From Anaeromassilibacillus sp. An200 (lineage in GTDB: Bacteria > Bacillota > Clostridia > Oscillospirales > Acutalibacteraceae), in the NCBI RefSeq assembly GCF_002160025.1, contig NZ_NFJU01000001.1, forward strand, positions 1 through 64,000: a stretch of DNA of 64,000 bases. The letters run 5' to 3'. A model generated the notes under the pieces. That model was not told where the DNA came from, did not search any database, and saw only the letters and a list, made by a program, of their open reading frames with translations. Positions 1 to 64,000 of the stretch are shown here, in pieces (the stretch's first letter is position 1; every line of letters begins with the position of its first letter). Both the position numbers and the translations under genes were made by a program.

Positions 1-17
1 GTAAGCGTAAAATCTAA
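1..17 (+). repeat. IS66 left terminal inverted repeat
   Basis: The first 17 bases match the reverse complement of 2486-2502 at 14 positions, including the outermost eight (GTAAGCGT). Mismatches are at positions 9, 13 and 14. Confidence 0.8.
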
Positions 18-119
18 TCACACCTTGTTCCAATATGTGTAATATGAAACAATACCTCCGTGTAGTGTCAGACAGTGCATGGTAGTGTCGTACACTGCCA
101 GCGAAGCGGAGGTATTATT

Positions 120-455
120 ATGAACAGAGGACTACGAGCGTACAACGGGCAGAATAAACTGGCACAGTGGGTACAGATCGTATCCGAGTGCCGGGAGAGT
201 GGCATGAGTGTACGGCAGTGGTGCCAGGAGCATGGCATCAATATTTCGTCCTACTATTATAAATGGCAGAGAAAAGTGTATGCCATGGTCCAGGCACAGC
301 AAGAAGTTCAATTTGCAGAGGTGACGCCAGTACAGGCAGTATGTACTGACCGTGTGGCCGTGACGATTCGGATCAATGGTATGGAAGCAGATATTCACAG
401 CGGTGCGGATGCTGCCACTGTAGAAACAGTCCTCCGGGTTCTGCAATCATGCTGA
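120..455 (+). CDS. tnpA: IS66 TnpA-like accessory protein
   Basis: This 111-residue protein is the first gene of the IS66 cassette. Its N-terminal half (about residues 10-50) reads as a helix-turn-helix segment (SGMSVRQWCQEHGI followed by a YYYKW stretch), typical of IS66 TnpA-like proteins, which are needed for transposition but whose exact role is not settled. The ATG at 120 is chosen because a GGAGGT ribosome binding site at 108-113 is well spaced from it; an upstream in-frame ATG at 75 has no such site. The 3' end overlaps tnpB by 7 bases (ATGCTGA), implying coupled translation. Confidence 0.88.
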   Translation: MNRGLRAYNGQNKLAQWVQIVSECRESGMSVRQWCQEHGINISSYYYKWQRKVYAMVQAQQEVQFAEVTPVQAVCTDRVAVTIRINGMEADIHSGADAATVETVLRVLQSC

Positions 456-805
456 GCGACTTCACCGGTGCTGACAAGGTGTATATCGCCTGCGGCTATA
501 CAGATCTGCGCCGTGGGATCGACGGCCTGGCTGCATTGGTTCAGCAGGAATTTTCGCTGGATCCATTCACCAACACGCTGTTCCTGTTCTGCGGCAGGCG
601 CCGGGATCGGATCAAGGCGCTGTACTGGGAAGGCAATGGCTTTGTGCTGCTCTACAAGCGCCTGGAGTCCGGCAGCTTCCAATGGCCCAGAAACGAGAGT
701 GAGGCCAGAGCTTTAACTCCCCAACAATACCGCTGGCTTATGGAGGGATTAAGTGTTGACCAGCCCAAGGCCCATAAGCCTGTTTCTGGTCTGGAGATCC
801 TCTAA
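449..805 (+). CDS. tnpB: IS66 TnpB (Orf2) accessory protein
   Basis: The 118-residue product has the hallmark features of the IS66 Orf2/TnpB family: the early YTDLRRGIDGL motif (about residues 17-27), the LFLFCGRRRDRIK segment (about 44-56) and the W-EGNGFVLLYKRLE block (about 59-72). IS66 TnpB is required for transposition together with TnpC; its biochemical role is unknown. Its start overlaps the tnpA stop, and 39 bases separate its stop from tnpC. Length is normal for the family. Confidence 0.93.
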   Translation: MLSDFTGADKVYIACGYTDLRRGIDGLAALVQQEFSLDPFTNTLFLFCGRRRDRIKALYWEGNGFVLLYKRLESGSFQWPRNESEARALTPQQYRWLMEGLSVDQPKAHKPVSGLEIL

Positions 806-810
806 AGTTT

Positions 811-838
811 TTGCATTTTTTCACCAATATGGTATAAT
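811..838 (+). promoter_or_regulatory. promoter in front of tnpC
   Basis: TTGCAT (811-816) and a perfect TATAAT (833-838) are separated by 16 bp, and TGG just before the -10 gives an extended -10. The tnpC ATG lies only seven bases after the -10, so transcription would start at or next to the A of the start codon. No Shine-Dalgarno sequence is present between the -10 and the ATG. Confidence 0.6.
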
Positions 839-844
839 AGACCC

Positions 845-2431
845 ATGAAAAATACAGAACTTTACGGAACAAGCAACACGGAACTGGTCACCATTTCGCG
901 TGCGGAATATGAAGAACTTCAAGCGCAGAGTCAGCGTGTCTCTGCGCTTGAAAAGCATGTGGACATACTTTTGGAGGCACTGCGCCTTGCACGGCATAAG
1001 CAATTTGGCGCATCCTCGGAAAAGAGCGACGAGATGCTTACAGAGCAGATCCGTTTCCTGTTCAATGAAGTGGAGGTATTTGACCAGCCCAAAAAGGAAG
1101 AAGTTACCGCTGTGGCTGCTCATACGCGCCACAAAAAGCATGAATACACCCTGGACAACGTTCCGGAAGGCATGCCCATAGAGGTGGTAGAGCACCGTCT
1201 GGAGGGTGAGGAACTGGTGTGTTCCCAATGCGGAAATACCATGGAGGAAATTGGTGTGGAAGTGGTAAAACGGCTCAAGATCGAGCCCATCCGTTTGGTT
1301 GTGGAGGAACACCGTTATCACACCTATGCCTGCCGGACCTGCGACCAGGAGGACATTGCGACGCCGGTTGTTAAAGCGCCACGGGAGAAGAACATCATCC
1401 CCGGCAGCTTTGCCACACCGGAAGCCATTGCCCACATTATGACGCAGAAATTTGTGATGGGCAGTCCGCTGTACCGACAGGAGCAGGAACTGCATCGCCA
1501 GGGTGTCTCCTTGAGCCGGCAGACCATGTCCAACTGGATCCTGCGGGCAGCGGAGGATTATCTGACCCCAGTGTATGAGCAGCTGCATAAAGAGCTGCTT
1601 GGCAGAGCGGTGCTCCATGCGGATGAGACAACGCTGCAGGTGCTCCATGAACCGGACAAAAAGCCTCAGAGTGAGAGCTATATGTGGCTGTACCGGACCA
1701 GTGGAGATACGGACAAGCCCATTGTCCTGTACGAGTACCAGCCGGGCCGGGGCGCCAGGCATCCAAAAGCGTTTCTGACAGGCTTCCGGGGCTACCTCCA
1801 CACGGACGGTTATGCCGGATACCACAATCTTTCGGATGAAATCACCGTGGTCGGCTGCTGGGCCCATGCCAGGCGGAAGTTTGATGAAGCAGTCAAATCT
1901 CTGCCCAAAGGGAAGGCAAAAGGTGGTTCTGCCACGCAGGGTCTGGCTTATTGCAATAAGCTGTTTGAATTGGAGGATACGTTCAGCGACCTTTCTTCGG
2001 AGGAACGATACGTCCAGCGGCTGGAGCAGGCAAAACCTGTTCTGGACGCTTTGTTGGCATGGGCAAATACCAGAACAGCAGCACCAAAGTCGGCCCTGGG
2101 CAAGGCGTTTATCTATCTAAAGGAGCAATGGCCGTATCTGGTCAATTATTTGCGGGACGGCAGGCTGGAAATCTCCAACAACCGTGCTGAGCGAAGCATA
2201 AAGCCCTTTGTGATTGACCAGAAGAACTTTCTGTTTGCCAATACGCCCAAGGGGGCTGCTGGCAGTGCTGTAATCTTTTCTATGATCCAGACAGCTCTGG
2301 AAAACCAACTGGATCCCTACCGCTACTTGACCTGGCTGCTGAAAACAGCCAACGGTGCAGATCTGACCAGACCGGACATATTCCAGAGTCTCCTCCCCTG
2401 GAAGGCTCCGGAGACGTGTAAAGTAAAATGA
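845..2431 (+). CDS. tnpC: IS66 transposase TnpC
   Basis: This 528-residue protein is the IS66 DDE transposase. An N-terminal coiled/leucine-rich region (about residues 20-50) is followed by the KQFGASSEK motif, a zinc-binding region with paired cysteines (CSQC near 127 and CRTC near 163), and the catalytic core. Candidate acidic residues are the D of HADET (about 260), the D of HTDGY (about 321) and the E of NNRAERSIK (about 447). The C-terminal tail is the usual IS66 C-terminal domain (YLTWLL region). The reading frame is full length for the family. It runs convergently towards pyk. Confidence 0.96.
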   Translation: MKNTELYGTSNTELVTISRAEYEELQAQSQRVSALEKHVDILLEALRLARHKQFGASSEKSDEMLTEQIRFLFNEVEVFDQPKKEEVTAVAAHTRHKKHEYTLDNVPEGMPIEVVEHRLEGEELVCSQCGNTMEEIGVEVVKRLKIEPIRLVVEEHRYHTYACRTCDQEDIATPVVKAPREKNIIPGSFATPEAIAHIMTQKFVMGSPLYRQEQELHRQGVSLSRQTMSNWILRAAEDYLTPVYEQLHKELLGRAVLHADETTLQVLHEPDKKPQSESYMWLYRTSGDTDKPIVLYEYQPGRGARHPKAFLTGFRGYLHTDGYAGYHNLSDEITVVGCWAHARRKFDEAVKSLPKGKAKGGSATQGLAYCNKLFELEDTFSDLSSEERYVQRLEQAKPVLDALLAWANTRTAAPKSALGKAFIYLKEQWPYLVNYLRDGRLEISNNRAERSIKPFVIDQKNFLFANTPKGAAGSAVIFSMIQTALENQLDPYRYLTWLLKTANGADLTRPDIFQSLLPWKAPETCKVK

Positions 2432-2433
2432 CG

Positions 2434-2477
2434 AGACAATCCCAGCTCTGAGAATCATCTCTGAGCTGGGATTGTCT
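2434..2477. terminator. long hairpin at the right end of the IS
   Basis: AGACAATCCCAGCTC (2434-2448) pairs perfectly with 2463-2477, with a further 4-bp inner stem after a T/T mismatch. It begins three bases after the tnpC stop. There is no T-run on either side, so termination is inferred from the stem strength and position between convergent genes rather than from a canonical intrinsic terminator. Confidence 0.55.
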
Positions 2478-2485
2478 ATGCGCCG

Positions 2486-2502
2486 TTACGTTTGACGCTT
2501 AC
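2486..2502 (-). repeat. IS66 right terminal inverted repeat
   Basis: The reverse complement begins GTAAGCGTCAAACGTAA and matches the left tip at 14 of 17 positions. It marks the right boundary of the element. Confidence 0.8.
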
Positions 2503-2505
2503 CTA

Positions 2506-4269
2506 TTAACCGCCAAAACATCTGTGATTTGCGCCATTAAATACAATACCCCGTGTAGCGTCAACTGTCACAGTAGTACCGCTCTTGAGAAGATGCGTAG
2601 CAGATTCCGCATTGACAATGACAGGCTTTTCCAACGCAAGCCCAACAACAGCTGCGTGGGAATTCTCGCCGCCCTGTTCTGTAACCAGTCCGGCACAGGA
2701 TTTGATCAAAGGCACAAGGGAATTATCTGTCTGAGGAATAACCAGAATATCTCCAGGCTTGTAATTATGAATAGCTTCCTCTGCACAGGAACAGACACAG
2801 AGATTCGCTGAAACGCAGCCGGTCCCAATTCCTTCACCAGAAACAAGCACATCTCCTACGAGCTGTACTTTCAACAGATTGGTTGTACCTGAAATTCCCA
2901 ACGGCACACCAGCGGTAATGACACACAGATCGCCATCTTTCACAAGATTCTCCTCACGTGCAACATTCACCACATGATCAAACAAATCATCCGTATTTTT
3001 CTTTTCTTCCACCATAATTGGCACAACACCCCAGGAGAGGTTCATTTGGCGCTGCACTTTGGGATCAGTGGTTCCGCTGATAATGGGGCAGACCGGACGG
3101 TATTTGGAAATCATACGTGCTGTCTTACCGGATTTTGTAACTGTAATAATAGCCGCAGCGCCCAGATCGTGAGCGGTGGTACAGGTTGCGTGGGAAATTG
3201 CGGAAGTTACATTCGGCTGCTCTGTGATTTCTCTGCGGCTGAACCGCTTTTTATAGTCAATATCCTGCTCAGTTCTCTCGGCAATACGAGACATCGTTTT
3301 AAGTGACTGCACCGGGTAATCTCCCGCAGCTGTTTCGCCGCTCAGCATAATCGCACTTGTTCCGTCATAGATTGCGTTTGCCACATCCGTCGATTCGGCA
3401 CGCGTCGGGCGGGGATTTTTCATCATGGAATCGAGCATTTGGGTAGCGGTAATCACCTGCAACCCAGCATTGTAAGCTTTTTGAATCAATTCCTTCTGAA
3501 TAATAGGAATTTCCTCCAAAGCAATTTCCACACCCAGATCTCCGCGGGCAACCATAATACCATCAGATACACGAATGATATCGTCGATATTTTCCACGCC
3601 ATCAGAATTTTCGATCTTTGCAATGATACGGATACTGTGGCAATTGTGGCGCTCAAGCTCCGCTCTCATATCCAGAATATCCTGTGCACTTCTGGTAAAG
3701 GAGGCCGCAATAAAATCAAAATCCTCCTGAACAGCAAAGGCTATATCTTCTTTGTCCTTTTCGCTGAGAAAGGGGAGGGAGAGCTTGATACCCGGGACAT
3801 TGATGCTTTTGCGAGCGGAGATCGGACCACCATTGATAACAGTGCAGAGAATATCCGTATCTGTAGCAGAATCAACCCGCAATTCAATCAAACCGTCATC
3901 GATCAGGATTTTAGAACCGGTTACCACTTCCATCGGAAGCTTGGAAAACGTAATGGCAGCGATGGTGTTATCTCCCACTACATCTCTTGAAGTGAGGGTG
4001 AAATGTGCGCCAGCCTCCAAAAAAACCTTAGGCTCACTGAATTCCTTCAGACGAATCTCAGGACCTTTTGTATCAAGCAGCAAGGCTATCGGCAGGTGCA
4101 GTTCTTCCCGAAGCTTTTTCACCTGCTCCACACGGACCTTTTGTTCTTTATGAGTTTGATGGGAGAAATTCAAACGGGCTACGTCCATACCTGCAATCAT
4201 CAGCTGCCGCAGAACATCTCCTTTATCCGTGGAGGGGCCAAGGGTACAAATGATTTTTGTTCTTCTCAT
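2506..4269 (-). CDS. pyk: pyruvate kinase with C-terminal PEP-utiliser domain
   Basis: Pyruvate kinase transfers phosphate from phosphoenolpyruvate to ADP, the last ATP-yielding step of glycolysis. The 587-residue protein opens with RRTKIICTLGPS, has the substrate-binding VARLNFSH segment (about residues 26-33) and the ARGDLGVE loop (about 245), and ends with an extra PEP-utilising-enzyme swivel domain (GGENSHAAVVGLALEKP, about 545-560) as in Bacillus-type enzymes. The ATG at 4269 is chosen because AAGAAGGG (4279-4286) is about nine bases upstream; an ATG three codons earlier abuts the ribosome site. The IS66 element begins 3 bp beyond the stop codon, so any native terminator has been displaced. 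Confidence 0.96.
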   Translation of the reverse strand: MRRTKIICTLGPSTDKGDVLRQLMIAGMDVARLNFSHQTHKEQKVRVEQVKKLREELHLPIALLLDTKGPEIRLKEFSEPKVFLEAGAHFTLTSRDVVGDNTIAAITFSKLPMEVVTGSKILIDDGLIELRVDSATDTDILCTVINGGPISARKSINVPGIKLSLPFLSEKDKEDIAFAVQEDFDFIAASFTRSAQDILDMRAELERHNCHSIRIIAKIENSDGVENIDDIIRVSDGIMVARGDLGVEIALEEIPIIQKELIQKAYNAGLQVITATQMLDSMMKNPRPTRAESTDVANAIYDGTSAIMLSGETAAGDYPVQSLKTMSRIAERTEQDIDYKKRFSRREITEQPNVTSAISHATCTTAHDLGAAAIITVTKSGKTARMISKYRPVCPIISGTTDPKVQRQMNLSWGVVPIMVEEKKNTDDLFDHVVNVAREENLVKDGDLCVITAGVPLGISGTTNLLKVQLVGDVLVSGEGIGTGCVSANLCVCSCAEEAIHNYKPGDILVIPQTDNSLVPLIKSCAGLVTEQGGENSHAAVVGLALEKPVIVNAESATHLLKSGTTVTVDATRGIVFNGANHRCFGG

Positions 4270-4329
4270 TTTTTTCATCCCTTCTTCATGTTCTTTCAGA
4301 AACAAATTTCCAAAACTATTCCATGATGT

Positions 4330-4358
4330 ATGATAGCACCAAGCAATACAAAAGGCAA
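4330..4358 (-). promoter_or_regulatory. pyk promoter
   Basis: On the minus strand TTGCCT (4358-4353) and TATCAT (4335-4330) are separated by 17 bp, about 60 bases upstream of the pyk ATG. Confidence 0.5.
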
Positions 4359-4386
4359 GTCTCAATCGAAATTTACGGTTTTTTCA

Positions 4387-4415
4387 TTGAAATTATACAG
4401 GTAAGGCGATACAAT
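4387..4415 (+). promoter_or_regulatory. promoter for the VanY-like gene and tgt
   Basis: TTGAAA (4387-4392) and TACAAT (4410-4415) have a 17-bp spacer and lie about 50 bases upstream of the TTG start at 4468. It is divergent from the pyk promoter. Confidence 0.6.
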
Positions 4416-4467
4416 AAGAAAGATACGGCAGTATATTGGAAACAATGAAAAGAAGGGAGGAGGAGCT

Positions 4468-5268
4468 TTGGCTCGGTCACGAAAACCGGAACGTGTTGTG
4501 AAAAGCAAAGTAAACTGGAAAAAACGAAGCCAGGTCAACCGTTTGCATTTGGTCATGATATTTTTAATGATTGCCATTTGCATTTCAGCCGCTGCCGGTG
4601 TTGGACTTGCCCTAATTCAAATTTACGATCCTTTTTCTGAACCGGAGGTTTCTTCTTCCGCTCCATCCACTGTGTCTTCTAAGCAGGACGAAGAACTTCC
4701 TGTTTATGATAACAGTTTTAACCTTGTTCTGGCAAACTCTTCTGATCCTTTACCGGACAGCTTTCTGGTGCAAATAACAGACTTTCATGGGGTTTCAGTA
4801 GACAAACGAATTGTTCCCGCGTTGGAAAAAATGCTGGATGCCGCAGCGAAAGATGGAATTACATTGACGGTGGAAAGCGGTTATCGGAGCTCTGAGGATC
4901 AGGATGCAGAGTTTGAGCGCCGTGTGGAAGACTTAATTGCGAACGGCTACACCCGTGTTCGTGCGGAAGCATCTGTGCAAAACAGCTTCGGACGGGGCGG
5001 CTGTAATGAAAGTCAAACGGGAATGACGGTGGGTTTTTCTACAGAAAAAGAAAATTTTGCATCCAGTGAAGCATCCCGCTGGTTGACAAAAAACTCTATT
5101 CTTTATGGTTTTGTCCTCCGTTTTCCTCAGGGAAGCGAGGATGTGACAGGAAGGGACTATGATCCCACACTATACCGTTATGTGGGCACACAAAATGCAG
5201 AAAAAATGCGGCAGCTTTCCATGTGTTTGGAGGAATACGCAGAATATTTACAGGAACAGCAGAGGTGA
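4468..5268 (+). CDS. VanY-like (peptidase M15B) membrane protein, catalytic residues lost
   Basis: The 266-residue protein has a basic N terminus, one membrane segment (about residues 28-50), a Ser/Glu linker and an extracellular domain of the VanY D-alanyl-D-alanine carboxypeptidase fold. Family landmarks remain: SGYRS (137-141), an SEHQTG-like block (180-185), LRFPQGSEDVTG and YRYVG. The catalytic residues do not: family H in SEHQTG is S182, the metal Asp is G189, and the EPWH motif reads DPTL (232-235), so three zinc ligands and the catalytic Glu are all changed. I infer a non-enzymatic peptidoglycan-binding or scaffolding role. The TTG start has a GGGAGGAGG site four bases upstream. It is followed by tgt after 38 bases, probably co-transcribed. 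Confidence 0.8.
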   Translation: MARSRKPERVVKSKVNWKKRSQVNRLHLVMIFLMIAICISAAAGVGLALIQIYDPFSEPEVSSSAPSTVSSKQDEELPVYDNSFNLVLANSSDPLPDSFLVQITDFHGVSVDKRIVPALEKMLDAAAKDGITLTVESGYRSSEDQDAEFERRVEDLIANGYTRVRAEASVQNSFGRGGCNESQTGMTVGFSTEKENFASSEASRWLTKNSILYGFVLRFPQGSEDVTGRDYDPTLYRYVGTQNAEKMRQLSMCLEEYAEYLQEQQR

Positions 5269-5306
5269 CGAGCTTCTGTTTTTATAAAGCTGAGGTGTGA
5301 TTGAGA

Positions 5307-6437
5307 TTGTATCAACTGAAAAAAAAATGCGGCACAGCCCGCAGAGGAGAATTCCATACACCGCATGGTGTGATCCAGATGCCGGCCTTTATGAATGTGG
5401 CAACAGCCGGAGCAATCAAAGGTGCGGTATCTGCTTTGGATCTCAGAGAACTGAAATGTCAGGTACAGCTTTGCAATACCTACCATCTGCATCTTCGCCC
5501 GGGAGATGAGATTGTCAAACAGCTGGGAGGACTGCACCGTTTTACCCGTTGGAATGGCCCCATCCTGACAGACAGTGGAGGATTTCAGGTTTTTTCCCTT
5601 GCCAAACTGCGCAACATCAGGGAAGAGGGGGTAACCTTTGCTTCCCATATAGATGGTCACAAAATTTTTATGGGACCCGAGGAAAGCATGCAAATTCAGT
5701 CTCATCTGGGTTCCACCGTTGCCATGGCCTTTGATGAATGTATTGAAAATCCCGCAGAATACAATTATGTCAAAGCTTCCTGCGATCGAACCGCACGCTG
5801 GCTGTATCGCTGCAAAGCAGAGATGGATCGCTTGAATTCGCTGCCGGATACCCTGAATCCTCAACAAATGCTGTTTGGCATTAATCAGGGAAGCACCTAT
5901 GCCGATCTTCGGATTGAGCATATGCGCCGGATCCGTGAGTTGGATTTAGATGGATATGCCATCGGCGGTTTAGCGGTGGGGGAGAGTGCGGAAGAAATGT
6001 ACCGCATCATTGAAGCGGTAGAACCAGAGATGCCGCAGGATAAACCCCGATATTTGATGGGAGTGGGAACCCCCGTCAACATACTGGAAGCTGTGCGGCG
6101 TGGTGTGGATCTGTTTGACTGCGTGATGCCTACCAGAAATGCCCGGCATGGCCATGCATTCACCTGGCAGGGAATCCGTAATATGATGAACGCTAAATAT
6201 ACACTGGACGAATCCCCCTTGGATTCGGAATGTGATTGTCCAGTCTGCCGCTCTTTTACACGTGCTTATGTGCATCATCTGTTCAAAAGCGGTGAAATGC
6301 TTGGTATGCGGCTTTGTGTCATGCATAACATCTATTTCTATAACACATTGCTCGAACGAATCCGTCAAGCAATGGACAACGATCAGTTTGAAGCTTTCTA
6401 TCAAAAATATACACCGATTTTGGGAATTCGCATTTAA
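5307..6437 (+). CDS. tgt: queuine/preQ1 tRNA-guanine transglycosylase
   Basis: Tgt exchanges the wobble guanine of GUN-anticodon tRNAs for the queuosine precursor preQ1. The 376-residue product has the proton-acceptor motif TDSGGFQ (D89), HIDGHKIFMGPE, the GGLAVGE loop, the nucleophile motif LFDCVMPTR (D271) and the zinc site CDCPVC with a downstream HH. The TTG at 5307 (MYQLKKK) is preferred because GAGGTG at 5292-5297 is nine bases away and matches the usual family N terminus; TTG at 5301 is a possible alternative. It precedes yajC, a pairing widespread in bacteria. Within this window the tRNA-Asp(GTC) is a likely substrate. Confidence 0.95.
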   Translation: MYQLKKKCGTARRGEFHTPHGVIQMPAFMNVATAGAIKGAVSALDLRELKCQVQLCNTYHLHLRPGDEIVKQLGGLHRFTRWNGPILTDSGGFQVFSLAKLRNIREEGVTFASHIDGHKIFMGPEESMQIQSHLGSTVAMAFDECIENPAEYNYVKASCDRTARWLYRCKAEMDRLNSLPDTLNPQQMLFGINQGSTYADLRIEHMRRIRELDLDGYAIGGLAVGESAEEMYRIIEAVEPEMPQDKPRYLMGVGTPVNILEAVRRGVDLFDCVMPTRNARHGHAFTWQGIRNMMNAKYTLDESPLDSECDCPVCRSFTRAYVHHLFKSGEMLGMRLCVMHNIYFYNTLLERIRQAMDNDQFEAFYQKYTPILGIRI

Positions 6438-6502
6438 AAGCAATCTGTAAAAATTTTGCTCTGTGTAATTTTCCCATTTTGTTTACAGAATCATTTCAAA
6501 AA

Positions 6503-6535
6503 GGGCTTGCAAGCCCGAGAAGTTCTTGCTATACT
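6503..6535 (+). promoter_or_regulatory. yajC promoter with palindrome over the -35
   Basis: TTGCAA (6507-6512) and TATACT (6530-6535) are spaced by 17 bp. The -35 is embedded in a perfect 14-bp palindrome GGGCTTGCAAGCCC (6503-6516), which may be an operator or the stem of a short terminator for tgt. Confidence 0.55.
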
Positions 6536-6575
6536 ATATGATACTATACTAAAGATATAAGGGGTATGCTTTACA

Positions 6576-6926
6576 ATGGAACGTTTCTTTTTGCTTGATG
6601 CTGCTGGAACAGCAACCGACGCGGCAGAGGGGATGGGGGCAGGAAGCCTTTTGCTCATGTTGGTTCCTTATGCACTGATCATTGTTGCTCTTTACTTTAT
6701 CATGATTCGCCCTCAATCCAAAAAGAGAAAAAAAGAAGACGCTATGCGCAAAGGCGCTCAGATTGGCGATGAAATTACAACCATTGGTGGTGTAGTGGGC
6801 CGTATTGTCAGCATTAAGGATGAAAATGAAACCCTTGTGATTGAGACTGGCACGGATCGCAGCAAGATTCGGATTAAGAGATGGGCAATTGGCAGTGTGG
6901 ATACTATTCATGATGACGCTGAATAA
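6576..6926 (+). CDS. yajC: preprotein translocase subunit YajC
   Basis: YajC is a small single-pass inner-membrane protein that associates with the Sec translocon (SecDF-YajC). The 116-residue product has a membrane helix (about residues 25-45, ending FIMIRPQSKKRKK), followed by the conserved cytoplasmic block with GAQIGDEITTIGGVVGRI and an acidic tail. The N-terminal extension (about 20 residues rich in Ala and Gly) is common in clostridial YajC. It follows tgt by 138 bases with its own promoter. secDF, the frequent downstream neighbour, is absent here. Confidence 0.94.
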   Translation: MERFFLLDAAGTATDAAEGMGAGSLLLMLVPYALIIVALYFIMIRPQSKKRKKEDAMRKGAQIGDEITTIGGVVGRIVSIKDENETLVIETGTDRSKIRIKRWAIGSVDTIHDDAE

Positions 6927-6962
6927 TCTGTAAATCGAATTCTCATAAGAGAAACATAAATC

Positions 6963-7014
6963 AAATCCTCCTTGAATATCATTTTGATAAATGATATTTG
7001 AGGAGGATTTTTTT
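6963..7014 (+). terminator. terminator hairpin that contains the next gene's Shine-Dalgarno
   Basis: A 20-nt left arm (6963-6982) pairs completely with a right arm (6991-7010), allowing two G-U pairs, around an 8-nt loop, and is followed by a run of T (7008-7014). This is a canonical intrinsic terminator 36 bases after yajC. Its right arm includes AGGAGG (7001-7006), the only ribosome binding site for the gene starting at 7015. Confidence 0.85.
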
Positions 7015-7413
7015 ATGAAGAAAAACAGGGGAGCTGAAAAAAAAGAGTGGGTAACAGCAATTCGTGCTGTTTTGATTGGTTCGTTTAGCGGAGCTTTCAT
7101 CCTGTTCCTTTTTATGGTTTTGTCTGCATATCTGATCTCCTGTATGAATCACTTTCCCCAACAGGCTGTAAATGTTATTATCTTGTTCCTTTCCGGTATT
7201 GGCTCTCTTTGCAGTGGTTTTGTGACGGCACGAACGGCGGGGAAGAGGGGGCTCCCATTGGGATCTGCTTCCGGCCTCCTCTTGTTTTTGCTTTTTGCTG
7301 CAGCTGGCTTTTCGGCAGGTTCCATCTTGTCTTTCGCTGTATTTTTTACCAGAATGGCAGTTATGGTTTTAAGCGGTGCCTTAGGAGGGTATGCGGGTAT
7401 TCGTAAAAAATGA
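7015..7413 (+). CDS. TIGR04086-family membrane protein
   Basis: This 132-residue protein has a lysine-rich cytoplasmic start (MKKNRGAEKK), and four hydrophobic segments (about residues 18-42, 50-70, 80-100 and 108-126) with small-residue motifs (GSASGLLL, SGALGGYAGI). It resembles the TIGR04086 family of small clostridial membrane proteins often found near yajC; the function is unknown to me. The ATG at 7015 is eight bases from AGGAGG. That ribosome site lies inside the terminator stem described at 6963-7014, so expression should need readthrough and unfolding, or an unseen internal start. Confidence 0.75.
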   Translation: MKKNRGAEKKEWVTAIRAVLIGSFSGAFILFLFMVLSAYLISCMNHFPQQAVNVIILFLSGIGSLCSGFVTARTAGKRGLPLGSASGLLLFLLFAAAGFSAGSILSFAVFFTRMAVMVLSGALGGYAGIRKK

Positions 7414-7436
7414 ATAACTATTGCATATTATACTAA

Positions 7437-7471
7437 AGTTTACATAATGCAAATCAGTAAGTTTACATAAT
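7437..7471. repeat. two 12-bp direct repeats upstream of spoIIM
   Basis: AGTTTACATAAT occurs at 7437-7448 and again at 7460-7471, a spacing of 23 bp, about two helical turns, in the 208-bp gap before spoIIM. This could be a tandem activator site. The rest of the gap is AT-rich; a sigma-E-like GCATATT-N13-CATAAT (7423-7448) overlaps the first copy but fits only loosely. Confidence 0.4.
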
Positions 7472-7621
7472 TTTAAGCATTGAGCATTTATGCATAGGCA
7501 GTATAATTCTTATTGCTTTTAGGAGAAATATGTATTATAGTAAAGATATTGAGTTCTTTTTTACAAACCGCATGCATATTGTTTTCCAACAGAGCAATTT
7601 TCTCTGTAGGAGGCATGTGTA

Positions 7622-8257
7622 ATGAGACTTATGAGGACAAACATTTTTCCGAAACGCTCCTGCGTACCTAATCGCAGAGGTTCTTCCGGTGGAATTTTGA
7701 CTCGTTCGCATCTCGCGCTATATTTACTGGCTGTGTGCTTATTGGCCGGAACTGTGTGCGGTACTACAGCATCTGTATACTCAGGTGCTCAAATTTTGCA
7801 GCGATTTGATTTATTTTTTCAAACAAGCGCTTCCATGCGGCTTACTGAACCTGTTTACATGGTCTTTTCCGCATCGTTTGCCTCATCCTTTCTCTTTCTT
7901 CTGATTTGTTTTTTGTGCGGCCTTTCTATTTGGGGATTTTTGTTTGTTCCTATCGTTCTATTTTTTCGCGGCTATGGTGTGGGGCTCACGGCGGGATTTT
8001 TATGTTTTTCCTACCAGTGGAAAGGTGCACTGTTTCATTTGTTGGTATTACTGCCAGGCATTTTCTTCATTTGCTTGGCTCTTTTATTTGCCGGTCGAGA
8101 AGCATTTCGCGCATCCAAAGGGTTAGCTCGCACAGGACATATGGAGTTCAGGAATTATCTGATGCGTTTTGGTTTTTCGCTTTCCCTGGCATTTGGCGCA
8201 GCCATTCTCGACGTTGTTACCTCTGTTTGTTTTGCGGGACTTTTTTCATTTCCATGA
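7622..8257 (+). CDS. spoIIM: stage II sporulation protein M-like membrane protein
   Basis: SpoIIM is part of the SpoIIDMP complex that drives forespore engulfment by remodelling peptidoglycan; it is a polytopic membrane protein. The 211-residue product has a basic N terminus and five or six hydrophobic segments, including LALYLLAVCLLAGTVCG (about residues 31-47), a long central pair (about 85-125), and a C-terminal helix pair. Gene context supports the call: spoIIM is often close to xerD in Firmicutes, and xerD follows after about 50 bases. The ATG has AGGAGG (7608-7613) eight bases upstream. Sequence conservation in this family is low, so the call rests on topology, length and context. Confidence 0.75.
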   Translation: MRLMRTNIFPKRSCVPNRRGSSGGILTRSHLALYLLAVCLLAGTVCGTTASVYSGAQILQRFDLFFQTSASMRLTEPVYMVFSASFASSFLFLLICFLCGLSIWGFLFVPIVLFFRGYGVGLTAGFLCFSYQWKGALFHLLVLLPGIFFICLALLFAGREAFRASKGLARTGHMEFRNYLMRFGFSLSLAFGAAILDVVTSVCFAGLFSFP

Positions 8258-8309
8258 GGGATCGGCAGATGACAGAAAAAGCTGCAGAAAGAGGATAGGG
8301 TTGAATCAA

Positions 8310-9209
8310 ATGATGGACTATAGTAAAAGCTTCTCAAAATATCTGGAGCAAGAGAAACATGTATCCAACAACACACTGGATTCTTATCGAAGGGATGTGG
8401 AGCATTTTCTTGTTTACCTTCGGGAGGAACGTGGAATTGAAACTCCTTCACTTGCTGCTGTTTCCGATGTGGAAGCATACATTTCCTATCTTACTTCTCT
8501 GGATAAAAGCAGTGCTACTATAACACGCAGCATCGCTTCCATTCGCGGGTTTTATCAATATCTGATCCTGAAAGGAGAAGCTGCGGAGAATCCAGCAAAA
8601 GCCGTGAAGCTGGAAAAGCCAGCGAAAAAGCTTCCGCAAATCCTTACAGGTAAAGAGATTGAGCTTTTGCTCAATCAGCCAAACGCAAAGGAACCGAAAG
8701 GCTGCCGTGATAAAGCTATGCTGGAATTGCTCTATGCAACAGGAATCCGCTCCTCTGAACTGGTTGAATTGAACATAGGGGATATCGATCTTCGGGAATC
8801 TATTCTGATATGCAGCCGTGGAAAAAATGGGGAGCGTCGTATTCCTGTGCATGCTACTGCTATTTCCGCTGTATCAGAATACATTAGCCGGGTGCGGTCT
8901 CTGATCCTGGCCCCCGATGGTGGACAAGCTCTGTTTACAAATTTAAATGGCCGCCGGTTAACTCGGCAAGGATTTTGGAAAATTGTAAAAGGTTATGCAG
9001 AACAGGCTGGAATTGTAAAAGAAATCACTCCGCACACTTTGCGGCATTCTTTCGCACTTCATCTGCTGGAAAACGGAGCCGAATTGAAGGACATTCAATT
9101 GATGTTGGGACATGCAGATATTTCTTCGACACAAATTTACGTCCACCTATTGAACGATCACTTCAAAGAGGTATATAATAGTTGTCATCCACGAGCTAAG
9201 CTTGGATAG
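8310..9209 (+). CDS. xerD: tyrosine recombinase XerD
   Basis: XerD-type recombinases resolve chromosome dimers at dif near the terminus. The 299-residue product has an N-terminal SAM-like DNA-binding domain (about residues 1-90, with NNTLDSYRRDVEHF) and a catalytic domain holding the full set: Arg in ATGIRSSEL (about 147), Lys in the beta hairpin (RGKNGERRIP), HTLRHSF (about 242-248), LGHADI, and the nucleophile Tyr in STQIYVHL (about 276). The ATG at 8310 is used; an in-frame TTG at 8301 is closer to the GAGGAT site at 8291 and may be the true start. It probably forms an operon with spoIIM. Confidence 0.9.
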   Translation: MMDYSKSFSKYLEQEKHVSNNTLDSYRRDVEHFLVYLREERGIETPSLAAVSDVEAYISYLTSLDKSSATITRSIASIRGFYQYLILKGEAAENPAKAVKLEKPAKKLPQILTGKEIELLLNQPNAKEPKGCRDKAMLELLYATGIRSSELVELNIGDIDLRESILICSRGKNGERRIPVHATAISAVSEYISRVRSLILAPDGGQALFTNLNGRRLTRQGFWKIVKGYAEQAGIVKEITPHTLRHSFALHLLENGAELKDIQLMLGHADISSTQIYVHLLNDHFKEVYNSCHPRAKLG

Positions 9210-9255
9210 CCCATAGCGGACTGCTTTGTGGTAATTTTATTTAGGAGTGATTTTT

Positions 9256-10134
9256 TTGGGCCTCTTTTCTATCAACTACAACAAACCGGGTCCTGGAGTT
9301 TCTAAGGATGCTCCGGTAAAGAAACCGTTTTTCCGTTTTTGGGAGGTTTATTTCCGTAAATTTTTTGACTTAATTAAAGTTAATCTTCTTTTTGCGATTC
9401 CTACAGCTGTTATTGTAGTCCTTTCTTTCATGTTCGGAATTTTCATTTCTTCTGTAAATCCCAATCTATCCTTTTTAGGTTGGCTTCCTATGATTTTTCT
9501 CTCTCCCTTTGTAGCTGGTTTGACATTTGTATGCCGTAACTACGCTAGGGAAGAACACGCTTTTATTCTTTCAGATTTTTGGGATGCTGTAAAAAACAAC
9601 TGGAAACAATTTTTAGCAAATGGTATCATCTGCTATATTTTTTATGTTTTGATGTCCATTTCCATTCCGTTCTATTCTGCTCAACTGAGCTCTAACTCTC
9701 TGCTGTACATTCCTTTTGTAGTATGCTGCATCATTTCTTTTCTCTTTATCTGTGCGCAGTTCTATATTCCTGTGATGATCATCACATTTGATCTGGGGCT
9801 GAAGCAGATTTACAAAAACGCCTTAATTTTTGCGATTGTTGGTTTGTGGCGCAATTTAATGCTGATTGCCATTTTGGCCGTTTTTATTGTTGCTGCTATC
9901 ATCTTTTTCCTGATGATTCCTGCGCTGGCCGTTTTAGTCTTGTTTGCTCTTGCTGTATTTTGGATGTTTGGGTTCTTTGGTTTCTTGATTAATTTTGCCG
10001 TTTATCCTATGATTGTAAAATTCATCATTACACCTTATGAAAAAGCTCAGCAGGAGAAAAAGAAAGCAGAAGCAGGAGAAAACACAGAAGAAGAGGAAGA
10101 AGATGAGCCCGATTTTCAGGATTCTTTGTATTAA
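9256..10134 (+). CDS. DUF624 (YesL-like) membrane protein
   Basis: The 292-residue protein begins MGLFSINYNKPGPGVSKD, the characteristic opening of clostridial DUF624/YesL-like proteins, and has six hydrophobic segments with an acidic tail (EEEEEDEPD). Function is unknown; relatives are often near carbohydrate transporters, which is not the case here. The TTG at 9256 is chosen since TAGGAG (9242-9247) is eight bases upstream and the protein then starts as the family does; a GTG at 9247 overlaps that site. It follows xerD by 46 bases and ends in a strong terminator. Confidence 0.82.
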   Translation: MGLFSINYNKPGPGVSKDAPVKKPFFRFWEVYFRKFFDLIKVNLLFAIPTAVIVVLSFMFGIFISSVNPNLSFLGWLPMIFLSPFVAGLTFVCRNYAREEHAFILSDFWDAVKNNWKQFLANGIICYIFYVLMSISIPFYSAQLSSNSLLYIPFVVCCIISFLFICAQFYIPVMIITFDLGLKQIYKNALIFAIVGLWRNLMLIAILAVFIVAAIIFFLMIPALAVLVLFALAVFWMFGFFGFLINFAVYPMIVKFIITPYEKAQQEKKKAEAGENTEEEEEDEPDFQDSLY

Positions 10135-10151
10135 AAATTAATATCAAAACT

Positions 10152-10202
10152 AAAAATCCCCGGTTCCTGGAAAGATATCCTTTCAGGAACCGGGGATTTT
10201 TT
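10152..10202. terminator. bidirectional terminator
   Basis: A long stem (AAAAATCCCCGGTTCCTG and its complement, with a single bulge in the inner extension) is flanked by A and T runs, so it works in both directions. It separates the convergent DUF624 gene and the recombinase gene. Confidence 0.92.
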
Positions 10203-10210
10203 CAGCAACT

Positions 10211-11236
10211 TTATTCTTCTTTTTCAGAAATTTTCTTTTTTCTTGCTTTTACATTTGCCAGTGGGTTTGCTTCCATCGCTTCTGAGATTTGCTGATTGGA
10301 GAGATGTGTATAAATTTCAGTCGTTCCTAAATTCTCATGCCCTAATATATCCTTCAGTACACGGATATCCACATGTCCTTGCTGATACATCAGGGTTGCC
10401 GCTGTATGGCGCAGCTTGTGCACAGAAAATCCTACTTGGGCCAAATCAATCTCTCCCAAATACTTTTTTACAAGATACTGCACTGTTTTGGGACTGATTC
10501 TTTTATTTTGCTTGCTGATAAAAAAGGCATTTCGATCCTCAGCCCTCAAACCATCATGGGGTCGTACTTTCAAATAACGGGAGATCGCATCACGACAAGC
10601 ATCGTTCAAATAGACAACTCGTTCTTTATTTCCCTTACCGACGATGCGAAGCGTTTCGGAACCGCTGTTCACATCCGACAGATTGATTCCAACCAACTCG
10701 GAAAGGCGCATTCCACAATTCAAAAAAAGGGTCAAAATGCAATAATCCCGTTCCGCATAAGGACCGTCCACTTTTGAGAGCAATTCCAGAGACTGTTCCA
10801 GCGTCAGATATTTAGGCAGAGCTTTTTTTAGCTTTGGTGTTTCCAGTTCCTCAATAGGGTTGATTTCCAGCTTATTGACTTTATTGGTCAAATACTTGAA
10901 AAAGGTACGCAAGCTGGAAACCTTTCGGGAACGTGTAGCAGCACTGTTGCCGCGTTCCACTGCAAGATAGTTCATATATTCATACACCTGTGTCAAAGTA
11001 ACACTTTTGATTAGAGTAAGATCTACATCCTGAATGTCAATCTCATCAAAGGGAACATCAGCAGATACTAAATGGTTTTTCTGCTTGAGGTATCGGAAAA
11101 ATGTTCGCAGGTCTGTGTAATACTCCAAAACAGTCAAAACAGATTTTCCTTTAATTGTTTGCAGATAGCCAAGGTATTGCCGGAGAATTTCAGGGGCACC
11201 GCTAAGTTCTTCCTGTAATTTTGCTTGAGGCTTCAT
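10211..11236 (-). CDS. XerC-like tyrosine recombinase
   Basis: The 341-residue protein has an N-terminal SAM-like domain (about residues 15-130) that is longer than in XerD because of an insert (SADVPFDEIDIQDVDL), and a complete catalytic domain: Arg in NCGMRLSEL, Lys in VGKGNKER, HKLRHTAAT, LGHENLGTTEIYTHL with the nucleophile Tyr, and a lysine-rich tail (KARKKKISEKEE). The ATG at 11236 is preferred to the TTG six bases upstream. It could be the XerC partner of the XerD at 8310, or a single-enzyme recombinase of the XerA/XerH style. A promoter and a perfect palindrome lie just upstream. Confidence 0.88.
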   Translation of the reverse strand: MKPQAKLQEELSGAPEILRQYLGYLQTIKGKSVLTVLEYYTDLRTFFRYLKQKNHLVSADVPFDEIDIQDVDLTLIKSVTLTQVYEYMNYLAVERGNSAATRSRKVSSLRTFFKYLTNKVNKLEINPIEELETPKLKKALPKYLTLEQSLELLSKVDGPYAERDYCILTLFLNCGMRLSELVGINLSDVNSGSETLRIVGKGNKERVVYLNDACRDAISRYLKVRPHDGLRAEDRNAFFISKQNKRISPKTVQYLVKKYLGEIDLAQVGFSVHKLRHTAATLMYQQGHVDIRVLKDILGHENLGTTEIYTHLSNQQISEAMEANPLANVKARKKKISEKEE

Positions 11237-11305
11237 AAGCAATCACACCAATCCAATCCAGAGCACGAAATCCGAAAAAGTAAACTCGGAAAAGGCTCCT
11301 CCCTT

Positions 11306-11335
11306 AATTATACAAAATATTCATTTTGTATAATT
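11306..11335. promoter_or_regulatory. perfect 30-bp palindrome at the recombinase gene start site
   Basis: Arms of 13 bp (AATTATACAAAAT and its complement) flank a 4-base centre. It lies directly downstream of the -10 box of the minus-strand promoter at 11336-11364, so the transcription start falls inside it. It can also be read as 11-bp arms around a 6-bp spacer, the geometry of Xer/dif sites. Confidence 0.6.
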
Positions 11336-11364
11336 ATTATAGCAAAAAAAGCTGCTTCCTGCAA
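11336..11364 (-). promoter_or_regulatory. promoter of the XerC-like gene
   Basis: On the minus strand TTGCAG (11364-11359) and TATAAT (11341-11336) are separated by 17 bp. The -35 begins four bases after the stop codon of the upstream gene. Confidence 0.65.
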
Positions 11365-11367
11365 GCC

Positions 11368-12135
11368 CTAATTTTCCTCCTCTTCCTCCTCCCTCAACGG
11401 AAGTATTCCTCCGATGTCCAGAAGAGGACCTCCATGCAAGGAGAAAGGTATCACATGATGATTAGCCAAAAAGGAACAGATAGCATCTGCGTCTGGATGT
11501 GTACGAAGATCTCCCGAAAAAGCCAACGTATCATTCGCCAGCTTTCCGCAGGCTCCACCAAGAAAACCATACGGATATCCAGGAAGCTCTACAAAACCAG
11601 ATCTGATTTGCAGAACCTCAAGTCCTTCTTTTTTAGCCGAATTTGCAATAGACGGGTCGGCTGTGATGCACGCCTCCTGAGAAACCACTACAGTGGAACA
11701 TTTCGCGTATCCCTGCTTTACACAAACCAAACGAATGTTTTCTCTTTTCAGGGCTTCTTTCAAAGTCCCATCACAAAACGGTGAAGCAAAGCAGAGTGCT
11801 CCCATCTGCACTGCATTTAAGAGAATATCACCCGGATATTCTTTTTGTAAAAAATTTTGGGTGAAAAATGGTTGGAATCCGTTCTTTTGAAAAGAAGAAA
11901 ACAAATGTTTGTTTTCCCTTGCTACCAACACTTTTTTTCCACCTAAGGGATGACAAAGCATATCTGCATGGGACTGTACCGGCGCAGCAAGTGCAGGCCA
12001 AGGCGGAATTTTCAGACAGGAAATTCCGCAGGCCTTCAATGCTGTTATTGTTATTGGTGCTTGTGAAGAGATAGCGGCTTGCACCACTTTCCCCTTGGGT
12101 AAATTAGGAGAAATCGAATATTTGTTTTTCTTCAT
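11368..12135 (-). CDS. DUF6873-like protein, possible pentein (GME) fold
   Basis: This 255-residue soluble protein begins MKKNKYSISPNLPKGKV and has the recurring features I associate with the clostridial DUF6873 family: a PALAAPVQSHADMLCHPLGG segment (about residues 47-66) and a C-terminal HGGPLLDIGGILPL block. That family is thought to share the guanidine-modifying-enzyme (pentein) fold; no substrate is known. The assignment is from memory of these motifs, so moderate. The protein ends in an all-acidic tail. The ATG is preceded by GGAGG. It is separated by 29 bases from the transporter genes upstream on the same strand. Confidence 0.6.
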   Translation of the reverse strand: MKKNKYSISPNLPKGKVVQAAISSQAPITITALKACGISCLKIPPWPALAAPVQSHADMLCHPLGGKKVLVARENKHLFSSFQKNGFQPFFTQNFLQKEYPGDILLNAVQMGALCFASPFCDGTLKEALKRENIRLVCVKQGYAKCSTVVVSQEACITADPSIANSAKKEGLEVLQIRSGFVELPGYPYGFLGGACGKLANDTLAFSGDLRTHPDADAICSFLANHHVIPFSLHGGPLLDIGGILPLREEEEEEN

Positions 12136-12164
12136 CCATCCTCCACCCTCAACCTATAAAAATT

Positions 12165-13352
12165 CTATCCATTTTGCCGCAATGCATCTACAGGATTTAA
12201 ACGCGCTGCCTGAGCTGCGGGATATACACCAAAAATGACTCCAGACAACATCGAAAAAATCAGGCTCAACAACACAACGTCCCCTCGTACCACAAACGTT
12301 GTGTGCAGAATGGAGGCTCCCAGAAAAGACAGCACACACCCTACTGTCAGCCCACAAAGACAGCCAAACAGAGACAAAAACAATGCTTCGAACATAAATT
12401 CCAGCATGATAGTTCCACGTGTTGCTCCCAGGGACTTTTTTACTCCAATTTCTCTTGTTCGTTCACTAACAGATACCAGCATCACCGTCATGATACTGAG
12501 ACTGGCCACCAAAAGAGAGATCGCGCCAACTGCGGAAAGCACCAGTGTGACAATGCTCAGCATGGAATCCAGCGTTTCCCGTTGTTTGGCAATATTGTTT
12601 GCAAGATATCCTCCCACCTGTCCGCTGAAACGCTCCAGATTCGATAAGATTCCTTGTCCTGTTTCGCTGACCTCATCGGAATTTTGAACTTTTACAGCAA
12701 TTTGATCAAAACCCGTCTTACCTGTGCTTTGCTGAAAAGTTGTATAAGGAAGATATACAAAAGTAGGGATATAATTTCCCATCATATTTTGCAGCAAACC
12801 ACTTCCCGTCTTAACAATTCCGATCACTTCAAACTCCTGTTCTGTCCCTGCACATAGAACAGAAACTGTTTTTCCGATAATGTTGGAGCGAGCATATGCT
12901 TGGTTAGCAAACGCTTCGTCCACCAAACAAACGGATTCCCTCCCTTTGATATCGGAACGATCGAACATGCGACCGTAAATGACCTCTAAAGAAATAATTT
13001 CATCCGCATTGGTGTCGATGCCCCAAACAAGAGCCTGTGTTTCATATCGTTTGGAGGAAAGATCAGCGGTTTCAACCAGAACAGGCGTTACCGCCTCCAC
13101 ACCGCTACACGTTTCAATGACAGAAAGCTCGTCCTCTTTGAGCATAGATGATGAACCGTTCGCCGTAGAAATTGTTAGACCGCTCAACCCAAGACTTTCC
13201 AGCTCATTTCCAACGGCAGATGCTCCATATTGTCCAATGCTGCTGATCAGTGTCACGGAAGCCACGCCGATCATGATTCCTAAAATGGTCAGCGCGGTGC
13301 GGCTCCGTTTTCGCTTAAGGTTTCGTAAAGCAGAGTGAAGCAGATATCCCAT
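12165..13352 (-). CDS. MacB-type ABC transporter permease (FtsX domain)
   Basis: The 395-residue protein has the MacB permease layout: an N-terminal membrane helix after NLKRKRSRTALTILGIMIGV (about residues 11-30), a large extracytoplasmic domain (about 45-260), then three helices of the FtsX domain (about 268-390) with the signature SERTREIGVKKSLGATRG (about 300-317) and the ending ARLNPVDALR. Such permeases pair with a separate ABC ATPase and a HlyD-type adaptor to export peptides, antibiotics or lipoproteins. The adaptor gene is immediately upstream and overlaps by one base (TGATG). No ATPase gene is adjacent. Confidence 0.9.
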   Translation of the reverse strand: MGYLLHSALRNLKRKRSRTALTILGIMIGVASVTLISSIGQYGASAVGNELESLGLSGLTISTANGSSSMLKEDELSVIETCSGVEAVTPVLVETADLSSKRYETQALVWGIDTNADEIISLEVIYGRMFDRSDIKGRESVCLVDEAFANQAYARSNIIGKTVSVLCAGTEQEFEVIGIVKTGSGLLQNMMGNYIPTFVYLPYTTFQQSTGKTGFDQIAVKVQNSDEVSETGQGILSNLERFSGQVGGYLANNIAKQRETLDSMLSIVTLVLSAVGAISLLVASLSIMTVMLVSVSERTREIGVKKSLGATRGTIMLEFMFEALFLSLFGCLCGLTVGCVLSFLGASILHTTFVVRGDVVLLSLIFSMLSGVIFGVYPAAQAARLNPVDALRQNG

Positions 13353-14314
13353 CAGGCCTCCCCCGCTTTCTCATCCAGAATCACACGGGAACCATCTGTC
13401 AACTGATCCGGATGGTACAGCAAAATATCTCCTTCCTGTATGCCAGACAAAATCTCGAAGCCATTCTCATATTCTTCGCCTGTTGCAACATCGGCACGAA
13501 CAGCCTTTCCTCCCCGGTACAAAAACACGTATTCCGTCCCATTTTCATCAGCGCCCACTGTTTCATAGGGTGCAATCAGGACATTTTCCTTTTCCTCGGT
13601 AATAATGCGCGCTGTAGCAGAAAAACCGGGCTTGATATCCTGTCCCGGATCCTCAACCGATACAACAACTTCCACAACCGTTTCCTGAGAAGTTCCTGAA
13701 AGGGTTTGCGTTGCTTCCTCCGCAATCTCTGTCACCGTGCCGTAATACACAGAATCCCGAAACCCAGTACCAGTAATTTCCGCTTTTTGTCCTGTTTTCA
13801 AGGCTGCTATCTGCGATTCTCCCACAGTAAGCCGAAGCTGCAACCCGTCTCCACTGGAAATCACTACAGCGGTTTGCCCTGTACGGACATAGCTCTCCGG
13901 CTCAATGGATACCGAAGTAACTGTACCATCAATAGGTGACGTAAGCTTCTGTGTTTCAAGCAGTTCATCCGCATTCTGGCCATTCAGAAAAGCGGAATAT
14001 GTCTTGACTGCATCTTGTTCCGAAATTCCCTGCGGTGCCATTTGAATTTCGGCAAGAGTCTCCCCCTTTTCCACTTTATCTCCCGGCTCCACAGAAACGC
14101 TTGCAGCAATCCCTGTTTGCTCCACTGTTACGCTGCTGGCGCCGGTTCGTTCCACTCTCCCCATACAAGAAAGAAAGTCCTCTGCCGGCACTGCTGCAAC
14201 CTGTAAATAAGCAACATGCGGAATGGATGCCTGATACCATTTTCCTGCCGAAAAGACAGAAATCGCCGCAGCCAATGAAAGGCTGGACAGAACCACATAT
14301 TTATTCAATGTCAT
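13352..14314 (-). CDS. HlyD/RND-type efflux adaptor protein
   Basis: This 320-residue membrane-anchored adaptor has an N-terminal signal anchor (about residues 5-25), then a lipoyl-like half domain (IAASVSVEPGDKVEKGETLAEI, in pieces around 70-90), a short helical hairpin, the second lipoyl half (SPIDGTVTSVSIEPESYV around 125-140) and beta-barrel/membrane-proximal domains. In Gram-positives such adaptors work with MacB-type permeases. It is the first gene of a two-gene operon and is translationally coupled to the permease. A weak promoter is visible at 14360-14388. Confidence 0.88.
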   Translation of the reverse strand: MTLNKYVVLSSLSLAAAISVFSAGKWYQASIPHVAYLQVAAVPAEDFLSCMGRVERTGASSVTVEQTGIAASVSVEPGDKVEKGETLAEIQMAPQGISEQDAVKTYSAFLNGQNADELLETQKLTSPIDGTVTSVSIEPESYVRTGQTAVVISSGDGLQLRLTVGESQIAALKTGQKAEITGTGFRDSVYYGTVTEIAEEATQTLSGTSQETVVEVVVSVEDPGQDIKPGFSATARIITEEKENVLIAPYETVGADENGTEYVFLYRGGKAVRADVATGEEYENGFEILSGIQEGDILLYHPDQLTDGSRVILDEKAGEA

Positions 14315-14359
14315 TCCCCCATTCGATTTCTCCGACTTATTCTTTGATCCAATCCCAAA

Positions 14360-14388
14360 AATATGAGCTGAAAAAAGGGAAAAATCAA
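14360..14388 (-). promoter_or_regulatory. candidate promoter of the efflux operon
   Basis: On the minus strand TTGATT (14388-14383) and CATATT (14365-14360) are spaced by 17 bp, about 45 bases upstream of the adaptor start. The match is moderate. Confidence 0.4.
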
Positions 14389-14458
14389 GGGGAAATTGTG
14401 AGATGCTATGAATAAAGCATAGAGGGTACGGAACAAACTAGCTTACGAGGTGATCAAA

Positions 14459-14671
14459 ATGAGCATTATACAATGTGATGAGGATTGTGTATATCAGGAG
14501 GACGGATATTGTATTTTGGATATGCCTTCTGCCGTTACGAATTACACAGGAAACGGATGTGTACACTGTATTCATGTTCTGCCCCGCAAGGAATATGAGA
14601 AAGGAACAGCAGTTTTCACTCCATCAGAGCCTCAAATGCCTCCCGCACATTATGAACACCATACAATTTGA
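14459..14671 (+). CDS. small cysteine-rich protein, possible metal binder
   Basis: The 70-residue product has a tight cysteine pattern in its first half: CDEDC, YC, then GCVHC, after which the sequence is plain. This pattern (C-x3-C-x7-C near the N terminus) resembles small clostridial cysteine-rich proteins of the DUF1540 type; function is unknown. The ATG at 14459 is used because GAGGTGATC (14447-14455) provides the ribosome site; a GTG at 14450 lies within that site. Its last 56 bases overlap the 3' end of radA on the opposite strand. Confidence 0.7.
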   Translation: MSIIQCDEDCVYQEDGYCILDMPSAVTNYTGNGCVHCIHVLPRKEYEKGTAVFTPSEPQMPPAHYEHHTI

Positions 14672-15986
14672 TATCGGAAGGTGCCGATATTTGCCGCAAA
14701 CAATGGGCAGGAAGGACACAACGCTGAAATCCAAGCCGGGCAGCCTCCGTCACACGCGCTTCCGCATGTGTGACGGAGCGTAGCTCACCGGCCAGGCCAA
14801 TTTCTCCAAAAACAATGGCATCATCGCGCACAGGAGTATCCTTCAAACTTGAAACCAGGGACATCGCCACGGCAAGATCGACGGCAGGTTCATCCAGCCT
14901 GAGACCTCCCACCACATTCAAATAGGCATCCAGATTAGAAAAATAATACCCTGCTCTTTTCTCCAATACCGCCAGCAAAAGTGCCATCCGGTTGTAATCA
15001 AAACCGGTAGCCATGCGTCTGGGGTTTCCAAAGCCTGTGGCAGTTGCAAGGCCCTGTATCTCTGCAAGAATGGGACGCGATCCCTCCATAACACAGGTGA
15101 CACAAGTACCTGATACATGCTTGGGACGTCCCTCCAGCATCGCCTGCGAGGGGTTTTCCACTTGACGAAGGCCTTTGTCCCCCATATCAAAAACGCCGAT
15201 CTCATTGGTCGAACCATAGCGATTTTTCACTGCTCTGAGAATTCGATATGACATCTGGCGGTCTCCTTCAAAGTACAGAACAGCATCCACAATATGCTCG
15301 AGCACCTTGGGACCAGCAATAGCTCCATCTTTGTTTACATGCCCCACTACAATCGCCGGTATTTCCAAAAGCTTAGCTGCCCGCATAATTGCATTGGTAC
15401 ATTCTCGTACCTGTGTCACGCTGCCCGGAGAAGATGAAAGCTCTGTCATATTCATAGTCTGAATGGAATCGATCATGACCAAATCTGGTTTGGTTTGACG
15501 CATCTGCTCTACTACAGCCTGTACGTCTGTCTCCGTCAAAATATAGAGATTTTCACTATTGACACCAAGCCGAGCTGCTCTAAGTTTAATCTGACGTGCG
15601 GACTCTTCCCCTGATACATACAGAATTTGCAGAGACTGACCTAAAAAATCACAAATCTGGAGGAGTATTGTCGATTTCCCTATTCCAGGCTCTCCACTGA
15701 CAAGTATGAGCGAACCCTTTACAATTCCTCCCCCCAAAACCCGGTCAAGCTCTGTTAAACCAGTGTGATAACGGGCTTCCTCCTCCGTATCAATTTCACG
15801 AATCCGCATCGGTTGGGCAGTTGGTGTATGCGAAATAGTAGAAACCGCCCCTTTTCCCACCGAGGTATCCCGAATTTCCTCCTGCATGGTATTCCACTGC
15901 CCGCATCCTGGACATTTTCCTGCCCATTTTGCGCTCTCAAATCCACATTCCGAACAAACATAAATACTTTTTATTTTTGCAGCCAT
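14616..15986 (-). CDS. radA: DNA repair protein RadA
   Basis: RadA is a RecA-like ATPase that speeds branch migration of recombination intermediates. The 456-residue protein has the N-terminal zinc finger (CSECGFES and CPGCGQW, residues about 11-32), Walker A GEPGIGKST (about 97-105), the RadA-specific KNRYGS motif (about 252-257) and a C-terminal Lon-like domain (about 350-450). Length is normal. The ATG has AGGAG upstream. The stop codon region overlaps the convergent cysteine-rich gene. Confidence 0.96.
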   Translation of the reverse strand: MAAKIKSIYVCSECGFESAKWAGKCPGCGQWNTMQEEIRDTSVGKGAVSTISHTPTAQPMRIREIDTEEEARYHTGLTELDRVLGGGIVKGSLILVSGEPGIGKSTILLQICDFLGQSLQILYVSGEESARQIKLRAARLGVNSENLYILTETDVQAVVEQMRQTKPDLVMIDSIQTMNMTELSSSPGSVTQVRECTNAIMRAAKLLEIPAIVVGHVNKDGAIAGPKVLEHIVDAVLYFEGDRQMSYRILRAVKNRYGSTNEIGVFDMGDKGLRQVENPSQAMLEGRPKHVSGTCVTCVMEGSRPILAEIQGLATATGFGNPRRMATGFDYNRMALLLAVLEKRAGYYFSNLDAYLNVVGGLRLDEPAVDLAVAMSLVSSLKDTPVRDDAIVFGEIGLAGELRSVTHAEARVTEAARLGFQRCVLPAHCLRQISAPSDIKLYGVHNVREAFEALME

Positions 15987-16033
15987 TCTTTTCTCCTGCT
16001 TTCGATTCTCTTATTTTATATCATCCGAGTTTG

Positions 16034-16756
16034 TTATCCTGTTTCTTCTTCCGCAAGATAGCGGGTCAATCCATCGTAAATACAGAATGCCATTTGCTCT
16101 TGATAAGAGGTTTCTCCCAACTTGGAGGCTTCCTCTTCATTGGACAAAAAACCGCATTCCACAAGAACAGCCGGTGTTTCCGCATGCCAAAGCAGATAGA
16201 TAGAGTCTGTTGCTTCCTTATTCTCTCTTGTATTTTCAGGCTGAAGCATGGTAACCACGCTTTGCCGTATCGCCTCTGCAATCACGGCGCTTTCCTCATG
16301 GTTGGGAGAATAAAACATCTGTGCACCATGATAACGGCTTTGTTCAAAATAGTTTTGATGGATGCTGATGAGAATGCAATTTGGCTCCTCTTCGATTTGC
16401 GCAAGCCGGCTATGGATATCGCTGACTTTTCTTTCTCTTACGGTAGGTAAAGTATTGTCCCCAATGGAGCAATCTTCTTCCCGAGTCATTTTGACGCGGT
16501 ATCCGGAAGCCTCCAGAAGATCCCGGAGTTTAAGGGCAATCGCAAGATTTACATCTTTTTCCAGAAGGCCGTTTTTCGACTGTGTTCCCCCGTCCTCTCC
16601 TCCGTGTCCTGGATCCAGATAGATCACCGGAGAAGAGTTTTCCGCCAAAGAAAGAGCCATTTGGCCAAGTGTTTCACAGGACAAATAAGAAAGCAGCAGA
16701 AAAATCAAACAGCTCAGAACCAGAACGGCAATGGGAGCCGCATATCGACGCTTCAA
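16034..16756 (-). CDS. cwlD: N-acetylmuramoyl-L-alanine amidase, CwlD-like
   Basis: The 240-residue protein has an N-terminal signal anchor (about residues 8-28) and an Amidase_3 domain with the zinc-site motifs LDPGHGGEDGG (about 47-57), an NLAIALKLRD glutamate region (about 70-79), ISIHQN (about 131-136) and the catalytic VECGFLSN (about 200-207). CwlD makes muramic-delta-lactam in the spore cortex; the size, single domain and spore-forming background suggest that role, but another vegetative amidase is possible. The TTG start is preceded by GGGGTGATG. It sits between radA and a MATE gene, about 50 bases from radA. Confidence 0.82.
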   Translation of the reverse strand: MKRRYAAPIAVLVLSCLIFLLLSYLSCETLGQMALSLAENSSPVIYLDPGHGGEDGGTQSKNGLLEKDVNLAIALKLRDLLEASGYRVKMTREEDCSIGDNTLPTVRERKVSDIHSRLAQIEEEPNCILISIHQNYFEQSRYHGAQMFYSPNHEESAVIAEAIRQSVVTMLQPENTRENKEATDSIYLLWHAETPAVLVECGFLSNEEEASKLGETSYQEQMAFCIYDGLTRYLAEEETG

Positions 16757-16819
16757 GAATCATCACCCCGTCCAATATATACGAGGGACGAAACAGGCTT
16801 TATGCGGAAACCAGCACAA

Positions 16820-18169
16820 TTACCTTGCCAAACTGCGGATCCATCGATACCTGTTTACTTTTACAACAGCGACAAAGCATTTCAAAATCTGATCAGACTT
16901 TAAGCAGAGGAACACGATAACCGGTGGCAGTTGAAACAGAAACGCGGCAGCAGTTGAAGCGGGCAGAACAATACACCACATAAAAATGGTGTCGTTTAGA
17001 AAGACAAAGGAAGTATCCCCTCCACCACGCACAATTCCTGTCAAAACTGGCATTTGATACGCAGTTCCAATACTGGTAACACTCAAAATCGTTAAAAATT
17101 GTTCTGCAAGAACTTTGCTGTCTTCCGAGATAGCATATACAGAAAGAATTGCTTCTTTGACAGAGAATAGCGCCAATCCGGTCAGCAAACCGATTCCAAG
17201 AAAAAGAATCTGCATGGTTGCTGCATACTGCTTTACCAGCTCTGTACGGCCTTCACCTATGGTTTTTCCAATAATCACACAGGATGCGCTGGCTGAACCA
17301 TACGCCGCAACACTAAGAATTTGGAACACTGTGGCGGCGATACTGTTCGCTGCAATGGCCTGTGCTCCAAGATGGCCAAGAATGGCTGTTTGAGTTCCCA
17401 TCGCAAGTCCCCATATTGCGTTGGAGGCAAGGACAGGAGCACCAGTACGAACCGCGTCACGAAAAAGCAGAACGTCAAACTTCAAAAAATCAGTTGGATG
17501 GAATTGCAGCTTTCGATCCACGCGAAAAAGATAAACCGTCACAATCACAGATTCTACAATGCGGGCTGTCAACGTTGCAACCGCAGCCCCTGCTGCCCCT
17601 AAACGCGGTGCGCCGAGATTTCCAAAAATCAGCAAAGAATTCAGACAAACATTGATGCATAAAGTAGAAAGCGAAACGACAATTCCTACACGGACGATTT
17701 CCACGCTGCGGAAGGCACAGAGCAAAATATTGGTGTAGGAGAAGAAAAAATAAGAGAAACAAATAATGCGAAGATAGCGTACCCCCTCCTCAACCACTGC
17801 TTGATCGGGAGTAAAAAGCGACAGTACCTCATGAGGAAAAAAGAACACAACCGCCCACAGCAAAGCTGCAATCACCAGACCTACTCGTAACCCTCCACTT
17901 AGTATTCGTTTGATGCTTGTAATATCCCGTTTTCCCCAGTACTGAGAAGACAGAACCACAATTCCTTCCCCCACACCCATGGTGAGCATTTGCAGAAGGA
18001 ATTGAATTTGGTTCACAAGGGCAACCCCAGAAAGAGATGTCTCTTGGTAGGCTCCCAACATAATATTATCTGCTAGATTTACACTGAATACCACTAAATT
18101 TTGAAGGGCAATGGTAAGAGTCAATCGAAAAAACCAGAGGTAAAAGCTTCGATCCTTTGTCAATTTCAA
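16820..18169 (-). CDS. MATE-family efflux transporter
   Basis: The protein has the MATE architecture of two six-helix halves, with the N-terminal LADNIMLGAY motif and multiple conserved Gly/Pro turns (YWGKRDITS, GVGEGI, RGGGDTSFVF). MATE proteins expel cationic drugs or metabolites using Na+ or H+ gradients; the substrate cannot be told. I use the TTG at 18169 (MKLTKDRSFYLWFFRL), giving 449 residues, since AGAGG lies seven bases upstream and the family usually begins this way. An ATG at 18220 is an alternative. The region just upstream contains a terminator-like hairpin. Confidence 0.9.
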   Translation of the reverse strand: MKLTKDRSFYLWFFRLTLTIALQNLVVFSVNLADNIMLGAYQETSLSGVALVNQIQFLLQMLTMGVGEGIVVLSSQYWGKRDITSIKRILSGGLRVGLVIAALLWAVVFFFPHEVLSLFTPDQAVVEEGVRYLRIICFSYFFFSYTNILLCAFRSVEIVRVGIVVSLSTLCINVCLNSLLIFGNLGAPRLGAAGAAVATLTARIVESVIVTVYLFRVDRKLQFHPTDFLKFDVLLFRDAVRTGAPVLASNAIWGLAMGTQTAILGHLGAQAIAANSIAATVFQILSVAAYGSASASCVIIGKTIGEGRTELVKQYAATMQILFLGIGLLTGLALFSVKEAILSVYAISEDSKVLAEQFLTILSVTSIGTAYQMPVLTGIVRGGGDTSFVFLNDTIFMWCIVLPASTAAAFLFQLPPVIVFLCLKSDQILKCFVAVVKVNRYRWIRSLAR

Positions 18170-18199
18170 GAAGGGACCTCTTTTCTGTGAAACAATTCT

Positions 18200-18257
18200 A
18201 TCTGTAAAGCCATACTGCATTACAGATTTAAAAAACGGCGAAACAAAGCCGTTTTTT
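18200..18257 (-). promoter_or_regulatory. terminator hairpin and second inverted repeat in the MATE leader
   Basis: AAAAAACGGC (18230-18239) pairs with GCCGTTTTTT (18248-18257) around an 8-nt loop, a bidirectional intrinsic terminator. Just after it, in the direction of MATE transcription, TTACAGAT (18220-18227) and ATCTGTAA (18200-18207) form a second 8-bp inverted repeat. The terminator lies between the likely MATE start (18169) and any promoter in the gap to DUF3783. Confidence 0.7.
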
Positions 18258-18266
18258 ATATGTAAT

Positions 18267-18309
18267 GTATTTTTACTTTACACAAAGCAACATGCATAAA
18301 GTAAAATAC
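18267..18309. repeat. imperfect inverted repeat upstream of the MATE gene
   Basis: GTATTTTTACTTTA (18267-18280) and TAAAGTAAAATAC (18297-18309) are complementary apart from one extra T, with a 16-nt loop. It looks like an operator of the kind used by MarR-type regulators, but no such regulator gene is nearby. Confidence 0.45.
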
Positions 18310-18331
18310 CTTTACAAATATTCCCCCGTTT

Positions 18332-18766
18332 TTATGGTTTTGAGGCCTGAATTTGGGAACGAATTGCTTCCCGCTCTTTCTTTAATTCTTCCAAAAGTGC
18401 ACGAAACTCCCACGTCATGTTGTACGCTGTCATAATAGCCTTGAGAGGAATGTTTAGATTCTCCTTTTGCATGGAAAGCAGCAGCATATCCAATCTTTTC
18501 TTATCCAAGCCACATAAGACCATGGCCTCATCTTTCGCTTCTGTAAGTTGATCTGAACCACTTTCCTGCTCTCCATCTTCTTTGGCAGGAAAGCCAGGAA
18601 TCTGTGCACACCATCCAACCGTTTGACAAAGCATATCGTCTGTAATTAAGCGAACAGGAAGCTTTAACTCTTCCAGAATGTGATAAAGGGTATTTGTTCT
18701 TTGACTGTCTGGATCGAAACCATATAGCAAAACCAACTCTTTCGCTTTTGGCACGTTAGCTTTCAT
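18332..18766 (-). CDS. DUF3783-containing protein
   Basis: The 144-residue soluble protein begins with an ELVLLYGFDPDS strand-turn and a ITDDMLCQTVGWC segment, has a charged variable middle (about residues 66-80), and ends with the DUF3783 region (MVLCGLDKKRLDMLL, then a PLKAIMTAYN block and a long C-terminal helix). The function is unknown; relatives are found throughout clostridia. A good ribosome site (AAAGGAGA) precedes the ATG. It is monocistronic, ending at the terminator at 18230-18257. Confidence 0.78.
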   Translation of the reverse strand: MKANVPKAKELVLLYGFDPDSQRTNTLYHILEELKLPVRLITDDMLCQTVGWCAQIPGFPAKEDGEQESGSDQLTEAKDEAMVLCGLDKKRLDMLLLSMQKENLNIPLKAIMTAYNMTWEFRALLEELKKEREAIRSQIQASKP

Positions 18767-18957
18767 GGATTTGTCTCCTTTCAGAACGACATATTTTTAT
18801 TAATTATAAGATAAAAAGAAATATCCTTATTCATTATGTAAATCAGCTTTTGTTTTTCCCGTTTAGATAGATTCTCTCGAAACAGTGAAATTGCACAGGA
18901 TTCTAAATCCATTATACAGAAAGAAATCTTTTTTTCAAGAATCTCTTTTTTCTAAAT

Positions 18958-18992
18958 AAAAATCCAGCCAACTTCAATATGGCTGGATTTTT
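18958..18992. terminator. second terminator downstream of the tRNA cluster
   Basis: A perfect 13-bp stem (AAAAATCCAGCCA with its complement at 18980-18992) around a 9-nt loop, flanked by A and T runs. The preceding 18767-18957 stretch is AT-rich upstream sequence of the DUF3783 gene with no coding signal. Confidence 0.8.
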
Positions 18993-19024
18993 CAAAGTGC
19001 AATAAAGATTTTTAAACCAAAAAA

Positions 19025-19052
19025 GAAAGACACGCCAAAAAGCGTGTCTTTC
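19025..19052. terminator. terminator of the tRNA operon
   Basis: An 11-bp stem (GAAAGACACGC and complement) with a 6-nt loop, a T-run on both strands, only seven bases past the end of tRNA-Cys. Confidence 0.88.
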
Positions 19053-19058
19053 TTTTTT

Positions 19059-19133
19059 TGGAGGCGACACCCAGATTTGAACTGGGGAATCAGGGTTTTG
19101 CAGACCCATGCCTTACCACTTGGCTATGTCGCC
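19059..19133 (-). tRNA. tRNA-Cys(GCA)
   Basis: The minus strand folds into a cloverleaf with acceptor stem GGCGACA/TGTCGCC, anticodon loop CTGCAAA (anticodon GCA), a TTCAAAT T-loop and an encoded CCA end. Confidence 0.96.
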
Positions 19134-19136
19134 ATA

Positions 19137-19212
19137 TGGAGCGAACGACGAGGCTCGAACTCGCTACCTCCACCTTGGCAAGGTGGCGCTCTACCAGATG
19201 AGCTACGTTCGC
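19137..19212 (-). tRNA. tRNA-Gly(GCC)
   Basis: Acceptor stem GCGAACG/CGTTCGC, anticodon loop TTGCCAA (anticodon GCC) closed by CCACC/GGTGG, T-loop GTTCGAG, encoded CCA. Confidence 0.96.
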
Positions 19213-19217
19213 ATTGT

Positions 19218-19293
19218 TGGTGCCTCCGGGCGGAATCGAACCACCGACACGGGGATTTTCAGTCCCCTGCTCTACCAACTGAGCTACAGAGGC
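19218..19293 (-). tRNA. tRNA-Phe(GAA)
   Basis: Acceptor stem GCCTCTG/CGGAGGC with one G-U pair, anticodon loop CTGAAAA (anticodon GAA), T-loop GTTCGAT, discriminator A and encoded CCA. Confidence 0.96.
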
Positions 19294-19298
19294 AAAAG

Positions 19299-19375
19299 TG
19301 GCGACCCGGAACGGGCTCGAACCGTCGACCTCTAGCGTGACAGGCTAGCGTTCTAACCAACTGAACTACCGGGCC
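19299..19375 (-). tRNA. tRNA-Asp(GTC)
   Basis: Acceptor stem GGCCCGG/CCGGGTC, anticodon loop CTGTCAC (anticodon GTC) closed by CTAGC/GCTAG, discriminator G and encoded CCA. Its GUC anticodon makes it a likely Tgt substrate. Confidence 0.96.
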
Positions 19376-19381
19376 ACTTTT

Positions 19382-19458
19382 TGGTGGGAACAATAGGACT
19401 CGAACCTATGACCCCCTGCTTGTAAGGCAGGTGCTCTAACCAGCTGAGCTATGCTCCC
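19382..19458 (-). tRNA. tRNA-Val(TAC)
   Basis: Acceptor stem GGGAGCA/TGTTCCC, anticodon loop CTTACAA (anticodon TAC) closed by CCTGC/GCAGG, encoded CCA. First gene of the five-tRNA operon. Confidence 0.96.
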
Positions 19459-19492
19459 GTTGTCGCCGCCGTCTCTCTCAGCGACGTGTTAT

Positions 19493-19521
19493 ATCATACT
19501 ATAAAACTCTTTGGTTGTCAA
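19493..19521 (-). promoter_or_regulatory. strong promoter of the tRNA operon
   Basis: On the minus strand a consensus TTGACA (19521-19516) and TATGAT (19498-19493) have a 17-bp spacer. The -35 overlaps the TGA stop codon of hslO. Confidence 0.8.
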
Positions 19522-20420
19522 CAGGTAAATGAAAAATTTTTATATTTTTTTGCCAGCAATTCCAACTCCTCTTTTGTAAAGGTATAGGTGCGGCCACAAT
19601 ACTGGCATTTGGCCTCTGCAAGACCTGTCGTTTCATCAGGAAGAGAGAGCAGTTCATCTTTGGGAAGCGTAAGAAATGCCCTCTGTACACGTTCACGGCT
19701 GCAAGGGCAAGCATAGTGTACCTGAAATTCATCCAGAATCTCCATTTCAAAGCCTTTCAGAGCCTTTTGGCACATTTCCTCAATAGTAAGCCCTTGCGCA
19801 AGCATGGTTGTCACCGGAGGCAAAGAAGCAGCATTTTGCTCCAAACGGGTAATCTCTTCCTCCGAAGCACCTGGAAGCACCTGAATCAGCATACCTCCTG
19901 CCAGTACATGGGAAGCGTCTGTTTTATCCACCAAAACCCCCAGTGCGCAAATGGTAGGAATCTGCTCGCTAACACCATAATAATATGTCAAATCCTCTGC
20001 AATCTCACCAGATTGCAGCTCCACCTGACCAATGTAGGGCTGCCCTTCTCCATAATCCCGAATGACACCCAACAAGCCGTTATGGCCTACCGCACCTCCT
20101 ACATCAAGTTTGCCATCTTGACGCAGTGGTAAAGTAATTTCCGGATGCTCCACAAACCCACGGCAGTTTCCGTTCGCATCTGCTATCGCTGTAACAGTTC
20201 CCAGCGGGCCGCCCCCATTGACTTTCAATGTCACCGTTGCTCCATCCTTTTTCAGCATGGAACCCATAAGCGAAGAAGCAGATAGGAGACGTCCAAGAGC
20301 AGCCGTAGCCACAGGGCTTGTTCCGTGAATCTGTTGGGCGGCGGCAACCAAATAAGTAGAATCCACAGCGGCAGTCATAATACCGCCATCATTGGTAATA
20401 CAACGAATCATTCGATCCAT
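19518..20420 (-). CDS. hslO: Hsp33 redox-regulated chaperonin
   Basis: Hsp33 is a holdase chaperone switched on by oxidation and unfolding. The 300-residue protein has the N-terminal substrate-binding domain (MIRCITNDGGI, then a GGGPLGTVTAIAD block near 70) and the C-terminal zinc redox switch with cysteine pairs in YACPCSRERV (about 238-240) and KCQYCGRTY (about 270-273). A good GGAGGAG precedes the ATG. It is the last gene of the segment that begins with yerC, 18 bases after the methyltransferase gene. Confidence 0.95.
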   Translation of the reverse strand: MDRMIRCITNDGGIMTAAVDSTYLVAAAQQIHGTSPVATAALGRLLSASSLMGSMLKKDGATVTLKVNGGGPLGTVTAIADANGNCRGFVEHPEITLPLRQDGKLDVGGAVGHNGLLGVIRDYGEGQPYIGQVELQSGEIAEDLTYYYGVSEQIPTICALGVLVDKTDASHVLAGGMLIQVLPGASEEEITRLEQNAASLPPVTTMLAQGLTIEEMCQKALKGFEMEILDEFQVHYACPCSRERVQRAFLTLPKDELLSLPDETTGLAEAKCQYCGRTYTFTKEELELLAKKYKNFSFTC

Positions 20421-20438
20421 TTTTTATTCTCCTCCATT

Positions 20439-21179
20439 TCAAGTCCTGCGTGCTGCAATCGTTACACGCTCCGTCTTTTCCGACGGAGACTCAAAAGTCC
20501 CACTTTCCAGCACAAGCCGGGGCTCCAGCCCTGCTTCCTTCAGCCACTTCACTATTGCTTCCAGCGGATAAGCACGCTCAAAAAAGCGTTCGGAGCTTCT
20601 CTCATACAGCTTTCCTCTTTTTTCAAAAAAATCCAACGTAATGGAGACGCGTCCTGTCTTTTGCTCAAAATGATTCTGCCAGGCACAAAAAACATCCTCT
20701 GTCTCATACAAATAGGCTTGATTGGCCAGAACATACTGATGCTTGTAGAGGGTATTCATATCAAAAATAAAATACCCTCCCGGCTCTAGGAAAAGCGCAA
20801 CACGGGAGAATGTTTTGCGTACATCCTCTTCCCCGGTAAGATGATTTAAACTGTCCAACGTACAAAAAACCGTGTTAATTGTGCCATAGAGATCAAGTGT
20901 CTGCATCTTCTGGCAGAGGAACAGAATGGATACCCCTTCTTCCGCAGCTTTTTCCTGTGCTACGGATAACATTTCCATGGAAGCATCCACACCGTAAATA
21001 TCCAATCCACGGCGGGCAAGAGCCAATGTGAGACTCCCTGTCCCACAGGCCAAATCAAGAGTAAGGCCGGCTTTATGGCCCTCCTTATTCAGGAGAGCAC
21101 ATAAGTAGTCGGCCATCTCTTCATAATTCACATTTTGGGTCAGCGCGTCATAATATTGCGCAAAGACATCGTAACTCAT
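20439..21179 (-). CDS. class I SAM-dependent methyltransferase
   Basis: The 246-residue protein starts MSYDVFAQYYDALT, with motif I LDLACGTGSLTLALA (about residues 42-56), an acidic post-I residue in YGVDAS, and motif IV in a FCTLDSLNHL block. The substrate is not evident; the family includes small-molecule and rRNA methyltransferases. Its ATG overlaps the yerC stop (ATGA), implying translational coupling. Confidence 0.85.
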   Translation of the reverse strand: MSYDVFAQYYDALTQNVNYEEMADYLCALLNKEGHKAGLTLDLACGTGSLTLALARRGLDIYGVDASMEMLSVAQEKAAEEGVSILFLCQKMQTLDLYGTINTVFCTLDSLNHLTGEEDVRKTFSRVALFLEPGGYFIFDMNTLYKHQYVLANQAYLYETEDVFCAWQNHFEQKTGRVSITLDFFEKRGKLYERSSERFFERAYPLEAIVKWLKEAGLEPRLVLESGTFESPSEKTERVTIAARRT

Positions 21180-21481
21180 TGCTGTTGATCTTCCTTTTTA
21201 TCCAAGCGGCTAAATACCAGCTCATAGCCATCGCAGCCATAATTCAAAGAACGATTGACCCGGCTGATTGTTGCAGTAGATGCCCCCGTCTTTGCAACAA
21301 TATCACTGTACACTTTCTTTGTGCTCAGCATATGGGCCACCAAAAGACGCTGTGACATTGCTTTGATTTCCGGCACAGTACAGAGATCTTCAAAAAAATT
21401 ATAGCACTCCTCTACTGTTTTGAGAGAGAGGACAGCCTGGAACAGGAAGTCTACGCTTTCATCTTTAATCTTTGAGTTCAA
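21176..21481 (-). CDS. YerC/YecD-family TrpR-like regulator
   Basis: This 101-residue protein is all-helical with the TrpR/YerC repressor features: FFEDLCTVPEIKAMSQRL (about residues 29-46), the helix-turn-helix VYSDIVAKTGASTATISRVNRSLNYG (about 57-82, given in outline), and a charged tail. Members regulate transcription, but targets are unknown; in Bacillus yerC is not a tryptophan repressor. The TTG start is preceded by GAGGAGGG. It lies 78 bases after engB, so may be read from the clp-lon operon or its own promoter. Confidence 0.88.
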   Translation of the reverse strand: MNSKIKDESVDFLFQAVLSLKTVEECYNFFEDLCTVPEIKAMSQRLLVAHMLSTKKVYSDIVAKTGASTATISRVNRSLNYGCDGYELVFSRLDKKEDQQQ

Positions 21482-21559
21482 AATTTCCCTCCTCTCCGTT
21501 CATCACGACACAATTTTAGCACATAAAAGCAGAAAAGTAAAGAACCAATCCTTCTAGCT

Positions 21560-22147
21560 TCAACTTTTTGCACAAGCGTCGTCAATCAACCGGCGAAGTT
21601 CCTCCACACCTTCCCCGTTTTGCGCAGAAAACGGGATAAACGGGATATCGGGAATTTCCTGAAAATATTCCGCAAAAAGGCTTAATTGAGCGGCGCGCTG
21701 CGTTTGATTCAGCTTATCACTTTTTGTCGCAACCAAAGCAAAGGGAAGCTCCTGATCCAAAAGGAACTGGATCATGTGTAAATCATCCTGTGTGGGAGGA
21801 TGACGCATATCAATCAGCTGAAACACACAAGCAATCCGCCGCCCTGCTCCAAGGTAACCTTCCACAAGCTTGGCCCACCGCATTTTCTCGCTTTCGGACA
21901 CTTTTGCGTAACCATATCCGGGAAGATCCACAAGCCGGCATTCCTGCAAAGAGTAAAAATTAATCGTTCCCGTCTTGCCGGGAGTGGAACTGACACGGGC
22001 AAGCGCTTTACGATTCAACAGCTTATTGATGAGGGTACTTTTCCCAACATTGGATTTCCCAGAAAATACAATTTCCGGAAGAATGGAGGCGGGCAGTTGA
22101 TCGACTCTGCCCGCCGCAAGCTCAAAAGCAGCATTTTGATATTTCAT
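21560..22147 (-). CDS. engB: ribosome biogenesis GTP-binding protein EngB/YsxC
   Basis: YsxC/EngB is an essential GTPase for 50S assembly. The 195-residue protein has G1 GKSNVGKSTLIN (about residues 30-41), G2 in STPGKTGTINFY, G3 DLPGYGYAK (about 74-82) and G4 TKSDK (about 142-146). It sits 18 bases after lon, the same lonA-ysxC order as in Bacillus. Confidence 0.95.
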   Translation of the reverse strand: MKYQNAAFELAAGRVDQLPASILPEIVFSGKSNVGKSTLINKLLNRKALARVSSTPGKTGTINFYSLQECRLVDLPGYGYAKVSESEKMRWAKLVEGYLGAGRRIACVFQLIDMRHPPTQDDLHMIQFLLDQELPFALVATKSDKLNQTQRAAQLSLFAEYFQEIPDIPFIPFSAQNGEGVEELRRLIDDACAKS

Positions 22148-22165
22148 TCTCGTTTCTCCGCTGGA

Positions 22166-24619
22166 TCACTGGCAAATACCAGACTGTGCTGCACCGGTTG
22201 AGTCCGGTTTTCCATCCGCTAATGGAAGAGCATTCGGCACAGCGGCAGAAGCTTGATCCGGGTGCTTTTCCTCTTTGGAAACAGGGAGAGAAGGAGATGG
22301 CATCTTCACAAGCGCAGCATTCAAAACCTGCTCAATCCGCTCTACCGGAACAAATTCCACATGCTCTTTGACGACATCCTCCACCTCATACAAATCTGGC
22401 ATATTCTCTTTTGGAATCAACACTGTTTTGATCCCACTGCGATATGCAGCCATTGTTTTCTCCTTGAGGCCGCCGATCGGAAGCACTCGCCCTAAAAGCG
22501 TAATTTCTCCTGTCATAGCTACATCCCGGCGAATCGGAATTTCACACAAGGCCGAAGTGATAGCCGTTGCCATTGCCGTTCCAGCCGAAGGGCCGTCCTT
22601 GGGAACAGCACCTTCCGGAGCATGAATGTGAATGTCATACTTTTTATAAAAATCGGGCGAAATCCCCAGCTTTTCCGCTCGTGCACGGATGCAGCTAATA
22701 GCCGTCTGGGCGGATTCCTTCATCACATCTCCTAAAGAACCGGTCAGTTCTATCTTTCCGGTTCCCTGCAGAACAGCCGCTTCGATGGGCAAAAGCTCAC
22801 CACCCACACTTGTCCATGCCAAACCGTTGACAAGACCAATCTCGTCCTTCTGCTGCAGTTTCTCCTTTTTAAAGCGCTGTGGGCCGAGAAGATCTTCCAG
22901 CATACGGGATGTAACGGAAATTTTAATCTCAGGATCCTCCACAATGCGTTTGGCACATTTCCGGCACACAGAAGCAATCTGCCGTTCCAGTGTTCTCACA
23001 CCAGCTTCACGGGTATATCCGTCGATCAGAGTATGCAGCGCATTAGGCGTTATTTTCAAATTTTTAGGAGAAATCCCGTTTTTCTTCAGCTGCTTCGGAA
23101 TCAAATGGCGTGAAGCAATCTGATATTTTTCCTCATGAGTATAACTTCCCAAAGTGATGACATCCATCCGATCAAGCAGAGGAGCAGGGATGGAACTGTA
23201 ATCATTTGCCGTTGTCAGGAACAAAACCTCGCTGAGATCAAATGGCATATCAATATAATGATCATAAAAAGCAGAATTTTGCTCCGAATCAAGGACCTCC
23301 AGCAGCGCAGAAGAAGGATCTCCACGATAGCTGCTTCCCAGCTTATCCACCTCGTCAAGCAGAATCAGAGGATTTTTCACCTTTGCCTGTCGAAGTGCTG
23401 CAATAATCCGTCCTGGCATAGAGCCAATATAGGTGCGCCGATGGCCCATAATATCAGACTCATCCCGCACGCCTCCCAACGATACACGCACATACTTACG
23501 CCCAATGGCTTTTGCAATCGAACGCGCAATCGAAGTTTTACCGACGCCGGGCGGGCCGACCAAACAGATGATCTGTCCATTGTTTTCCGGGGCCAGCTTC
23601 TTCACGGCCAGCGCCTCCAAAATTCGTTCTTTCACCTTTTTGAGCCCATAATGATCGGCATTCAAAACCTTTTCCGCACGGCTCAGGTCGATATTTTCCT
23701 TGGTGCGTTCGTTCCAGGGAAGATCCAGGCAGGTTTCCAGATATGTGAGGATGACGCTTGCTTCATGGGAACCGATCGGCATTTTTGCCAAGCGATCGCA
23801 TTCCTTCAAAAGCTTTTCATTCTGTTCTTCAGGAAGCTTCAACTTTGCAATGCGATCCCGAAGCTCGTCCGCCTCCTCCTGCGGATTATCGTCATCCCCC
23901 AGCTCATAGGCAATTGTTTTCATCTGCTCACGCAGATAATATTCACGTTGATTTTCATCCACCTGCTCACGCGTTTTTTCCTGAATTTCATTTTCAATAG
24001 AGATAATTTTAATCTCCTCTTCCAAAATGGAAATCAGTTTCCGCAGGCGTTTCACGGGGTGGACTTCATCCAAAACCATTTGCTTGCGGTCAAAATCCAG
24101 CATAATATTAGCTGCAATATAATCCGCCAGCTTTCCGCAATCCTTTTGCTGCATGACGCCAAAAAGGATATCCGGAGCGATCTTGGCATAATTCTTGGCA
24201 TAATCCTCAAACAGTGTACGAGTATGACGAACCAAAGCCGTTGTAGTGTTTGTAGACTTATAGGCCGGAATTTCGGCTTCACTCACTTCCGCAAGAAGAA
24301 AAGGCTCTTCCTGAAGGACAGTATCCAGCCGCGCACGGTACAAACCTTCCGCGAACAACCGCACACCCTCTTCAGAGTGACGCACAACCTGCTTGATTTT
24401 TGCTACCACGCCCATCTGGTAAAGCTGTTCCTTTGTTGGTTCTCCATCCTCCAAATCACTTTGCGCCACCAAAAAGATCAGCTGTTCTTTTTCCATGGCT
24501 CCAGCTAGCGCAAGAACCGACTTTTTCCTGCCGATATCGAACTGAATCATCATATCGGGGAAAATCACCAATCCTCGCAAAGCGAGAACCGGGATCGTAA
24601 TTTGAGAAGTGTTGCTCAT
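22166..24619 (-). CDS. lon: ATP-dependent Lon protease
   Basis: Lon degrades misfolded and regulatory proteins in the cytosol. The 817-residue protein has the N-terminal LON domain (IPVLALRGLVIFPDMM, about residues 8-23), AAA+ Walker A GPPGVGKTS (about 354-362) and Walker B LLDEVDKLG, and the C-terminal peptidase with catalytic Ser in KDGPSAGTAM and Lys in GLKEKTMAA. A Pro/Ser/Ala-rich tail of about 45 residues follows the usual C terminus. The ATG at 24619 is chosen because AGGAGG (24627-24632 region) is seven bases upstream. A strong hairpin separates it from clpX. Confidence 0.96.
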   Translation of the reverse strand: MSNTSQITIPVLALRGLVIFPDMMIQFDIGRKKSVLALAGAMEKEQLIFLVAQSDLEDGEPTKEQLYQMGVVAKIKQVVRHSEEGVRLFAEGLYRARLDTVLQEEPFLLAEVSEAEIPAYKSTNTTTALVRHTRTLFEDYAKNYAKIAPDILFGVMQQKDCGKLADYIAANIMLDFDRKQMVLDEVHPVKRLRKLISILEEEIKIISIENEIQEKTREQVDENQREYYLREQMKTIAYELGDDDNPQEEADELRDRIAKLKLPEEQNEKLLKECDRLAKMPIGSHEASVILTYLETCLDLPWNERTKENIDLSRAEKVLNADHYGLKKVKERILEALAVKKLAPENNGQIICLVGPPGVGKTSIARSIAKAIGRKYVRVSLGGVRDESDIMGHRRTYIGSMPGRIIAALRQAKVKNPLILLDEVDKLGSSYRGDPSSALLEVLDSEQNSAFYDHYIDMPFDLSEVLFLTTANDYSSIPAPLLDRMDVITLGSYTHEEKYQIASRHLIPKQLKKNGISPKNLKITPNALHTLIDGYTREAGVRTLERQIASVCRKCAKRIVEDPEIKISVTSRMLEDLLGPQRFKKEKLQQKDEIGLVNGLAWTSVGGELLPIEAAVLQGTGKIELTGSLGDVMKESAQTAISCIRARAEKLGISPDFYKKYDIHIHAPEGAVPKDGPSAGTAMATAITSALCEIPIRRDVAMTGEITLLGRVLPIGGLKEKTMAAYRSGIKTVLIPKENMPDLYEVEDVVKEHVEFVPVERIEQVLNAALVKMPSPSLPVSKEEKHPDQASAAVPNALPLADGKPDSTGAAQSGICQ

Positions 24620-24641
24620 GGATGTTCCTCCTGTTGAGAAA

Positions 24642-24686
24642 ATGGCTGCTGCGGGCGGCGACACTCCGCCCCCTCACAGCAGCCAT
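24642..24686 (-). terminator. hairpin between clpX and lon
   Basis: ATGGCTGCTG (24642-24651) pairs with 24677-24686, with an inner GGGCGG/CCGCCC pairing. On the minus strand it is followed by TTTT, so it may act as a partial terminator that lowers lon relative to clpX. Confidence 0.6.
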
Positions 24687-24694
24687 GCCACGCT

Positions 24695-26011
24695 TTATGC
24701 AGGGTCTCTGCGTCCGCGCTTTTTCTGTAAACTGATTTTTATTTTCACCGGTTTACGCTCGTTGTCAATAATAAATTGGGGATCTTCTCCCTTTTCTACC
24801 GTTTCCTCGGTAATAACGATTTTTTCAATGGTATAATCGGTCGGCACACGGAACATCAGCGGAGTCAAAAGCTCTTCCATGATAGAGCGCAGACCTCTTG
24901 CGCCCGTTTTGCGTTCAATAGCCTTTCTGGCAATCGCATGCAAAGCACCATCGGTAAACTCAAGCTCCACTTCATCAAGATCCAGCAGCTTGGTGTACTG
25001 GCTCACCAGTGAATTTTTAGGCTCTTTCAGAATGCGTACCAGCATATCCTCACTGAGCCCCTCCAGAGAAGCCACTACCGGCAGACGCCCAACCAGCTCG
25101 GGGATCAATCCAAACTTCACCAGATCATGCGGAACAACATCTTTCATCCAATCCAGCGTATCCAGTTCCGCACGGCTGTGCACTTCACCGCCAAAGCCAA
25201 GGGAGGAAGCCGCTGTACGGCGCTCTATCACCTTGTTCAGACCGTCAAAGGCACCACCACAGATAAAGAGAATGTTGGAAGTATCAATCTGCAAAAATTC
25301 CTGCTGAGGATGCTTGCGCCCCCCTTGCGGCGGAACATTGGAAACAGTCCCCTCCAAAATTTTCAGCAGAGCCTGCTGTACTCCTTCTCCGCTGACATCA
25401 CGGGTAATGGAAGGATTCTCCGATTTGCGGGCAATTTTATCAATTTCATCAATATAAATGATCCCGCGCTCTGCTGCCTCGATATTGAAATCCGCTGCCT
25501 GAATCAGACGAAGGAGAATATTTTCCACATCCTCACCTACATAGCCAGCTTCGGTCAATGTGGTTGCGTCCGCAATCGCAAACGGAACATCCAAAATTTT
25601 AGCCAAAGTCTGTGCCAGCATGGTTTTACCCACACCAGTCGGGCCCAGCAGCAGCACATTGCTTTTGGAAAGTTCTACATCATCGGACTTGCCAAAATAG
25701 ATGCGCTTATAATGATTGTATACGGCAACGGACAAGGCGACCTTCGCCCTATCCTGCCCAATCACATACTCATCCAGCTGTTCTTTGATCTCCTGCGGCT
25801 TTGGAAGCACCTTCACCTGACCTTCACGGTTTTTCTGAACCCCTTTGTCGGAAAAGTTTTCCCCATCCTTCAAAAGAGATACACAGAGCTCCACGCATTG
25901 GTCGCAAATATAGACTCCAGGGCCGGCAATCAGGCGTTCTACTTCGCTTTGGGGCTTTTTACAGAACGAACAGCAGCGTTCCCGTCCCCGGATTTCGTCG
26001 TTACCTGACAT
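24695..26011 (-). CDS. clpX: ATP-dependent protease ATPase subunit ClpX
   Basis: ClpX unfolds substrates and feeds them to ClpP. The 438-residue protein has the N-terminal zinc-binding domain (CSFCKKPQ and CDQCVELC, about residues 15-43), Walker [14 protein letters not shown] (about 119-131), Walker [11 protein letters not shown], the GYVGEDVE pore loop and sensor 2 [11 protein letters not shown]. It follows clpP by 44 bases. Length is normal (Bacillus ClpX is about 420 residues). Confidence 0.97.
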
Positions 26012-26055
26012 TCAAAATCACCAACCTATTTCAAATGGATCGAATTCTTCAAAAT

Positions 26056-26646
26056 TCAGCGCTTGTCAATAATTTTATCAATCAAACCATACTCCAAAGC
26101 TTCCTGTGCTGTCATAAAATTATCCCGCTCTGTATCTCTCGCAATGGTTTCAAGAGATTGCCCCGTCCGTTCCGCAAGAATCTCATTCAAAAGCTTTTTC
26201 TTCTTCGTGATATAGTTGGCATGGATCATAATATCGGTAGCCTGCCCCTTCGCGCCGCCGCTCGGCTGATGGATCATAATATCACTGTTCGGCAGGGAAA
26301 GGCGTTTTCCCTTTGCACCGGCAGCAAGCAGGAAAGCTCCCATGCTGGCTGCCATTCCCATGCAGATTGTGGATACATCGCACTTGATGTACTGCATTGT
26401 ATCATAAATCGCCATGCCAGCCGTCACGGAGCCTCCAGGGCTGTTAATGTAAAGGCTGATATCCTTTGTCGGATCCTGCCCCTCCAGATAAAGGAGCTGA
26501 GACACAACCAGACTAGAGGTAACATCGTTAACCTCGTCCGTCAGCATAACAATTCTGTCATTCAGCAGACGGGAATAAATATCATAGGAACGTTCTCCCC
26601 TGTTGGTCTGTTCAATGACATAAGGGACCAAGCTGCTCATACTCAT
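26056..26646 (-). CDS. clpP: ATP-dependent Clp protease proteolytic subunit
   Basis: ClpP is the serine peptidase barrel of ClpXP. The 196-residue product begins [18 protein letters not shown], has the catalytic Ser in [11 protein letters not shown] (about 98), His in IMIHQPSGG (about 123) and Asp in a DTERDNFM block. The ATG at 26646 or the one two codons later may be used; both sit behind AAAGG. The tig-clpP-clpX-lon order is standard in clostridia. Confidence 0.96.
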
Positions 26647-26698
26647 TCTGCCTTTCCGCACCTGCACACACAGGCGCAATAATATCTGTGAAACCTAC

Positions 26699-26738
26699 GC
26701 GCGGGCCGCTTCTTCCCAGGGAAGAAACGGCCCGGCGC
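26699..26738 (-). promoter_or_regulatory. GC-rich hairpin between tig and clpP
   Basis: CGGGCCG (26702-26708) pairs with CGGCCCG (26728-26734), and TTCTTCCC pairs with GGGAAGAA inside it. There is no T-run, so it is better seen as an mRNA processing or stabilising element than a terminator. Confidence 0.45.
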
Positions 26739-26815
26739 TTTCTTGCCTTCCAAGTCAAAAAGCCGCATTTTCATCTTTGGCCGGCAGAATACAATTTATA
26801 CAAGAATGGGAAATT

Positions 26816-28108
26816 TTATTCGGCTGCTTCGGTGATAGCGGCATTGCTGCGCACAATCTCCATTGCTTTTTCCACAGCAACGTCCTTCGCCAGATCCTCC
26901 TTGGGAATGAAGCTCTTGACCTTATCCGCTTCCATCCCGTAGTTCTGCGCGATCTTCTCGTACTCAGCGTTGAGATCCTCGTCGGTGGGCTGGATATTCT
27001 CAAGCTGCGCGATCTTCTCCAGAGCCAGGCGCACCTTCACCTGACGCTCCGCCTGTGCGCGGAACTGGCCACGCAGCCCCTCATTATTCAGTCCTGTATA
27101 CTTCATATAAGTGTCCAGATTCAATCCCTGAGACTGCAAACGATAGGCAAAATCACGAATATCCTCATTAATGCGGTTCTCAAACATTGCCTCGGGGATC
27201 TCAGCCTGAACCAGCTCCACCAGCTTGTCGATCAGGGCGTTTTCCACCTCGTTCTTGGAACGATTCTCAGCAGCCTCGGTCAGCTTGGTGCGGATGTCCG
27301 CCTTATAAGTGTCAACCGTATCAAAATCGCTGACATCCTTCACAAAATCATCATCCACCTCGGGGAGCTCCTTGATCTTGATCTCATGAAGCTTGATCTT
27401 GAATACAGCATCCTTGCTAGCCAGCTCTGTGGCATGATAATCCTCTGGGAACTTGACATTAATGTCAAACTCCTCACCGGTCTTATGGCCGATAATCTGA
27501 TCCTCAAAGCCCGGAATGAAAGTGTTGGAACCGAGATTCAGCGTAGCATTTTCCGCCTTGCCGCCCTCAAAGGCAGTACCATCCACAAATCCCTCATAAT
27601 CAATGACCGTGATATCGCCGTTCTGAGCTTCACGATCCTCAACCGTTACCATTCTGGAATTGCGATCCTGTACCTTCTTGATCTCAGCGTCCACATCCTC
27701 ATCCGTCACCTTGACAGGCTTCTTCTCGATGGCAACACCCTTATAGTTCTCGATGGAAACCTCCGGCTTTGTGGTGATGGTAACCTTGAAGCAGAGTCCA
27801 TCCTTACCGGCAGAAACAAGATCAAAATCAACCTTATCTTCCACAAACTCCACACCGGCCTCCTTTACGGCCTCCTCAAGTGCGGCGGGATACAGAGAGT
27901 TGATGGCCTCCTCATAAAACACCTGACTGCCGTAAACCTTCTCCACATAGGAACGAGGAGCCTTGCCCTTACGGAAGCCGGGGATGGTAATCTTTTTATT
28001 TTCCTTACGGTAAACCTGCTCAACAGCCTTTTCAAACACGTCGCCGGGCAGTTCAATCTCTAATTGATAACGATTTGTCGCAACCTGATTGCTTGACTTC
28101 AGACTCAT
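26816..28108 (-). CDS. tig: trigger factor (ribosome-associated PPIase chaperone)
   Basis: Trigger factor greets nascent chains at the ribosome exit. The 430-residue protein has the ribosome-binding signature GFRKGKAPR (about residues 40-48), a central FKBP-type domain (about 160-240) and a long helical C-terminal domain. The ATG at 28108 is used because GGAGG with an eight-base spacer precedes it. It heads the tig-clpP-clpX-lon-engB protein quality-control block. Confidence 0.96.
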   Translation of the reverse strand: MSLKSSNQVATNRYQLEIELPGDVFEKAVEQVYRKENKKITIPGFRKGKAPRSYVEKVYGSQVFYEEAINSLYPAALEEAVKEAGVEFVEDKVDFDLVSAGKDGLCFKVTITTKPEVSIENYKGVAIEKKPVKVTDEDVDAEIKKVQDRNSRMVTVEDREAQNGDITVIDYEGFVDGTAFEGGKAENATLNLGSNTFIPGFEDQIIGHKTGEEFDINVKFPEDYHATELASKDAVFKIKLHEIKIKELPEVDDDFVKDVSDFDTVDTYKADIRTKLTEAAENRSKNEVENALIDKLVELVQAEIPEAMFENRINEDIRDFAYRLQSQGLNLDTYMKYTGLNNEGLRGQFRAQAERQVKVRLALEKIAQLENIQPTDEDLNAEYEKIAQNYGMEADKVKSFIPKEDLAKDVAVEKAMEIVRSNAAITEAAE

Positions 28109-28146
28109 TTTTGTTTCCTCCTGCAAAATTGCAAATTATCTTGATA

Positions 28147-28155
28147 ATTATAGCA
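28147..28155 (-). promoter_or_regulatory. extended -10 promoter of tig
   Basis: On the minus strand TGCTATAAT gives a perfect extended -10, about 40 bases from the tig start; no convincing -35 is present, as expected for an extended -10 promoter. Confidence 0.5.
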
Positions 28156-28215
28156 TACATTACCGAAATATTCCATAGTGAGAATGAAATATTTAAAATT
28201 TATTCATTGTGCACG

Positions 28216-28905
28216 TCAGCGCACCAAGACAGGTGCAAATTTAACGTAATCACACGAAATCAAATGCATTTTGATTCCTTTATATTCTCCAATTGCGGCT
28301 CTTTTTGCTGCTTGTGTACCATGGATATGACCAAAATAACAGTCCGTAATTTTCCGTTCCTCTAGAACCGTAAGGATTTCATCACACCGCTGATCATCAT
28401 AAATAGGCGGATAATGCAGGAACACAACAGGGCGCAGGCCAAACGCTTCCGCCTCATTGAGCGACGCAGTAAGCCTGCCAACCTCCCGATTGACAATTTT
28501 CTGATCTTCCGGCGTTTCCGCGTTATAAATCCAACCGCGTGTGCCACACACCGCGATCCCTTCCACTGCTACAGCACTGTTATGAACCAGAGACAGAGAT
28601 GTAAACCCATGTTCCTCAAAAAAGGTTTCGATCTTTCGGCGTGTACTCCACCAATAATCATGATTGCCTTTCAGTAGAAGCTTTTTGCCGGGAAGAGAAT
28701 GAAGATATGCAAAATCACGCTCCGCTTCTTCCAGCTTCATCGCCCAGGAAATGTCGCCGGCAATAACGACCGTATCATTGGAAGAAACGATGGCATTCCA
28801 GTTTTTTGTCAGGCGCTCCACATAGTCATCCCAGCCGGGAAAAACATTCATTGGTTTTTTTCCGTCCAGCGACAAATGCAGATCTGCGATAACAAACACC
28901 GCCAC
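28216..28905 (-). CDS. cytosolic metallophosphoesterase
   Basis: The 229-residue protein carries all calcineurin-like phosphoesterase motifs: DLHLS (D8, H10), AGDISWA, KGNHDYWW, the HYPP motif (FLHYPPI) and GHIHG. No signal peptide is seen. The substrate is unknown; similar clostridial proteins are annotated only as metallophosphoesterases. It starts four bases after the thrC stop, so it is co-transcribed. Confidence 0.9.
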   Translation of the reverse strand: MAVFVIADLHLSLDGKKPMNVFPGWDDYVERLTKNWNAIVSSNDTVVIAGDISWAMKLEEAERDFAYLHSLPGKKLLLKGNHDYWWSTRRKIETFFEEHGFTSLSLVHNSAVAVEGIAVCGTRGWIYNAETPEDQKIVNREVGRLTASLNEAEAFGLRPVVFLHYPPIYDDQRCDEILTVLEERKITDCYFGHIHGTQAAKRAAIGEYKGIKMHLISCDYVKFAPVLVR

Positions 28906-28908
28906 AGC

Positions 28909-30414
28909 TTACACCAGAAGAGACAGCACAGTCTGCGCCATCTGCTCCTTCGCACAGCTTTGCGTAAAACGAACCGGTTTACCGCGAAGGGAAAGAATTG
29001 GCTGCGGAACAGGCGCTCCCGTCAGAGCAGAAAGCTCCTCCACACGGGCAAAATCGTCGCAGGCGCTTACCTGACCGGATACCGCTTCCAGCACACTAGG
29101 AGCAAACTTGTAAGGGCTCGCTGTGGAAACCACAACCGTGGGGGTGGAGAGGTCGCCAGTTGTCTCTGTATACTGCTGATAAACATGAACCGCCACAGCT
29201 GTATGCGGATCGCACAGATAATTCTCTACCTGGAACATTTCACGGATCGTCTTCTTTGTTGCTTGATCGTTGCAGCAGCCAGCCCAGAAAAGGTCACGCA
29301 GCTTCGCCAGCGTCTCCCCGTCCACCTCATAGCGGCCAGTGTCGTTTAAGGATTTCATCCATCCGGCCACACGGGCGCTGTCTCCATCCGTCAGATGGAA
29401 CAGCAGGCGCTCCAAATTGCTGGAAACCAGAATATCCATGGAAGGAGAAATCGTGGTGTGGAACGGGCGATTGCGATCGTACACACCTGTCCGCAGAAAA
29501 TCCGTCAATACATTGTTTTCATTGGAGGCACAGATCAAACGATTCACCGGCAAACCCATCTGCTTCGCATAGAAAGCAGCCAGAATATTGCCGAAGTTTC
29601 CAGTAGGAACCACAATATTGATCTTTTCTCCGGGGTGATCCATTTCACCGGTTCTCATAAGATCGCAGTAGGCGGAGAAATAATAGACAATCTGCGGCAG
29701 CAAACGTCCCCAATTGATGGAGTTGGCGCTGGAGAACATCATCCCACGCTTTTGCAGTTCAGCTTTGACAGTCGGATCGGTGAAAATACGCTTGACACCG
29801 GTCTGAGCGTCGTCAAAATTGCCCTGAATGGCGCATACAGAAACGTTCTGTCCCTCTTTCACCTGCATTTGACGCTTCTGCATTTCGCTGACACCGTTTT
29901 CGGGATAAAACACAAGAATTTTGGTTCCCGGCACATCGCGGAATCCTTCCAGCGCAGCCTTACCGGTATCACCGGAGGTCGCAACCAGAATCACAGCCGT
30001 TCTGTTATCCCCGGTCTTTTGGAGGGAACGGGTCAGCAAATGGGGCAGCATCTGAAGCGCCATATCTTTAAAGGCACAGGTTGGGCCATGCCACAGTTCC
30101 AGCACATACATATTCCGATTCCCGTTCTGCTGCAGAGTCAGCGGAGCCGGAGAATCGCCGGAAAACTTTTCAGACGCATACGCAGCTTGCGCACACTCAA
30201 AAAGTTCTTCCGCCGTAAACTCCGGCAGAAAATCGGACAGAATCTTCGCCGCACGCTCCGTATAGGAGGAGAGTGAGAGTGCCGTCAGGTCATCATACGT
30301 ATAGACTGGAAGAGATTCCGGCACAAACAAACCGCCGTCCGCACTGATCCCCTGCGCAATCGCCTGAGCTGCGGTGACACGCTCGCTGCTGTTCCGTGTG
30401 CAACAATATTTCAA
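28909..30414 (-). CDS. thrC: threonine synthase
   Basis: Threonine synthase converts O-phosphohomoserine to threonine with pyridoxal phosphate. The 501-residue product has the N-terminal threonine synthase domain (KYCCTRN, ISADGGLFVPE), the PLP lysine in PTCAFKDMALQ (about 110), the phosphate-binding ATSGDTGKAALEGF region, and the SSANSINWGRLLPQ block typical of the long enzyme class. The TTG at 30414 is chosen because AGGAGG (30424-30429) is nine bases upstream. No hom or thrB gene is adjacent, so the pathway is split. Confidence 0.94.
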   Translation of the reverse strand: MKYCCTRNSSERVTAAQAIAQGISADGGLFVPESLPVYTYDDLTALSLSSYTERAAKILSDFLPEFTAEELFECAQAAYASEKFSGDSPAPLTLQQNGNRNMYVLELWHGPTCAFKDMALQMLPHLLTRSLQKTGDNRTAVILVATSGDTGKAALEGFRDVPGTKILVFYPENGVSEMQKRQMQVKEGQNVSVCAIQGNFDDAQTGVKRIFTDPTVKAELQKRGMMFSSANSINWGRLLPQIVYYFSAYCDLMRTGEMDHPGEKINIVVPTGNFGNILAAFYAKQMGLPVNRLICASNENNVLTDFLRTGVYDRNRPFHTTISPSMDILVSSNLERLLFHLTDGDSARVAGWMKSLNDTGRYEVDGETLAKLRDLFWAGCCNDQATKKTIREMFQVENYLCDPHTAVAVHVYQQYTETTGDLSTPTVVVSTASPYKFAPSVLEAVSGQVSACDDFARVEELSALTGAPVPQPILSLRGKPVRFTQSCAKEQMAQTVLSLLV

Positions 30415-30494
30415 AAGGAACGACCTCCTTTGTTTTGCGGCGGAGAAATCCCCCGCATTTTCCTTCCTTATTTTATCCGATTCTTCTTCTTCTG

Positions 30495-31409
30495 TCAAAG
30501 AGAATGAAAAAAATCATAGGCATTTTTAAAGAAAATCCGATGAATCAAGGCTTCTGAACATCCATGCCGCAGGAAAATCTCATAAACACTCTCCATGGAA
30601 GCAATGCCGTAAATGTCCTCCGGAAGAGACGTTCCATCAAAATCACTGCCGATAGCCAGTGTTTTCTCTCCGTCCAGTTCCAGAAAATGTTCCGCATGGC
30701 GGTAAATATCTTCCGCACATGCCCCGCCTTTCTGACAAAGAAACGGAGGGGCAAAATTCAGTCCTACCACTCCGCCTCTATCACGAATCAGACAGAATTG
30801 TTCATCTGTAAGATTCCGGAGATGCGGGCAGATGGAGCGAGAATTGGAATGGCTGGCCACTAACGGTCCCTCGGTGTGCTCCACAACAGAATAAAAAAGC
30901 CGTTCACTGGCATGCGAGAGATCGATCGCCATGTGCAAACGTTCCATTTCCCGTACTACCTTTACGCCAAACGGAGTTAAGGAGGAAGAGGAACGAACTC
31001 CCCCTCCCAGTTCATTGGAGCCATTCCATGTCAATGTCATCATACGCACACCGCACTGATATAAATGCTGAAGCTGTTCCAAACTTCCAGCAAGCACTGC
31101 TCCGCTTTCCACTGTCAGCAGAACACCGCACTCTCCGGGTTTGAGGGCATCCAGATCATTTCCGCTAAAAATCCGATGCAGTTCAGGATGAGAAACTGAT
31201 TCCTGATCCAGCAGCTGTACAGCACGATCGAAAAATTGGAGCGCCTCACTGCCCCTCATCTCATCCGGGATCCAGACAGCAAAACACTGAACCCAGGGAG
31301 AAAGGAAAAGACCGCGTCGGACATCAAGCTGCATATCATTTTGAAACAGACTTTTTCCAGCCTTCAGACATTCTCCAAGTGTATCACAATGTAGGTCGAA
31401 AAGCTCCAT
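30495..31409 (-). CDS. membrane dipeptidase (peptidase M19)
   Basis: The 304-residue protein is a renal-dipeptidase-type metallopeptidase with the HCD zinc motif (DLHCDTL, residues 5-11), a bridging Glu in TVESG (about 105), SHASE and SHSNSR histidines (about 175 and 195), and IGSDFDG (about 256). M19 enzymes cleave dipeptides, including D-amino-acid dipeptides; physiological role here unknown. It starts right after the YraN stop (TAAATG). Confidence 0.93.
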   Translation of the reverse strand: MELFDLHCDTLGECLKAGKSLFQNDMQLDVRRGLFLSPWVQCFAVWIPDEMRGSEALQFFDRAVQLLDQESVSHPELHRIFSGNDLDALKPGECGVLLTVESGAVLAGSLEQLQHLYQCGVRMMTLTWNGSNELGGGVRSSSSLTPFGVKVVREMERLHMAIDLSHASERLFYSVVEHTEGPLVASHSNSRSICPHLRNLTDEQFCLIRDRGGVVGLNFAPPFLCQKGGACAEDIYRHAEHFLELDGEKTLAIGSDFDGTSLPEDIYGIASMESVYEIFLRHGCSEALIHRIFFKNAYDFFHSL

Positions 31410-31778
31410 TTACCACGCTCCCCCTTCAAATGCATTTTCAAGATGTGTCACAGCATAACCACCATCCAGACGGCGCACGATCGCAATCACATCAAAACGG
31501 GGTTGCAATTGGGAGGGATAGCGCATCAGATAATATTGCGCCGCGCGGATGACTCTGGCCCGTTTGACAAGCGTTACCGCTTCCAGCGGGGAAACCAGCG
31601 CGTTTGCCTCCCTCTCCTTTACCTCCACAAAAACCAAGTAATTCCCGGTTGTCGCAATCAGGTCAATTTCCCCTCTTTGGCTTCTGAAATTTTTGGAAAC
31701 AATCCGATATCCTTTTTTCACAAGGTAATCCGCAGCGATCTTTTCTCCCTTTTTCCCTGCTTCATTGCTTTGACGCAC
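31410..31778 (-). CDS. YraN/UPF0102 nuclease-fold protein
   Basis: The 122-residue protein has the restriction-endonuclease-like core of UPF0102: [22 protein letters not shown] and VFVEVKER, the D-ExK catalytic pattern. Function is not settled. The GTG start at 31778 is preceded by GGAGGAG and overlaps the rnhB 3' end by 17 bases, an arrangement conserved in Firmicutes. Confidence 0.92.
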
Positions 31779-32400
31779 GTGCGATCTCCTCCGGCGTCAA
31801 TATCTTTTTCAGAAAACTTCTGCGATGGATCGGACTGGGGCCATACTGCTTCAAAAGCTCCACATGCAGCTTTGTTCCATATCCTTTGTGCTTGGCAAAT
31901 TGATACTGCGGATACAAAGCATCCATTTTCTCCATATACCGGTCACGGCTGACTTTTGCGAGAATGGATGCTGCCGCGATACTGGCCGAGAGAGAATCTC
32001 CTTTCACAATGGTTTCTCCGGGAATCGCCAGCGATGGCATCCGATTGCCATCAATCAAAGCATAGGAAGCCGCAACTGAGAGTCCCTCACAAGCACGGCG
32101 CATAGCGAGAAAGGTTGCCTGCAAAATATTGATCGTATCAATCTCTTTTTCACTGGCGCTGGCAACGCACCAAGCTACCGCCTGCTCACAGATAGCATCA
32201 TAAAGGGCTTCCCGCTTTTTAGCAGAAAGCTTCTTGGAATCGTTCAATCCTGGAAGGTCGGCATGTTCCGGCAGAATCACAGCGGCAGCATAAACAGGAG
32301 CTGCCAGGGGCCCCCGTCCCGCTTCATCAATTCCACACACGGGAGAAAATCCTTTTTCCACAGCTTTATGCTCATAAAGGAACCAATCCTGCTGATCCAT
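31762..32400 (-). CDS. rnhB: ribonuclease HII
   Basis: RNase HII removes RNA from RNA/DNA hybrids, including single ribonucleotides. The 212-residue protein has [13 protein letters not shown] (catalytic Asp, about 24, and Glu), LNDSKKLS, the central [25 protein letters not shown] block (given in part; Asp about 134) and KHKGYGT. Its ribosome binding site is in the last codons of the upstream rbgA gene. Confidence 0.95.
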
Positions 32401-32406
32401 ATAACT

Positions 32407-33303
32407 TTATTCCTCCACCTGCTCCAAGGTTATCCGTCCCAGCTTAGCGCTGCGAAATTCATCCAGAACAGCTGCCGCAGCACGTTCTGTATTGACCACA
32501 CCTCCCGCCATCAGCATTCCGCGGTTTTTCCCGATCGTCTCAAGAAGTTCATAACCGGGTTTTTCAGAAAGGGAAGATTCCTCCAGACGATACCGCTCAC
32601 AGAGAGCATGGGGCGCTACCTCCACCAGCGTTTCCAAAAGACGCGACGCCAGTGTTTCCGTATCCACCACTTCATCCTTCACCGCACCGGTAAAGGCAAG
32701 GTGTTCTCCAACCAGCTTATCTTCAAATTTTGGCCAGAGAACTCCCGGTGTATCCAGAAGCTCAAAGCCTTTCCCGATAGAAAACCATCTGTTTTCGCGC
32801 GTTACACCGGGACGATCCGCAACAGCGGCCTTGCCGCCGCGGCAAAGCTTGTTGATCAAAGAGGATTTCCCCACATTAGGAATCCCCACCACCATCACGC
32901 GAATGGTTCTGCCGACCATTCCTTTACTTTCCCATACCGCAATTCTATCACGGAGTACCTCGCGCACCAGCGGAACAAAGCTGTTCAGCCCTTTTCCAGA
33001 TCGGCAGTCTACCGCAATCGCAGGGGTTCCCTGATCACGATACCGCTGCAGCCATCGCTTTGTCTCTTCCGGATCCGCCATATCGCTCTTATTCATAAGA
33101 ATCACGCGGGGCTTTCCCTGAATCAGCTTGTGCAGAACAGGATTCCGGCTGGAAACCGGTACTCTGGCGTCCACAATTTCCGCAACAGCATCCACAAGAC
33201 GAATGCATTTTTCCATTTGCCGCTTTGTGCGCGTCATATGCCCTGGAAACCACTGGATTGAAACGGCTTCCGTTTCACGGGCGGCGGTTTCTTTTTTGAT
33301 CAT
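32407..33303 (-). CDS. rbgA: ribosome biogenesis GTPase RbgA/YlqF
   Basis: RbgA promotes late 50S assembly. The 298-residue protein shows the circularly permuted G motifs of the family: G4 LMNKSD first, then G1 GIPNVGKSSLIN (about 130-141), G2 region in a GVTRENRW block and G3 DTPGVLWP. The N-terminal IQWFPGHMTR is diagnostic. It lies in the lepB-rbgA-rnhB order common in Firmicutes. Confidence 0.95.
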   Translation of the reverse strand: MIKKETAARETEAVSIQWFPGHMTRTKRQMEKCIRLVDAVAEIVDARVPVSSRNPVLHKLIQGKPRVILMNKSDMADPEETKRWLQRYRDQGTPAIAVDCRSGKGLNSFVPLVREVLRDRIAVWESKGMVGRTIRVMVVGIPNVGKSSLINKLCRGGKAAVADRPGVTRENRWFSIGKGFELLDTPGVLWPKFEDKLVGEHLAFTGAVKDEVVDTETLASRLLETLVEVAPHALCERYRLEESSLSEKPGYELLETIGKNRGMLMAGGVVNTERAAAAVLDEFRSAKLGRITLEQVEE

Positions 33304-33335
33304 ACTCGATATTCAGCCTTTCTAATACTCAAGTC

Positions 33336-33917
33336 TCATGTAATTTTTCCAAATCGCTGGAAGGGAAACACGATCCATTCCGCTTTCCCCATGATATAAC
33401 GCTCATCCACCATGCCAACATCCTTGCTGCGGCTGTCATTGGAGACTGCGCGGTTATCCCCCAGTACAAACACATGACCCTCCGGAACTGTAAGCGGATA
33501 TGTGTAGTCTGAACTCTGGGTGGTCGTTCCATTTTTCAAATATGCGCTTTCATCAAGCGCTTTCCCATCCACATAAACAATCCCCTGTTCAAAGTCAATA
33601 TCCACTGTCTCCCCCTCGGTGGCGATAATCCGTTTAATAATTGGCTGTGTCAACCCCTGTGTACGGGTAATGACCACAATATCCCCAGCCTGCGGCTTGT
33701 GCAGTAGCATGGAAATCAGAACCCGATCGTTAGATTCCAATGTGGGAAGCATGGATGGGCCGCTCACATTTACCACACGGAAGAAAAAGGTAAAAATAAC
33801 AACCAGAATAATGATAGCTGAAATCAGGGCTTCAATCCATTCATAACAATTTTGGACAAGTGGACCAAAGCTGGGCTTGATTTTGCGGTTTTTTGCCGCG
33901 TTGGCATACTCCTGCAA
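33336..33917 (-). CDS. lepB: signal peptidase I (second copy)
   Basis: Signal peptidase I cleaves Sec/Tat signal peptides outside the membrane. The 193-residue protein has one N-terminal membrane helix (about residues 27-46), the catalytic Ser in SGPSMLPTL (about 53), Lys in IIKRIIATEGE (about 92) and the GDNRAVSNDSR box. The start is a TTG with GGGGGAG upstream. A highly related gene (33942-34487) lies just upstream. Confidence 0.94.
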   Translation of the reverse strand: MQEYANAAKNRKIKPSFGPLVQNCYEWIEALISAIIILVVIFTFFFRVVNVSGPSMLPTLESNDRVLISMLLHKPQAGDIVVITRTQGLTQPIIKRIIATEGETVDIDFEQGIVYVDGKALDESAYLKNGTTTQSSDYTYPLTVPEGHVFVLGDNRAVSNDSRSKDVGMVDERYIMGKAEWIVFPFQRFGKIT

Positions 33918-33941
33918 GGCGACTCCCCCGTTCCCGTTTTC

Positions 33942-34487
33942 TCAGTTTCCGCCGAAAGCAAACTGCACTTTTCCAATGACATACCGCTCATCCACCATCC
34001 CCAAATCAGAAGAACGGCTGTCGGTGGAATAGGCACGATTGTCACCCAATACGAACACACAGCCCTCAGGAACGGTTTGAGGGAATTGAATATCATAGCT
34101 GTATGTTCCAACAGAAGGATCCAGATACGCACTTTCATCAATGGGTTGTCCATCCACACAAACAGCGCCGAACGCATCAAAATCCACCGTTTGTCCTTCT
34201 GTGGCAATCACACGTTTGATAACAAATTCATTCAAGTTGGTGTTAGTCGCATCAATCACAACCACATCGCCCACAGAGGGCTGGTAGCCAATCGCCTGTA
34301 CAATCACGCGCGTACCTTCCGTATAATTGGGAAGCATGGAATCTCCCTTTACTTCATTAACACGAAGAATAAAGGTAAAGAGAATCATTGCAATAATGAC
34401 CGCTGAACACAGCGCTTCAAACCATTCATAAATGGCAAGAACTCCTTTAGAATGAACAGTGGGGTGATCCTGAGATTGTTGTGTCAT
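33942..34487 (-). CDS. lepB: signal peptidase I (first copy)
   Basis: The 181-residue protein has the same layout as its neighbour: a membrane helix (about residues 16-37), catalytic Ser in KGDSMLPNY (about 49), Lys in VIKRVIATEGQ (about 89) and GDNRAYSTDSR. The ATG at 34487 with GGAGG nine bases upstream is preferred over an ATG 29 codons earlier. The two copies are about half identical by eye, so a fairly old tandem duplication or specialised partners. Confidence 0.94.
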   Translation of the reverse strand: MTQQSQDHPTVHSKGVLAIYEWFEALCSAVIIAMILFTFILRVNEVKGDSMLPNYTEGTRVIVQAIGYQPSVGDVVVIDATNTNLNEFVIKRVIATEGQTVDFDAFGAVCVDGQPIDESAYLDPSVGTYSYDIQFPQTVPEGCVFVLGDNRAYSTDSRSSDLGMVDERYVIGKVQFAFGGN

Positions 34488-34556
34488 AAAATCAAACCTC
34501 CGGTTTCTGTGGGCTCCAAAGGCAAAAGCCTCAAAAGACAATAACGCTATAAAGAA

Positions 34557-34583
34557 AAAAAGGGACATGACCATGTCCCTTTT
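34557..34583 (-). terminator. rplS terminator
   Basis: AGGGACATG/CATGTCCCT stem with a 2-nt loop extended by A-T pairs; on the minus strand it is followed by a long T-run. It separates rplS from the signal peptidase genes. Confidence 0.82.
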
Positions 34584-34592
34584 CCCGCATGA

Positions 34593-34937
34593 TTATTTAA
34601 TCTGCTCTTTGACCTTCGCGGCCTTACCGACTCTGTCACGCAGGAAGTACAGCTTCGCTCTGCGGACACGGCCCTTACGGACAATGGAGACGGCCTTCAC
34701 GTTGGGAGAATGGAGGGGGAATACTCTCTCCACGCCAACGCCATAGGAAACGCGGCGAACAGTGAAGGTTTCGGAAATACCGCTGCCTTTGCGGGCAATC
34801 ACAGTACCCTCAAACACCTGAATTCTCTCGCGCTCACCCTCACGGATGTTCACGTCGATACGAATCGTGTCGCCAATGTCAAACTGAGGAATCTCAGCCT
34901 TGACGGAATCCTGAGCAATCAATTTCAATGCGTCCAT
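34593..34937 (-). CDS. rplS: 50S ribosomal protein L19
   Basis: L19 lies at the 30S-50S interface. The 114-residue sequence is a textbook L19 with [50 protein letters not shown] and a basic C terminus ([18 protein letters not shown]). An AGGAGG site precedes the ATG. It is monocistronic, with its own promoter and structured leader, in contrast with the usual rpsP-rimM-trmD-rplS operon. Confidence 0.97.
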
Positions 34938-35063
34938 TTCATTTCCTCCTAGTTTTCAGACATTCATGCGCACGATCACACGGCCGCAGAGGACTGTCCG
35001 CTTCAATGTCACGGAATATTCCGGGCATGAACCCCACCGGAAAACCGGCGGCATCCGAAATGC
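34938..35063 (-). promoter_or_regulatory. long structured 5' leader of rplS
   Basis: The promoter at 35070-35098 predicts a leader of about 125 nt. It contains a CCACCGG/CCGGCGG hairpin (35034-35051) and a perfect CGGAATATTCCG palindrome (35012-35023). L19 leaders with autoregulatory structure are known in Firmicutes; whether this is one needs a covariance search. Confidence 0.45.
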
Positions 35064-35069
35064 TTATAT

Positions 35070-35098
35070 ATGATACCACATGACACATGTTTTCGCAA
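35070..35098 (-). promoter_or_regulatory. rplS promoter
   Basis: On the minus strand TTGCGA (35098-35093), 17-bp spacer, TATCAT (35075-35070) preceded by TGG (extended -10). Confidence 0.65.
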
Positions 35099-35114
35099 GT
35101 AGCAAATTGCCGGT

Positions 35115-35774
35115 TTATTCGAATATTTTTCGATCCGCGTCATATAAATTGGTTCTTACGGAGCGACAGAAAAACATTGCCTCCTGCTGGGCGGTAAGCG
35201 CCTCCGTCAAAAGAAACGGAGAAATGTTCTTTTCACTCCCTGCTGGCAGAAAGAGACTCAGCTTGAGAGTCTCCTTTTCCTGAGAAGCTGACAACTCTTC
35301 CAGATACGGTTTGAGATCAAAATGAGCCATTCCGCTTTTGGTATGCTTGTCCACAGGGATTTCCGGTTGTGCCAATAAAGCATTCAGCTTTTCCGCAAGC
35401 TCCTCCACACTCCCCTGCTCCGGTTCCAAACGCAGACGATAGGAAGCCCAGGCGATTTTCCCTGGTTTCATTTTCGGCTCTGTGACCGCAATCACAGGCA
35501 AAGTTGCGGGCAAAGAGCGGATCAAGCGCTCCTGCACCTCTTCCATGGTAATCTGTTCTTCCTCAATTTTAATATCGACCGATTCCCTCGCGCCCTCCAT
35601 GCCAAGCGGAAGCGGAAGGGCAAACACCATATGCGCCCGGGGATTGAATCCCTGTGTATACCACAGGGGAATTCGGGAACGATGCAGTGCACGGGCCATG
35701 CAATGCGTCAAATCCAAATGGGAAATGTAGCAAGCCGCCCCCGTCTTACGAAACCAGACTCTAACGGTTTTCAT
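35115..35774 (-). CDS. DUF2344 / TIGR03936 radical SAM-associated protein
   Basis: The 219-residue protein begins MKTVRVWFRKTGAACYISHLDL and contains the YTQGFNPRAHMVFALPLPLG block (outline only) typical of TIGR03936. It partners the radical SAM protein encoded upstream; function is unknown, although the pair is widespread near ribosomal-protein and RNase G genes. The ATG at 35774 overlaps the upstream gene by 14 bases, with GGGAGGG as ribosome site. Confidence 0.9.
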   Translation of the reverse strand: MKTVRVWFRKTGAACYISHLDLTHCMARALHRSRIPLWYTQGFNPRAHMVFALPLPLGMEGARESVDIKIEEEQITMEEVQERLIRSLPATLPVIAVTEPKMKPGKIAWASYRLRLEPEQGSVEELAEKLNALLAQPEIPVDKHTKSGMAHFDLKPYLEELSASQEKETLKLSLFLPAGSEKNISPFLLTEALTAQQEAMFFCRSVRTNLYDADRKIFE

Positions 35775-37602
35775 AGCAAATCCCTCCCTGGAAGCAGGCT
35801 GCCCCACAGGCGGAGCATTTTTCCCGGCAATTCGGTGTAGTAGACGCCGCATACGCTTTTTCACATTCCCTGCGGAAAAATTCTTTGGAAACACCATAAT
35901 CCAGGTGGTCCCATGGCAGAATTTCATCAAAGCTGCGGCGCCGGTTTGCATAGAATTCAGGAGACACTCCGCAAGCCTCAAAAGCCTGCCGCCAGCGAGC
36001 AAGTGAAAAATAATCGTTCCACCCGTCAAACTTACAGCCCAACCGGTGCGCTTCCAGCAACACGGGACCAAGCCTGCGATCTCCTCTGGCAAACACAGCC
36101 TCCATAAAGCTGGTGTCTGCATCGTGATAATTGCAGATGATTTTGCGTGTTGTCACAGAGCTTACCAGATGCCGCTGTTTTTCATGAAGCATTTCAATAG
36201 TATCTTGTGGCTCCCATTGGAAGGGTGTGAACGCTTTGGGCACAAAACCGGACGCGCTCAATGTCACAGAAACACCCTTCCCCTTCTTTTTGTTGGGATT
36301 TGCATAGAAAGCGTCAACCACTTTCTGTCCCAGAGCGGCAATCCCCGCCACATCATCCAATGTCTCAGTCGGAAGCCCGATCATAAAATACAGCTTAACC
36401 GAGCTCCATCCACCGGAAAAAGCAGTGGTTACGGTTTTCATCAGCTCTTCCTCTGTGACGTTTTTATTAATCACATCACGCAAGCGCTGTGTACCGGCCT
36501 CCGGTGCGAAGGTCAGACCGCTGCGCCGCACAGAACTGATCTTGTCCATCACCTCTGTGGAAAAATTATCTACACGCAGAGAAGGAAGAGAAATACCTGT
36601 TTTTTCTTCTTTTGTCCAGGTCAGAAGCTCGTCCAGCAGTGAATTGAGTTTAGAATAATCGCTGGTGCTGAGCGAGGAAAGAGAAATCTCATCATACCCC
36701 GTTGTCTCACAGAGTGAACGGCATTGCCGGTTGACAGTTTCCACCGATTTCTCGCGCAAGGGGCGGTACAGGAAACCTGCCTGACAAAAACGGCAGCCGC
36801 GAATGCAGCCGCGAAACACTTCCGCTACCGCGCGATCGTGTACGATTTCAAGATAGGGAACCACAAAGCTTTTCGGGAAAAAAGACTGATCCATCTGAAG
36901 CATCAAACGCTTAGTCACTTTCTTCGGTGCTCCACTGTGCGGTGTGACAGATGCGATTGTCCCATCCTCACCATACTTGACCTCATACAGAGAAGGAACA
37001 TACACGCCGGGGATATGTGCTGCCTCCCGCAGAAACTCTTCGCGAGAGGAGCCCTTCTTTTTATGCGCACGGTACAGCTCCACCAGTTCGCAGTCCATCT
37101 CTTCACCCTCTCCAAGAAAGAAGAGGTCGACAAAATCCGCAAGCGGTTCCGGGTTGCAGGCACATGGCCCGCCTGCAACCACCAGTTGGGACAATCCGCG
37201 CCGTTCCGAGGCAAGAAGAGGCACCCCAGCTAAATCCAACATATTCAATACATTGGAATAGCTTAACTCATATTGCAGCGTAAATCCAATGATATCGAAA
37301 TCCTTGACAGGATCACCGCTTTCCAGTGCATAAAGAGGAATATCTCTTTCACGCATCAGTGCTTCCATATCCGTCCAGGGCGCAAAGACACGCTCACACC
37401 ACACGCCCTCCATCCGGTTCAGACAGCTATACAGGATCTTCATGCCAAGGTGCGACATACCGACTTCATAAATATCGGGAAAACAAAACGCAAAACGAAT
37501 GTCAACTGCATCTTTGTCCTTGATAACGCTGTTAAGCTCTCCACCTACATATCGTCCTGGTTTTTGAACTTTTAAAAGTATTTTTTCAAGACCGGGAACC
37601 AT
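35761..37602 (-). CDS. TIGR03960-family B12-binding-like radical SAM protein
   Basis: The 613-residue protein has an N-terminal cobalamin-binding-like domain (about residues 15-200), the radical SAM cluster motif RGCIRGCRFCQAG (cysteines about 268, 272 and 275), and a TIM-barrel with FAPEAGTQRLRDVINK. It ends with a cysteine-rich tail (CREKCSACGAAC). The product function is unknown. It forms a coupled pair with the DUF2344 gene. Confidence 0.92.
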   Translation of the reverse strand: MVPGLEKILLKVQKPGRYVGGELNSVIKDKDAVDIRFAFCFPDIYEVGMSHLGMKILYSCLNRMEGVWCERVFAPWTDMEALMRERDIPLYALESGDPVKDFDIIGFTLQYELSYSNVLNMLDLAGVPLLASERRGLSQLVVAGGPCACNPEPLADFVDLFFLGEGEEMDCELVELYRAHKKKGSSREEFLREAAHIPGVYVPSLYEVKYGEDGTIASVTPHSGAPKKVTKRLMLQMDQSFFPKSFVVPYLEIVHDRAVAEVFRGCIRGCRFCQAGFLYRPLREKSVETVNRQCRSLCETTGYDEISLSSLSTSDYSKLNSLLDELLTWTKEEKTGISLPSLRVDNFSTEVMDKISSVRRSGLTFAPEAGTQRLRDVINKNVTEEELMKTVTTAFSGGWSSVKLYFMIGLPTETLDDVAGIAALGQKVVDAFYANPNKKKGKGVSVTLSASGFVPKAFTPFQWEPQDTIEMLHEKQRHLVSSVTTRKIICNYHDADTSFMEAVFARGDRRLGPVLLEAHRLGCKFDGWNDYFSLARWRQAFEACGVSPEFYANRRRSFDEILPWDHLDYGVSKEFFRRECEKAYAASTTPNCREKCSACGAACFQGGICYENR

Positions 37603-37710
37603 TCCATTTCTCCTATTCTACAGAAATCTTCGTTCATTCGAGCGGATCTAAGCCGCAAAATTTGCGATGCTTTTTATTATAACGGAATCTCACCTGGATT
37701 GCAATGCGTT

Positions 37711-38001
37711 TCACTGCTCTTTGCTGTCTTTCCGCTGATGTATCCGCATTTCCAAAGACTGCTGCTCCTGCTCCAGAAGACGAATCCGGGAAAACAATTC
37801 GGAAAAGAGCGGCTCTGACTCCCGACGGTATTTTTCCCAGCAGCACCGCCCTATTTTCACATATAGTTCGCGAATCTCACGACGGATTTGCCACAGCCTT
37901 CCCTGCGCGGATGCCTGATCTCCCCATTTTTTCACCTGACACGCCGCTTTGCGCCCTCCCTGTTCCGCCACTTGTTTCAGTTGGTTCCATATGTCGTCCA
38001 T
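37711..38001 (-). CDS. hypothetical helical protein
   Basis: I do not recognise this 96-residue protein. It is predicted almost wholly helical and highly charged, with a RRESEPLFSELFSRIRLLEQEQQSLEMRI coiled-coil region (about residues 58-87, shown only in outline) and two separate cysteines (about 21, 53 and 54). It has no membrane segment. The ATG has AAGGGGATT upstream. It lies downstream of the M50 pair on the same strand, 39 bases after it. Confidence 0.6.
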   Translation of the reverse strand: MDDIWNQLKQVAEQGGRKAACQVKKWGDQASAQGRLWQIRREIRELYVKIGRCCWEKYRRESEPLFSELFSRIRLLEQEQQSLEMRIHQRKDSKEQ

Positions 38002-38040
38002 CAGACAATCCCCTTTCTTTGTTAAACTTGCGAAAAGCAG

Positions 38041-38634
38041 TCAGAAAAAACGTCCCTGTTTCAGCAACAGCCCTGCCAAATAGAAGGTAACAAGCAGCAG
38101 AGAGATATTGTAGCGGGAGCGAAACAGGATCAAAAACGAACATGCCGCCAAAGGAATCAAGATAAAAAAAGAAACCCATTGCACAAAGCGTCCCGCACGC
38201 TCCACACCAAAGCGAGAACTAAGAAGAGAAAACAACAGCTGACCTCCGTCAAAAGATTCTACTGGAAGCAGATTCATCAACGCTAACAAAAGATTTCCCT
38301 GAAAAAAGAGAGTATGTCCTGCACCGCCCATCCAACACAGTACGCAAAGAAACAGGTTAGTCAGAGGTCCAGATACAGAAACCAGCGCATCCTGCATATA
38401 ACCGACCTGTCTGTTCTCCTTTCGAACCATTGCAACACCAAATGGAGTAAAACGGAATTCCTTCACAGGAATCCCCAGGAAATGCATGGATACGAGATGC
38501 CCCATCTCATGACAGAATGCAGCCGCAAGTCCAGCAAAAGCAGCCCCTTTTTCATCGCAAAACAGTAAAAACGCCAGCAATGCGGTAAATAGAAAATCTA
38601 CTGTAACATGGCGTCCAAAAAGAGAAAATCTCAT
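38041..38634 (-). CDS. site-2-protease family membrane metalloprotease (M50, SpoIVFB-like)
   Basis: The 197-residue protein has several membrane segments, the HEMGH zinc motif (about residues 42-46, in FCHEMGHLV) and the second-metal motif NLLPVESFDGGQLL (Asp about 128). This is the compact S2P fold of SpoIVFB, which cleaves pro-sigma-K. It could be SpoIVFB or a housekeeping S2P. Its ATG overlaps the stop of the gene upstream (ATGA). Confidence 0.82.
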   Translation of the reverse strand: MRFSLFGRHVTVDFLFTALLAFLLFCDEKGAAFAGLAAAFCHEMGHLVSMHFLGIPVKEFRFTPFGVAMVRKENRQVGYMQDALVSVSGPLTNLFLCVLCWMGGAGHTLFFQGNLLLALMNLLPVESFDGGQLLFSLLSSRFGVERAGRFVQWVSFFILIPLAACSFLILFRSRYNISLLLVTFYLAGLLLKQGRFF

Positions 38635-38984
38635 TCTGCTTGAGAGGATGAGGCAGGTGCATCAGAAGAAACGTTTCCGACGCTTTCTTGTTTTTCGGGA
38701 AGTAAATCCAAAAAACGTGTTTCCACCTCTTCCCAATCCTCCTGTGCCACAATGCTGCTGTTCAGATGCTCCCAATACCAGCTTTTGACCGTATCCAGCA
38801 CTTGCCCTCCCACCAAACGCAAAATCAATACAGCCGCCAAAACAATCCCGCAGGCGGTAAGCTGCACCAGCAAAAGAAGCGAACCTGTTTGATGAGGTGG
38901 GCGCTTTTTCTTTGGAATCCGCCGCATTTCGTGATATTTTTCATCCCACTCCATTTCCTGTTCGTGCTGCATCTCTTGAACCAT
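38631..38984 (-). CDS. single-pass membrane protein preceding the M50 protease
   Basis: The 117-residue protein has a charged cytoplasmic N terminus (QEMEWDEKYHEMRRIPKKKR), one membrane helix (about residues 34-58), and a short extracytoplasmic domain with a Ser/Ala/Glu-rich end. SpoIVFA, the usual partner of SpoIVFB, has the same position and topology but carries a LytM domain that is missing here. The ATG at 38984 is preceded by GGAGGGAA. Confidence 0.6.
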   Translation of the reverse strand: MVQEMQHEQEMEWDEKYHEMRRIPKKKRPPHQTGSLLLLVQLTACGIVLAAVLILRLVGGQVLDTVKSWYWEHLNSSIVAQEDWEEVETRFLDLLPEKQESVGNVSSDAPASSSQAE

Positions 38985-39077
38985 GTGATTCCCTCCATCC
39001 TGTATTTTCAAAGCATTGTTTTTTCATGCCCTGTCATATGGATATGCGGAAAAACGGAAAAAAGTCTTGTTGAAACG

Positions 39078-39113
39078 AAAAAAGACAGGCACGGAAAACC
39101 GTACCTGTCTTTT
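39078..39113 (-). terminator. terminator of the nfn operon
   Basis: AAAGACAGGCACGG pairs with 39099-39113 apart from one mismatch, around AAAA; the minus strand continues with a T-run. It lies 17 bases after the nfnB stop. Confidence 0.88.
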
Positions 39114-39129
39114 CTTTGAAAAACTGAAA

Positions 39130-40524
39130 TTACGCGTTCTTGGACTTGATGTATTCATCAATGGACTTGGCTGCCTTTTTGCCGCCGCCCATCGCGAGAA
39201 TAACTGTCGCAGCACCGCTCACGGCATCTCCGGCCGCATAAACGCCCGGCAGGCTGGTGGCCATAGTTTCTTCATCAGCCACAATGCAGCCGCGGCGGTT
39301 CACCTCAAGGCCGGAGGTGTTGGCGGGAATCAGCGGATTCGGGCTGTTGCCGATGGCGATGATCGCACAATCCACGGGAAGCTCAAAATTGGATCCCTGC
39401 TTCTCGATCGGACGGCGGCGGCCCGAAGCGTCCGGCTCTCCCAGCTCCATTTCCACACATTCAATCGAGCATACCTTGCCGGATTCGTCTCCATGGATGG
39501 CGACCGGGTTCGTCAGCAGACGGAACTCGATTCCCTCCTCCTTGGCATGATGAATCTCCTCCGCACGGGCAGGCATTTCCGCTTCACTGCGGCGGTAGAC
39601 AATGTAAACATGTTCCGAACCGAGACGCTTCGCCGTACGGGCCGCGTCCATGGCAACGTTGCCGCCGCCGACAATCGCAGCATTCTTCGGGCGCAGAATC
39701 GGGGTATCGTATTCCGGGCGATACGCCTTCATCAGGTTCACACGCGTCAGGAACTCATTGGCGGAATAGGTCCCCACCAATCCTTCTCCGGGAATATGCA
39801 TGAAATTCGGCAAACCCGCGCCGCTTCCAATAAAGATCGCTTCAAAACCATCGGCAAACAGTTCGTCAAGGGTAAGCACCTTGCCGATCACCATGTCGGT
39901 CAGAATGGTAACACCCTTGGCGCGCAGGCCGTCAATTTCTTTTTGTACAATTTCTTTCGGCAGACGAAACTGCGGAATTCCATACATCAGAACGCCGCCT
40001 GCTGTGTGAAGCGCTTCGTAAACCGTGACCTCATATCCCATATTGGCGAGATCGCCCGCGCAGGTCAAGCTGGCCGGTCCTGCTCCAATCACAGCCACCT
40101 TGTGGCCATTCTGCTGAGGCTTTTTGGGGGCTTCCTTGCTGTTGGCCATATGCCAGTCCGCAACAAAGCGCTCCAACCGGCCAATTCCCACCGGCTCCCC
40201 TTTGATTCCGCGCACACATTTGCTCTCGCACTGTGTTTCCTGCGGGCAAACGCGGCCGCACACAGCCGGCAGAGAAGTTGCCTTCGTCAGAACCTGATAA
40301 GCTTCTTCAAACTCACGATTTGCAACATGAGCAATAAACTCCGGGATCGGAACCATGACAGGACACCCAGTTACACAAGGTTTATTTTTGCAATTCAGAC
40401 AGCGCTGAGCCTCTCCCACTGCCATTTCCTCTGTGTAACCAAGAGCCACTTCTTCGAAATTATGATTGCGCACGTCCGGCTTCTGCTCCGGCATCGGCGT
40501 CTTTGTCATCGTCATATTCGGCAT
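39130..40524 (-). CDS. nfnB: NfnB-type (GltA-like) NADPH-dependent flavoprotein
   Basis: The 464-residue protein resembles the small subunit of glutamate synthase and NfnB of the electron-bifurcating NADH-dependent ferredoxin:NADP+ oxidoreductase. Two ferredoxin-like cluster motifs are seen at the N terminus (CLNCKNKPCVTGC and CPQETQCESKC), then FAD-binding GAGPASLTCAGD (about 144-155) and NADPH-binding GGGNVAMDAARTAKRLG (about 287-303). Paired with an NfnA homologue, it is more likely NfnB than a nitrogen-assimilating enzyme, as no large glutamate synthase subunit is near. Confidence 0.85.
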   Translation of the reverse strand: MPNMTMTKTPMPEQKPDVRNHNFEEVALGYTEEMAVGEAQRCLNCKNKPCVTGCPVMVPIPEFIAHVANREFEEAYQVLTKATSLPAVCGRVCPQETQCESKCVRGIKGEPVGIGRLERFVADWHMANSKEAPKKPQQNGHKVAVIGAGPASLTCAGDLANMGYEVTVYEALHTAGGVLMYGIPQFRLPKEIVQKEIDGLRAKGVTILTDMVIGKVLTLDELFADGFEAIFIGSGAGLPNFMHIPGEGLVGTYSANEFLTRVNLMKAYRPEYDTPILRPKNAAIVGGGNVAMDAARTAKRLGSEHVYIVYRRSEAEMPARAEEIHHAKEEGIEFRLLTNPVAIHGDESGKVCSIECVEMELGEPDASGRRRPIEKQGSNFELPVDCAIIAIGNSPNPLIPANTSGLEVNRRGCIVADEETMATSLPGVYAAGDAVSGAATVILAMGGGKKAAKSIDEYIKSKNA

Positions 40525-40539
40525 TTCTGTTCCCTCCGC

Positions 40540-41385
40540 TTACTGCTCTGCCTGCTGCATCAGTCGGCAGTTGAATTCACGGGTAGATTCCCGTTCCAGC
40601 TCCGCATAGGTTTTGGCGCGTTTCATCACTTCATCAAAATCAACCAAATGCCCATCGAAATCGGGGCCGTCCACACAAGCAAACTTGGTCTCTCCGCCAA
40701 CCGTTACACGGCAGCCGCCGCACATTCCCGTACCATCGATCATAATACTGTTCATACTGATGATGGTCTTGATCCCGTACTCTTTCGTCAGATTGCAAAC
40801 TGCCTTCATCATCGGCAGCGGCCCAATCGCCACAACAAGATCATATTTGGCTCCGGCTTCTATATTCTGCTTCAAAGCGTCTGTAACGAAGCCCTTATGA
40901 CCATTGGAACCGTCATCTGTCATCAGATAAAGCTGATCGCTTGCCGCTTTCATCTCATCTTCAAGAATAATGATATCCTGGCTGCGGAAGCCGGCGATCA
41001 TGTCCACCTTTGCTCCCAAAGCATGCAGCGCTTTGGCCTGGGGATACGCAATCGCGCAGCCTGCCCCGCCTCCAATTACAGCTGCATAGTGGTAGCCTTC
41101 CAGCTCGGAAGCTTTCCCAAGAGGGCCGATAAAGTCAAGGATAGAATCTCCCTCTTCCAGGGTATCCAGCAAAAGTGTGGTTTTGCCCACCTTCTGGAAA
41201 ATGATATCCACGGTACCGGCTTCTCTGTCGTAATCTGCAATCGTCAGCGGAATCCGCTCTCCATATTCATTGACACGCAGAATAATAAACTGACCCGCCT
41301 GTGCCTTTTTAGCAACATAGGGTGCCTGCACGCGCATCTGCGTCATACTGTCATTCAAACGCTTTTTCTGAACAATCTGAAACAT
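40540..41385 (-). CDS. nfnA: NfnA-type FAD/NAD(P)-binding, [2Fe-2S] subunit
   Basis: The 281-residue protein belongs to the dihydroorotate-dehydrogenase electron-transfer/SudB family. It has an FAD-binding barrel (about residues 1-90), an NAD-binding domain with IGGGAGCAIAYPQ (about 103-115), and a C-terminal [2Fe-2S] loop CGGCRVTVGGETKFACVDGP (cysteines about 224, 227 and 239). NfnAB couples ferredoxin, NADH and NADPH pools in anaerobes. It is the promoter-proximal gene of the pair; 15 bases separate it from nfnB. Confidence 0.86.
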   Translation of the reverse strand: MFQIVQKKRLNDSMTQMRVQAPYVAKKAQAGQFIILRVNEYGERIPLTIADYDREAGTVDIIFQKVGKTTLLLDTLEEGDSILDFIGPLGKASELEGYHYAAVIGGGAGCAIAYPQAKALHALGAKVDMIAGFRSQDIIILEDEMKAASDQLYLMTDDGSNGHKGFVTDALKQNIEAGAKYDLVVAIGPLPMMKAVCNLTKEYGIKTIISMNSIMIDGTGMCGGCRVTVGGETKFACVDGPDFDGHLVDFDEVMKRAKTYAELERESTREFNCRLMQQAEQ

Positions 41386-41437
41386 CTGTCAATTCCCCCG
41401 TTATCCCGATCGTATTCTGATAGATACCATCTTGTTT

Positions 41438-41466
41438 ATTATACGGGGAAACCATCTGTTTTGCAA
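41438..41466 (-). promoter_or_regulatory. nfnAB promoter
   Basis: On the minus strand TTGCAA (41466-41461), spacer 17, TATAAT (41443-41438) give a near-consensus promoter about 50 bases upstream of nfnA. Confidence 0.8.
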
Positions 41467-41517
41467 GATCTATCTGAAAAAAACCTTTTTTCCGTAAAAT
41501 ACAACGATTTTTCAGGC

Positions 41518-41570
41518 TTGAAAACAGAATGTTTTCAAATAATTGAAGGACAATCTTCTTTTTCCTTCAA
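41518..41570. repeat. two short inverted repeats between divergent promoters
   Basis: TTGAAAAC/GTTTTCAA (41518-41538, 5-nt loop) and TTGAAGG/CCTTCAA (41543-41570, 14-nt loop) lie in the gap between nfnA and the first small gene of the spore cluster. Both are candidate operators. The rest of the gap contains only the two promoters. Confidence 0.4.
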
Positions 41571-41590
41571 AATAAAGGCTTCTCTGCTTT

Positions 41591-41620
41591 TTGTCACCAA
41601 ACCCGCTCCTGCCGTATAGT
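41591..41620 (+). promoter_or_regulatory. candidate promoter of the small-gene pair
   Basis: TTGTCA (41591-41596), spacer 18, TATAGT (41615-41620), 33 bases upstream of the ATG at 41653. A sporulation sigma-factor promoter could not be recognised. Confidence 0.4.
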
Positions 41621-41652
41621 ATGAAAGCAGAAAAAAGAGAGGCGGTGAAAGG

Positions 41653-41799
41653 ATGAGAGGGAGACGGTGCTGCAAGGCTCCGTGTGTCATTGCGTTTGGG
41701 ATTGGGCTGATGATTTCTTGCTTCTGTCCCAGCGGCCTTCTGTTTTTCCTGATCTCGGCTATCCTGATCTGGTTAGGATTCTGCCTAATCCGCCGTTAG
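41653..41799 (+). CDS. 48-residue hydrophobic, cysteine-containing membrane protein
   Basis: This small gene has an ATG at 41653 with AGAGG ten bases upstream and ends at TAG 41799. The product starts MRGRRCCKAPCV, has a membrane helix pair separated by CFCPSG (about residues 24-29) and ends LIRR. Small proteins of this kind with a CP or CPxG turn are common in clostridia, but I know no function for them. It lies 56 bases before spoVM on the same strand, with no terminator between, so the two tiny genes probably share a transcript. Confidence 0.55.
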   Translation: MRGRRCCKAPCVIAFGIGLMISCFCPSGLLFFLISAILIWLGFCLIRR

Positions 41800-41855
41800 G
41801 GCGTGTTTAAAACAGACCCTAAACTCTCGAGTTATGCGAAAGGCAGGTACTTATT

Positions 41856-41939
41856 ATGAAGGTTGTCGTCGTTAGAAGCTCAAAATTCATTGGTTTCTTC
41901 CTTCGCAAAATGTTTCATATCCGCAGAAATGAGTTTTGA
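41856..41939 (+). CDS. spoVM: stage V sporulation protein M (SpoVM)
   Basis: SpoVM is a short amphipathic peptide that recognises the convex outer forespore membrane and recruits SpoIVA. This 27-codon gene gives MKVVVVRSSKFIG followed by FFLRKMFHIRRNEF. It aligns without gaps with the Bacillus peptide (MK-5 residues-KFLGG-10 residues): K10 F11 and G13 fall at the same positions, and both are basic, amphipathic and 26-27 long. Pro9, important in Bacillus, is Ser9 here. The ribosome site is AAAGGCAGG about eight bases upstream. Position before sipL and spoIVA, and near thiN as in Bacillus, supports the call. It was found by reading the sequence, not from any gene list. Confidence 0.82.
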   Translation: MKVVVVRSSKFIGFFLRKMFHIRRNEF

Positions 41940-41944
41940 GCAAG

Positions 41945-41983
41945 CGCCCCGCCGTTCAAATTTCAGGAACGGCGGGGCGTTTT
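41945..41983 (+). terminator. terminator after spoVM
   Basis: A perfect 13-bp GC-rich stem (CGCCCCGCCGTTC with its complement at 41967-41979), a 9-nt loop and TTTT follow spoVM by five bases. It separates spoVM from sipL, so sipL-spoIVA need their own promoter, which I cannot place. Confidence 0.9.
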
Positions 41984-42046
41984 CTGCATATCTGCAGGAT
42001 CCGGCGAATAAATTGGGGTAGAAACAGAAAAGGGAGGATGCCTTTT

Positions 42047-43585
42047 ATGGACTATACGGCGCAAAGAAACCCACTGAGCATCATTGAACTGCTCTATGAC
42101 GGATGCCAGGAGCAATCAGTCGACCTGGATATCTCACTGCCCGATTACTGCCCGGATATCCAGAAAATCTTGAAGTGTCAGGTCTATCCCCGGATTCTTG
42201 ATCGCACTCTTGCGGGCGATCATATCGAAGTCAGCGGAACCTATACCGTCAAAATATTATATCTGGATGCTGTAAATGGAACAATCCGCTGCTGTGAAAG
42301 CGGTTCACCATTTTCCTGTGTTATCCCCATGAAAAAAAATATTGAGCGCGGCAAAATCAAAGCCTTTGCCCGCGTAGAATACATCAACTGCCGTGCGGCC
42401 AGCTCCCGCAGGCTGGATGTGCACGGCTCCTTTTCCATCTGTGTCAAGGTATATGGAAGCGCGGACTGTGAGGCCGTCTGCTCGATTGTGGGAGACGATA
42501 TTGAGCAGCGCACGCTGGAGATCCCCTTCAGCCGCATGTCTGCTTTCTGTGTGCAGAACTTTCATGTGGAGGAAGTCCTGGAACTGCCTGGAACAAAGCC
42601 GGAAGCCGAAACGCTTTTACACAGCAGTGCAGTCGTTAACATGCAGGACTATAAGGTCATTCAAAACAAACTTATGGTCAAAGGAGATGTCACACTCCAT
42701 CTTCTCTATGCCTCCCCCTCAGAGGAATATTCTCTGGAAACGATGGAGTACGCCATTCCCTTTACCCAAATGCTTGACTGTGATGGAATCTCGGAGGAGG
42801 ATCGGAGCGACGTTCGGCTGTCTGTGATCGGAACCGATGTACAAATTAAAAACGATTATTCCGGTGGGAAAGTATTTTTCGACGCTCAGATCCGCTTATG
42901 CGCTGACATCACTGCCTATCAGAACAAGCAGACCACCATTGTATCTGATGCCTATTCCCGCAGCTATGAAATGGCATTGGAATATCAGCAGAAAAACGCG
43001 GAAGAACTCACAGAAATTTTCGGAGACAGTATGATGAAAAAGGTTTCCTTCCCCATGGAACAGGAAGTCAGCAAAGTGATCGATGTGTGGAGCGAGCTGT
43101 GTTCCGTTTCTCCCTCCAAAGAAGAAAACGGTTTGATTTTGGAGGGAAAATTCAGCATCTGCATGTTGGCATTTTGCTCTGATGGAAAGCCCTTTTATTT
43201 TGAACGTCTCGCAGATTTTCAGTACAAACGTCCCTTCGCCGGAGACGGTGAACTCCGCTGTGATGTGGACGCTTCCATTGCAGGCCTAAGCTACCGTATC
43301 ACAGGGAACGAGCTGGAAATCAAAGCGGAGATCTCTGTGTCTGGTTCTGTATTTTCCCGCCGCTCCTGCCGGATGGTGGAAGCTGCACATGCCGATGAAA
43401 CAAAGCCCAGGGAACGTGATCGTTCCGCAGCACTGATTTTGTATTATGCGGAGGCTGGGGAAGCATTATGGGATATCGCCAGACTGTACTGCACCTCTAT
43501 GGAGGCCATCCAGCGGGAAAATGGGCTGGAATGTGAAAAGATGGATTCTAAGGGAATGCTTCTGATTCCCATGCAGGCAAATTGA
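42047..43585 (+). CDS. sipL: SipL-like spore coat protein (SPOCS/DUF3794 plus LysM)
   Basis: SipL binds SpoIVA and is needed for coat assembly in Clostridioides. The 512-residue protein starts MDYTAQRNPLSIIELLYDG, has an N-terminal SPOCS-like region, repeated DUF3794-type beta domains (about residues 30-440, with ISLPDYCPDIQKILKC near the start), and a C-terminal LysM (YYAEAGEALWDIARLY, about residues 462-477, then a LLIP ending). The ATG at 42047 has AGGGAGG nine bases upstream; one at 42038 abuts the site. It is 13 bases from spoIVA. Confidence 0.88.
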   Translation: MDYTAQRNPLSIIELLYDGCQEQSVDLDISLPDYCPDIQKILKCQVYPRILDRTLAGDHIEVSGTYTVKILYLDAVNGTIRCCESGSPFSCVIPMKKNIERGKIKAFARVEYINCRAASSRRLDVHGSFSICVKVYGSADCEAVCSIVGDDIEQRTLEIPFSRMSAFCVQNFHVEEVLELPGTKPEAETLLHSSAVVNMQDYKVIQNKLMVKGDVTLHLLYASPSEEYSLETMEYAIPFTQMLDCDGISEEDRSDVRLSVIGTDVQIKNDYSGGKVFFDAQIRLCADITAYQNKQTTIVSDAYSRSYEMALEYQQKNAEELTEIFGDSMMKKVSFPMEQEVSKVIDVWSELCSVSPSKEENGLILEGKFSICMLAFCSDGKPFYFERLADFQYKRPFAGDGELRCDVDASIAGLSYRITGNELEIKAEISVSGSVFSRRSCRMVEAAHADETKPRERDRSAALILYYAEAGEALWDIARLYCTSMEAIQRENGLECEKMDSKGMLLIPMQAN

Positions 43586-43598
43586 GGGGGGAAGGAAA

Positions 43599-45077
43599 AT
43601 GGAAGATCGCAGCATTTACCGTGATATTGCGGAACGTACCAACGGCGATATCTATATTGGCGTAGTAGGCCCTGTCAGAACCGGAAAATCCACGTTTATC
43701 AAAAAATTTATGGATACCATCGTCCTGCCAAACATGGAGGAGGAGCACCGGCGCGGGCGAGCGGTAGATGAGATGCCGCAATCTGCCGCAGGACGCACCA
43801 TCATGACAACAGAACCCAAATTTATTCCGGAACAGGCGGTAAACGTGCGGATCGATGACTGTGCGGCTTTTTCTGTTCGGCTGATCGACTGTGTGGGGTA
43901 CATTGTACCAAGCGCTCTTGGATACATTGAAAATGATCAACCCCGCATGGTGATGACTCCATGGTATGAGGAGCCGATCCCCTTTAATATGGCAGCTGAG
44001 ATCGGAACAAAAAAAGTCATTACCGAACACTCCACTATCGGCCTTGTCATCACAACGGACGGATCGATCAGCGATATTCCCCGTGAAGAATACGAGGAAG
44101 CCGAGGAACGTGTGATCAATGAGCTTAAGGAAATCAACAAGCCTTTTATCGTCATTTATAACTGTGTGGAACCAGACGCTGAGGCTTCTCAAAATGCTGC
44201 TGCCGCTCTTTCCGCGAAATACGGTGTGCCCGTGCTCCCCATTAACTGTCTGGAAGCCGAGGAAAGTCAAATTCGGCAGATACTGTCACAAATCCTATAT
44301 GAATTTCCTGTGCGGGAAATCAGCATCGAGATGCCCAAATGGATTTCCAGCCTGGAAACGGATCATTGGCTTCGTTCCTCCGTTTACAGCGCCATTCAGC
44401 AGGCCGCCGGAAAACTCCAGCGCATCCGGGAGCTGAGTGACGCCATCAATCAGATTGAAAGATGTGAGTATGTAACAGACGCTGCTATTGAAAAGATCGA
44501 GCTGGGCAGCGGACGCACAAAACTGAATGTTTCCCTTCAGCCCAATTTGTTCTACCGTGTCCTGGGAGAGCGCACCGGCTTAAGTATCAACGACGAGGGC
44601 GAGCTGTTAAGCTGCATGATGGGCTTTGCCCAGATGAAAAAGCAATACGATAAAATCAAAGACGCATACGAGGAGGTGCAGAACACAGGCTATGGCATTG
44701 TCATGCCGGGGCTGGAAGAGCTGAGCCTTGAAGAGCCGGAGATTATTCGACAGGGAGGCAAATATGGAATTCGCCTGAAAGCCTCCGCTCCCTCCGTTCA
44801 CATGATGAAGACACAAATCACAACAGAAGTTACTCCCATTGTGGGTTCGGAGCAGCAGTCGCAGGAACTTGTGGAGTACCTTCTGCGGGAATTCGAGGAA
44901 AATCCAGCCAAAATCTGGGAATCCAATATTTTCGGGAAAAGCCTGCATGAGCTGGTCAATGAAGGATTGCATAACAAACTGTATCGTATGCCCTCTGATG
45001 CCCGGGATAAACTTCGGGAAACCATCGAACGAATCATCAACGAGGGATGCAGCGGCCTAATCTGTATTATTTTATAA
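43599..45077 (+). CDS. spoIVA: stage IV sporulation protein A (SpoIVA)
   Basis: SpoIVA is an ATPase that polymerises on the forespore to make the basement layer of the coat. The 492-residue protein has Walker A GPVRTGKSTFIKKF (about residues 24-37), LIDCVGYIVPSALG (about 93-106), a long middle domain and the conserved C-terminal end CSGLICIIL. A GGGGGGAAGG site precedes the ATG. Its partner SipL lies immediately upstream and SpoVM two genes upstream. Confidence 0.97.
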   Translation: MEDRSIYRDIAERTNGDIYIGVVGPVRTGKSTFIKKFMDTIVLPNMEEEHRRGRAVDEMPQSAAGRTIMTTEPKFIPEQAVNVRIDDCAAFSVRLIDCVGYIVPSALGYIENDQPRMVMTPWYEEPIPFNMAAEIGTKKVITEHSTIGLVITTDGSISDIPREEYEEAEERVINELKEINKPFIVIYNCVEPDAEASQNAAAALSAKYGVPVLPINCLEAEESQIRQILSQILYEFPVREISIEMPKWISSLETDHWLRSSVYSAIQQAAGKLQRIRELSDAINQIERCEYVTDAAIEKIELGSGRTKLNVSLQPNLFYRVLGERTGLSINDEGELLSCMMGFAQMKKQYDKIKDAYEEVQNTGYGIVMPGLEELSLEEPEIIRQGGKYGIRLKASAPSVHMMKTQITTEVTPIVGSEQQSQELVEYLLREFEENPAKIWESNIFGKSLHELVNEGLHNKLYRMPSDARDKLRETIERIINEGCSGLICIIL

Positions 45078-45098
45078 AGCTTGTTTCTCCCTTTTCTG

Positions 45099-45149
45099 AT
45101 AAAAAGACGTCCGGAGCGGGATTGCGCCGCGCTCCGGACGTCTTTTTAT
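45099..45149. terminator. bidirectional terminator between spoIVA and thiN
   Basis: A perfect 20-bp stem (ATAAAAAGACGTCCGGAGCG and its complement at 45130-45149) with A and T tails, lying between convergent genes. Confidence 0.95.
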
Positions 45150-45163
45150 CTTTCTGTAAGAGG

Positions 45164-45814
45164 TTACAGCTCTTTGACAATCAAAACAAGAGCCATCCCA
45201 CTGTGAACTGCAATGGAACAAGGGCTTTCTTCCACCACATTGCTGACTCCCATAGGAAGCTGATGAAGATCGGAAAACAAATCATGATGATCCAGCGGAT
45301 AACGCATCCCGGCATAACTCACATTGCATATGTTACAAGCATAGGGAAAAACGGAAACTGTAGTGCCAACGGCACAATCCAGCTGTCTCACCTCTCCTGC
45401 TCCGATCAGGTAAGCTTCCTCTTTCTCCCCCACCAATACCGCATCACAGCCAAGTTCATGTAAATGATGCAGCACACAAAGATTTCCATAGGAATGATCC
45501 AACCTTCCACCCAAACTTCCTGCCAGCACAAACCGACGGAAACCACGCTCCAGACCGGCGTTGACAGCCGCAAGCATATCGGTGTCATCCTTGCGGGGAT
45601 TCAGTGGAATGACTGGAAGTTCCTTCGGCACCACTCCCTGGAAGGAATCAAAATCACCTACCGCCAAATCCGGACAAATGCCGCATTCCTGTGCCGCCTG
45701 AAGCCCTCCATCCGCACAGATCACAAAATCGTTCAGATGATAAACGGAAAGCAAGCTGTGGGGATTTTGCAAGGGAGCCGCTCCGATAATGAGGCACGTT
45801 TTTACTTCTTCCAT
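45164..45814 (-). CDS. thiN: thiamine pyrophosphokinase
   Basis: ThiN makes thiamine diphosphate from thiamine and ATP. The protein (about 216 residues from the ATG at 45814) has CADGGLQAA, VGDFDS (about 54-59), RKDDTDMLAA (about 74-83), the GSLGGRLDHS block (about 100-109) and a C-terminal beta domain ending HSGMALVLIVKEL. It overlaps rsgA by 13 bases (22 if the ATG at 45823 is used). It closes the prpC-prkC-rsgA-thiN run; rpe, present in Bacillus between the last two, is absent. Confidence 0.93.
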   Translation of the reverse strand: MEEVKTCLIIGAAPLQNPHSLLSVYHLNDFVICADGGLQAAQECGICPDLAVGDFDSFQGVVPKELPVIPLNPRKDDTDMLAAVNAGLERGFRRFVLAGSLGGRLDHSYGNLCVLHHLHELGCDAVLVGEKEEAYLIGAGEVRQLDCAVGTTVSVFPYACNICNVSYAGMRYPLDHHDLFSDLHQLPMGVSNVVEESPCSIAVHSGMALVLIVKEL

Positions 45815-46725
45815 TCCTTCCAATCTTTAACCTCCTGATATAAAGCGCAGTAGCTTTCATGGCGGGAACGGCTGATTTTTCCTTCCCGAACCGCTTCCAG
45901 CACTGCACATCCCTTTTCGCAGGTATGGGAGCAGGAAGGAAAACGACATTCACCAAGATATGGTTCAAACTCACGGAAGCAATAAGGAAGCTGTTCCTTT
46001 TTCACAACGTCGTAACGCTCCATCTGAATGGCTGAAAAACCAGGAGTATCGGCCACATAGCCCCCACCCTCCAGCTCAAGCAATTCCACTTGACGGGTTG
46101 TGTGGCGGCCACGTCCAAGCTTTTTACTGATTTCCCCTGTTTCCAGACAAAAACGGCTGTCAATCTGGTTGAGAAGAGTTGATTTTCCCACACCGGAATT
46201 TCCGGTGAAAGCTGTGATTTTCCCTCGCAGCAGCTCCCGAACCTCCGCCACCCCTTCGCCGGTGGAGGACGAAACCTGAATGACGGGAAAACCAATCGGC
46301 TCGTAAATCTCCCGAAGCCACTGTGCCTGTTCCAGATCCACTTTGGAAATCACCAGTACTGGAGCAATTCCTTTATCCTCAGCAGCTGCGATAATTTTGT
46401 CAATCACAAGCGTGCTTGGAGCTGGATCACAGGAAGCCGCTACCAGAACCAGCTGATCCAAATTGGCAACGGGAGGCCGAACCAAAGAATTTCTGCGCGG
46501 CAGAATCTCCTCTATTACAGGAGACTGGTTTTCTTCTATCAACAGCCTGACACGATCTCCCACCAAAGGAGTGACAGAATTTTTACGAAACACTCCTCTG
46601 GCTTTACACTCATAAACCATACCAGGAAGAGTGGAATCACCTGTTTCCGTATCGGCTTTGACATAATAGAAACCGCCAATCCCTTTCAGGATCAGGCCTG
46701 TCAGCCTGTTCTCACGGTTACTCAT
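45802..46725 (-). CDS. rsgA: ribosome small-subunit GTPase RsgA
   Basis: RsgA is a circularly permuted GTPase that checks 30S maturation. The 307-residue protein has an OB-fold N terminus, G4 ISKVDLE first (about 122), G1 GNSGVGKSTLLNQ (about 173-185), G3 DTPGFS (about 217) and the zinc-binding tail with CRFPSCSHTCEKGCAV (about 251-266). The ATG at 46725 overlaps the prkC stop by eight bases (ATGAGTAA), so the two are translationally coupled. Confidence 0.95.
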   Translation of the reverse strand: MSNRENRLTGLILKGIGGFYYVKADTETGDSTLPGMVYECKARGVFRKNSVTPLVGDRVRLLIEENQSPVIEEILPRRNSLVRPPVANLDQLVLVAASCDPAPSTLVIDKIIAAAEDKGIAPVLVISKVDLEQAQWLREIYEPIGFPVIQVSSSTGEGVAEVRELLRGKITAFTGNSGVGKSTLLNQIDSRFCLETGEISKKLGRGRHTTRQVELLELEGGGYVADTPGFSAIQMERYDVVKKEQLPYCFREFEPYLGECRFPSCSHTCEKGCAVLEAVREGKISRSRHESYCALYQEVKDWKEWKK

Positions 46726-48781
46726 CGGAGGGGGTAATCGGCAGAAGCGGATCCGGCTCACTGATAAAGGGATCCTCGGATACCGGAGCAGAAGATTCTG
46801 GTTGTGAAGGTGTATCATCAACATACAGGTAAGATTCCTGTAATGTGATTTCACCTGCGTCAAAGTTGAGAGCATACACACGATATTTGGTGCCATTGAG
46901 CTCTATCGTGAGCTCCTGCTGTCCTTTACCGCTGAATGTCAGCGTGTATGTGCCGCTGCCATAGGTCGGATTGACAACCTCTTCTTTCACCAGCGTACCA
47001 TCAATATACGCCTTCAGGGAAAGATCGTAAGAAATATCAGCTGGCAGATCAACCGAAACCTCCAACTGTTTTTCACTTGTTTCACCAGAACTGTACGTCA
47101 GATCCACGCTGCTCCCTTTCTCCACCTTGGTTCCAGGAAGCGGCCAGCAATCCACAATCACGCCCTCTTCTTTCCCGGTATCGTCACGCGGAGTAGTATT
47201 TCCAACAGACAGACCAACCTCCGACAGTACCTGGCGGGCTGTATCCAAATCAAGGCCAATCAAATTGGAAGGAACAGAAACAGAGGTATCAGCAGGGCCG
47301 CTGCTGATATATACCGTTACGCTGGCCCCCTTTGCAATGGATGACTTTGCCGGCGGCTCTGTCCGAACAACTTTTCCCTCTTCCACTGTTTCATCTGAAA
47401 TATCCACAAACTCGGGGACAAATTCGCGGCTAATGAGAGTAGATTCTGCATCGGAGCGCGAATAATTCGTGACATCCGGGACTTCAACCATCTCTCCTCC
47501 TGCGTTCACATAAAGTGTTACGGTTGTCCCTGTACGAACATTCATGTTACCGGAAGGCTTCTGATCCAGGATCTGCCCAATAGCTTCATCGCCGTCGCTC
47601 TGAACCTCTTCCTTTTCAAAAATAATCTTACCGGTATACTTCTCATCGTTTACCACATCGTTGTACATTTTCCCAACGAAATCTTCCAGATAGATTTCTG
47701 TCTCCTCCTCGGACTCGCATCCGCGAAGCACCGTTGAGATTCCCAACGCCAAAGCCACAATCAGGAAAGCCGCCAAAATTCCCGTTACAATCAGCGGAGC
47801 AACACTCTTTTTCTTACCACCTCTTTCCACAACCTCTTCGTATTCGTAATTGTCATTGTATACAGGAGGCTCTGAGCTTTTCACTGTATTGATGGCATCA
47901 ATATATTTGGTGGGTTTCTCATCCACAAAATATTTGTATTCAAATTTAATGCTGGGATTACGGCGAAATTCCTCAATATCCCGAAGCATTTCGGAAGCAG
48001 ATTGATACCGGTGAGAGGGTTCCTTCTGCATCGCTTTCATCGTGATCTCTTCCAGTCCCTCAGGGATGGCCGGATTGATTTCGCGCGGAGGCTTCGGATC
48101 CGCCTGAAGCTGCATAATTGCCACAGAAACAGCGTTATCCGCTTCAAACGGAAGGCGTCCTGTCAGCATTTCATACAGCATCACGCCAACCGAATAGATA
48201 TCCGCTTTCTCATCCGTCAGATCACCACGCGCCTGCTCAGGCGCAATATAATGAACAGAACCGATGGTTTTTCCCGTCATAGTACGGGTTTCACTGCGCG
48301 AAAAACGGGCAATGCCGAAATCTGTAACCTTAATGGTTCCATCCTGCAGCAGCATGATATTCTGTGGTTTAATATCGCGATGGACAATTCCTTTTTCGTG
48401 CGCATGCTGAAGGGCACGAAGAATCTGAATGGTAAAATGAATAGCTTCCTTCCACTTGATTTCACGCTGCTGGCTGAGGTAATCCTTGAGCGTAATCCCA
48501 TCAATATATTCTTCCACAATATATTGAATGCGATCGCCAAAGCTGACGTCATACACCTTGACAATGTTCGGATGTGACAAAACAGCAATTGCTTTGGATT
48601 CATTTTTAAACCGGCGGATAAATTCTTCATTTCCCAAAAATTCATCCTTGAGAATTTTGATGGCAACCGTGCGATCGTCAATGGTATCAAAGGCGCGGTA
48701 CACATAAGCCATTCCTCCCACGCCAATCAATTCGTGAATCTCATACCGGCCATCCAGCCGCTTTCCCGTGTATTTATCCAT
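46718..48781 (-). CDS. prkC: PASTA-domain Ser/Thr protein kinase
   Basis: PrkC-type kinases sense muropeptides and control growth, germination and cell-wall metabolism. The 687-residue protein has a Hanks-type kinase domain (about 1-280, with GVGGMAYVY, IVHRDIKPQN and TDFGIAR), a juxtamembrane linker, a membrane helix (about 325-350) and three PASTA repeats (about 370-570). A further C-terminal domain of about 90 residues with a beta-rich look and a Pro/Ser/Glu tail ends it. prpC, the paired phosphatase, is 22 bases upstream. Confidence 0.97.
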   Translation of the reverse strand: MDKYTGKRLDGRYEIHELIGVGGMAYVYRAFDTIDDRTVAIKILKDEFLGNEEFIRRFKNESKAIAVLSHPNIVKVYDVSFGDRIQYIVEEYIDGITLKDYLSQQREIKWKEAIHFTIQILRALQHAHEKGIVHRDIKPQNIMLLQDGTIKVTDFGIARFSRSETRTMTGKTIGSVHYIAPEQARGDLTDEKADIYSVGVMLYEMLTGRLPFEADNAVSVAIMQLQADPKPPREINPAIPEGLEEITMKAMQKEPSHRYQSASEMLRDIEEFRRNPSIKFEYKYFVDEKPTKYIDAINTVKSSEPPVYNDNYEYEEVVERGGKKKSVAPLIVTGILAAFLIVALALGISTVLRGCESEEETEIYLEDFVGKMYNDVVNDEKYTGKIIFEKEEVQSDGDEAIGQILDQKPSGNMNVRTGTTVTLYVNAGGEMVEVPDVTNYSRSDAESTLISREFVPEFVDISDETVEEGKVVRTEPPAKSSIAKGASVTVYISSGPADTSVSVPSNLIGLDLDTARQVLSEVGLSVGNTTPRDDTGKEEGVIVDCWPLPGTKVEKGSSVDLTYSSGETSEKQLEVSVDLPADISYDLSLKAYIDGTLVKEEVVNPTYGSGTYTLTFSGKGQQELTIELNGTKYRVYALNFDAGEITLQESYLYVDDTPSQPESSAPVSEDPFISEPDPLLPITPSDE

Positions 48782-48803
48782 TCTCAGTCACTCCCATCAA
48801 AAG

Positions 48804-49529
48804 TCAGTATTTTAAGGCGGCCACTGTAATGTTGTCGCCGCCTCCGCTGTCCTTTGCCATGGAAATCAGCAGATCACAGCATTCTTCCAATTCTCGCACA
48901 GACAACCTCAAAATATCCTTTTCCTCTACATAGTTTGTCAGGCCGTCCGTACACAGGAGCAGCCGATCTCCGGCCAGAAGCTCCAGTTCCTGATAATCAA
49001 TTTCCACTGTAGGCTCTACGCCAAGAACTCGGGTGATGATATTTTTTTGCGGATGAATGCGAGCTTCCTCCTCAGTAATATCCCCATTGCTCACCAGTTC
49101 CTGTACAATGGAATGATCCGTAGTAATACGAGTCAGCTTGGAATCAGATGCCAGATAAGCCCGGCTGTCACCCGCATGTGCCAGATAAGCCCGACCATCG
49201 CGCACAATGGCAGTCACCACGGTTGTTCCCATTCCCCGAAGGGTTGGATCCGACTGAGCTTGCTGATAAATAGCCCTGTTTGCGTTATAAATGGCGGTGA
49301 TAATGATATTTTTGATACCTTCCGAAGAAATATTCTTCCAATACGTTGACTTGAATTGCCAGGAGATCCGATCGACCGCAATTTTACTGGCTACATTGCC
49401 GCCGTTGGCTCCGCCCATCCCGTCGCACACCACCAGCCAGGCACTTTCCCCAGGCAATTCTCCGTATGCGAAGCGATCCTGATTGGATTTGCGGACCAAG
49501 CCGACATCACTTTTCCCGTAAAGCTGCAT
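48804..49529 (-). CDS. prpC: PP2C-family protein phosphatase
   Basis: PrpC dephosphorylates PrkC and its substrates. The 241-residue protein has the PP2C metal-binding motifs SNQDRFAYG, CDGMGGANGG (about 34-43), HAGDSRAYL (about 119-127), LCTDGLTNYVEE (about 191-202) and the final DNITV. It overlaps the rlmN 3' end by 23 bases. Confidence 0.96.
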   Translation of the reverse strand: MQLYGKSDVGLVRKSNQDRFAYGELPGESAWLVVCDGMGGANGGNVASKIAVDRISWQFKSTYWKNISSEGIKNIIITAIYNANRAIYQQAQSDPTLRGMGTTVVTAIVRDGRAYLAHAGDSRAYLASDSKLTRITTDHSIVQELVSNGDITEEEARIHPQKNIITRVLGVEPTVEIDYQELELLAGDRLLLCTDGLTNYVEEKDILRLSVRELEECCDLLISMAKDSGGGDNITVAALKY

Positions 49530-50571
49530 GAGCAGACTCCTCCTCCTCTATCCGACGGCGAAGCTGACCGCAGGATGCATCTATGTCGGATCCAAGAGTG
49601 CGCCGTACGGTTGCGGGGATTCCCTTCTTTTCCAAAATGGAAATAAACCGCTTTTGCCGTTCGGCAGAGCTCTTCTTGTAATGGTTTCCCGTCACATCAT
49701 TAACAGGAATCAGGTTCACATGGCACAGCATCCCTTCCAAACGGGATGCCAATTCCCGTGCACAGGCGTCACTGTCATTCACACCACTGATCATCGCGTA
49801 TTCAAAAGAGATCCGTCTCCCTGTTGTTTTCGCATAGGAACGGCAGGCTTTCAGAAGAGCTTCTACATTCCATTTACGATTTACTGGCATTGTTTGATTG
49901 CGGATCTCATCGTTCGGTGCATGAAGCGACACGGAAAGTGTAAGCTGCAGATTCTCTTTTTCCAGATCGTAAATCCGATCTACAAGCCCGCAAGTAGAGA
50001 GGGAAATATGGCGCATACCAATATTCAGCCCCTCCTCACAGGAGACCAATTGAAGAAACCGCAGAACGTTATCATAATTATCCAGCGGCTCTCCCATACC
50101 CATTAATACAATATTGGAAATCCTGCGCCCAGCATCCTTCTGTACCGTTTGAATCTCTGAAAGAATTTCAGAAGCTGTCAGATTACGTGCGTAACCGCTT
50201 TTCCCAGTTGCACAAAAGGTACATCCCATCCGGCATCCCACCTGAGTGGAAATACAAATCGACAAACCATGATGATATTCCATCAGAACACATTCTACAT
50301 GTTCCTCATCATTCAAACGAAGCAGGTACTTCACCGTGCCATCTATTTTGGAGACTTGTTTTCTGGCAACGCTTGCCCCTGCTATGTAAAAGCACTTGGC
50401 TAAGCGCTCACGCAAATCTTTTGGCAAATTAGTCATTTCCTCAAAGGAAGAAACTCCCTGTTGAAGCCAGCGAAAAATCTGACCGCTGCGAAAGGAAGGA
50501 ATCTCCCATTCCTTCAAGGTTTCTTTCAGTTCCTCATAGGTTTTCGACTTAATATCTTCGAGCAAATTCAT
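49507..50571 (-). CDS. rlmN: dual-specificity 23S rRNA m2A2503/tRNA m2A37 methyltransferase RlmN
   Basis: RlmN is a radical SAM enzyme that makes 2-methyladenosine. The 354-residue protein has the cluster motif GCRMGCTFCATG (about residues 110-121), GMGEPLDNYDN (about 155-165), HISLSTCGL and the mechanistic cysteine in LGSDIDASCGQLRRR (about 338-352). Its end overlaps prpC. It is 59 bases from rsmB. Confidence 0.97.
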   Translation of the reverse strand: MNLLEDIKSKTYEELKETLKEWEIPSFRSGQIFRWLQQGVSSFEEMTNLPKDLRERLAKCFYIAGASVARKQVSKIDGTVKYLLRLNDEEHVECVLMEYHHGLSICISTQVGCRMGCTFCATGKSGYARNLTASEILSEIQTVQKDAGRRISNIVLMGMGEPLDNYDNVLRFLQLVSCEEGLNIGMRHISLSTCGLVDRIYDLEKENLQLTLSVSLHAPNDEIRNQTMPVNRKWNVEALLKACRSYAKTTGRRISFEYAMISGVNDSDACARELASRLEGMLCHVNLIPVNDVTGNHYKKSSAERQKRFISILEKKGIPATVRRTLGSDIDASCGQLRRRIEEEESAHAALREK

Positions 50572-50630
50572 CTTCCTTTTTCACACATACTGGAACAAGC
50601 ACTCTGGAGAAGCTCGCATAGACAGTGCAC

Positions 50631-51950
50631 TCAGACTGTCTCCAGCCGAGTAAACAAAGAAACAAAGAATCCATCTGTCCCATGCACAGAAGGAAAAAGG
50701 GTAAACTGATTTTCAGGCTCCGGCACGGCACGCGGTATCTCTTTCGAAAAACGGATGGGAAGGGCAGAAAATTCCGGATGTTCCTTCAAAAAGCGATCCG
50801 CCACCCCATTGTTTTCTGCCGGATTCAGCGTGCAGGTTGAATACAGCAAAGTTCCGCCGGGTTTCACCAACCGGGCCGCTTCACAAAGAATACGGTACTG
50901 CAAATCCGGCAGGCTGTCAAGTGTGGATTTCTCTTTGTATCGGATTTCCGGTTTCCTCCTCAGAATACCAAGTCCGGAGCAGGGAGCATCACAAAGAACT
51001 CGATCGGCAGGTATCAACGGTTCTTTCGGAGCCTCTGCATCACGCATCGACGCCTGGATGATGGCAAGACCCAAACGCTCTGCACCGGAAGAAATCAAGC
51101 GAACTTTTCCCTTATATTTATCAAAAGCGAGCAGCTCTCCTTGATTATTCATTTCCTCTGCCAATGTGAAAGCCTTTCCCCCAGGAGCGGAGCAGACATC
51201 AATCACACGTTCTCCTGGCTTAGCACCCAGCGCACACGCTGCCAGCTGAGAGGAGAGATCCTGCACATGAAACAAGCCTTCACGGAACGTTTCCAGAGAA
51301 GCGATAGCTCCCGGCTTTTCCAGTACCAGTGTCGCCGCAGATTGCGGAACACAGTGCGCCATCACTCCCTCTTCCGCCAACCTGTGAATCAATTCCTCCC
51401 GATTTGTTCGGATTGTATTGACTCGTATAAAAATTGGAACGGATTTTGACAGACATTCCATAAGAGCGGATGTGACCTCTTTCCCATAAGAAACGGTCCA
51501 AAGCTCCAACAGCCAAGCCGGGCAGGAATAACGGATACTGTCATCCGGCCAGGAGAGGGTTTCTTTGCCACGGATCAGACTTCTTAGAACACCATTCACA
51601 AATCCGGCTGCTTTTCCTGCACCTTGCTGCTTGGCAAGTTCCACACTTTCACTGACTGCAGCGGAATCCGGAACACGATCCAAAAACAGAATCTGATATG
51701 CCCCAAGACGAAGGATTTCAAGCACCTTGGGAGCCAGAGAAGCAAGCGGAAGCTTTGAAAAGCGGGCAATCGCAAAGTCCAATGTGATACGCCGCTCCAG
51801 CACCCCATAAAAAAGTGTGGAAGCAAAAGCTGCATCCCGCCCTTTTAACTCATATTTTCGAATGGTTTTATCCATCACCAGGTTGGAGTATCCTGCATTG
51901 ATATCTACTTGAAGCAAAGCTTGCAGTGCTGCAGTTCTCGCACGGTCCAT
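50631..51950 (-). CDS. rsmB: 16S rRNA m5C967 methyltransferase RsmB
   Basis: RsmB methylates C967 of 16S rRNA. The 439-residue protein has an N-terminal NusB-like RNA-binding domain (about 1-140), the SAM motif VIDVCSAPGGKAF (about 238-250), the LCDAPCSGLGILRRKPE block (catalytic Cys, about 310-326) and the second catalytic Cys in YSTCTLNPAEN. It follows the zinc metallopeptidase gene after two bases. Confidence 0.95.
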   Translation of the reverse strand: MDRARTAALQALLQVDINAGYSNLVMDKTIRKYELKGRDAAFASTLFYGVLERRITLDFAIARFSKLPLASLAPKVLEILRLGAYQILFLDRVPDSAAVSESVELAKQQGAGKAAGFVNGVLRSLIRGKETLSWPDDSIRYSCPAWLLELWTVSYGKEVTSALMECLSKSVPIFIRVNTIRTNREELIHRLAEEGVMAHCVPQSAATLVLEKPGAIASLETFREGLFHVQDLSSQLAACALGAKPGERVIDVCSAPGGKAFTLAEEMNNQGELLAFDKYKGKVRLISSGAERLGLAIIQASMRDAEAPKEPLIPADRVLCDAPCSGLGILRRKPEIRYKEKSTLDSLPDLQYRILCEAARLVKPGGTLLYSTCTLNPAENNGVADRFLKEHPEFSALPIRFSKEIPRAVPEPENQFTLFPSVHGTDGFFVSLFTRLETV

Positions 51951-51952
51951 GA

Positions 51953-52657
51953 TCAGTCGCGCCCCCTGCGGTTTCCTGCTATTGCCAAAAGACGAAGCAA
52001 TGTCATCAGTGAGGTAAAGGTGGCCGCTACATATGTCATCGCAGCAGCCTTCAAGACCTTTTCCGCCCCCTGCAATTCATTCGGGTACAAGACACCTGCC
52101 TGATCCAATGCATGCAGCGCACGGGCACTGGCATTAAATTCCACTGGAAGAGTCACCAGCTGAAACAGCACCATCAGACTGTACAGACCGATTCCGATCA
52201 AAACAACAAAATCATACTGTACTGGGAGCAACAAGCCAATAAAAATTAAGGGCATAGACAAGCTGGAACCCAAATTTGTAATGGGAACCAGAAAGCTTCG
52301 AATCTTATTCGGCAGATATCCCACCGAATGCTGAATCGCATGGCCTGCTTCATGAGCTGCAACGCCAACTGCCGAAATCGATGAAACACCATACACAGGA
52401 GAGGAAAGGCTGATCACCTGTGTGCGTGGATCAAAATGATCCGTTAAACTGCCGGAGATTGCCCGGACGCTGACGCCGCGCACAGAACCGAACCGCAGAA
52501 CAGCTTCCGCCGCGTCCCGACCGGTCAAAGGCCGGGCAGGCATCACACGCGAATATTTTTGAAATGTAGATTTCACTTTATACTGTGCAAACATGGAGAG
52601 CAAAAGAGCCGGCAGCATATAGATAAAATAGGTATAATCAAAGTAATAAAAACCCAT
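51953..52657 (-). CDS. YugP-type zinc metallopeptidase
   Basis: This 234-residue membrane protein has an N-terminal helix, a zinc-binding HEAGHAIQH motif (about residues 106-114) and three C-terminal helices. It is the YugP (neutral zinc metallopeptidase) family; function unknown. It sits between rsmB and fmt, an insertion seen in clostridial versions of this operon. Confidence 0.9.
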   Translation of the reverse strand: MGFYYFDYTYFIYMLPALLLSMFAQYKVKSTFQKYSRVMPARPLTGRDAAEAVLRFGSVRGVSVRAISGSLTDHFDPRTQVISLSSPVYGVSSISAVGVAAHEAGHAIQHSVGYLPNKIRSFLVPITNLGSSLSMPLIFIGLLLPVQYDFVVLIGIGLYSLMVLFQLVTLPVEFNASARALHALDQAGVLYPNELQGAEKVLKAAAMTYVAATFTSLMTLLRLLAIAGNRRGRD

Positions 52658-52696
52658 TTTCGTACACTTCCTTTCCCAGCTATCTCAAATATCCTG

Positions 52697-53623
52697 TTAC
52701 CCCAGAAGTTCTCCTTCCCTCAAAGGGTGCCCCCGAAGAAAATCGCATCCTTTCATGCGCTTTCCTCCCTGATATTGAATTTCTTCCAAGCAGACAGATC
52801 CTGCCCCGCAAGATACCAAAAATTCCCCCTGACATACACGGGCGGTTCCAGGCGCTCCTTCCGATCGTTCGCGGCAAGACACCCGGAACACCTTCATTTG
52901 CTTGCCGCGAAATACCGTCTGCGCAACTGGCCATGGGCTCATTCCCCGCACCAGATTGTGTATTTCCTTTGCGGAACGTCCCCAATCAATCTGAGCCATT
53001 TCCCGGGAAAGCTGAGACGCATATGGTCCCCCATCCTCAGGCTGAGGAATACGGGGAGCGTTCCCTTCCTTGATCGCATCCACGGTTCGAATCAAAAGCT
53101 TTGCTCCCATCGCAGCCAAGCGATCAAACAATTCTCCCGCTGTCTCTTCCGGCCCTATCGGAGTTTCTTCCTTAAAAATCATATCGCCGGTGTCCAGTCC
53201 TTCTGCCATATACATGGTTGTTACACCGGAAACGGCATCACCATTAAGAACTGCCCATTGAATAGGTGCTGCTCCCCGATAATGGGGAAGTAATGAACCA
53301 TGCACATTTACGCACCCATACTTCGGCAGATCGAGCACATTTTTAGGAAGCAGCTTTCCATAAGCTACCACTACAATGAGATCCGGCTCATATGCTTTCA
53401 GGGAGGAAAAAGCTTCCTCGGTGCGAAGTGTGTTTGGCTGCAGCACCGGAATATCATGCTGCACAGCAAGCTCTTTTACAGGGGGCGGTGTCAGCACATA
53501 TCCCCGACCCTTCGGTTTATCTGGCTGTGTAAAAACAGCACAGACCTGATCCTTCCCCTCTTCCAACAGCGCCTGAAGGCTGGGAACAGCAAAGTCAGGG
53601 GTTCCCATAAATACAATACGCAT
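52697..53623 (-). CDS. fmt: methionyl-tRNA formyltransferase
   Basis: Fmt makes formyl-Met-tRNA for initiation. The 308-residue protein opens MRIVFMGTPDFAVPSL, has the catalytic HGSLLPHYRGAAPIQWA (about residues 109-125) and DTGDMIFKEE, with a C-terminal OB-like domain. It overlaps def by one base (TAATG). Confidence 0.96.
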   Translation of the reverse strand: MRIVFMGTPDFAVPSLQALLEEGKDQVCAVFTQPDKPKGRGYVLTPPPVKELAVQHDIPVLQPNTLRTEEAFSSLKAYEPDLIVVVAYGKLLPKNVLDLPKYGCVNVHGSLLPHYRGAAPIQWAVLNGDAVSGVTTMYMAEGLDTGDMIFKEETPIGPEETAGELFDRLAAMGAKLLIRTVDAIKEGNAPRIPQPEDGGPYASQLSREMAQIDWGRSAKEIHNLVRGMSPWPVAQTVFRGKQMKVFRVSCRERSEGAPGTARVCQGEFLVSCGAGSVCLEEIQYQGGKRMKGCDFLRGHPLREGELLG

Positions 53624-54096
53624 TATTTCAACTTCTCCAATTCTTCTTCTGTCAGCATGCGGACAGCACGGGTTTTGAAATTAATTCCATCCAGGTGATC
53701 GATCTCATGACAGCAGGCATCTGCACGAAATCCTTCGCTCTCCAGCTCAAAAAACTTTCCGTTGCGATCTTGTGCGCGTACTACAACATGATACGGTCGC
53801 TTTGTCACACCGTATTCTCCTGGGAACGAAAGGCATCCCTCCATGCACTCCTGTTCTCCGCTTTGTTCCACAAAAACAGGATTTACAAATTCAATCACAC
53901 CGTCTCCCACATCCACCACCGCGATACGGCGCAAAATGCCAACCTGAGGAGCAGCCAGTCCGACACCGTCTGCATCATGCATGGTCTCTGTCATATCATC
54001 GAGAAGAATCCCCAGTTTTTCGTCAAATTTTTCTACGGGGCGGCAAACCTTGGTCAGAATTTCATCCCCATCTTTTACAATGTTTCGTATTGCCAT
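53623..54096 (-). CDS. def: peptide deformylase
   Basis: Def removes the formyl group from nascent proteins. The 157-residue protein has GVGLAAPQVG (about residues 40-49), EGCLSFPG (about 88-95) and HEIDHLDG (about 129-136), the three metal-site motifs. It is coupled to fmt. Confidence 0.97.
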   Translation of the reverse strand: MAIRNIVKDGDEILTKVCRPVEKFDEKLGILLDDMTETMHDADGVGLAAPQVGILRRIAVVDVGDGVIEFVNPVFVEQSGEQECMEGCLSFPGEYGVTKRPYHVVVRAQDRNGKFFELESEGFRADACCHEIDHLDGINFKTRAVRMLTEEELEKLK

Positions 54097-54125
54097 CCAT
54101 AATCCCTGCTTTCTTTCATGTTATA

Positions 54126-56564
54126 TTATAGGACAGAATCCGGATTGATATCCGCAAAAACCGAAACGCCGGCAAAACGGCGCTCTTTTGGGAAGCAAAT
54201 AAGAAGTCGTGACAGAAAATCACGAAACATTTTGCTGTTCCTGCATTTGATCAAAATTTTATATCGATATTTCCCATTGACCTTCACAACCGCAGCAGGC
54301 GTTGGTTTAAGGACACGCATTGGCAAAGATGCATATTCCTGTGCGGCCAGTTTCTGCAAAAGCTGCAAAAAAAAGAGGCTTGCTTGGTGTACCTTTTCTT
54401 GCTGCTGACCGGAAAATCCCACCATACAAATATCCACAAACGGCGGATAAAGCATCGCCTGACGCAAAGCAATTTCCTCTCTATAAAAAGAAAGGTAATC
54501 CTGAGATGCTGCCATCTGAAAAATGGGATTTTCCGGTGTATAGGTTTGAATCATGGCTTTTCCCGTATACCGGCCGCGCCCTGAACGGCCAACCACCTGC
54601 GTCAGAAGGCTGAACGCACGTTCATAGCTGCGAAAATCATCGCTGTAGAGTGTCTGATCTGCAGAAAGCACAGCAGCTAATGTAACATTTTCAAAGTCAA
54701 GCCCTTTGGCTACCATTTGCGTTCCAACAATCAGATCATACTCTCCCGCAGCGAAACGGGAAAGTTTTTCCTCATACGAGAAACGCGACATTGCTGCGTC
54801 TGCGTCCAAACGCAGCACCCTTGCCTGCGGGAACAGAGCGGAAAGCTGTTCTTCCGCACGCTGTGTTCCTGAGCCGGAGCTATATAACCTCTGCTCATGG
54901 CAGTGTGGGCATTCCTGTGGCATAGGAGAGGAATACCCACAATAGTGACAGACCAACCGCTCATTATCTGCATGATACGTCAGAGAGATACTGCAATTGG
55001 GACACAAAAGCGGTTCTCCACAGGCACGGCAGCTGACAAAGGTATGATACCCACGGCGATTCAGCAAAAGGATCGCTTGCTGTTTTCGCTCTAAATTTTC
55101 CCGCAGTGCTTCACACAGGGAACGGCTGAGAACAGTGGTGTTTCCTTCTTCCATCTCCTGATTCATATCAACAATCTGCACTTCGGGAAGCGAAGCTGTT
55201 CCATAGCGAGACGGAAGAGTTACCAGCGAATACTGCCCCTTTTCAGCTGCATAATAACTCTCCACTGATGGAGTTGCAGAGCACAACAGCAGCAAAGCCT
55301 GGTGCTGTACGCTCCGGAATTTCGCTACGTCTCTTGCATGATATCGTGGGGAGGATTCAGATTTATAGGTGTACTCCTGTTCCTCGTCCAGAATAATGAG
55401 TCCAATACGGGAAAGTGGAGCAAACACTGCGGAGCGTGTCCCAACCGCAATATGCGCTTCCCCATTTTTCACCCGCTTCCATTCATCCATCCGTTCCGCA
55501 AGCGTCAGGCCACTATGAAATACGGCCACATCCTTCCCATACCGATTATGAAAATGAGCGACTGTCTGCGGAGTTAGAGAGATTTCCGGAACCATCACAA
55601 TCACATCTCGTCCATCCCGTCGAACTTCATCGGCGAGACGCAGAAAAACGGACGTTTTTCCGCTTCCGGTCACACCGTAAAGCAAAGAAGCAAAGGGCTT
55701 TCCCTGTCGGTATTTGGACAAAAGTTCCTGAAATGCATGCTCCTGATCTTCGGATAAAGTAAAACAACCAGAGGTTGGAGCAGAACAGCCGTCCGCATAG
55801 GGATTTCGGAATATTTCCTGATCAAACAGCTCTACGGCTCCTCTGCGTACCAATGTTTGAACAACGGCAGGCGTTACTCCGGTAAAATAGCAAAGTTCTT
55901 TCAGAGAAACCTGTTTTCCCTCCTCCAAAAGACTGAGCACCGCCTGTTGCTTCAGTGTCAGCTTTTGGGGAAGCTCACGGTCGGTCAAACGAACCATTTT
56001 TTGTGTTGCATCCCCAATTTGGCGAAGCGGAATTTCTGTGCGTACAATCAGACCCTTTTGCTCCATTTCTTCCAAAAAGTGAGGGGCTTTGGAAAGCCAA
56101 GGAAGTTTTCGAGAAAGCTGTTCCGGACGAAGCGGCATCTCTGCGCTGCGAAGGATTTTCATCACCTGCTCCTCCTCTTCAACAGGGGAGAACTCCTTCT
56201 GCGGATGACAGCGGTAACCAGTGTGCAAGCGAAGATGCATACCAGCCGGCAAAAGCAAACGAACTGCATCGAAAAGTGTACAGAAATAGCGCTGTTTGAG
56301 CCAAAACAGGAGACGGATTCCTTCATCTGAAAGCAGCGGTGCCTGATCAAGCACCGCTGCAATTGCTTTGAGCTCTTTGTTTTCCTCTACATCCACCAGT
56401 TCCAAAATGATCCCAAGACGTCTTGCATTTGCATTTCCAAAAGGAACGAGGACACGGCAACCGGGAACCGCAGCTTCCAGCAGCCCATTGGGGACGCAGT
56501 AATCAAATTCCCGATCAAAATGGTAGGCCGTTTTTTCGACGGCCACTCTGGCGGCCTTTCTCAT
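54126..56564 (-). CDS. priA: primosomal protein N' (PriA helicase)
   Basis: PriA restarts stalled replication forks. The 812-residue protein has the N-terminal 3'-end-binding domain (about 1-110), helicase motif I YGVTGSGKTSV (about 294-304), DEEQEYTYK (about 398-406), the zinc region with CRACGEPLLCPNC, CHYCGYSSPMPQECPHC (about 516-555) and GTQMVAKGLDFENV. A coaBC gene, usual just upstream in Bacillus, is absent. Confidence 0.96.
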   Translation of the reverse strand: MRKAARVAVEKTAYHFDREFDYCVPNGLLEAAVPGCRVLVPFGNANARRLGIILELVDVEENKELKAIAAVLDQAPLLSDEGIRLLFWLKQRYFCTLFDAVRLLLPAGMHLRLHTGYRCHPQKEFSPVEEEEQVMKILRSAEMPLRPEQLSRKLPWLSKAPHFLEEMEQKGLIVRTEIPLRQIGDATQKMVRLTDRELPQKLTLKQQAVLSLLEEGKQVSLKELCYFTGVTPAVVQTLVRRGAVELFDQEIFRNPYADGCSAPTSGCFTLSEDQEHAFQELLSKYRQGKPFASLLYGVTGSGKTSVFLRLADEVRRDGRDVIVMVPEISLTPQTVAHFHNRYGKDVAVFHSGLTLAERMDEWKRVKNGEAHIAVGTRSAVFAPLSRIGLIILDEEQEYTYKSESSPRYHARDVAKFRSVQHQALLLLCSATPSVESYYAAEKGQYSLVTLPSRYGTASLPEVQIVDMNQEMEEGNTTVLSRSLCEALRENLERKQQAILLLNRRGYHTFVSCRACGEPLLCPNCSISLTYHADNERLVCHYCGYSSPMPQECPHCHEQRLYSSGSGTQRAEEQLSALFPQARVLRLDADAAMSRFSYEEKLSRFAAGEYDLIVGTQMVAKGLDFENVTLAAVLSADQTLYSDDFRSYERAFSLLTQVVGRSGRGRYTGKAMIQTYTPENPIFQMAASQDYLSFYREEIALRQAMLYPPFVDICMVGFSGQQQEKVHQASLFFLQLLQKLAAQEYASLPMRVLKPTPAAVVKVNGKYRYKILIKCRNSKMFRDFLSRLLICFPKERRFAGVSVFADINPDSVL

Positions 56565-56574
56565 AAACGCCCTT

Positions 56575-56868
56575 TTATCCCTGCTCGTTTTCCACCGGAA
56601 GCTCCTGAGCTTCTGCCTCTGCCGCTTCCTCTACCGGGTTATTATTTTCCTCTTCCGGTTCATCGTCATTTTCAATAGGACATTCCACAAGACGATACTT
56701 ATCGTCCATAAAATCATGGACAGCCAGATCAACCGGTTTTTCAATCAAAATTTGTCCGTTTTTCTCTGATTCCTCTACAATTTGGCGGGCGCGTTTCGCA
56801 ACACCAACCACCAAAGAATATCTGCTTTGCTTCGGATCGATAATCAAATCAGCAGAAGGTTTCAGCAT
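56575..56868 (-). CDS. rpoZ: RNA polymerase omega subunit
   Basis: Omega helps assemble RNA polymerase. The 97-residue protein has MLKPSADLIIDPKQSRYSLV, then the VAKRARQIVEES helix and KPVDLAVHDF, followed by an acidic tail. The ATG at 56868 lies five bases after the gmk stop; a TTG in the gmk coding region would extend it by seven codons. Confidence 0.9.
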   Translation of the reverse strand: MLKPSADLIIDPKQSRYSLVVGVAKRARQIVEESEKNGQILIEKPVDLAVHDFMDDKYRLVECPIENDDEPEEENNNPVEEAAEAEAQELPVENEQG

Positions 56869-56872
56869 AGTC

Positions 56873-57475
56873 TCACAGCATCCTCTCAATAAATTCTTTA
56901 TTTCTCACAGCTCTTTGCTTCTCAGCACGAAGGATCCCTGCCATCTGATCCACAGCAGGTTCCAAATCGTCATTCACCAAAATATAGTCGTAATGCAATG
57001 CCTGTGCAATCTCCTCTTTAGCTGCAGCCAGACGCTTGCAGATCACATCTTCACTTTCCGTCCCTCTGCGGCGCAAACGGTTTTCCAAAACCTCCAAGGA
57101 TGGAGGCAGCACAAAAATCGAAATACAATCCGGACACTTCTTTTTGATCTGTGCTCCTCCCTGCACTTCAATTTCGAGGATCACGTCACAGCCCTCAGCC
57201 TGCCACTTTTCAATCGGCTCGCTGGGAGTACCATAACAATTCCCACAGTATTCGGCATACTCCAGCATTTTGTCCTCTGCCACCAAAGCATCAAAACGTT
57301 CCCTTGAAATAAAGTGGTAATCCGTTCCATCTTTTTCTCCCTCTCGCGGGGAACGAGTGGTAGCGGAAACGGAAAGACGAATCCCCGGCTCTTTCTCCAT
57401 CAATCGTTTTAAAACAGTATCTTTTCCTGCCCCCGAAGGACCGGAAAATACAACCAGCAATCCCTCAGCGCTCAT
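56873..57475 (-). CDS. gmk: guanylate kinase
   Basis: Gmk makes GDP from GMP. The 200-residue protein has the P-loop [16 protein letters not shown] (about residues 9-24), [19 protein letters not shown] (GMP-binding), and the [12 protein letters not shown] region. It overlaps remA by 11 bases. Confidence 0.96.
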
Positions 57476-57743
57476 CTTCTTCCAACTCCTCTTCGGTCAA
57501 ATCATCATCCCGATCATTCAAACGGTTTGCTACAGTTTCCGGTTGAACCGCAGATAAAATTACATGATCGCTGTCAGTTACAATTACTGCTCGGGTACGC
57601 CGGCCATAGGTTGCGTCAATCAGCGTTCCCCTCTCTTTAGCATCCTGAATAATTCTTTTAATTGGAGCAGATTCCGGGCTGACAATCGCCACCAGCCGGT
57701 TTGCCGAAACCATGTTTCCAAACCCGATGTTGATCAGCTTCAT
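57465..57743 (-). CDS. remA: RemA-family regulator (DUF370)
   Basis: RemA is a DNA-binding activator of matrix and osmoprotection genes in Bacillus. The 92-residue protein has the full signature [32 protein letters not shown] and [13 protein letters not shown]. An acidic tail ([10 protein letters not shown]) extends the C terminus. Gene order yloC-remA-gmk-rpoZ matches Bacillus. Confidence 0.95.
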
Positions 57744-57796
57744 TACACTTCATACCTTTCTTCCTGTCAGGAAATCTCCGTAACCGGTTTCCCGGA

Positions 57797-58675
57797 TCAT
57801 TCGATATTTTGGATCTGTTCCCGGATCTTTTCTATCTCCGCTTTGATATCTACCACCATATAAGCGATGGAAGAATCAGAAGCTTTAGAACCAATCGTAT
57901 TGGCTTCACGGTTCATTTCCTGCACAAGGAAATCCAACTTTCTGCCAATCGCCTCGCCGCTGTCCAGCATAGCAGAAAGCTGAGCAAAATGACTGCGCAG
58001 GCGCACAGTCTCCTCCGCCACTGCTACCTTGTCGGCAAACACCGCTGCTTCCGTCAAAATTCTCTGTTCGTCAATCTTAACATCAGCAAGCATTTCACGC
58101 AGACGAGCCTCAAGCTTCTTTCGGTATTCCTCCACCGTTTGAGGGGAGCGCTGCTCAATATCTGAAACCAGTTTTAGGATTGTTTGTGCGCGTTGTAAGA
58201 CATCTTCCCTGAGTCTAGCACCTTCCGCTTCACGCATCGCAAGAAAGGAGACAAGCGCCTCATCCAAAACAATGCGCACTGCTTCCCAAACTCTGCCTTC
58301 ATCCTCAGGTGAACGGCGAACAGTCAGCACATCTGGATAGCGGGATAAAGATGTGGCTGAAAGATCCTCTTTCACACCATAACGTCGGGAAAGTTCATGG
58401 AGGGCTGCCGCATAGCCTGCTGCCAAATCGTGATTCACCTGAACCTGTACATCGCCGGTTTCCAAAGTCTCATAGGAAACGTAGACATCCATCTTCCCGC
58501 GTGACACCTTTGTTTGCAGATAGGACTTCAGTTTTTCCTCCAGAAAGCCATATCCACGCGGTACGCGCGAAGTAAACTCGAAGTACCGATGATTCACGGA
58601 TTTGATTTCTACAATAATGGCATGAGAAGAGGTCACTTTTTCACATCTTCCAAAGCCAGTCATACTGCGTATCAT
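57797..58675 (-). CDS. yloC: YicC/YloC endoribonuclease family
   Basis: YicC-type proteins are endoribonucleases acting on small RNAs and mRNAs. The 292-residue protein begins MIRSMTGFGRCE, has the VEIKSVNHRYFEF motif (about residues 21-33) and the C-terminal GRKLDFLVQEMNREANTIGSK (outline). First gene of the large conserved block. Confidence 0.94.
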   Translation of the reverse strand: MIRSMTGFGRCEKVTSSHAIIVEIKSVNHRYFEFTSRVPRGYGFLEEKLKSYLQTKVSRGKMDVYVSYETLETGDVQVQVNHDLAAGYAAALHELSRRYGVKEDLSATSLSRYPDVLTVRRSPEDEGRVWEAVRIVLDEALVSFLAMREAEGARLREDVLQRAQTILKLVSDIEQRSPQTVEEYRKKLEARLREMLADVKIDEQRILTEAAVFADKVAVAEETVRLRSHFAQLSAMLDSGEAIGRKLDFLVQEMNREANTIGSKASDSSIAYMVVDIKAEIEKIREQIQNIE

Positions 58676-58763
58676 GGGCGGGTTCCTCTCAATTCCGTTT
58701 TGAATTTGACCCAGCTCAAGGAGGTTGTTTCTTATTGTAAACCTGCAATGAGCATTATTATTT

Positions 58764-58793
58764 ATAATAACAGTTTTCCCCGCCCATTGTCAA
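58764..58793 (-). promoter_or_regulatory. strong promoter of the yloC operon
   Basis: On the minus strand a consensus TTGACA (58793-58788), an 18-bp spacer and TATTAT (58769-58764). Another TTGACA (58808-58803) lies 15 bp upstream. The remaining 58676-58884 gap has no coding signal. Confidence 0.65.
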
Positions 58794-58884
58794 CCGCCAG
58801 ATTGTCAATTCTCTATTCTCCTGATTACTGTAAAGAAAAAGAATTTTTTCATTGCAGCAGGCTGTCGCTTCTTTCTTCCATCTT

Positions 58885-59730
58885 TTATTTATAAACAGTG
58901 GCATCTGAAGCAGGAAGGATATCGATCACAACAAACTCAGGCGGGTTGCAGATACGCGGCAGACAGTTTTTAGCCAAACCTCTGCTCACTATCATAACCG
59001 TGCTACCTTTGCGATACAATCCTCCTGCATATTTGGGGAAAAGACCTTGATTCGGTGCATAAAGACCATTGACTAAACCAGGAATTCTAACCTGTCCTCC
59101 ATGTGCATGACCACAAACGACCAGATCAAAATTTTCCTCCGCATAAAATGATAAAAATTCCGGCCTGTGACTCAACAAAACACTAAAAATCTCTTCTTCC
59201 CGATCACCAGAACATTTATAAAGCTGCCTCAACCAAGAGGAATCAGAAAAAAAGAAATCCACCTCAGGATCATCAATGCCGCAAATCTGAATCCGTTCTG
59301 TTCCTTTTCTCAAAACTCTGACATCACCATTCAGGACAGAAACACCAAAATCAGCCATCAAGTTTTTGATAAGATGGCTACGGCCAGAACGTATTTCATG
59401 ATTTCCACTGACATAATAAAGAGGATACCGGTTCGACAGGGATACCAGTAGTTCCCGTAAATTATCAGCAGGCTTCCAGTCCGGTCCCATATCACCCACC
59501 AATAGGATTGCATCCGGTTGCTCTTTTATCAATTCACGAAGCAATCCAGTTTGCCCTGCACCATACCAAGAAGCATGCAAATCCGATAAAACTGCTAAAC
59601 GAAAGGATGTATGAACTCGTCTCGATAAAATGCGGTACCGACGGCATAGAAGACGTGGGTAAACAGCAAGAGTCCCAGCTGTCAAAGCTAAAATAGGCAA
59701 AAGTTTTGTGCGCTTGATCAACTTGTTCAT
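58885..59730 (-). CDS. membrane-anchored metallophosphoesterase (YkuE-like)
   Basis: The 281-residue protein has an N-terminal membrane anchor (about residues 10-28) and an extracellular calcineurin-like domain with LSDLHASWYG, VGDMG, SGNHEIR and GHAHGGQVRIPG. Relatives such as YkuE are exported, cell-wall-linked phosphodiesterases. The ATG at 59730 has GGAGG ten bases upstream. Confidence 0.88.
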   Translation of the reverse strand: MNKLIKRTKLLPILALTAGTLAVYPRLLCRRYRILSRRVHTSFRLAVLSDLHASWYGAGQTGLLRELIKEQPDAILLVGDMGPDWKPADNLRELLVSLSNRYPLYYVSGNHEIRSGRSHLIKNLMADFGVSVLNGDVRVLRKGTERIQICGIDDPEVDFFFSDSSWLRQLYKCSGDREEEIFSVLLSHRPEFLSFYAEENFDLVVCGHAHGGQVRIPGLVNGLYAPNQGLFPKYAGGLYRKGSTVMIVSRGLAKNCLPRICNPPEFVVIDILPASDATVYK

Positions 59731-59785
59731 TATATGCACGCCTCCATTGCGTTCATAAAATTAGGAGCAAGAAGCAAAAAAGAAA

Positions 59786-59811
59786 AGGCCTCGCCCTTTC
59801 GGACGAGGCCT
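59786..59811 (-). terminator. terminator of the str operon
   Basis: AGGCCTCG pairs with CGAGGCCT (59804-59811) with a 10-nt loop; the minus strand continues with TTTTC and T-rich sequence. It follows tuf by 12 bases. Confidence 0.9.
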
Positions 59812-59823
59812 AGAAAAACGAAA

Positions 59824-61026
59824 TTACTCGTTGATGCCGATAACAACACCGGAACCGACAGTACGGCCGCCCTCACGGATAGCGAAACGCAGGCCTTCCT
59901 CGATAGCGATGGGGGTAATCAGCTCGACGTCCATCTCGACGTTATCGCCAGGCATGCACATCTCAGTGCCCTCGGGCAGGGAGATAACACCGGTCACGTC
60001 GGTCGTTCTGAAATAGAACTGGGGACGATAGTTGTTGAAAAACGGCGTATGACGGCCGCCTTCTTCCTTGGTCAGAACGTAAACCTGGCCACGGAACTTG
60101 GTGTGCGGATGAATGGTGCCGGGCTTGCAGAGAACCTGACCACGCTCGATCTCGTTTCTCTGAACGCCACGGAGCAGAACACCCACGTTGTCGCCAGCCT
60201 CGGCGAAGTCCAGCGTCTTGCGGAACATCTCCAGACCAGTGATAACGGACTTCTTGCGCTCGTCGGTGAGACCAATGATCTCAACTTCCTCACCAACCTT
60301 AGCCATACCACGCTCCACACGGCCGGTAGCAACCGTGCCGCGGCCCGTGATCGTGAAGACGTCCTCAACAGGCATCAGGAAGGGCAGGTCAGACTTGCGC
60401 TCCGGAGTCGGAATATAGCTGTCAACAGCATCCATGAGCTCATGGATGCAAGCATACTCGGGAGCATTCGGATCCGTGGAGGTGGACTCCAGAACCTTCA
60501 GGCCGGAACCACGAATGATCGGGGTATCATCGCCCGGGAACTCATACTCGGTCAGCAGGTCACGGATCTCCATCTCGACGAGATCGAGCAGCTCGGGATC
60601 GTCAACCTGATCGACCTTGTTCATGAACACAACAATGTACGGCACGCCAACCTGACGGGCAAGCAGAATGTGCTCACGGGTCTGGGGCATCGGGCCGTCA
60701 GCTGCGGAAACAACCAGGATAGCGCCGTCCATCTGAGCAGCACCGGTGATCATGTTCTTAACATAGTCAGCGTGGCCGGGGCAGTCAACGTGGGCATAGT
60801 GGCGGGTCTTGGTGTGATACTCAACGTGAGCGGTGTTGATGGTAATGCCGCGCTCTCTCTCCTCAGGAGCCTTATCAATGTTGGCATAGTCCGTGAACTC
60901 GGCCTCGCCCTCCAGAGCCAGCACCTTCGTGATAGCAGCGGTCAAAGTGGTCTTGCCATGGTCAACGTGACCAATGGTACCAATGTTTACGTGGGGAAGG
61001 GATCTGTCAAACTTTTCCTTAGCCAT
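59824..61026 (-). CDS. tuf: elongation factor Tu
   Basis: EF-Tu delivers aminoacyl-tRNA to the ribosome. The 400-residue protein has GHVDHGKTT (about residues 18-26), [23 protein letters not shown] and NKVDQVDD. Codon use is highly biased, as expected for an abundant protein. The ATG at 61026 is preceded by AGGAGG. Last gene of the rpsL-rpsG-fusA-tuf operon. Confidence 0.98.
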
Positions 61027-61139
61027 TGGATTTTCCTCCTTTTTATGGTACAACCTTAATGAAATGCAGCTTGAACTGTCTTTTCATTCTAGCAAAAAGA
61101 TGCGTAAAAATCAAGCAGTTTTGCGCATTATTTTGGAAG

Positions 61140-63221
61140 TTATTCGCTCTTCTTTCCGCGCTCGGAAATAATGTTGTCAGACACGAACTTCGGAACCTCA
61201 GCATAGTGGTCGGGCTCCATCGTGTACTGGCCACGGCCCTGCGTTTTGGAACGCATGTCGGTCGCATAACCAAACATCTCGGACAGCGGAACCATAGCAT
61301 TGATCTGCTGAGCACCGGAAACAGCCTCCATACCGGAGATAAGGCCGCGGCGGGAGTTCAGGTCGCCGATAACGTCGCCCATATACTCCTCCGGAACTGT
61401 AACGACAACCTTCATAATGGGCTCGAGGATAACCGGATCCGCTTTGCGGGCAGCCTCCTTGAAGGCCATGGAACCAGCAATCTTAAACGCCATTTCAGAG
61501 GAGTCAACCTCATGATAGGAACCGTCGTACAGCGTAACCTTTACGTCCACTACGTTGTAGCCAGCCAGGACACCGGAGAGCATAGCTCCCTGAATACCCT
61601 GATCAACCGCAGGAATATACTCCTTCGGGATCGCACCGCCGACAACAGCGTTAACAAACTCGTAGCCCTTCTCGGGGTTGGGCTCGATCTTAATCTTAAC
61701 GTGACCGTACTGGCCTTTACCACCGGACTGTCTGGCGTACTTGGTGTCGACGTCAGCCATCTTGCGGATGGTTTCCTTGTAAGCAACCTGGGGCTTACCG
61801 ACATTCGCCTCCACCTTGAATTCACGCAGCAAACGGTCGACGATAATTTCCAGATGCAGCTCGCCCATACCGGCGATAATAGTCTGTCCGGTTTCCTGGT
61901 CCGTATAGGCCTTGAAGGTCGGATCTTCCTCAGCCAGTTTGGCAAGAGCAATACCCATCTTCTCCTGGCCAGCCTTTGTTTTCGGCTCGATAGCAACACG
62001 GATAACAGGCTCCGGGAACTCCATGGACTCGAGAATGATTGGATGCTTTTCATCACAGAAGGTATCGCCGGTGGTGGTGTTCTTCACACCGATCGCAGCG
62101 GCAATATCGCCCGCATACACAATCTCCAGATCCTGGCGATGGTTTGCATGCATCTGCAGAATGCGGCCAATACGTTCGTTTGTATCCTTCGTGGAGTTAT
62201 AAACCGTAGCACCGGCGCTCAGCGTGCCGGAATACACACGGAAATAGCAAAGCTTTCCGACAAAGGGATCCGCCGCAATCTTGAATGCCAAAGCGGAGAA
62301 CGGCTCGGAATCGGAAGCATGGCGATCCTCTTCCTCCCCTGTCTCGGGATTGGTACCCTTGATGGCGGGAATATCGGTCGGAGCGGGCATGAAAGCAATG
62401 ATAGCGTCGAGAAGCTTCTGCACGCCCTTATTGCGATAAGAGGTGCCGCAGACAACCGGAACCATCTTGTTCCCGATGGTTGCCTTACGGATGGTGGAGA
62501 TAATCTCCTCCTTGGTGATCTCTTCGCCGCCCAGGTATTTCTCCATCAGAGCATCATCCTGCTCGGCAACGGCCTCGAGAAGTGCGGTATGATATTCCTC
62601 CGCCTTCTCCTTCATGTCCTCCGGGATCTCCTCCACACGCATGTCCTTGCCCATGTCGTCATAGTAGACATCCGCGTTCATTTCCACCAGATCGATGATA
62701 CCACGGAAAGTATCCTCACTTCCAATGGGGAGCTGAATCGGAACAGCGTTGCAGTGCAGGCGATCCTTCATCATCTGCACAACGTGGTAGAAGTCGGCGC
62801 CCATGATGTCCATCTTGTTGATGTACGCCATACGCGGTACGCCATATTCCTCTGCCTGACGCCACACGGTCTCGGACTGAGGCTCAACGCCACCCTTGGC
62901 GCAGAAAACTGTCACGGAGCCGTCGAGCACACGCAGGGAGCGCTCCACCTCTACCGTAAAGTCAACGTGGCCGGGAGTGTCAATGATGTTGATACGATGC
63001 TCTTTCCAGAAGCAGGTCGTAGCAGCGGAAGTAATGGTAATACCTCTCTCCTGCTCCTGCGCCATCCAGTCCATCGTAGCAGCGCCATCGTGCGTCTCGC
63101 CGATCTTATGATTGACGCCCGTATAATAAAGAATACGCTCTGTGGTCGTAGTCTTTCCGGCATCAATATGCGCCATGATGCCGATATTGCGGGTCATTTC
63201 AAGTGATACCTGCCTTGGCAT
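61140..63221 (-). CDS. fusA: elongation factor G
   Basis: EF-G drives translocation. The 693-residue protein has [15 protein letters not shown] (about residues 17-31), [18 protein letters not shown] and NKMDIMGAD motifs. Domain content is normal. It lies 38 bases after rpsG and 113 bases before tuf. Confidence 0.98.
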
Positions 63222-63259
63222 AGTTTCCTCCTTCTGTCTGAAACGGTTCTAGATGAACA

Positions 63260-63730
63260 TTACCAGCGGTAATGTGCGAAAGCCTTGTTGGCCTCTGCCA
63301 TCTTGTGTGTATCGTCACGCTTCTTGGCAGCTCCACCGGCACCGTTTACAGCATCCAGGATTTCACCGGCAAGTCTCTCCTTCATGGTCTTTTCAGAACG
63401 GACTCTGGAATACGTGGTGATCCAGCGCAGGCCCAGCGTCTCCCGGCGTTCCGGGCGAACCTCCATCGGGACCTGATAGGTGGCGCCGCCAACACGGCGG
63501 GCCTTAACCTCCAGAGAAGGCATGACGTTCTCCATCGCCTGTTCAAAAACCTCGAGGGGATTCTTTCCCGTCTTTTCACTGATAATATCAAAAGCACCGT
63601 ATACGATCTTCTGGGCGACGCCCTTCTTGCCGTCGTACATGATGTTGTTGATCAGACGGGTCACGCGCTTGGAATTATAAAGCGGATCGGGCAAAACATC
63701 ACGTTTTGCAACATTGCCTCTTCTTGGCAC
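63260..63730 (-). CDS. rpsG: 30S ribosomal protein S7
   Basis: S7 organises the 3' major domain of 16S rRNA. The 156-residue protein begins with GTG as [18 protein letters not shown], and carries [16 protein letters not shown] (about residues 76-91). The GTG at 63730 is correct because GGAGGG lies a few bases upstream and the family N terminus starts there. Confidence 0.97.
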
Positions 63731-63883
63731 TTTACTTCCCTCCTTCACAAGAATGATATCACAGGTACTCGAAAGCGACAAACTCCCGTTGGCCTCAGAG
63801 GCGTGATTCTATATCAAACGCCACTGATCCACACATTTGTGTTTCAGCCGTAGGTTTCTGTCAAATTCTGGTTGGTGCAAGAA

Positions 63884-64000
63884 TTACTTCTTGGCTGCAC
63901 CGGCCTTCGGGCGCTTCGCGCCATACTTGGAACGAGCCTGCATACGCTTGGCAACACCCTGAGCATCCAGCGTACCACGAATAATGTGATAGCGAACGCC
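63884..64000 (-). CDS. rpsL: 30S ribosomal protein S12, C-terminal fragment
   Basis: The final 38 codons of rpsL run to the window edge; the frame reads [14 protein letters not shown] through the conserved [10 protein letters not shown] end and a short AlaLys extension. The start lies beyond the window. The order with rpsG, fusA and tuf is the classical str operon. Confidence 0.95.

Follow-up and report, generated by a model that had tools for sequence, protein, structure and literature searches.

The window, the whole 64,000-nucleotide stretch of DNA analysed here, most probably (about 0.8) contains a coat-basement locus arranged in two transcription units, orf48-spoVM and sipL-spoIVA. An earlier note on this DNA had described a SpoVM ORF followed by sipL and spoIVA, with the genes for SpoVM, SipL and SpoIVA adjacent, and family models match all three. 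The single cluster that it proposed holds as a conserved cluster, but orf48 is a fourth member and the genes fall into two apparent transcription units. orf48 (41653-41799) lies inside the interval of that note, 41653-45077, though it is unnamed in its text.

Gene content and transcription units

The locus opens with orf48 (41653-41799, plus strand), the upstream partner of spoVM, which encodes a 48-residue predicted membrane hairpin peptide. It is followed by spoVM (41856-41939, plus strand), with 27 codons. Directly 3' of spoVM, a strong intrinsic terminator with a G+C-rich stem and a T-rich tail (41939-41989, plus strand; -34.6 kcal/mol, z -6.0) starts at the spoVM stop codon. A sigma-E-like promoter, GCATATC - 14 nt - AATAAATT, lies 5' of sipL (41986-42015, plus strand). 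This site is weak in the window, with 3% of shuffles scoring equally well; Acutalibacter relatives have a strong sigma-E-like site, GCATATT - 13 nt - CATACATA, for which zero shuffles were equal. A distinct promoter-like element precedes orf48 (41595-41624, plus strand; CACC - about 17 nt - TATAGTATG) and is conserved in an alignment of 23 relatives. Sigma-E fits this element poorly and sigma-K loosely, and neither was assigned to it. Because a terminator follows spoVM and each pair has its own promoter-like element, the best reading is probably a split into orf48-spoVM and sipL-spoIVA, not one operon. A single operon over 41.8-45.1 kb is disfavoured by the terminator after spoVM, with read-through possible.

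The start of sipL (42047-43585, plus strand, 512 codons) is best placed at 42047, as read from the Shine-Dalgarno spacing. Its product has the SPOCS domains expected of SipL, with PF12673 (SPOCS/DUF3794) matching at 116.4 bits, and a weak C-terminal LysM at residues 470-496 (E 0.0044, 17.4 bits, under the cut-off of 20.9). The product of spoIVA (43599-45077, plus strand, 492 codons) matches equivalog TIGR02836 over its full length (737.9 bits, 1-492 of 492). No second SpoIVA was found in the genome, where spoIVA is single copy. The protein is 100% identical to the SpoIVA of Ca. Caccousia avicola, and the genome, that of a gut bacterium in the Caccousia/Acutalibacter group, belongs to Candidatus Caccousia. 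A perfect 21-bp inverted repeat between spoIVA and the opposing thiN (45098-45150, no strand) is likely a bidirectional terminator for the two genes. The window also carries an IS66-family transposase at its start (845-2431) and a SpoIIM-family gene at 7622-8257.

SpoVM and position 9

The product of the ORF at 41856-41939, MKVVVVRSSKFIGFFLRKMFHIRRNEF, scores 32.1 bits (E 8.5e-8) against NCBIfam NF033436 SpoVM_broad, above the curated cut-off of 31. When the whole genome was searched in six frames with this model, the ORF scored 29.7 bits, under that cut-off, and no second credible SpoVM was found (3.9e-6 here versus 0.24 for the next match). Pfam gave no match for the product. At 27 residues it is close to the SpoVM length of about 26, and it has K2, R17 and a cationic tail; M1, K2 and R17 are invariant across our SpoVM alignment (A1). 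The earlier note had pointed to position-specific SpoVM residues, and these are present at K2, K10-F11, G13 and R17 but not at position 9, where Ser stands in place of Pro. Among the expected neighbours, thiN and rpmB, the region contains thiN, together with rsgA, and rpmB is non-adjacent.

SpoVM orthologues were found in 131 of 150 same-family genomes, or 134 of 150 at a looser listing. Between the window and its relative L047, the spoVM codons differ by 9 synonymous and 5 non-synonymous changes (dN 0.14, dS 1.05), and the frame evolves under purifying selection. The earlier note had held that dissimilarity of the product in relatives, or a neutral frame, would count against SpoVM; neither was found. 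By family model and synteny, we file the 27-codon ORF as a SpoVM orthologue. That it arose by chance or encodes a different cationic peptide is highly improbable. The model score exceeds the cut-off by just 1.1 bits and the product has no Pro9, as such a peptide might, but orthologues occur in 134 of 150 family genomes and stand beside orf48, the frame is under purifying selection, the neighbourhood is common to spoVM of other Clostridia and the genome holds no better SpoVM.

The window SpoVM has no proline anywhere. Pro9 was reported as the sole fully conserved SpoVM residue (PMC5607322), and the B. subtilis P9A variant loses both localisation and curvature discrimination (review, PMC12004969). 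SpoVM variants with proline restored at positions 7-13 served to demonstrate the importance of the flexible N-terminus (same review, PMC12004969). Position 9 is Pro in 44 of 60 family SpoVM orthologues and S, K, T or H in the other 16, of which 15 are without proline at positions 7-11. Since 16 of the 60 do without it, Pro9 was not treated as SpoVM-defining. A tie between Pro9 loss and gene linkage was unconvincing: Pro 7-11 is absent in 9 of 26 linked versus 6 of 34 other genomes, counts that ignore the relatedness of the genomes. The SpoVM of the Acutalibacter group (L062, L063, L065, L072, L073, L075, L076, L082) carries one inserted residue, with KRKG, KKKG or KRSG replacing the Pro9 region. 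SpoVM is the standard case of a tiny curvature-reading protein, and the proline is central to that model; natural Pro9-less SpoVMs offer a direct test of it.

A conserved gene upstream of spoVM

Nearly all relatives have an ORF of 45-60 codons directly 5' of spoVM, with the pattern FG(L)GL..SCFCP.GL..F..AVILV.LG..LLR. A profile search of the family genomes found orf48 at E below 0.001 in 116. Both orf48 and spoVM are present in 112 family genomes; in 111, orf48 is directly upstream on the same strand (median gap from its end to spoVM, 26 nt), and the gap in the remaining genome is 301 nt. Profile-profile comparison matched the Oscillospirales orf48 set to the ORFs upstream of spoVM across Clostridia (probability 96, E 2e-9).

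The combined profile was searched against 393 genomes of the class and gave 99 matches at E below 1e-5. Forty-six are directly 5' of a detected spoVM (about 14 of these genomes fed into the profile and 32 did not), and in class genomes with a detected spoVM, none of the matches lay away from it. The remaining 53 are in genomes where SpoVM profiles gave nothing. A SpoVM-like short ORF, judged by eye, lies just 3' of orf48 in 44 of these 53 (L145, L161 and L164 included), so that 90 of the 99 strong matches are directly 5' of a spoVM (46 detected and 44 by eye). The position of orf48 also points to divergent spoVM genes missed by profile searches, 44 of which were recovered; in several clostridia, spoVM had escaped detection in earlier work (PMC3533761). 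Nine class genomes have orf48 without a recognisable spoVM, mostly beside rpmB. In one family of the class (L158, L159, L169, L175, L180, L190), orf48 adjoins rpmB with no recognisable spoVM downstream, and spoIVA is present in most of these genomes.

No family in Pfam or NCBIfam covers orf48. Matches to DUF6249, PetN, YtaF and CyanoTRADDas were weak and inconsistent between members, and these families were rejected. The modelled structure has helices at residues 8-22 and 28-47 around an invariant Pro26 (mean pLDDT 74, pTM 0.39), and the product is predicted to be a two-helix membrane hairpin peptide. The codons of orf48 are under purifying selection, with 13 synonymous and 0 non-synonymous differences between L062 and L063, and 17 and 4 between L075 and L076. 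Our literature search for an upstream partner of spoVM found only one report (PMC5607322), in which the C. difficile gene CD25622, encoding 50 aa, shares a sigma-E-dependent transcript with spoVM, which lies downstream of it, and is described as Peptostreptococcaceae-specific. Its position and size suggest that CD25622 is probably the C. difficile version of orf48. Lacking a curated family and kept directly 5' of spoVM in many Clostridia families, orf48 is a candidate missing component of the coat base.

Gene linkage, alternatives and known systems

SpoIVA similarity was used to collect eighty named loci, which were annotated with tblastn and a SpoVM profile. The usual order, all on one strand, is rsmB-rlmN-prpC-prkC-rsgA-thiN-orf48-spoVM-sipL-spoIVA, shared by Caproiciproducens, Acutalibacter, Clostridium minihomine and others. 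Many relatives continue on this strand, past spoIVA, with nfnA-nfnB and with genes for an M50 protease and a radical-SAM protein. The four-gene block is flipped as one unit, still between thiN and nfnA, in the window, L005 and L047, an inversion in Caccousia and L047 relative to other relatives with the same neighbours. The inverted repeats found flanking the block, sought as a cause, were only short and unconvincing. At 38631-39011 (minus strand), beside 38041-38634, the window encodes a 126-residue protein with a single membrane segment and no family match. The gene for this protein precedes a SpoIVFB-like M50 protease gene in many relatives, and its position suggests a reduced SpoIVFA without the peptidase-like domain.

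Linkage of spoVM, sipL and spoIVA, scored where spoVM precedes spoIVA on one strand by 1.3-2.3 kb, the gap being filled by sipL, was found in 27 of 150 same-family genomes, from 23 genera. Counted against the 131 family genomes with spoVM, 27 is a minimum, given the fragmentation of many assemblies: spoVM and spoIVA share a contig in 46 family genomes and are on separate contigs in 76 of the 131, where linkage is absent or beyond judging. Another family of the order has the same orf48-spoVM-sipL-spoIVA order (L203), and a third has spoVM-sipL-spoIVA without orf48 (L199). The three-gene cluster of the earlier note therefore recurs, and is no peculiarity of a single assembly. It is lineage-restricted, and it is not required, since most family genomes do not show it. 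Across the class, the usual layout is thiN, orf48, spoVM and then an opposing rpmB (of 29 3-kb loci, 12 have thiN and 20 have rpmB), so that sipL-spoIVA takes the place of rpmB in the lineage of the window.

In a coat-basement locus of this kind, the first unit, whose expression here we infer, would yield two very small mother-cell membrane peptides. The amphipathic helix of SpoVM would mark the outer forespore membrane, and the two-helix hairpin of orf48 would sit in the same membrane and may assist SpoVM in insertion, stability or turnover. The second unit would run from its own sigma-E-like promoter. SpoIVA, which is tethered by SpoVM in B. subtilis, would bind SpoVM and polymerise. SipL would bind SpoIVA via LysM, as its LysM domain does in C. 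difficile (PMC6436350), and both would encase the forespore.

The linkage could instead be historical, sipL-spoIVA having landed, in an ancestor, beside the old site of thiN-spoVM and stayed there by descent without functional coupling, a serious contender at slightly under even odds. This would agree with the stability of the sipL-spoIVA pair (74 of 79 loci have sipL directly 5' of spoIVA, with spoVM nearby or not), with the old thiN-spoVM neighbourhood seen across the class, with the terminator between the units and with the loss of linkage in many family genomes. It sits less well with the inversion of the whole block in Caccousia and with units that often stay adjacent after rearrangement: L201 has them convergent and L202 divergent, and L197 and L198, from a family outside the order, have spoIVA divergent from orf48-spoVM.

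Co-inheritance makes it possible, in a tentative reading, that orf48 acts together with SpoVM. An independent job for orf48, in the membrane of the mother cell or the forespore, with co-expression as its only tie to spoVM, is also possible, though well short of an even chance. The nine class genomes that keep orf48 without spoVM would favour an independent job, as would the CD25622 insertion, which is polar on spoVM and showed nothing visible beyond the spoVM defect (PMC5607322); together, these two findings weaken an exclusive role of orf48 for SpoVM. C. difficile SpoVM is itself largely dispensable (PMC5607322). An independent job is harder to reconcile with the lack of any strong class-wide orf48 match away from a detected spoVM, and with the pair relocating together in L016-L018, L020, L201 and L202. 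The broadest proposal, which we consider rather unlikely, makes orf48 a general, overlooked coat-basement member in Clostridia, a working partner of SpoVM in the forespore membrane; in lineages like that of the window, the two would mark the convex membrane although SpoVM there has no Pro9 kink, the feature regarded as essential for curvature sensing.

Taken as a coat-basement locus in two units, the window resembles the B. subtilis spoVM region (prpC-prkC-rsgA-rpe-thiN / spoVM / rpmB) in having prpC-prkC-rsgA-thiN beside the spoVM cluster. The B. subtilis site differs in that rpmB is adjacent there and non-adjacent in the window, and it is not known to have orf48, sipL or spoIVA. The C. difficile locus differs from the window in its adjacent rpmB, in a SpoVM with Pro9 and in having sipL and spoIVA elsewhere. 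It is alike in having a gene of about 50 codons directly 5' of spoVM, cotranscribed and sigma-E controlled there. C. difficile spoVM adjoins rpmB and is cotranscribed with CD25622 (PMC5607322), in agreement with the earlier note, which had described the genes as non-neighbours in that species. CD25622 differs from orf48 in being described as restricted to Peptostreptococcaceae. The basement layer of the coat is made of SpoVM-SpoIVA-SpoVID in B. subtilis, and of SpoIVA-SipL, with SpoVM, in C. difficile. The window has the coat-basement protein set of C. difficile, and it differs from both species in its clustered genes, its Pro-less SpoVM and its extra conserved membrane peptide.
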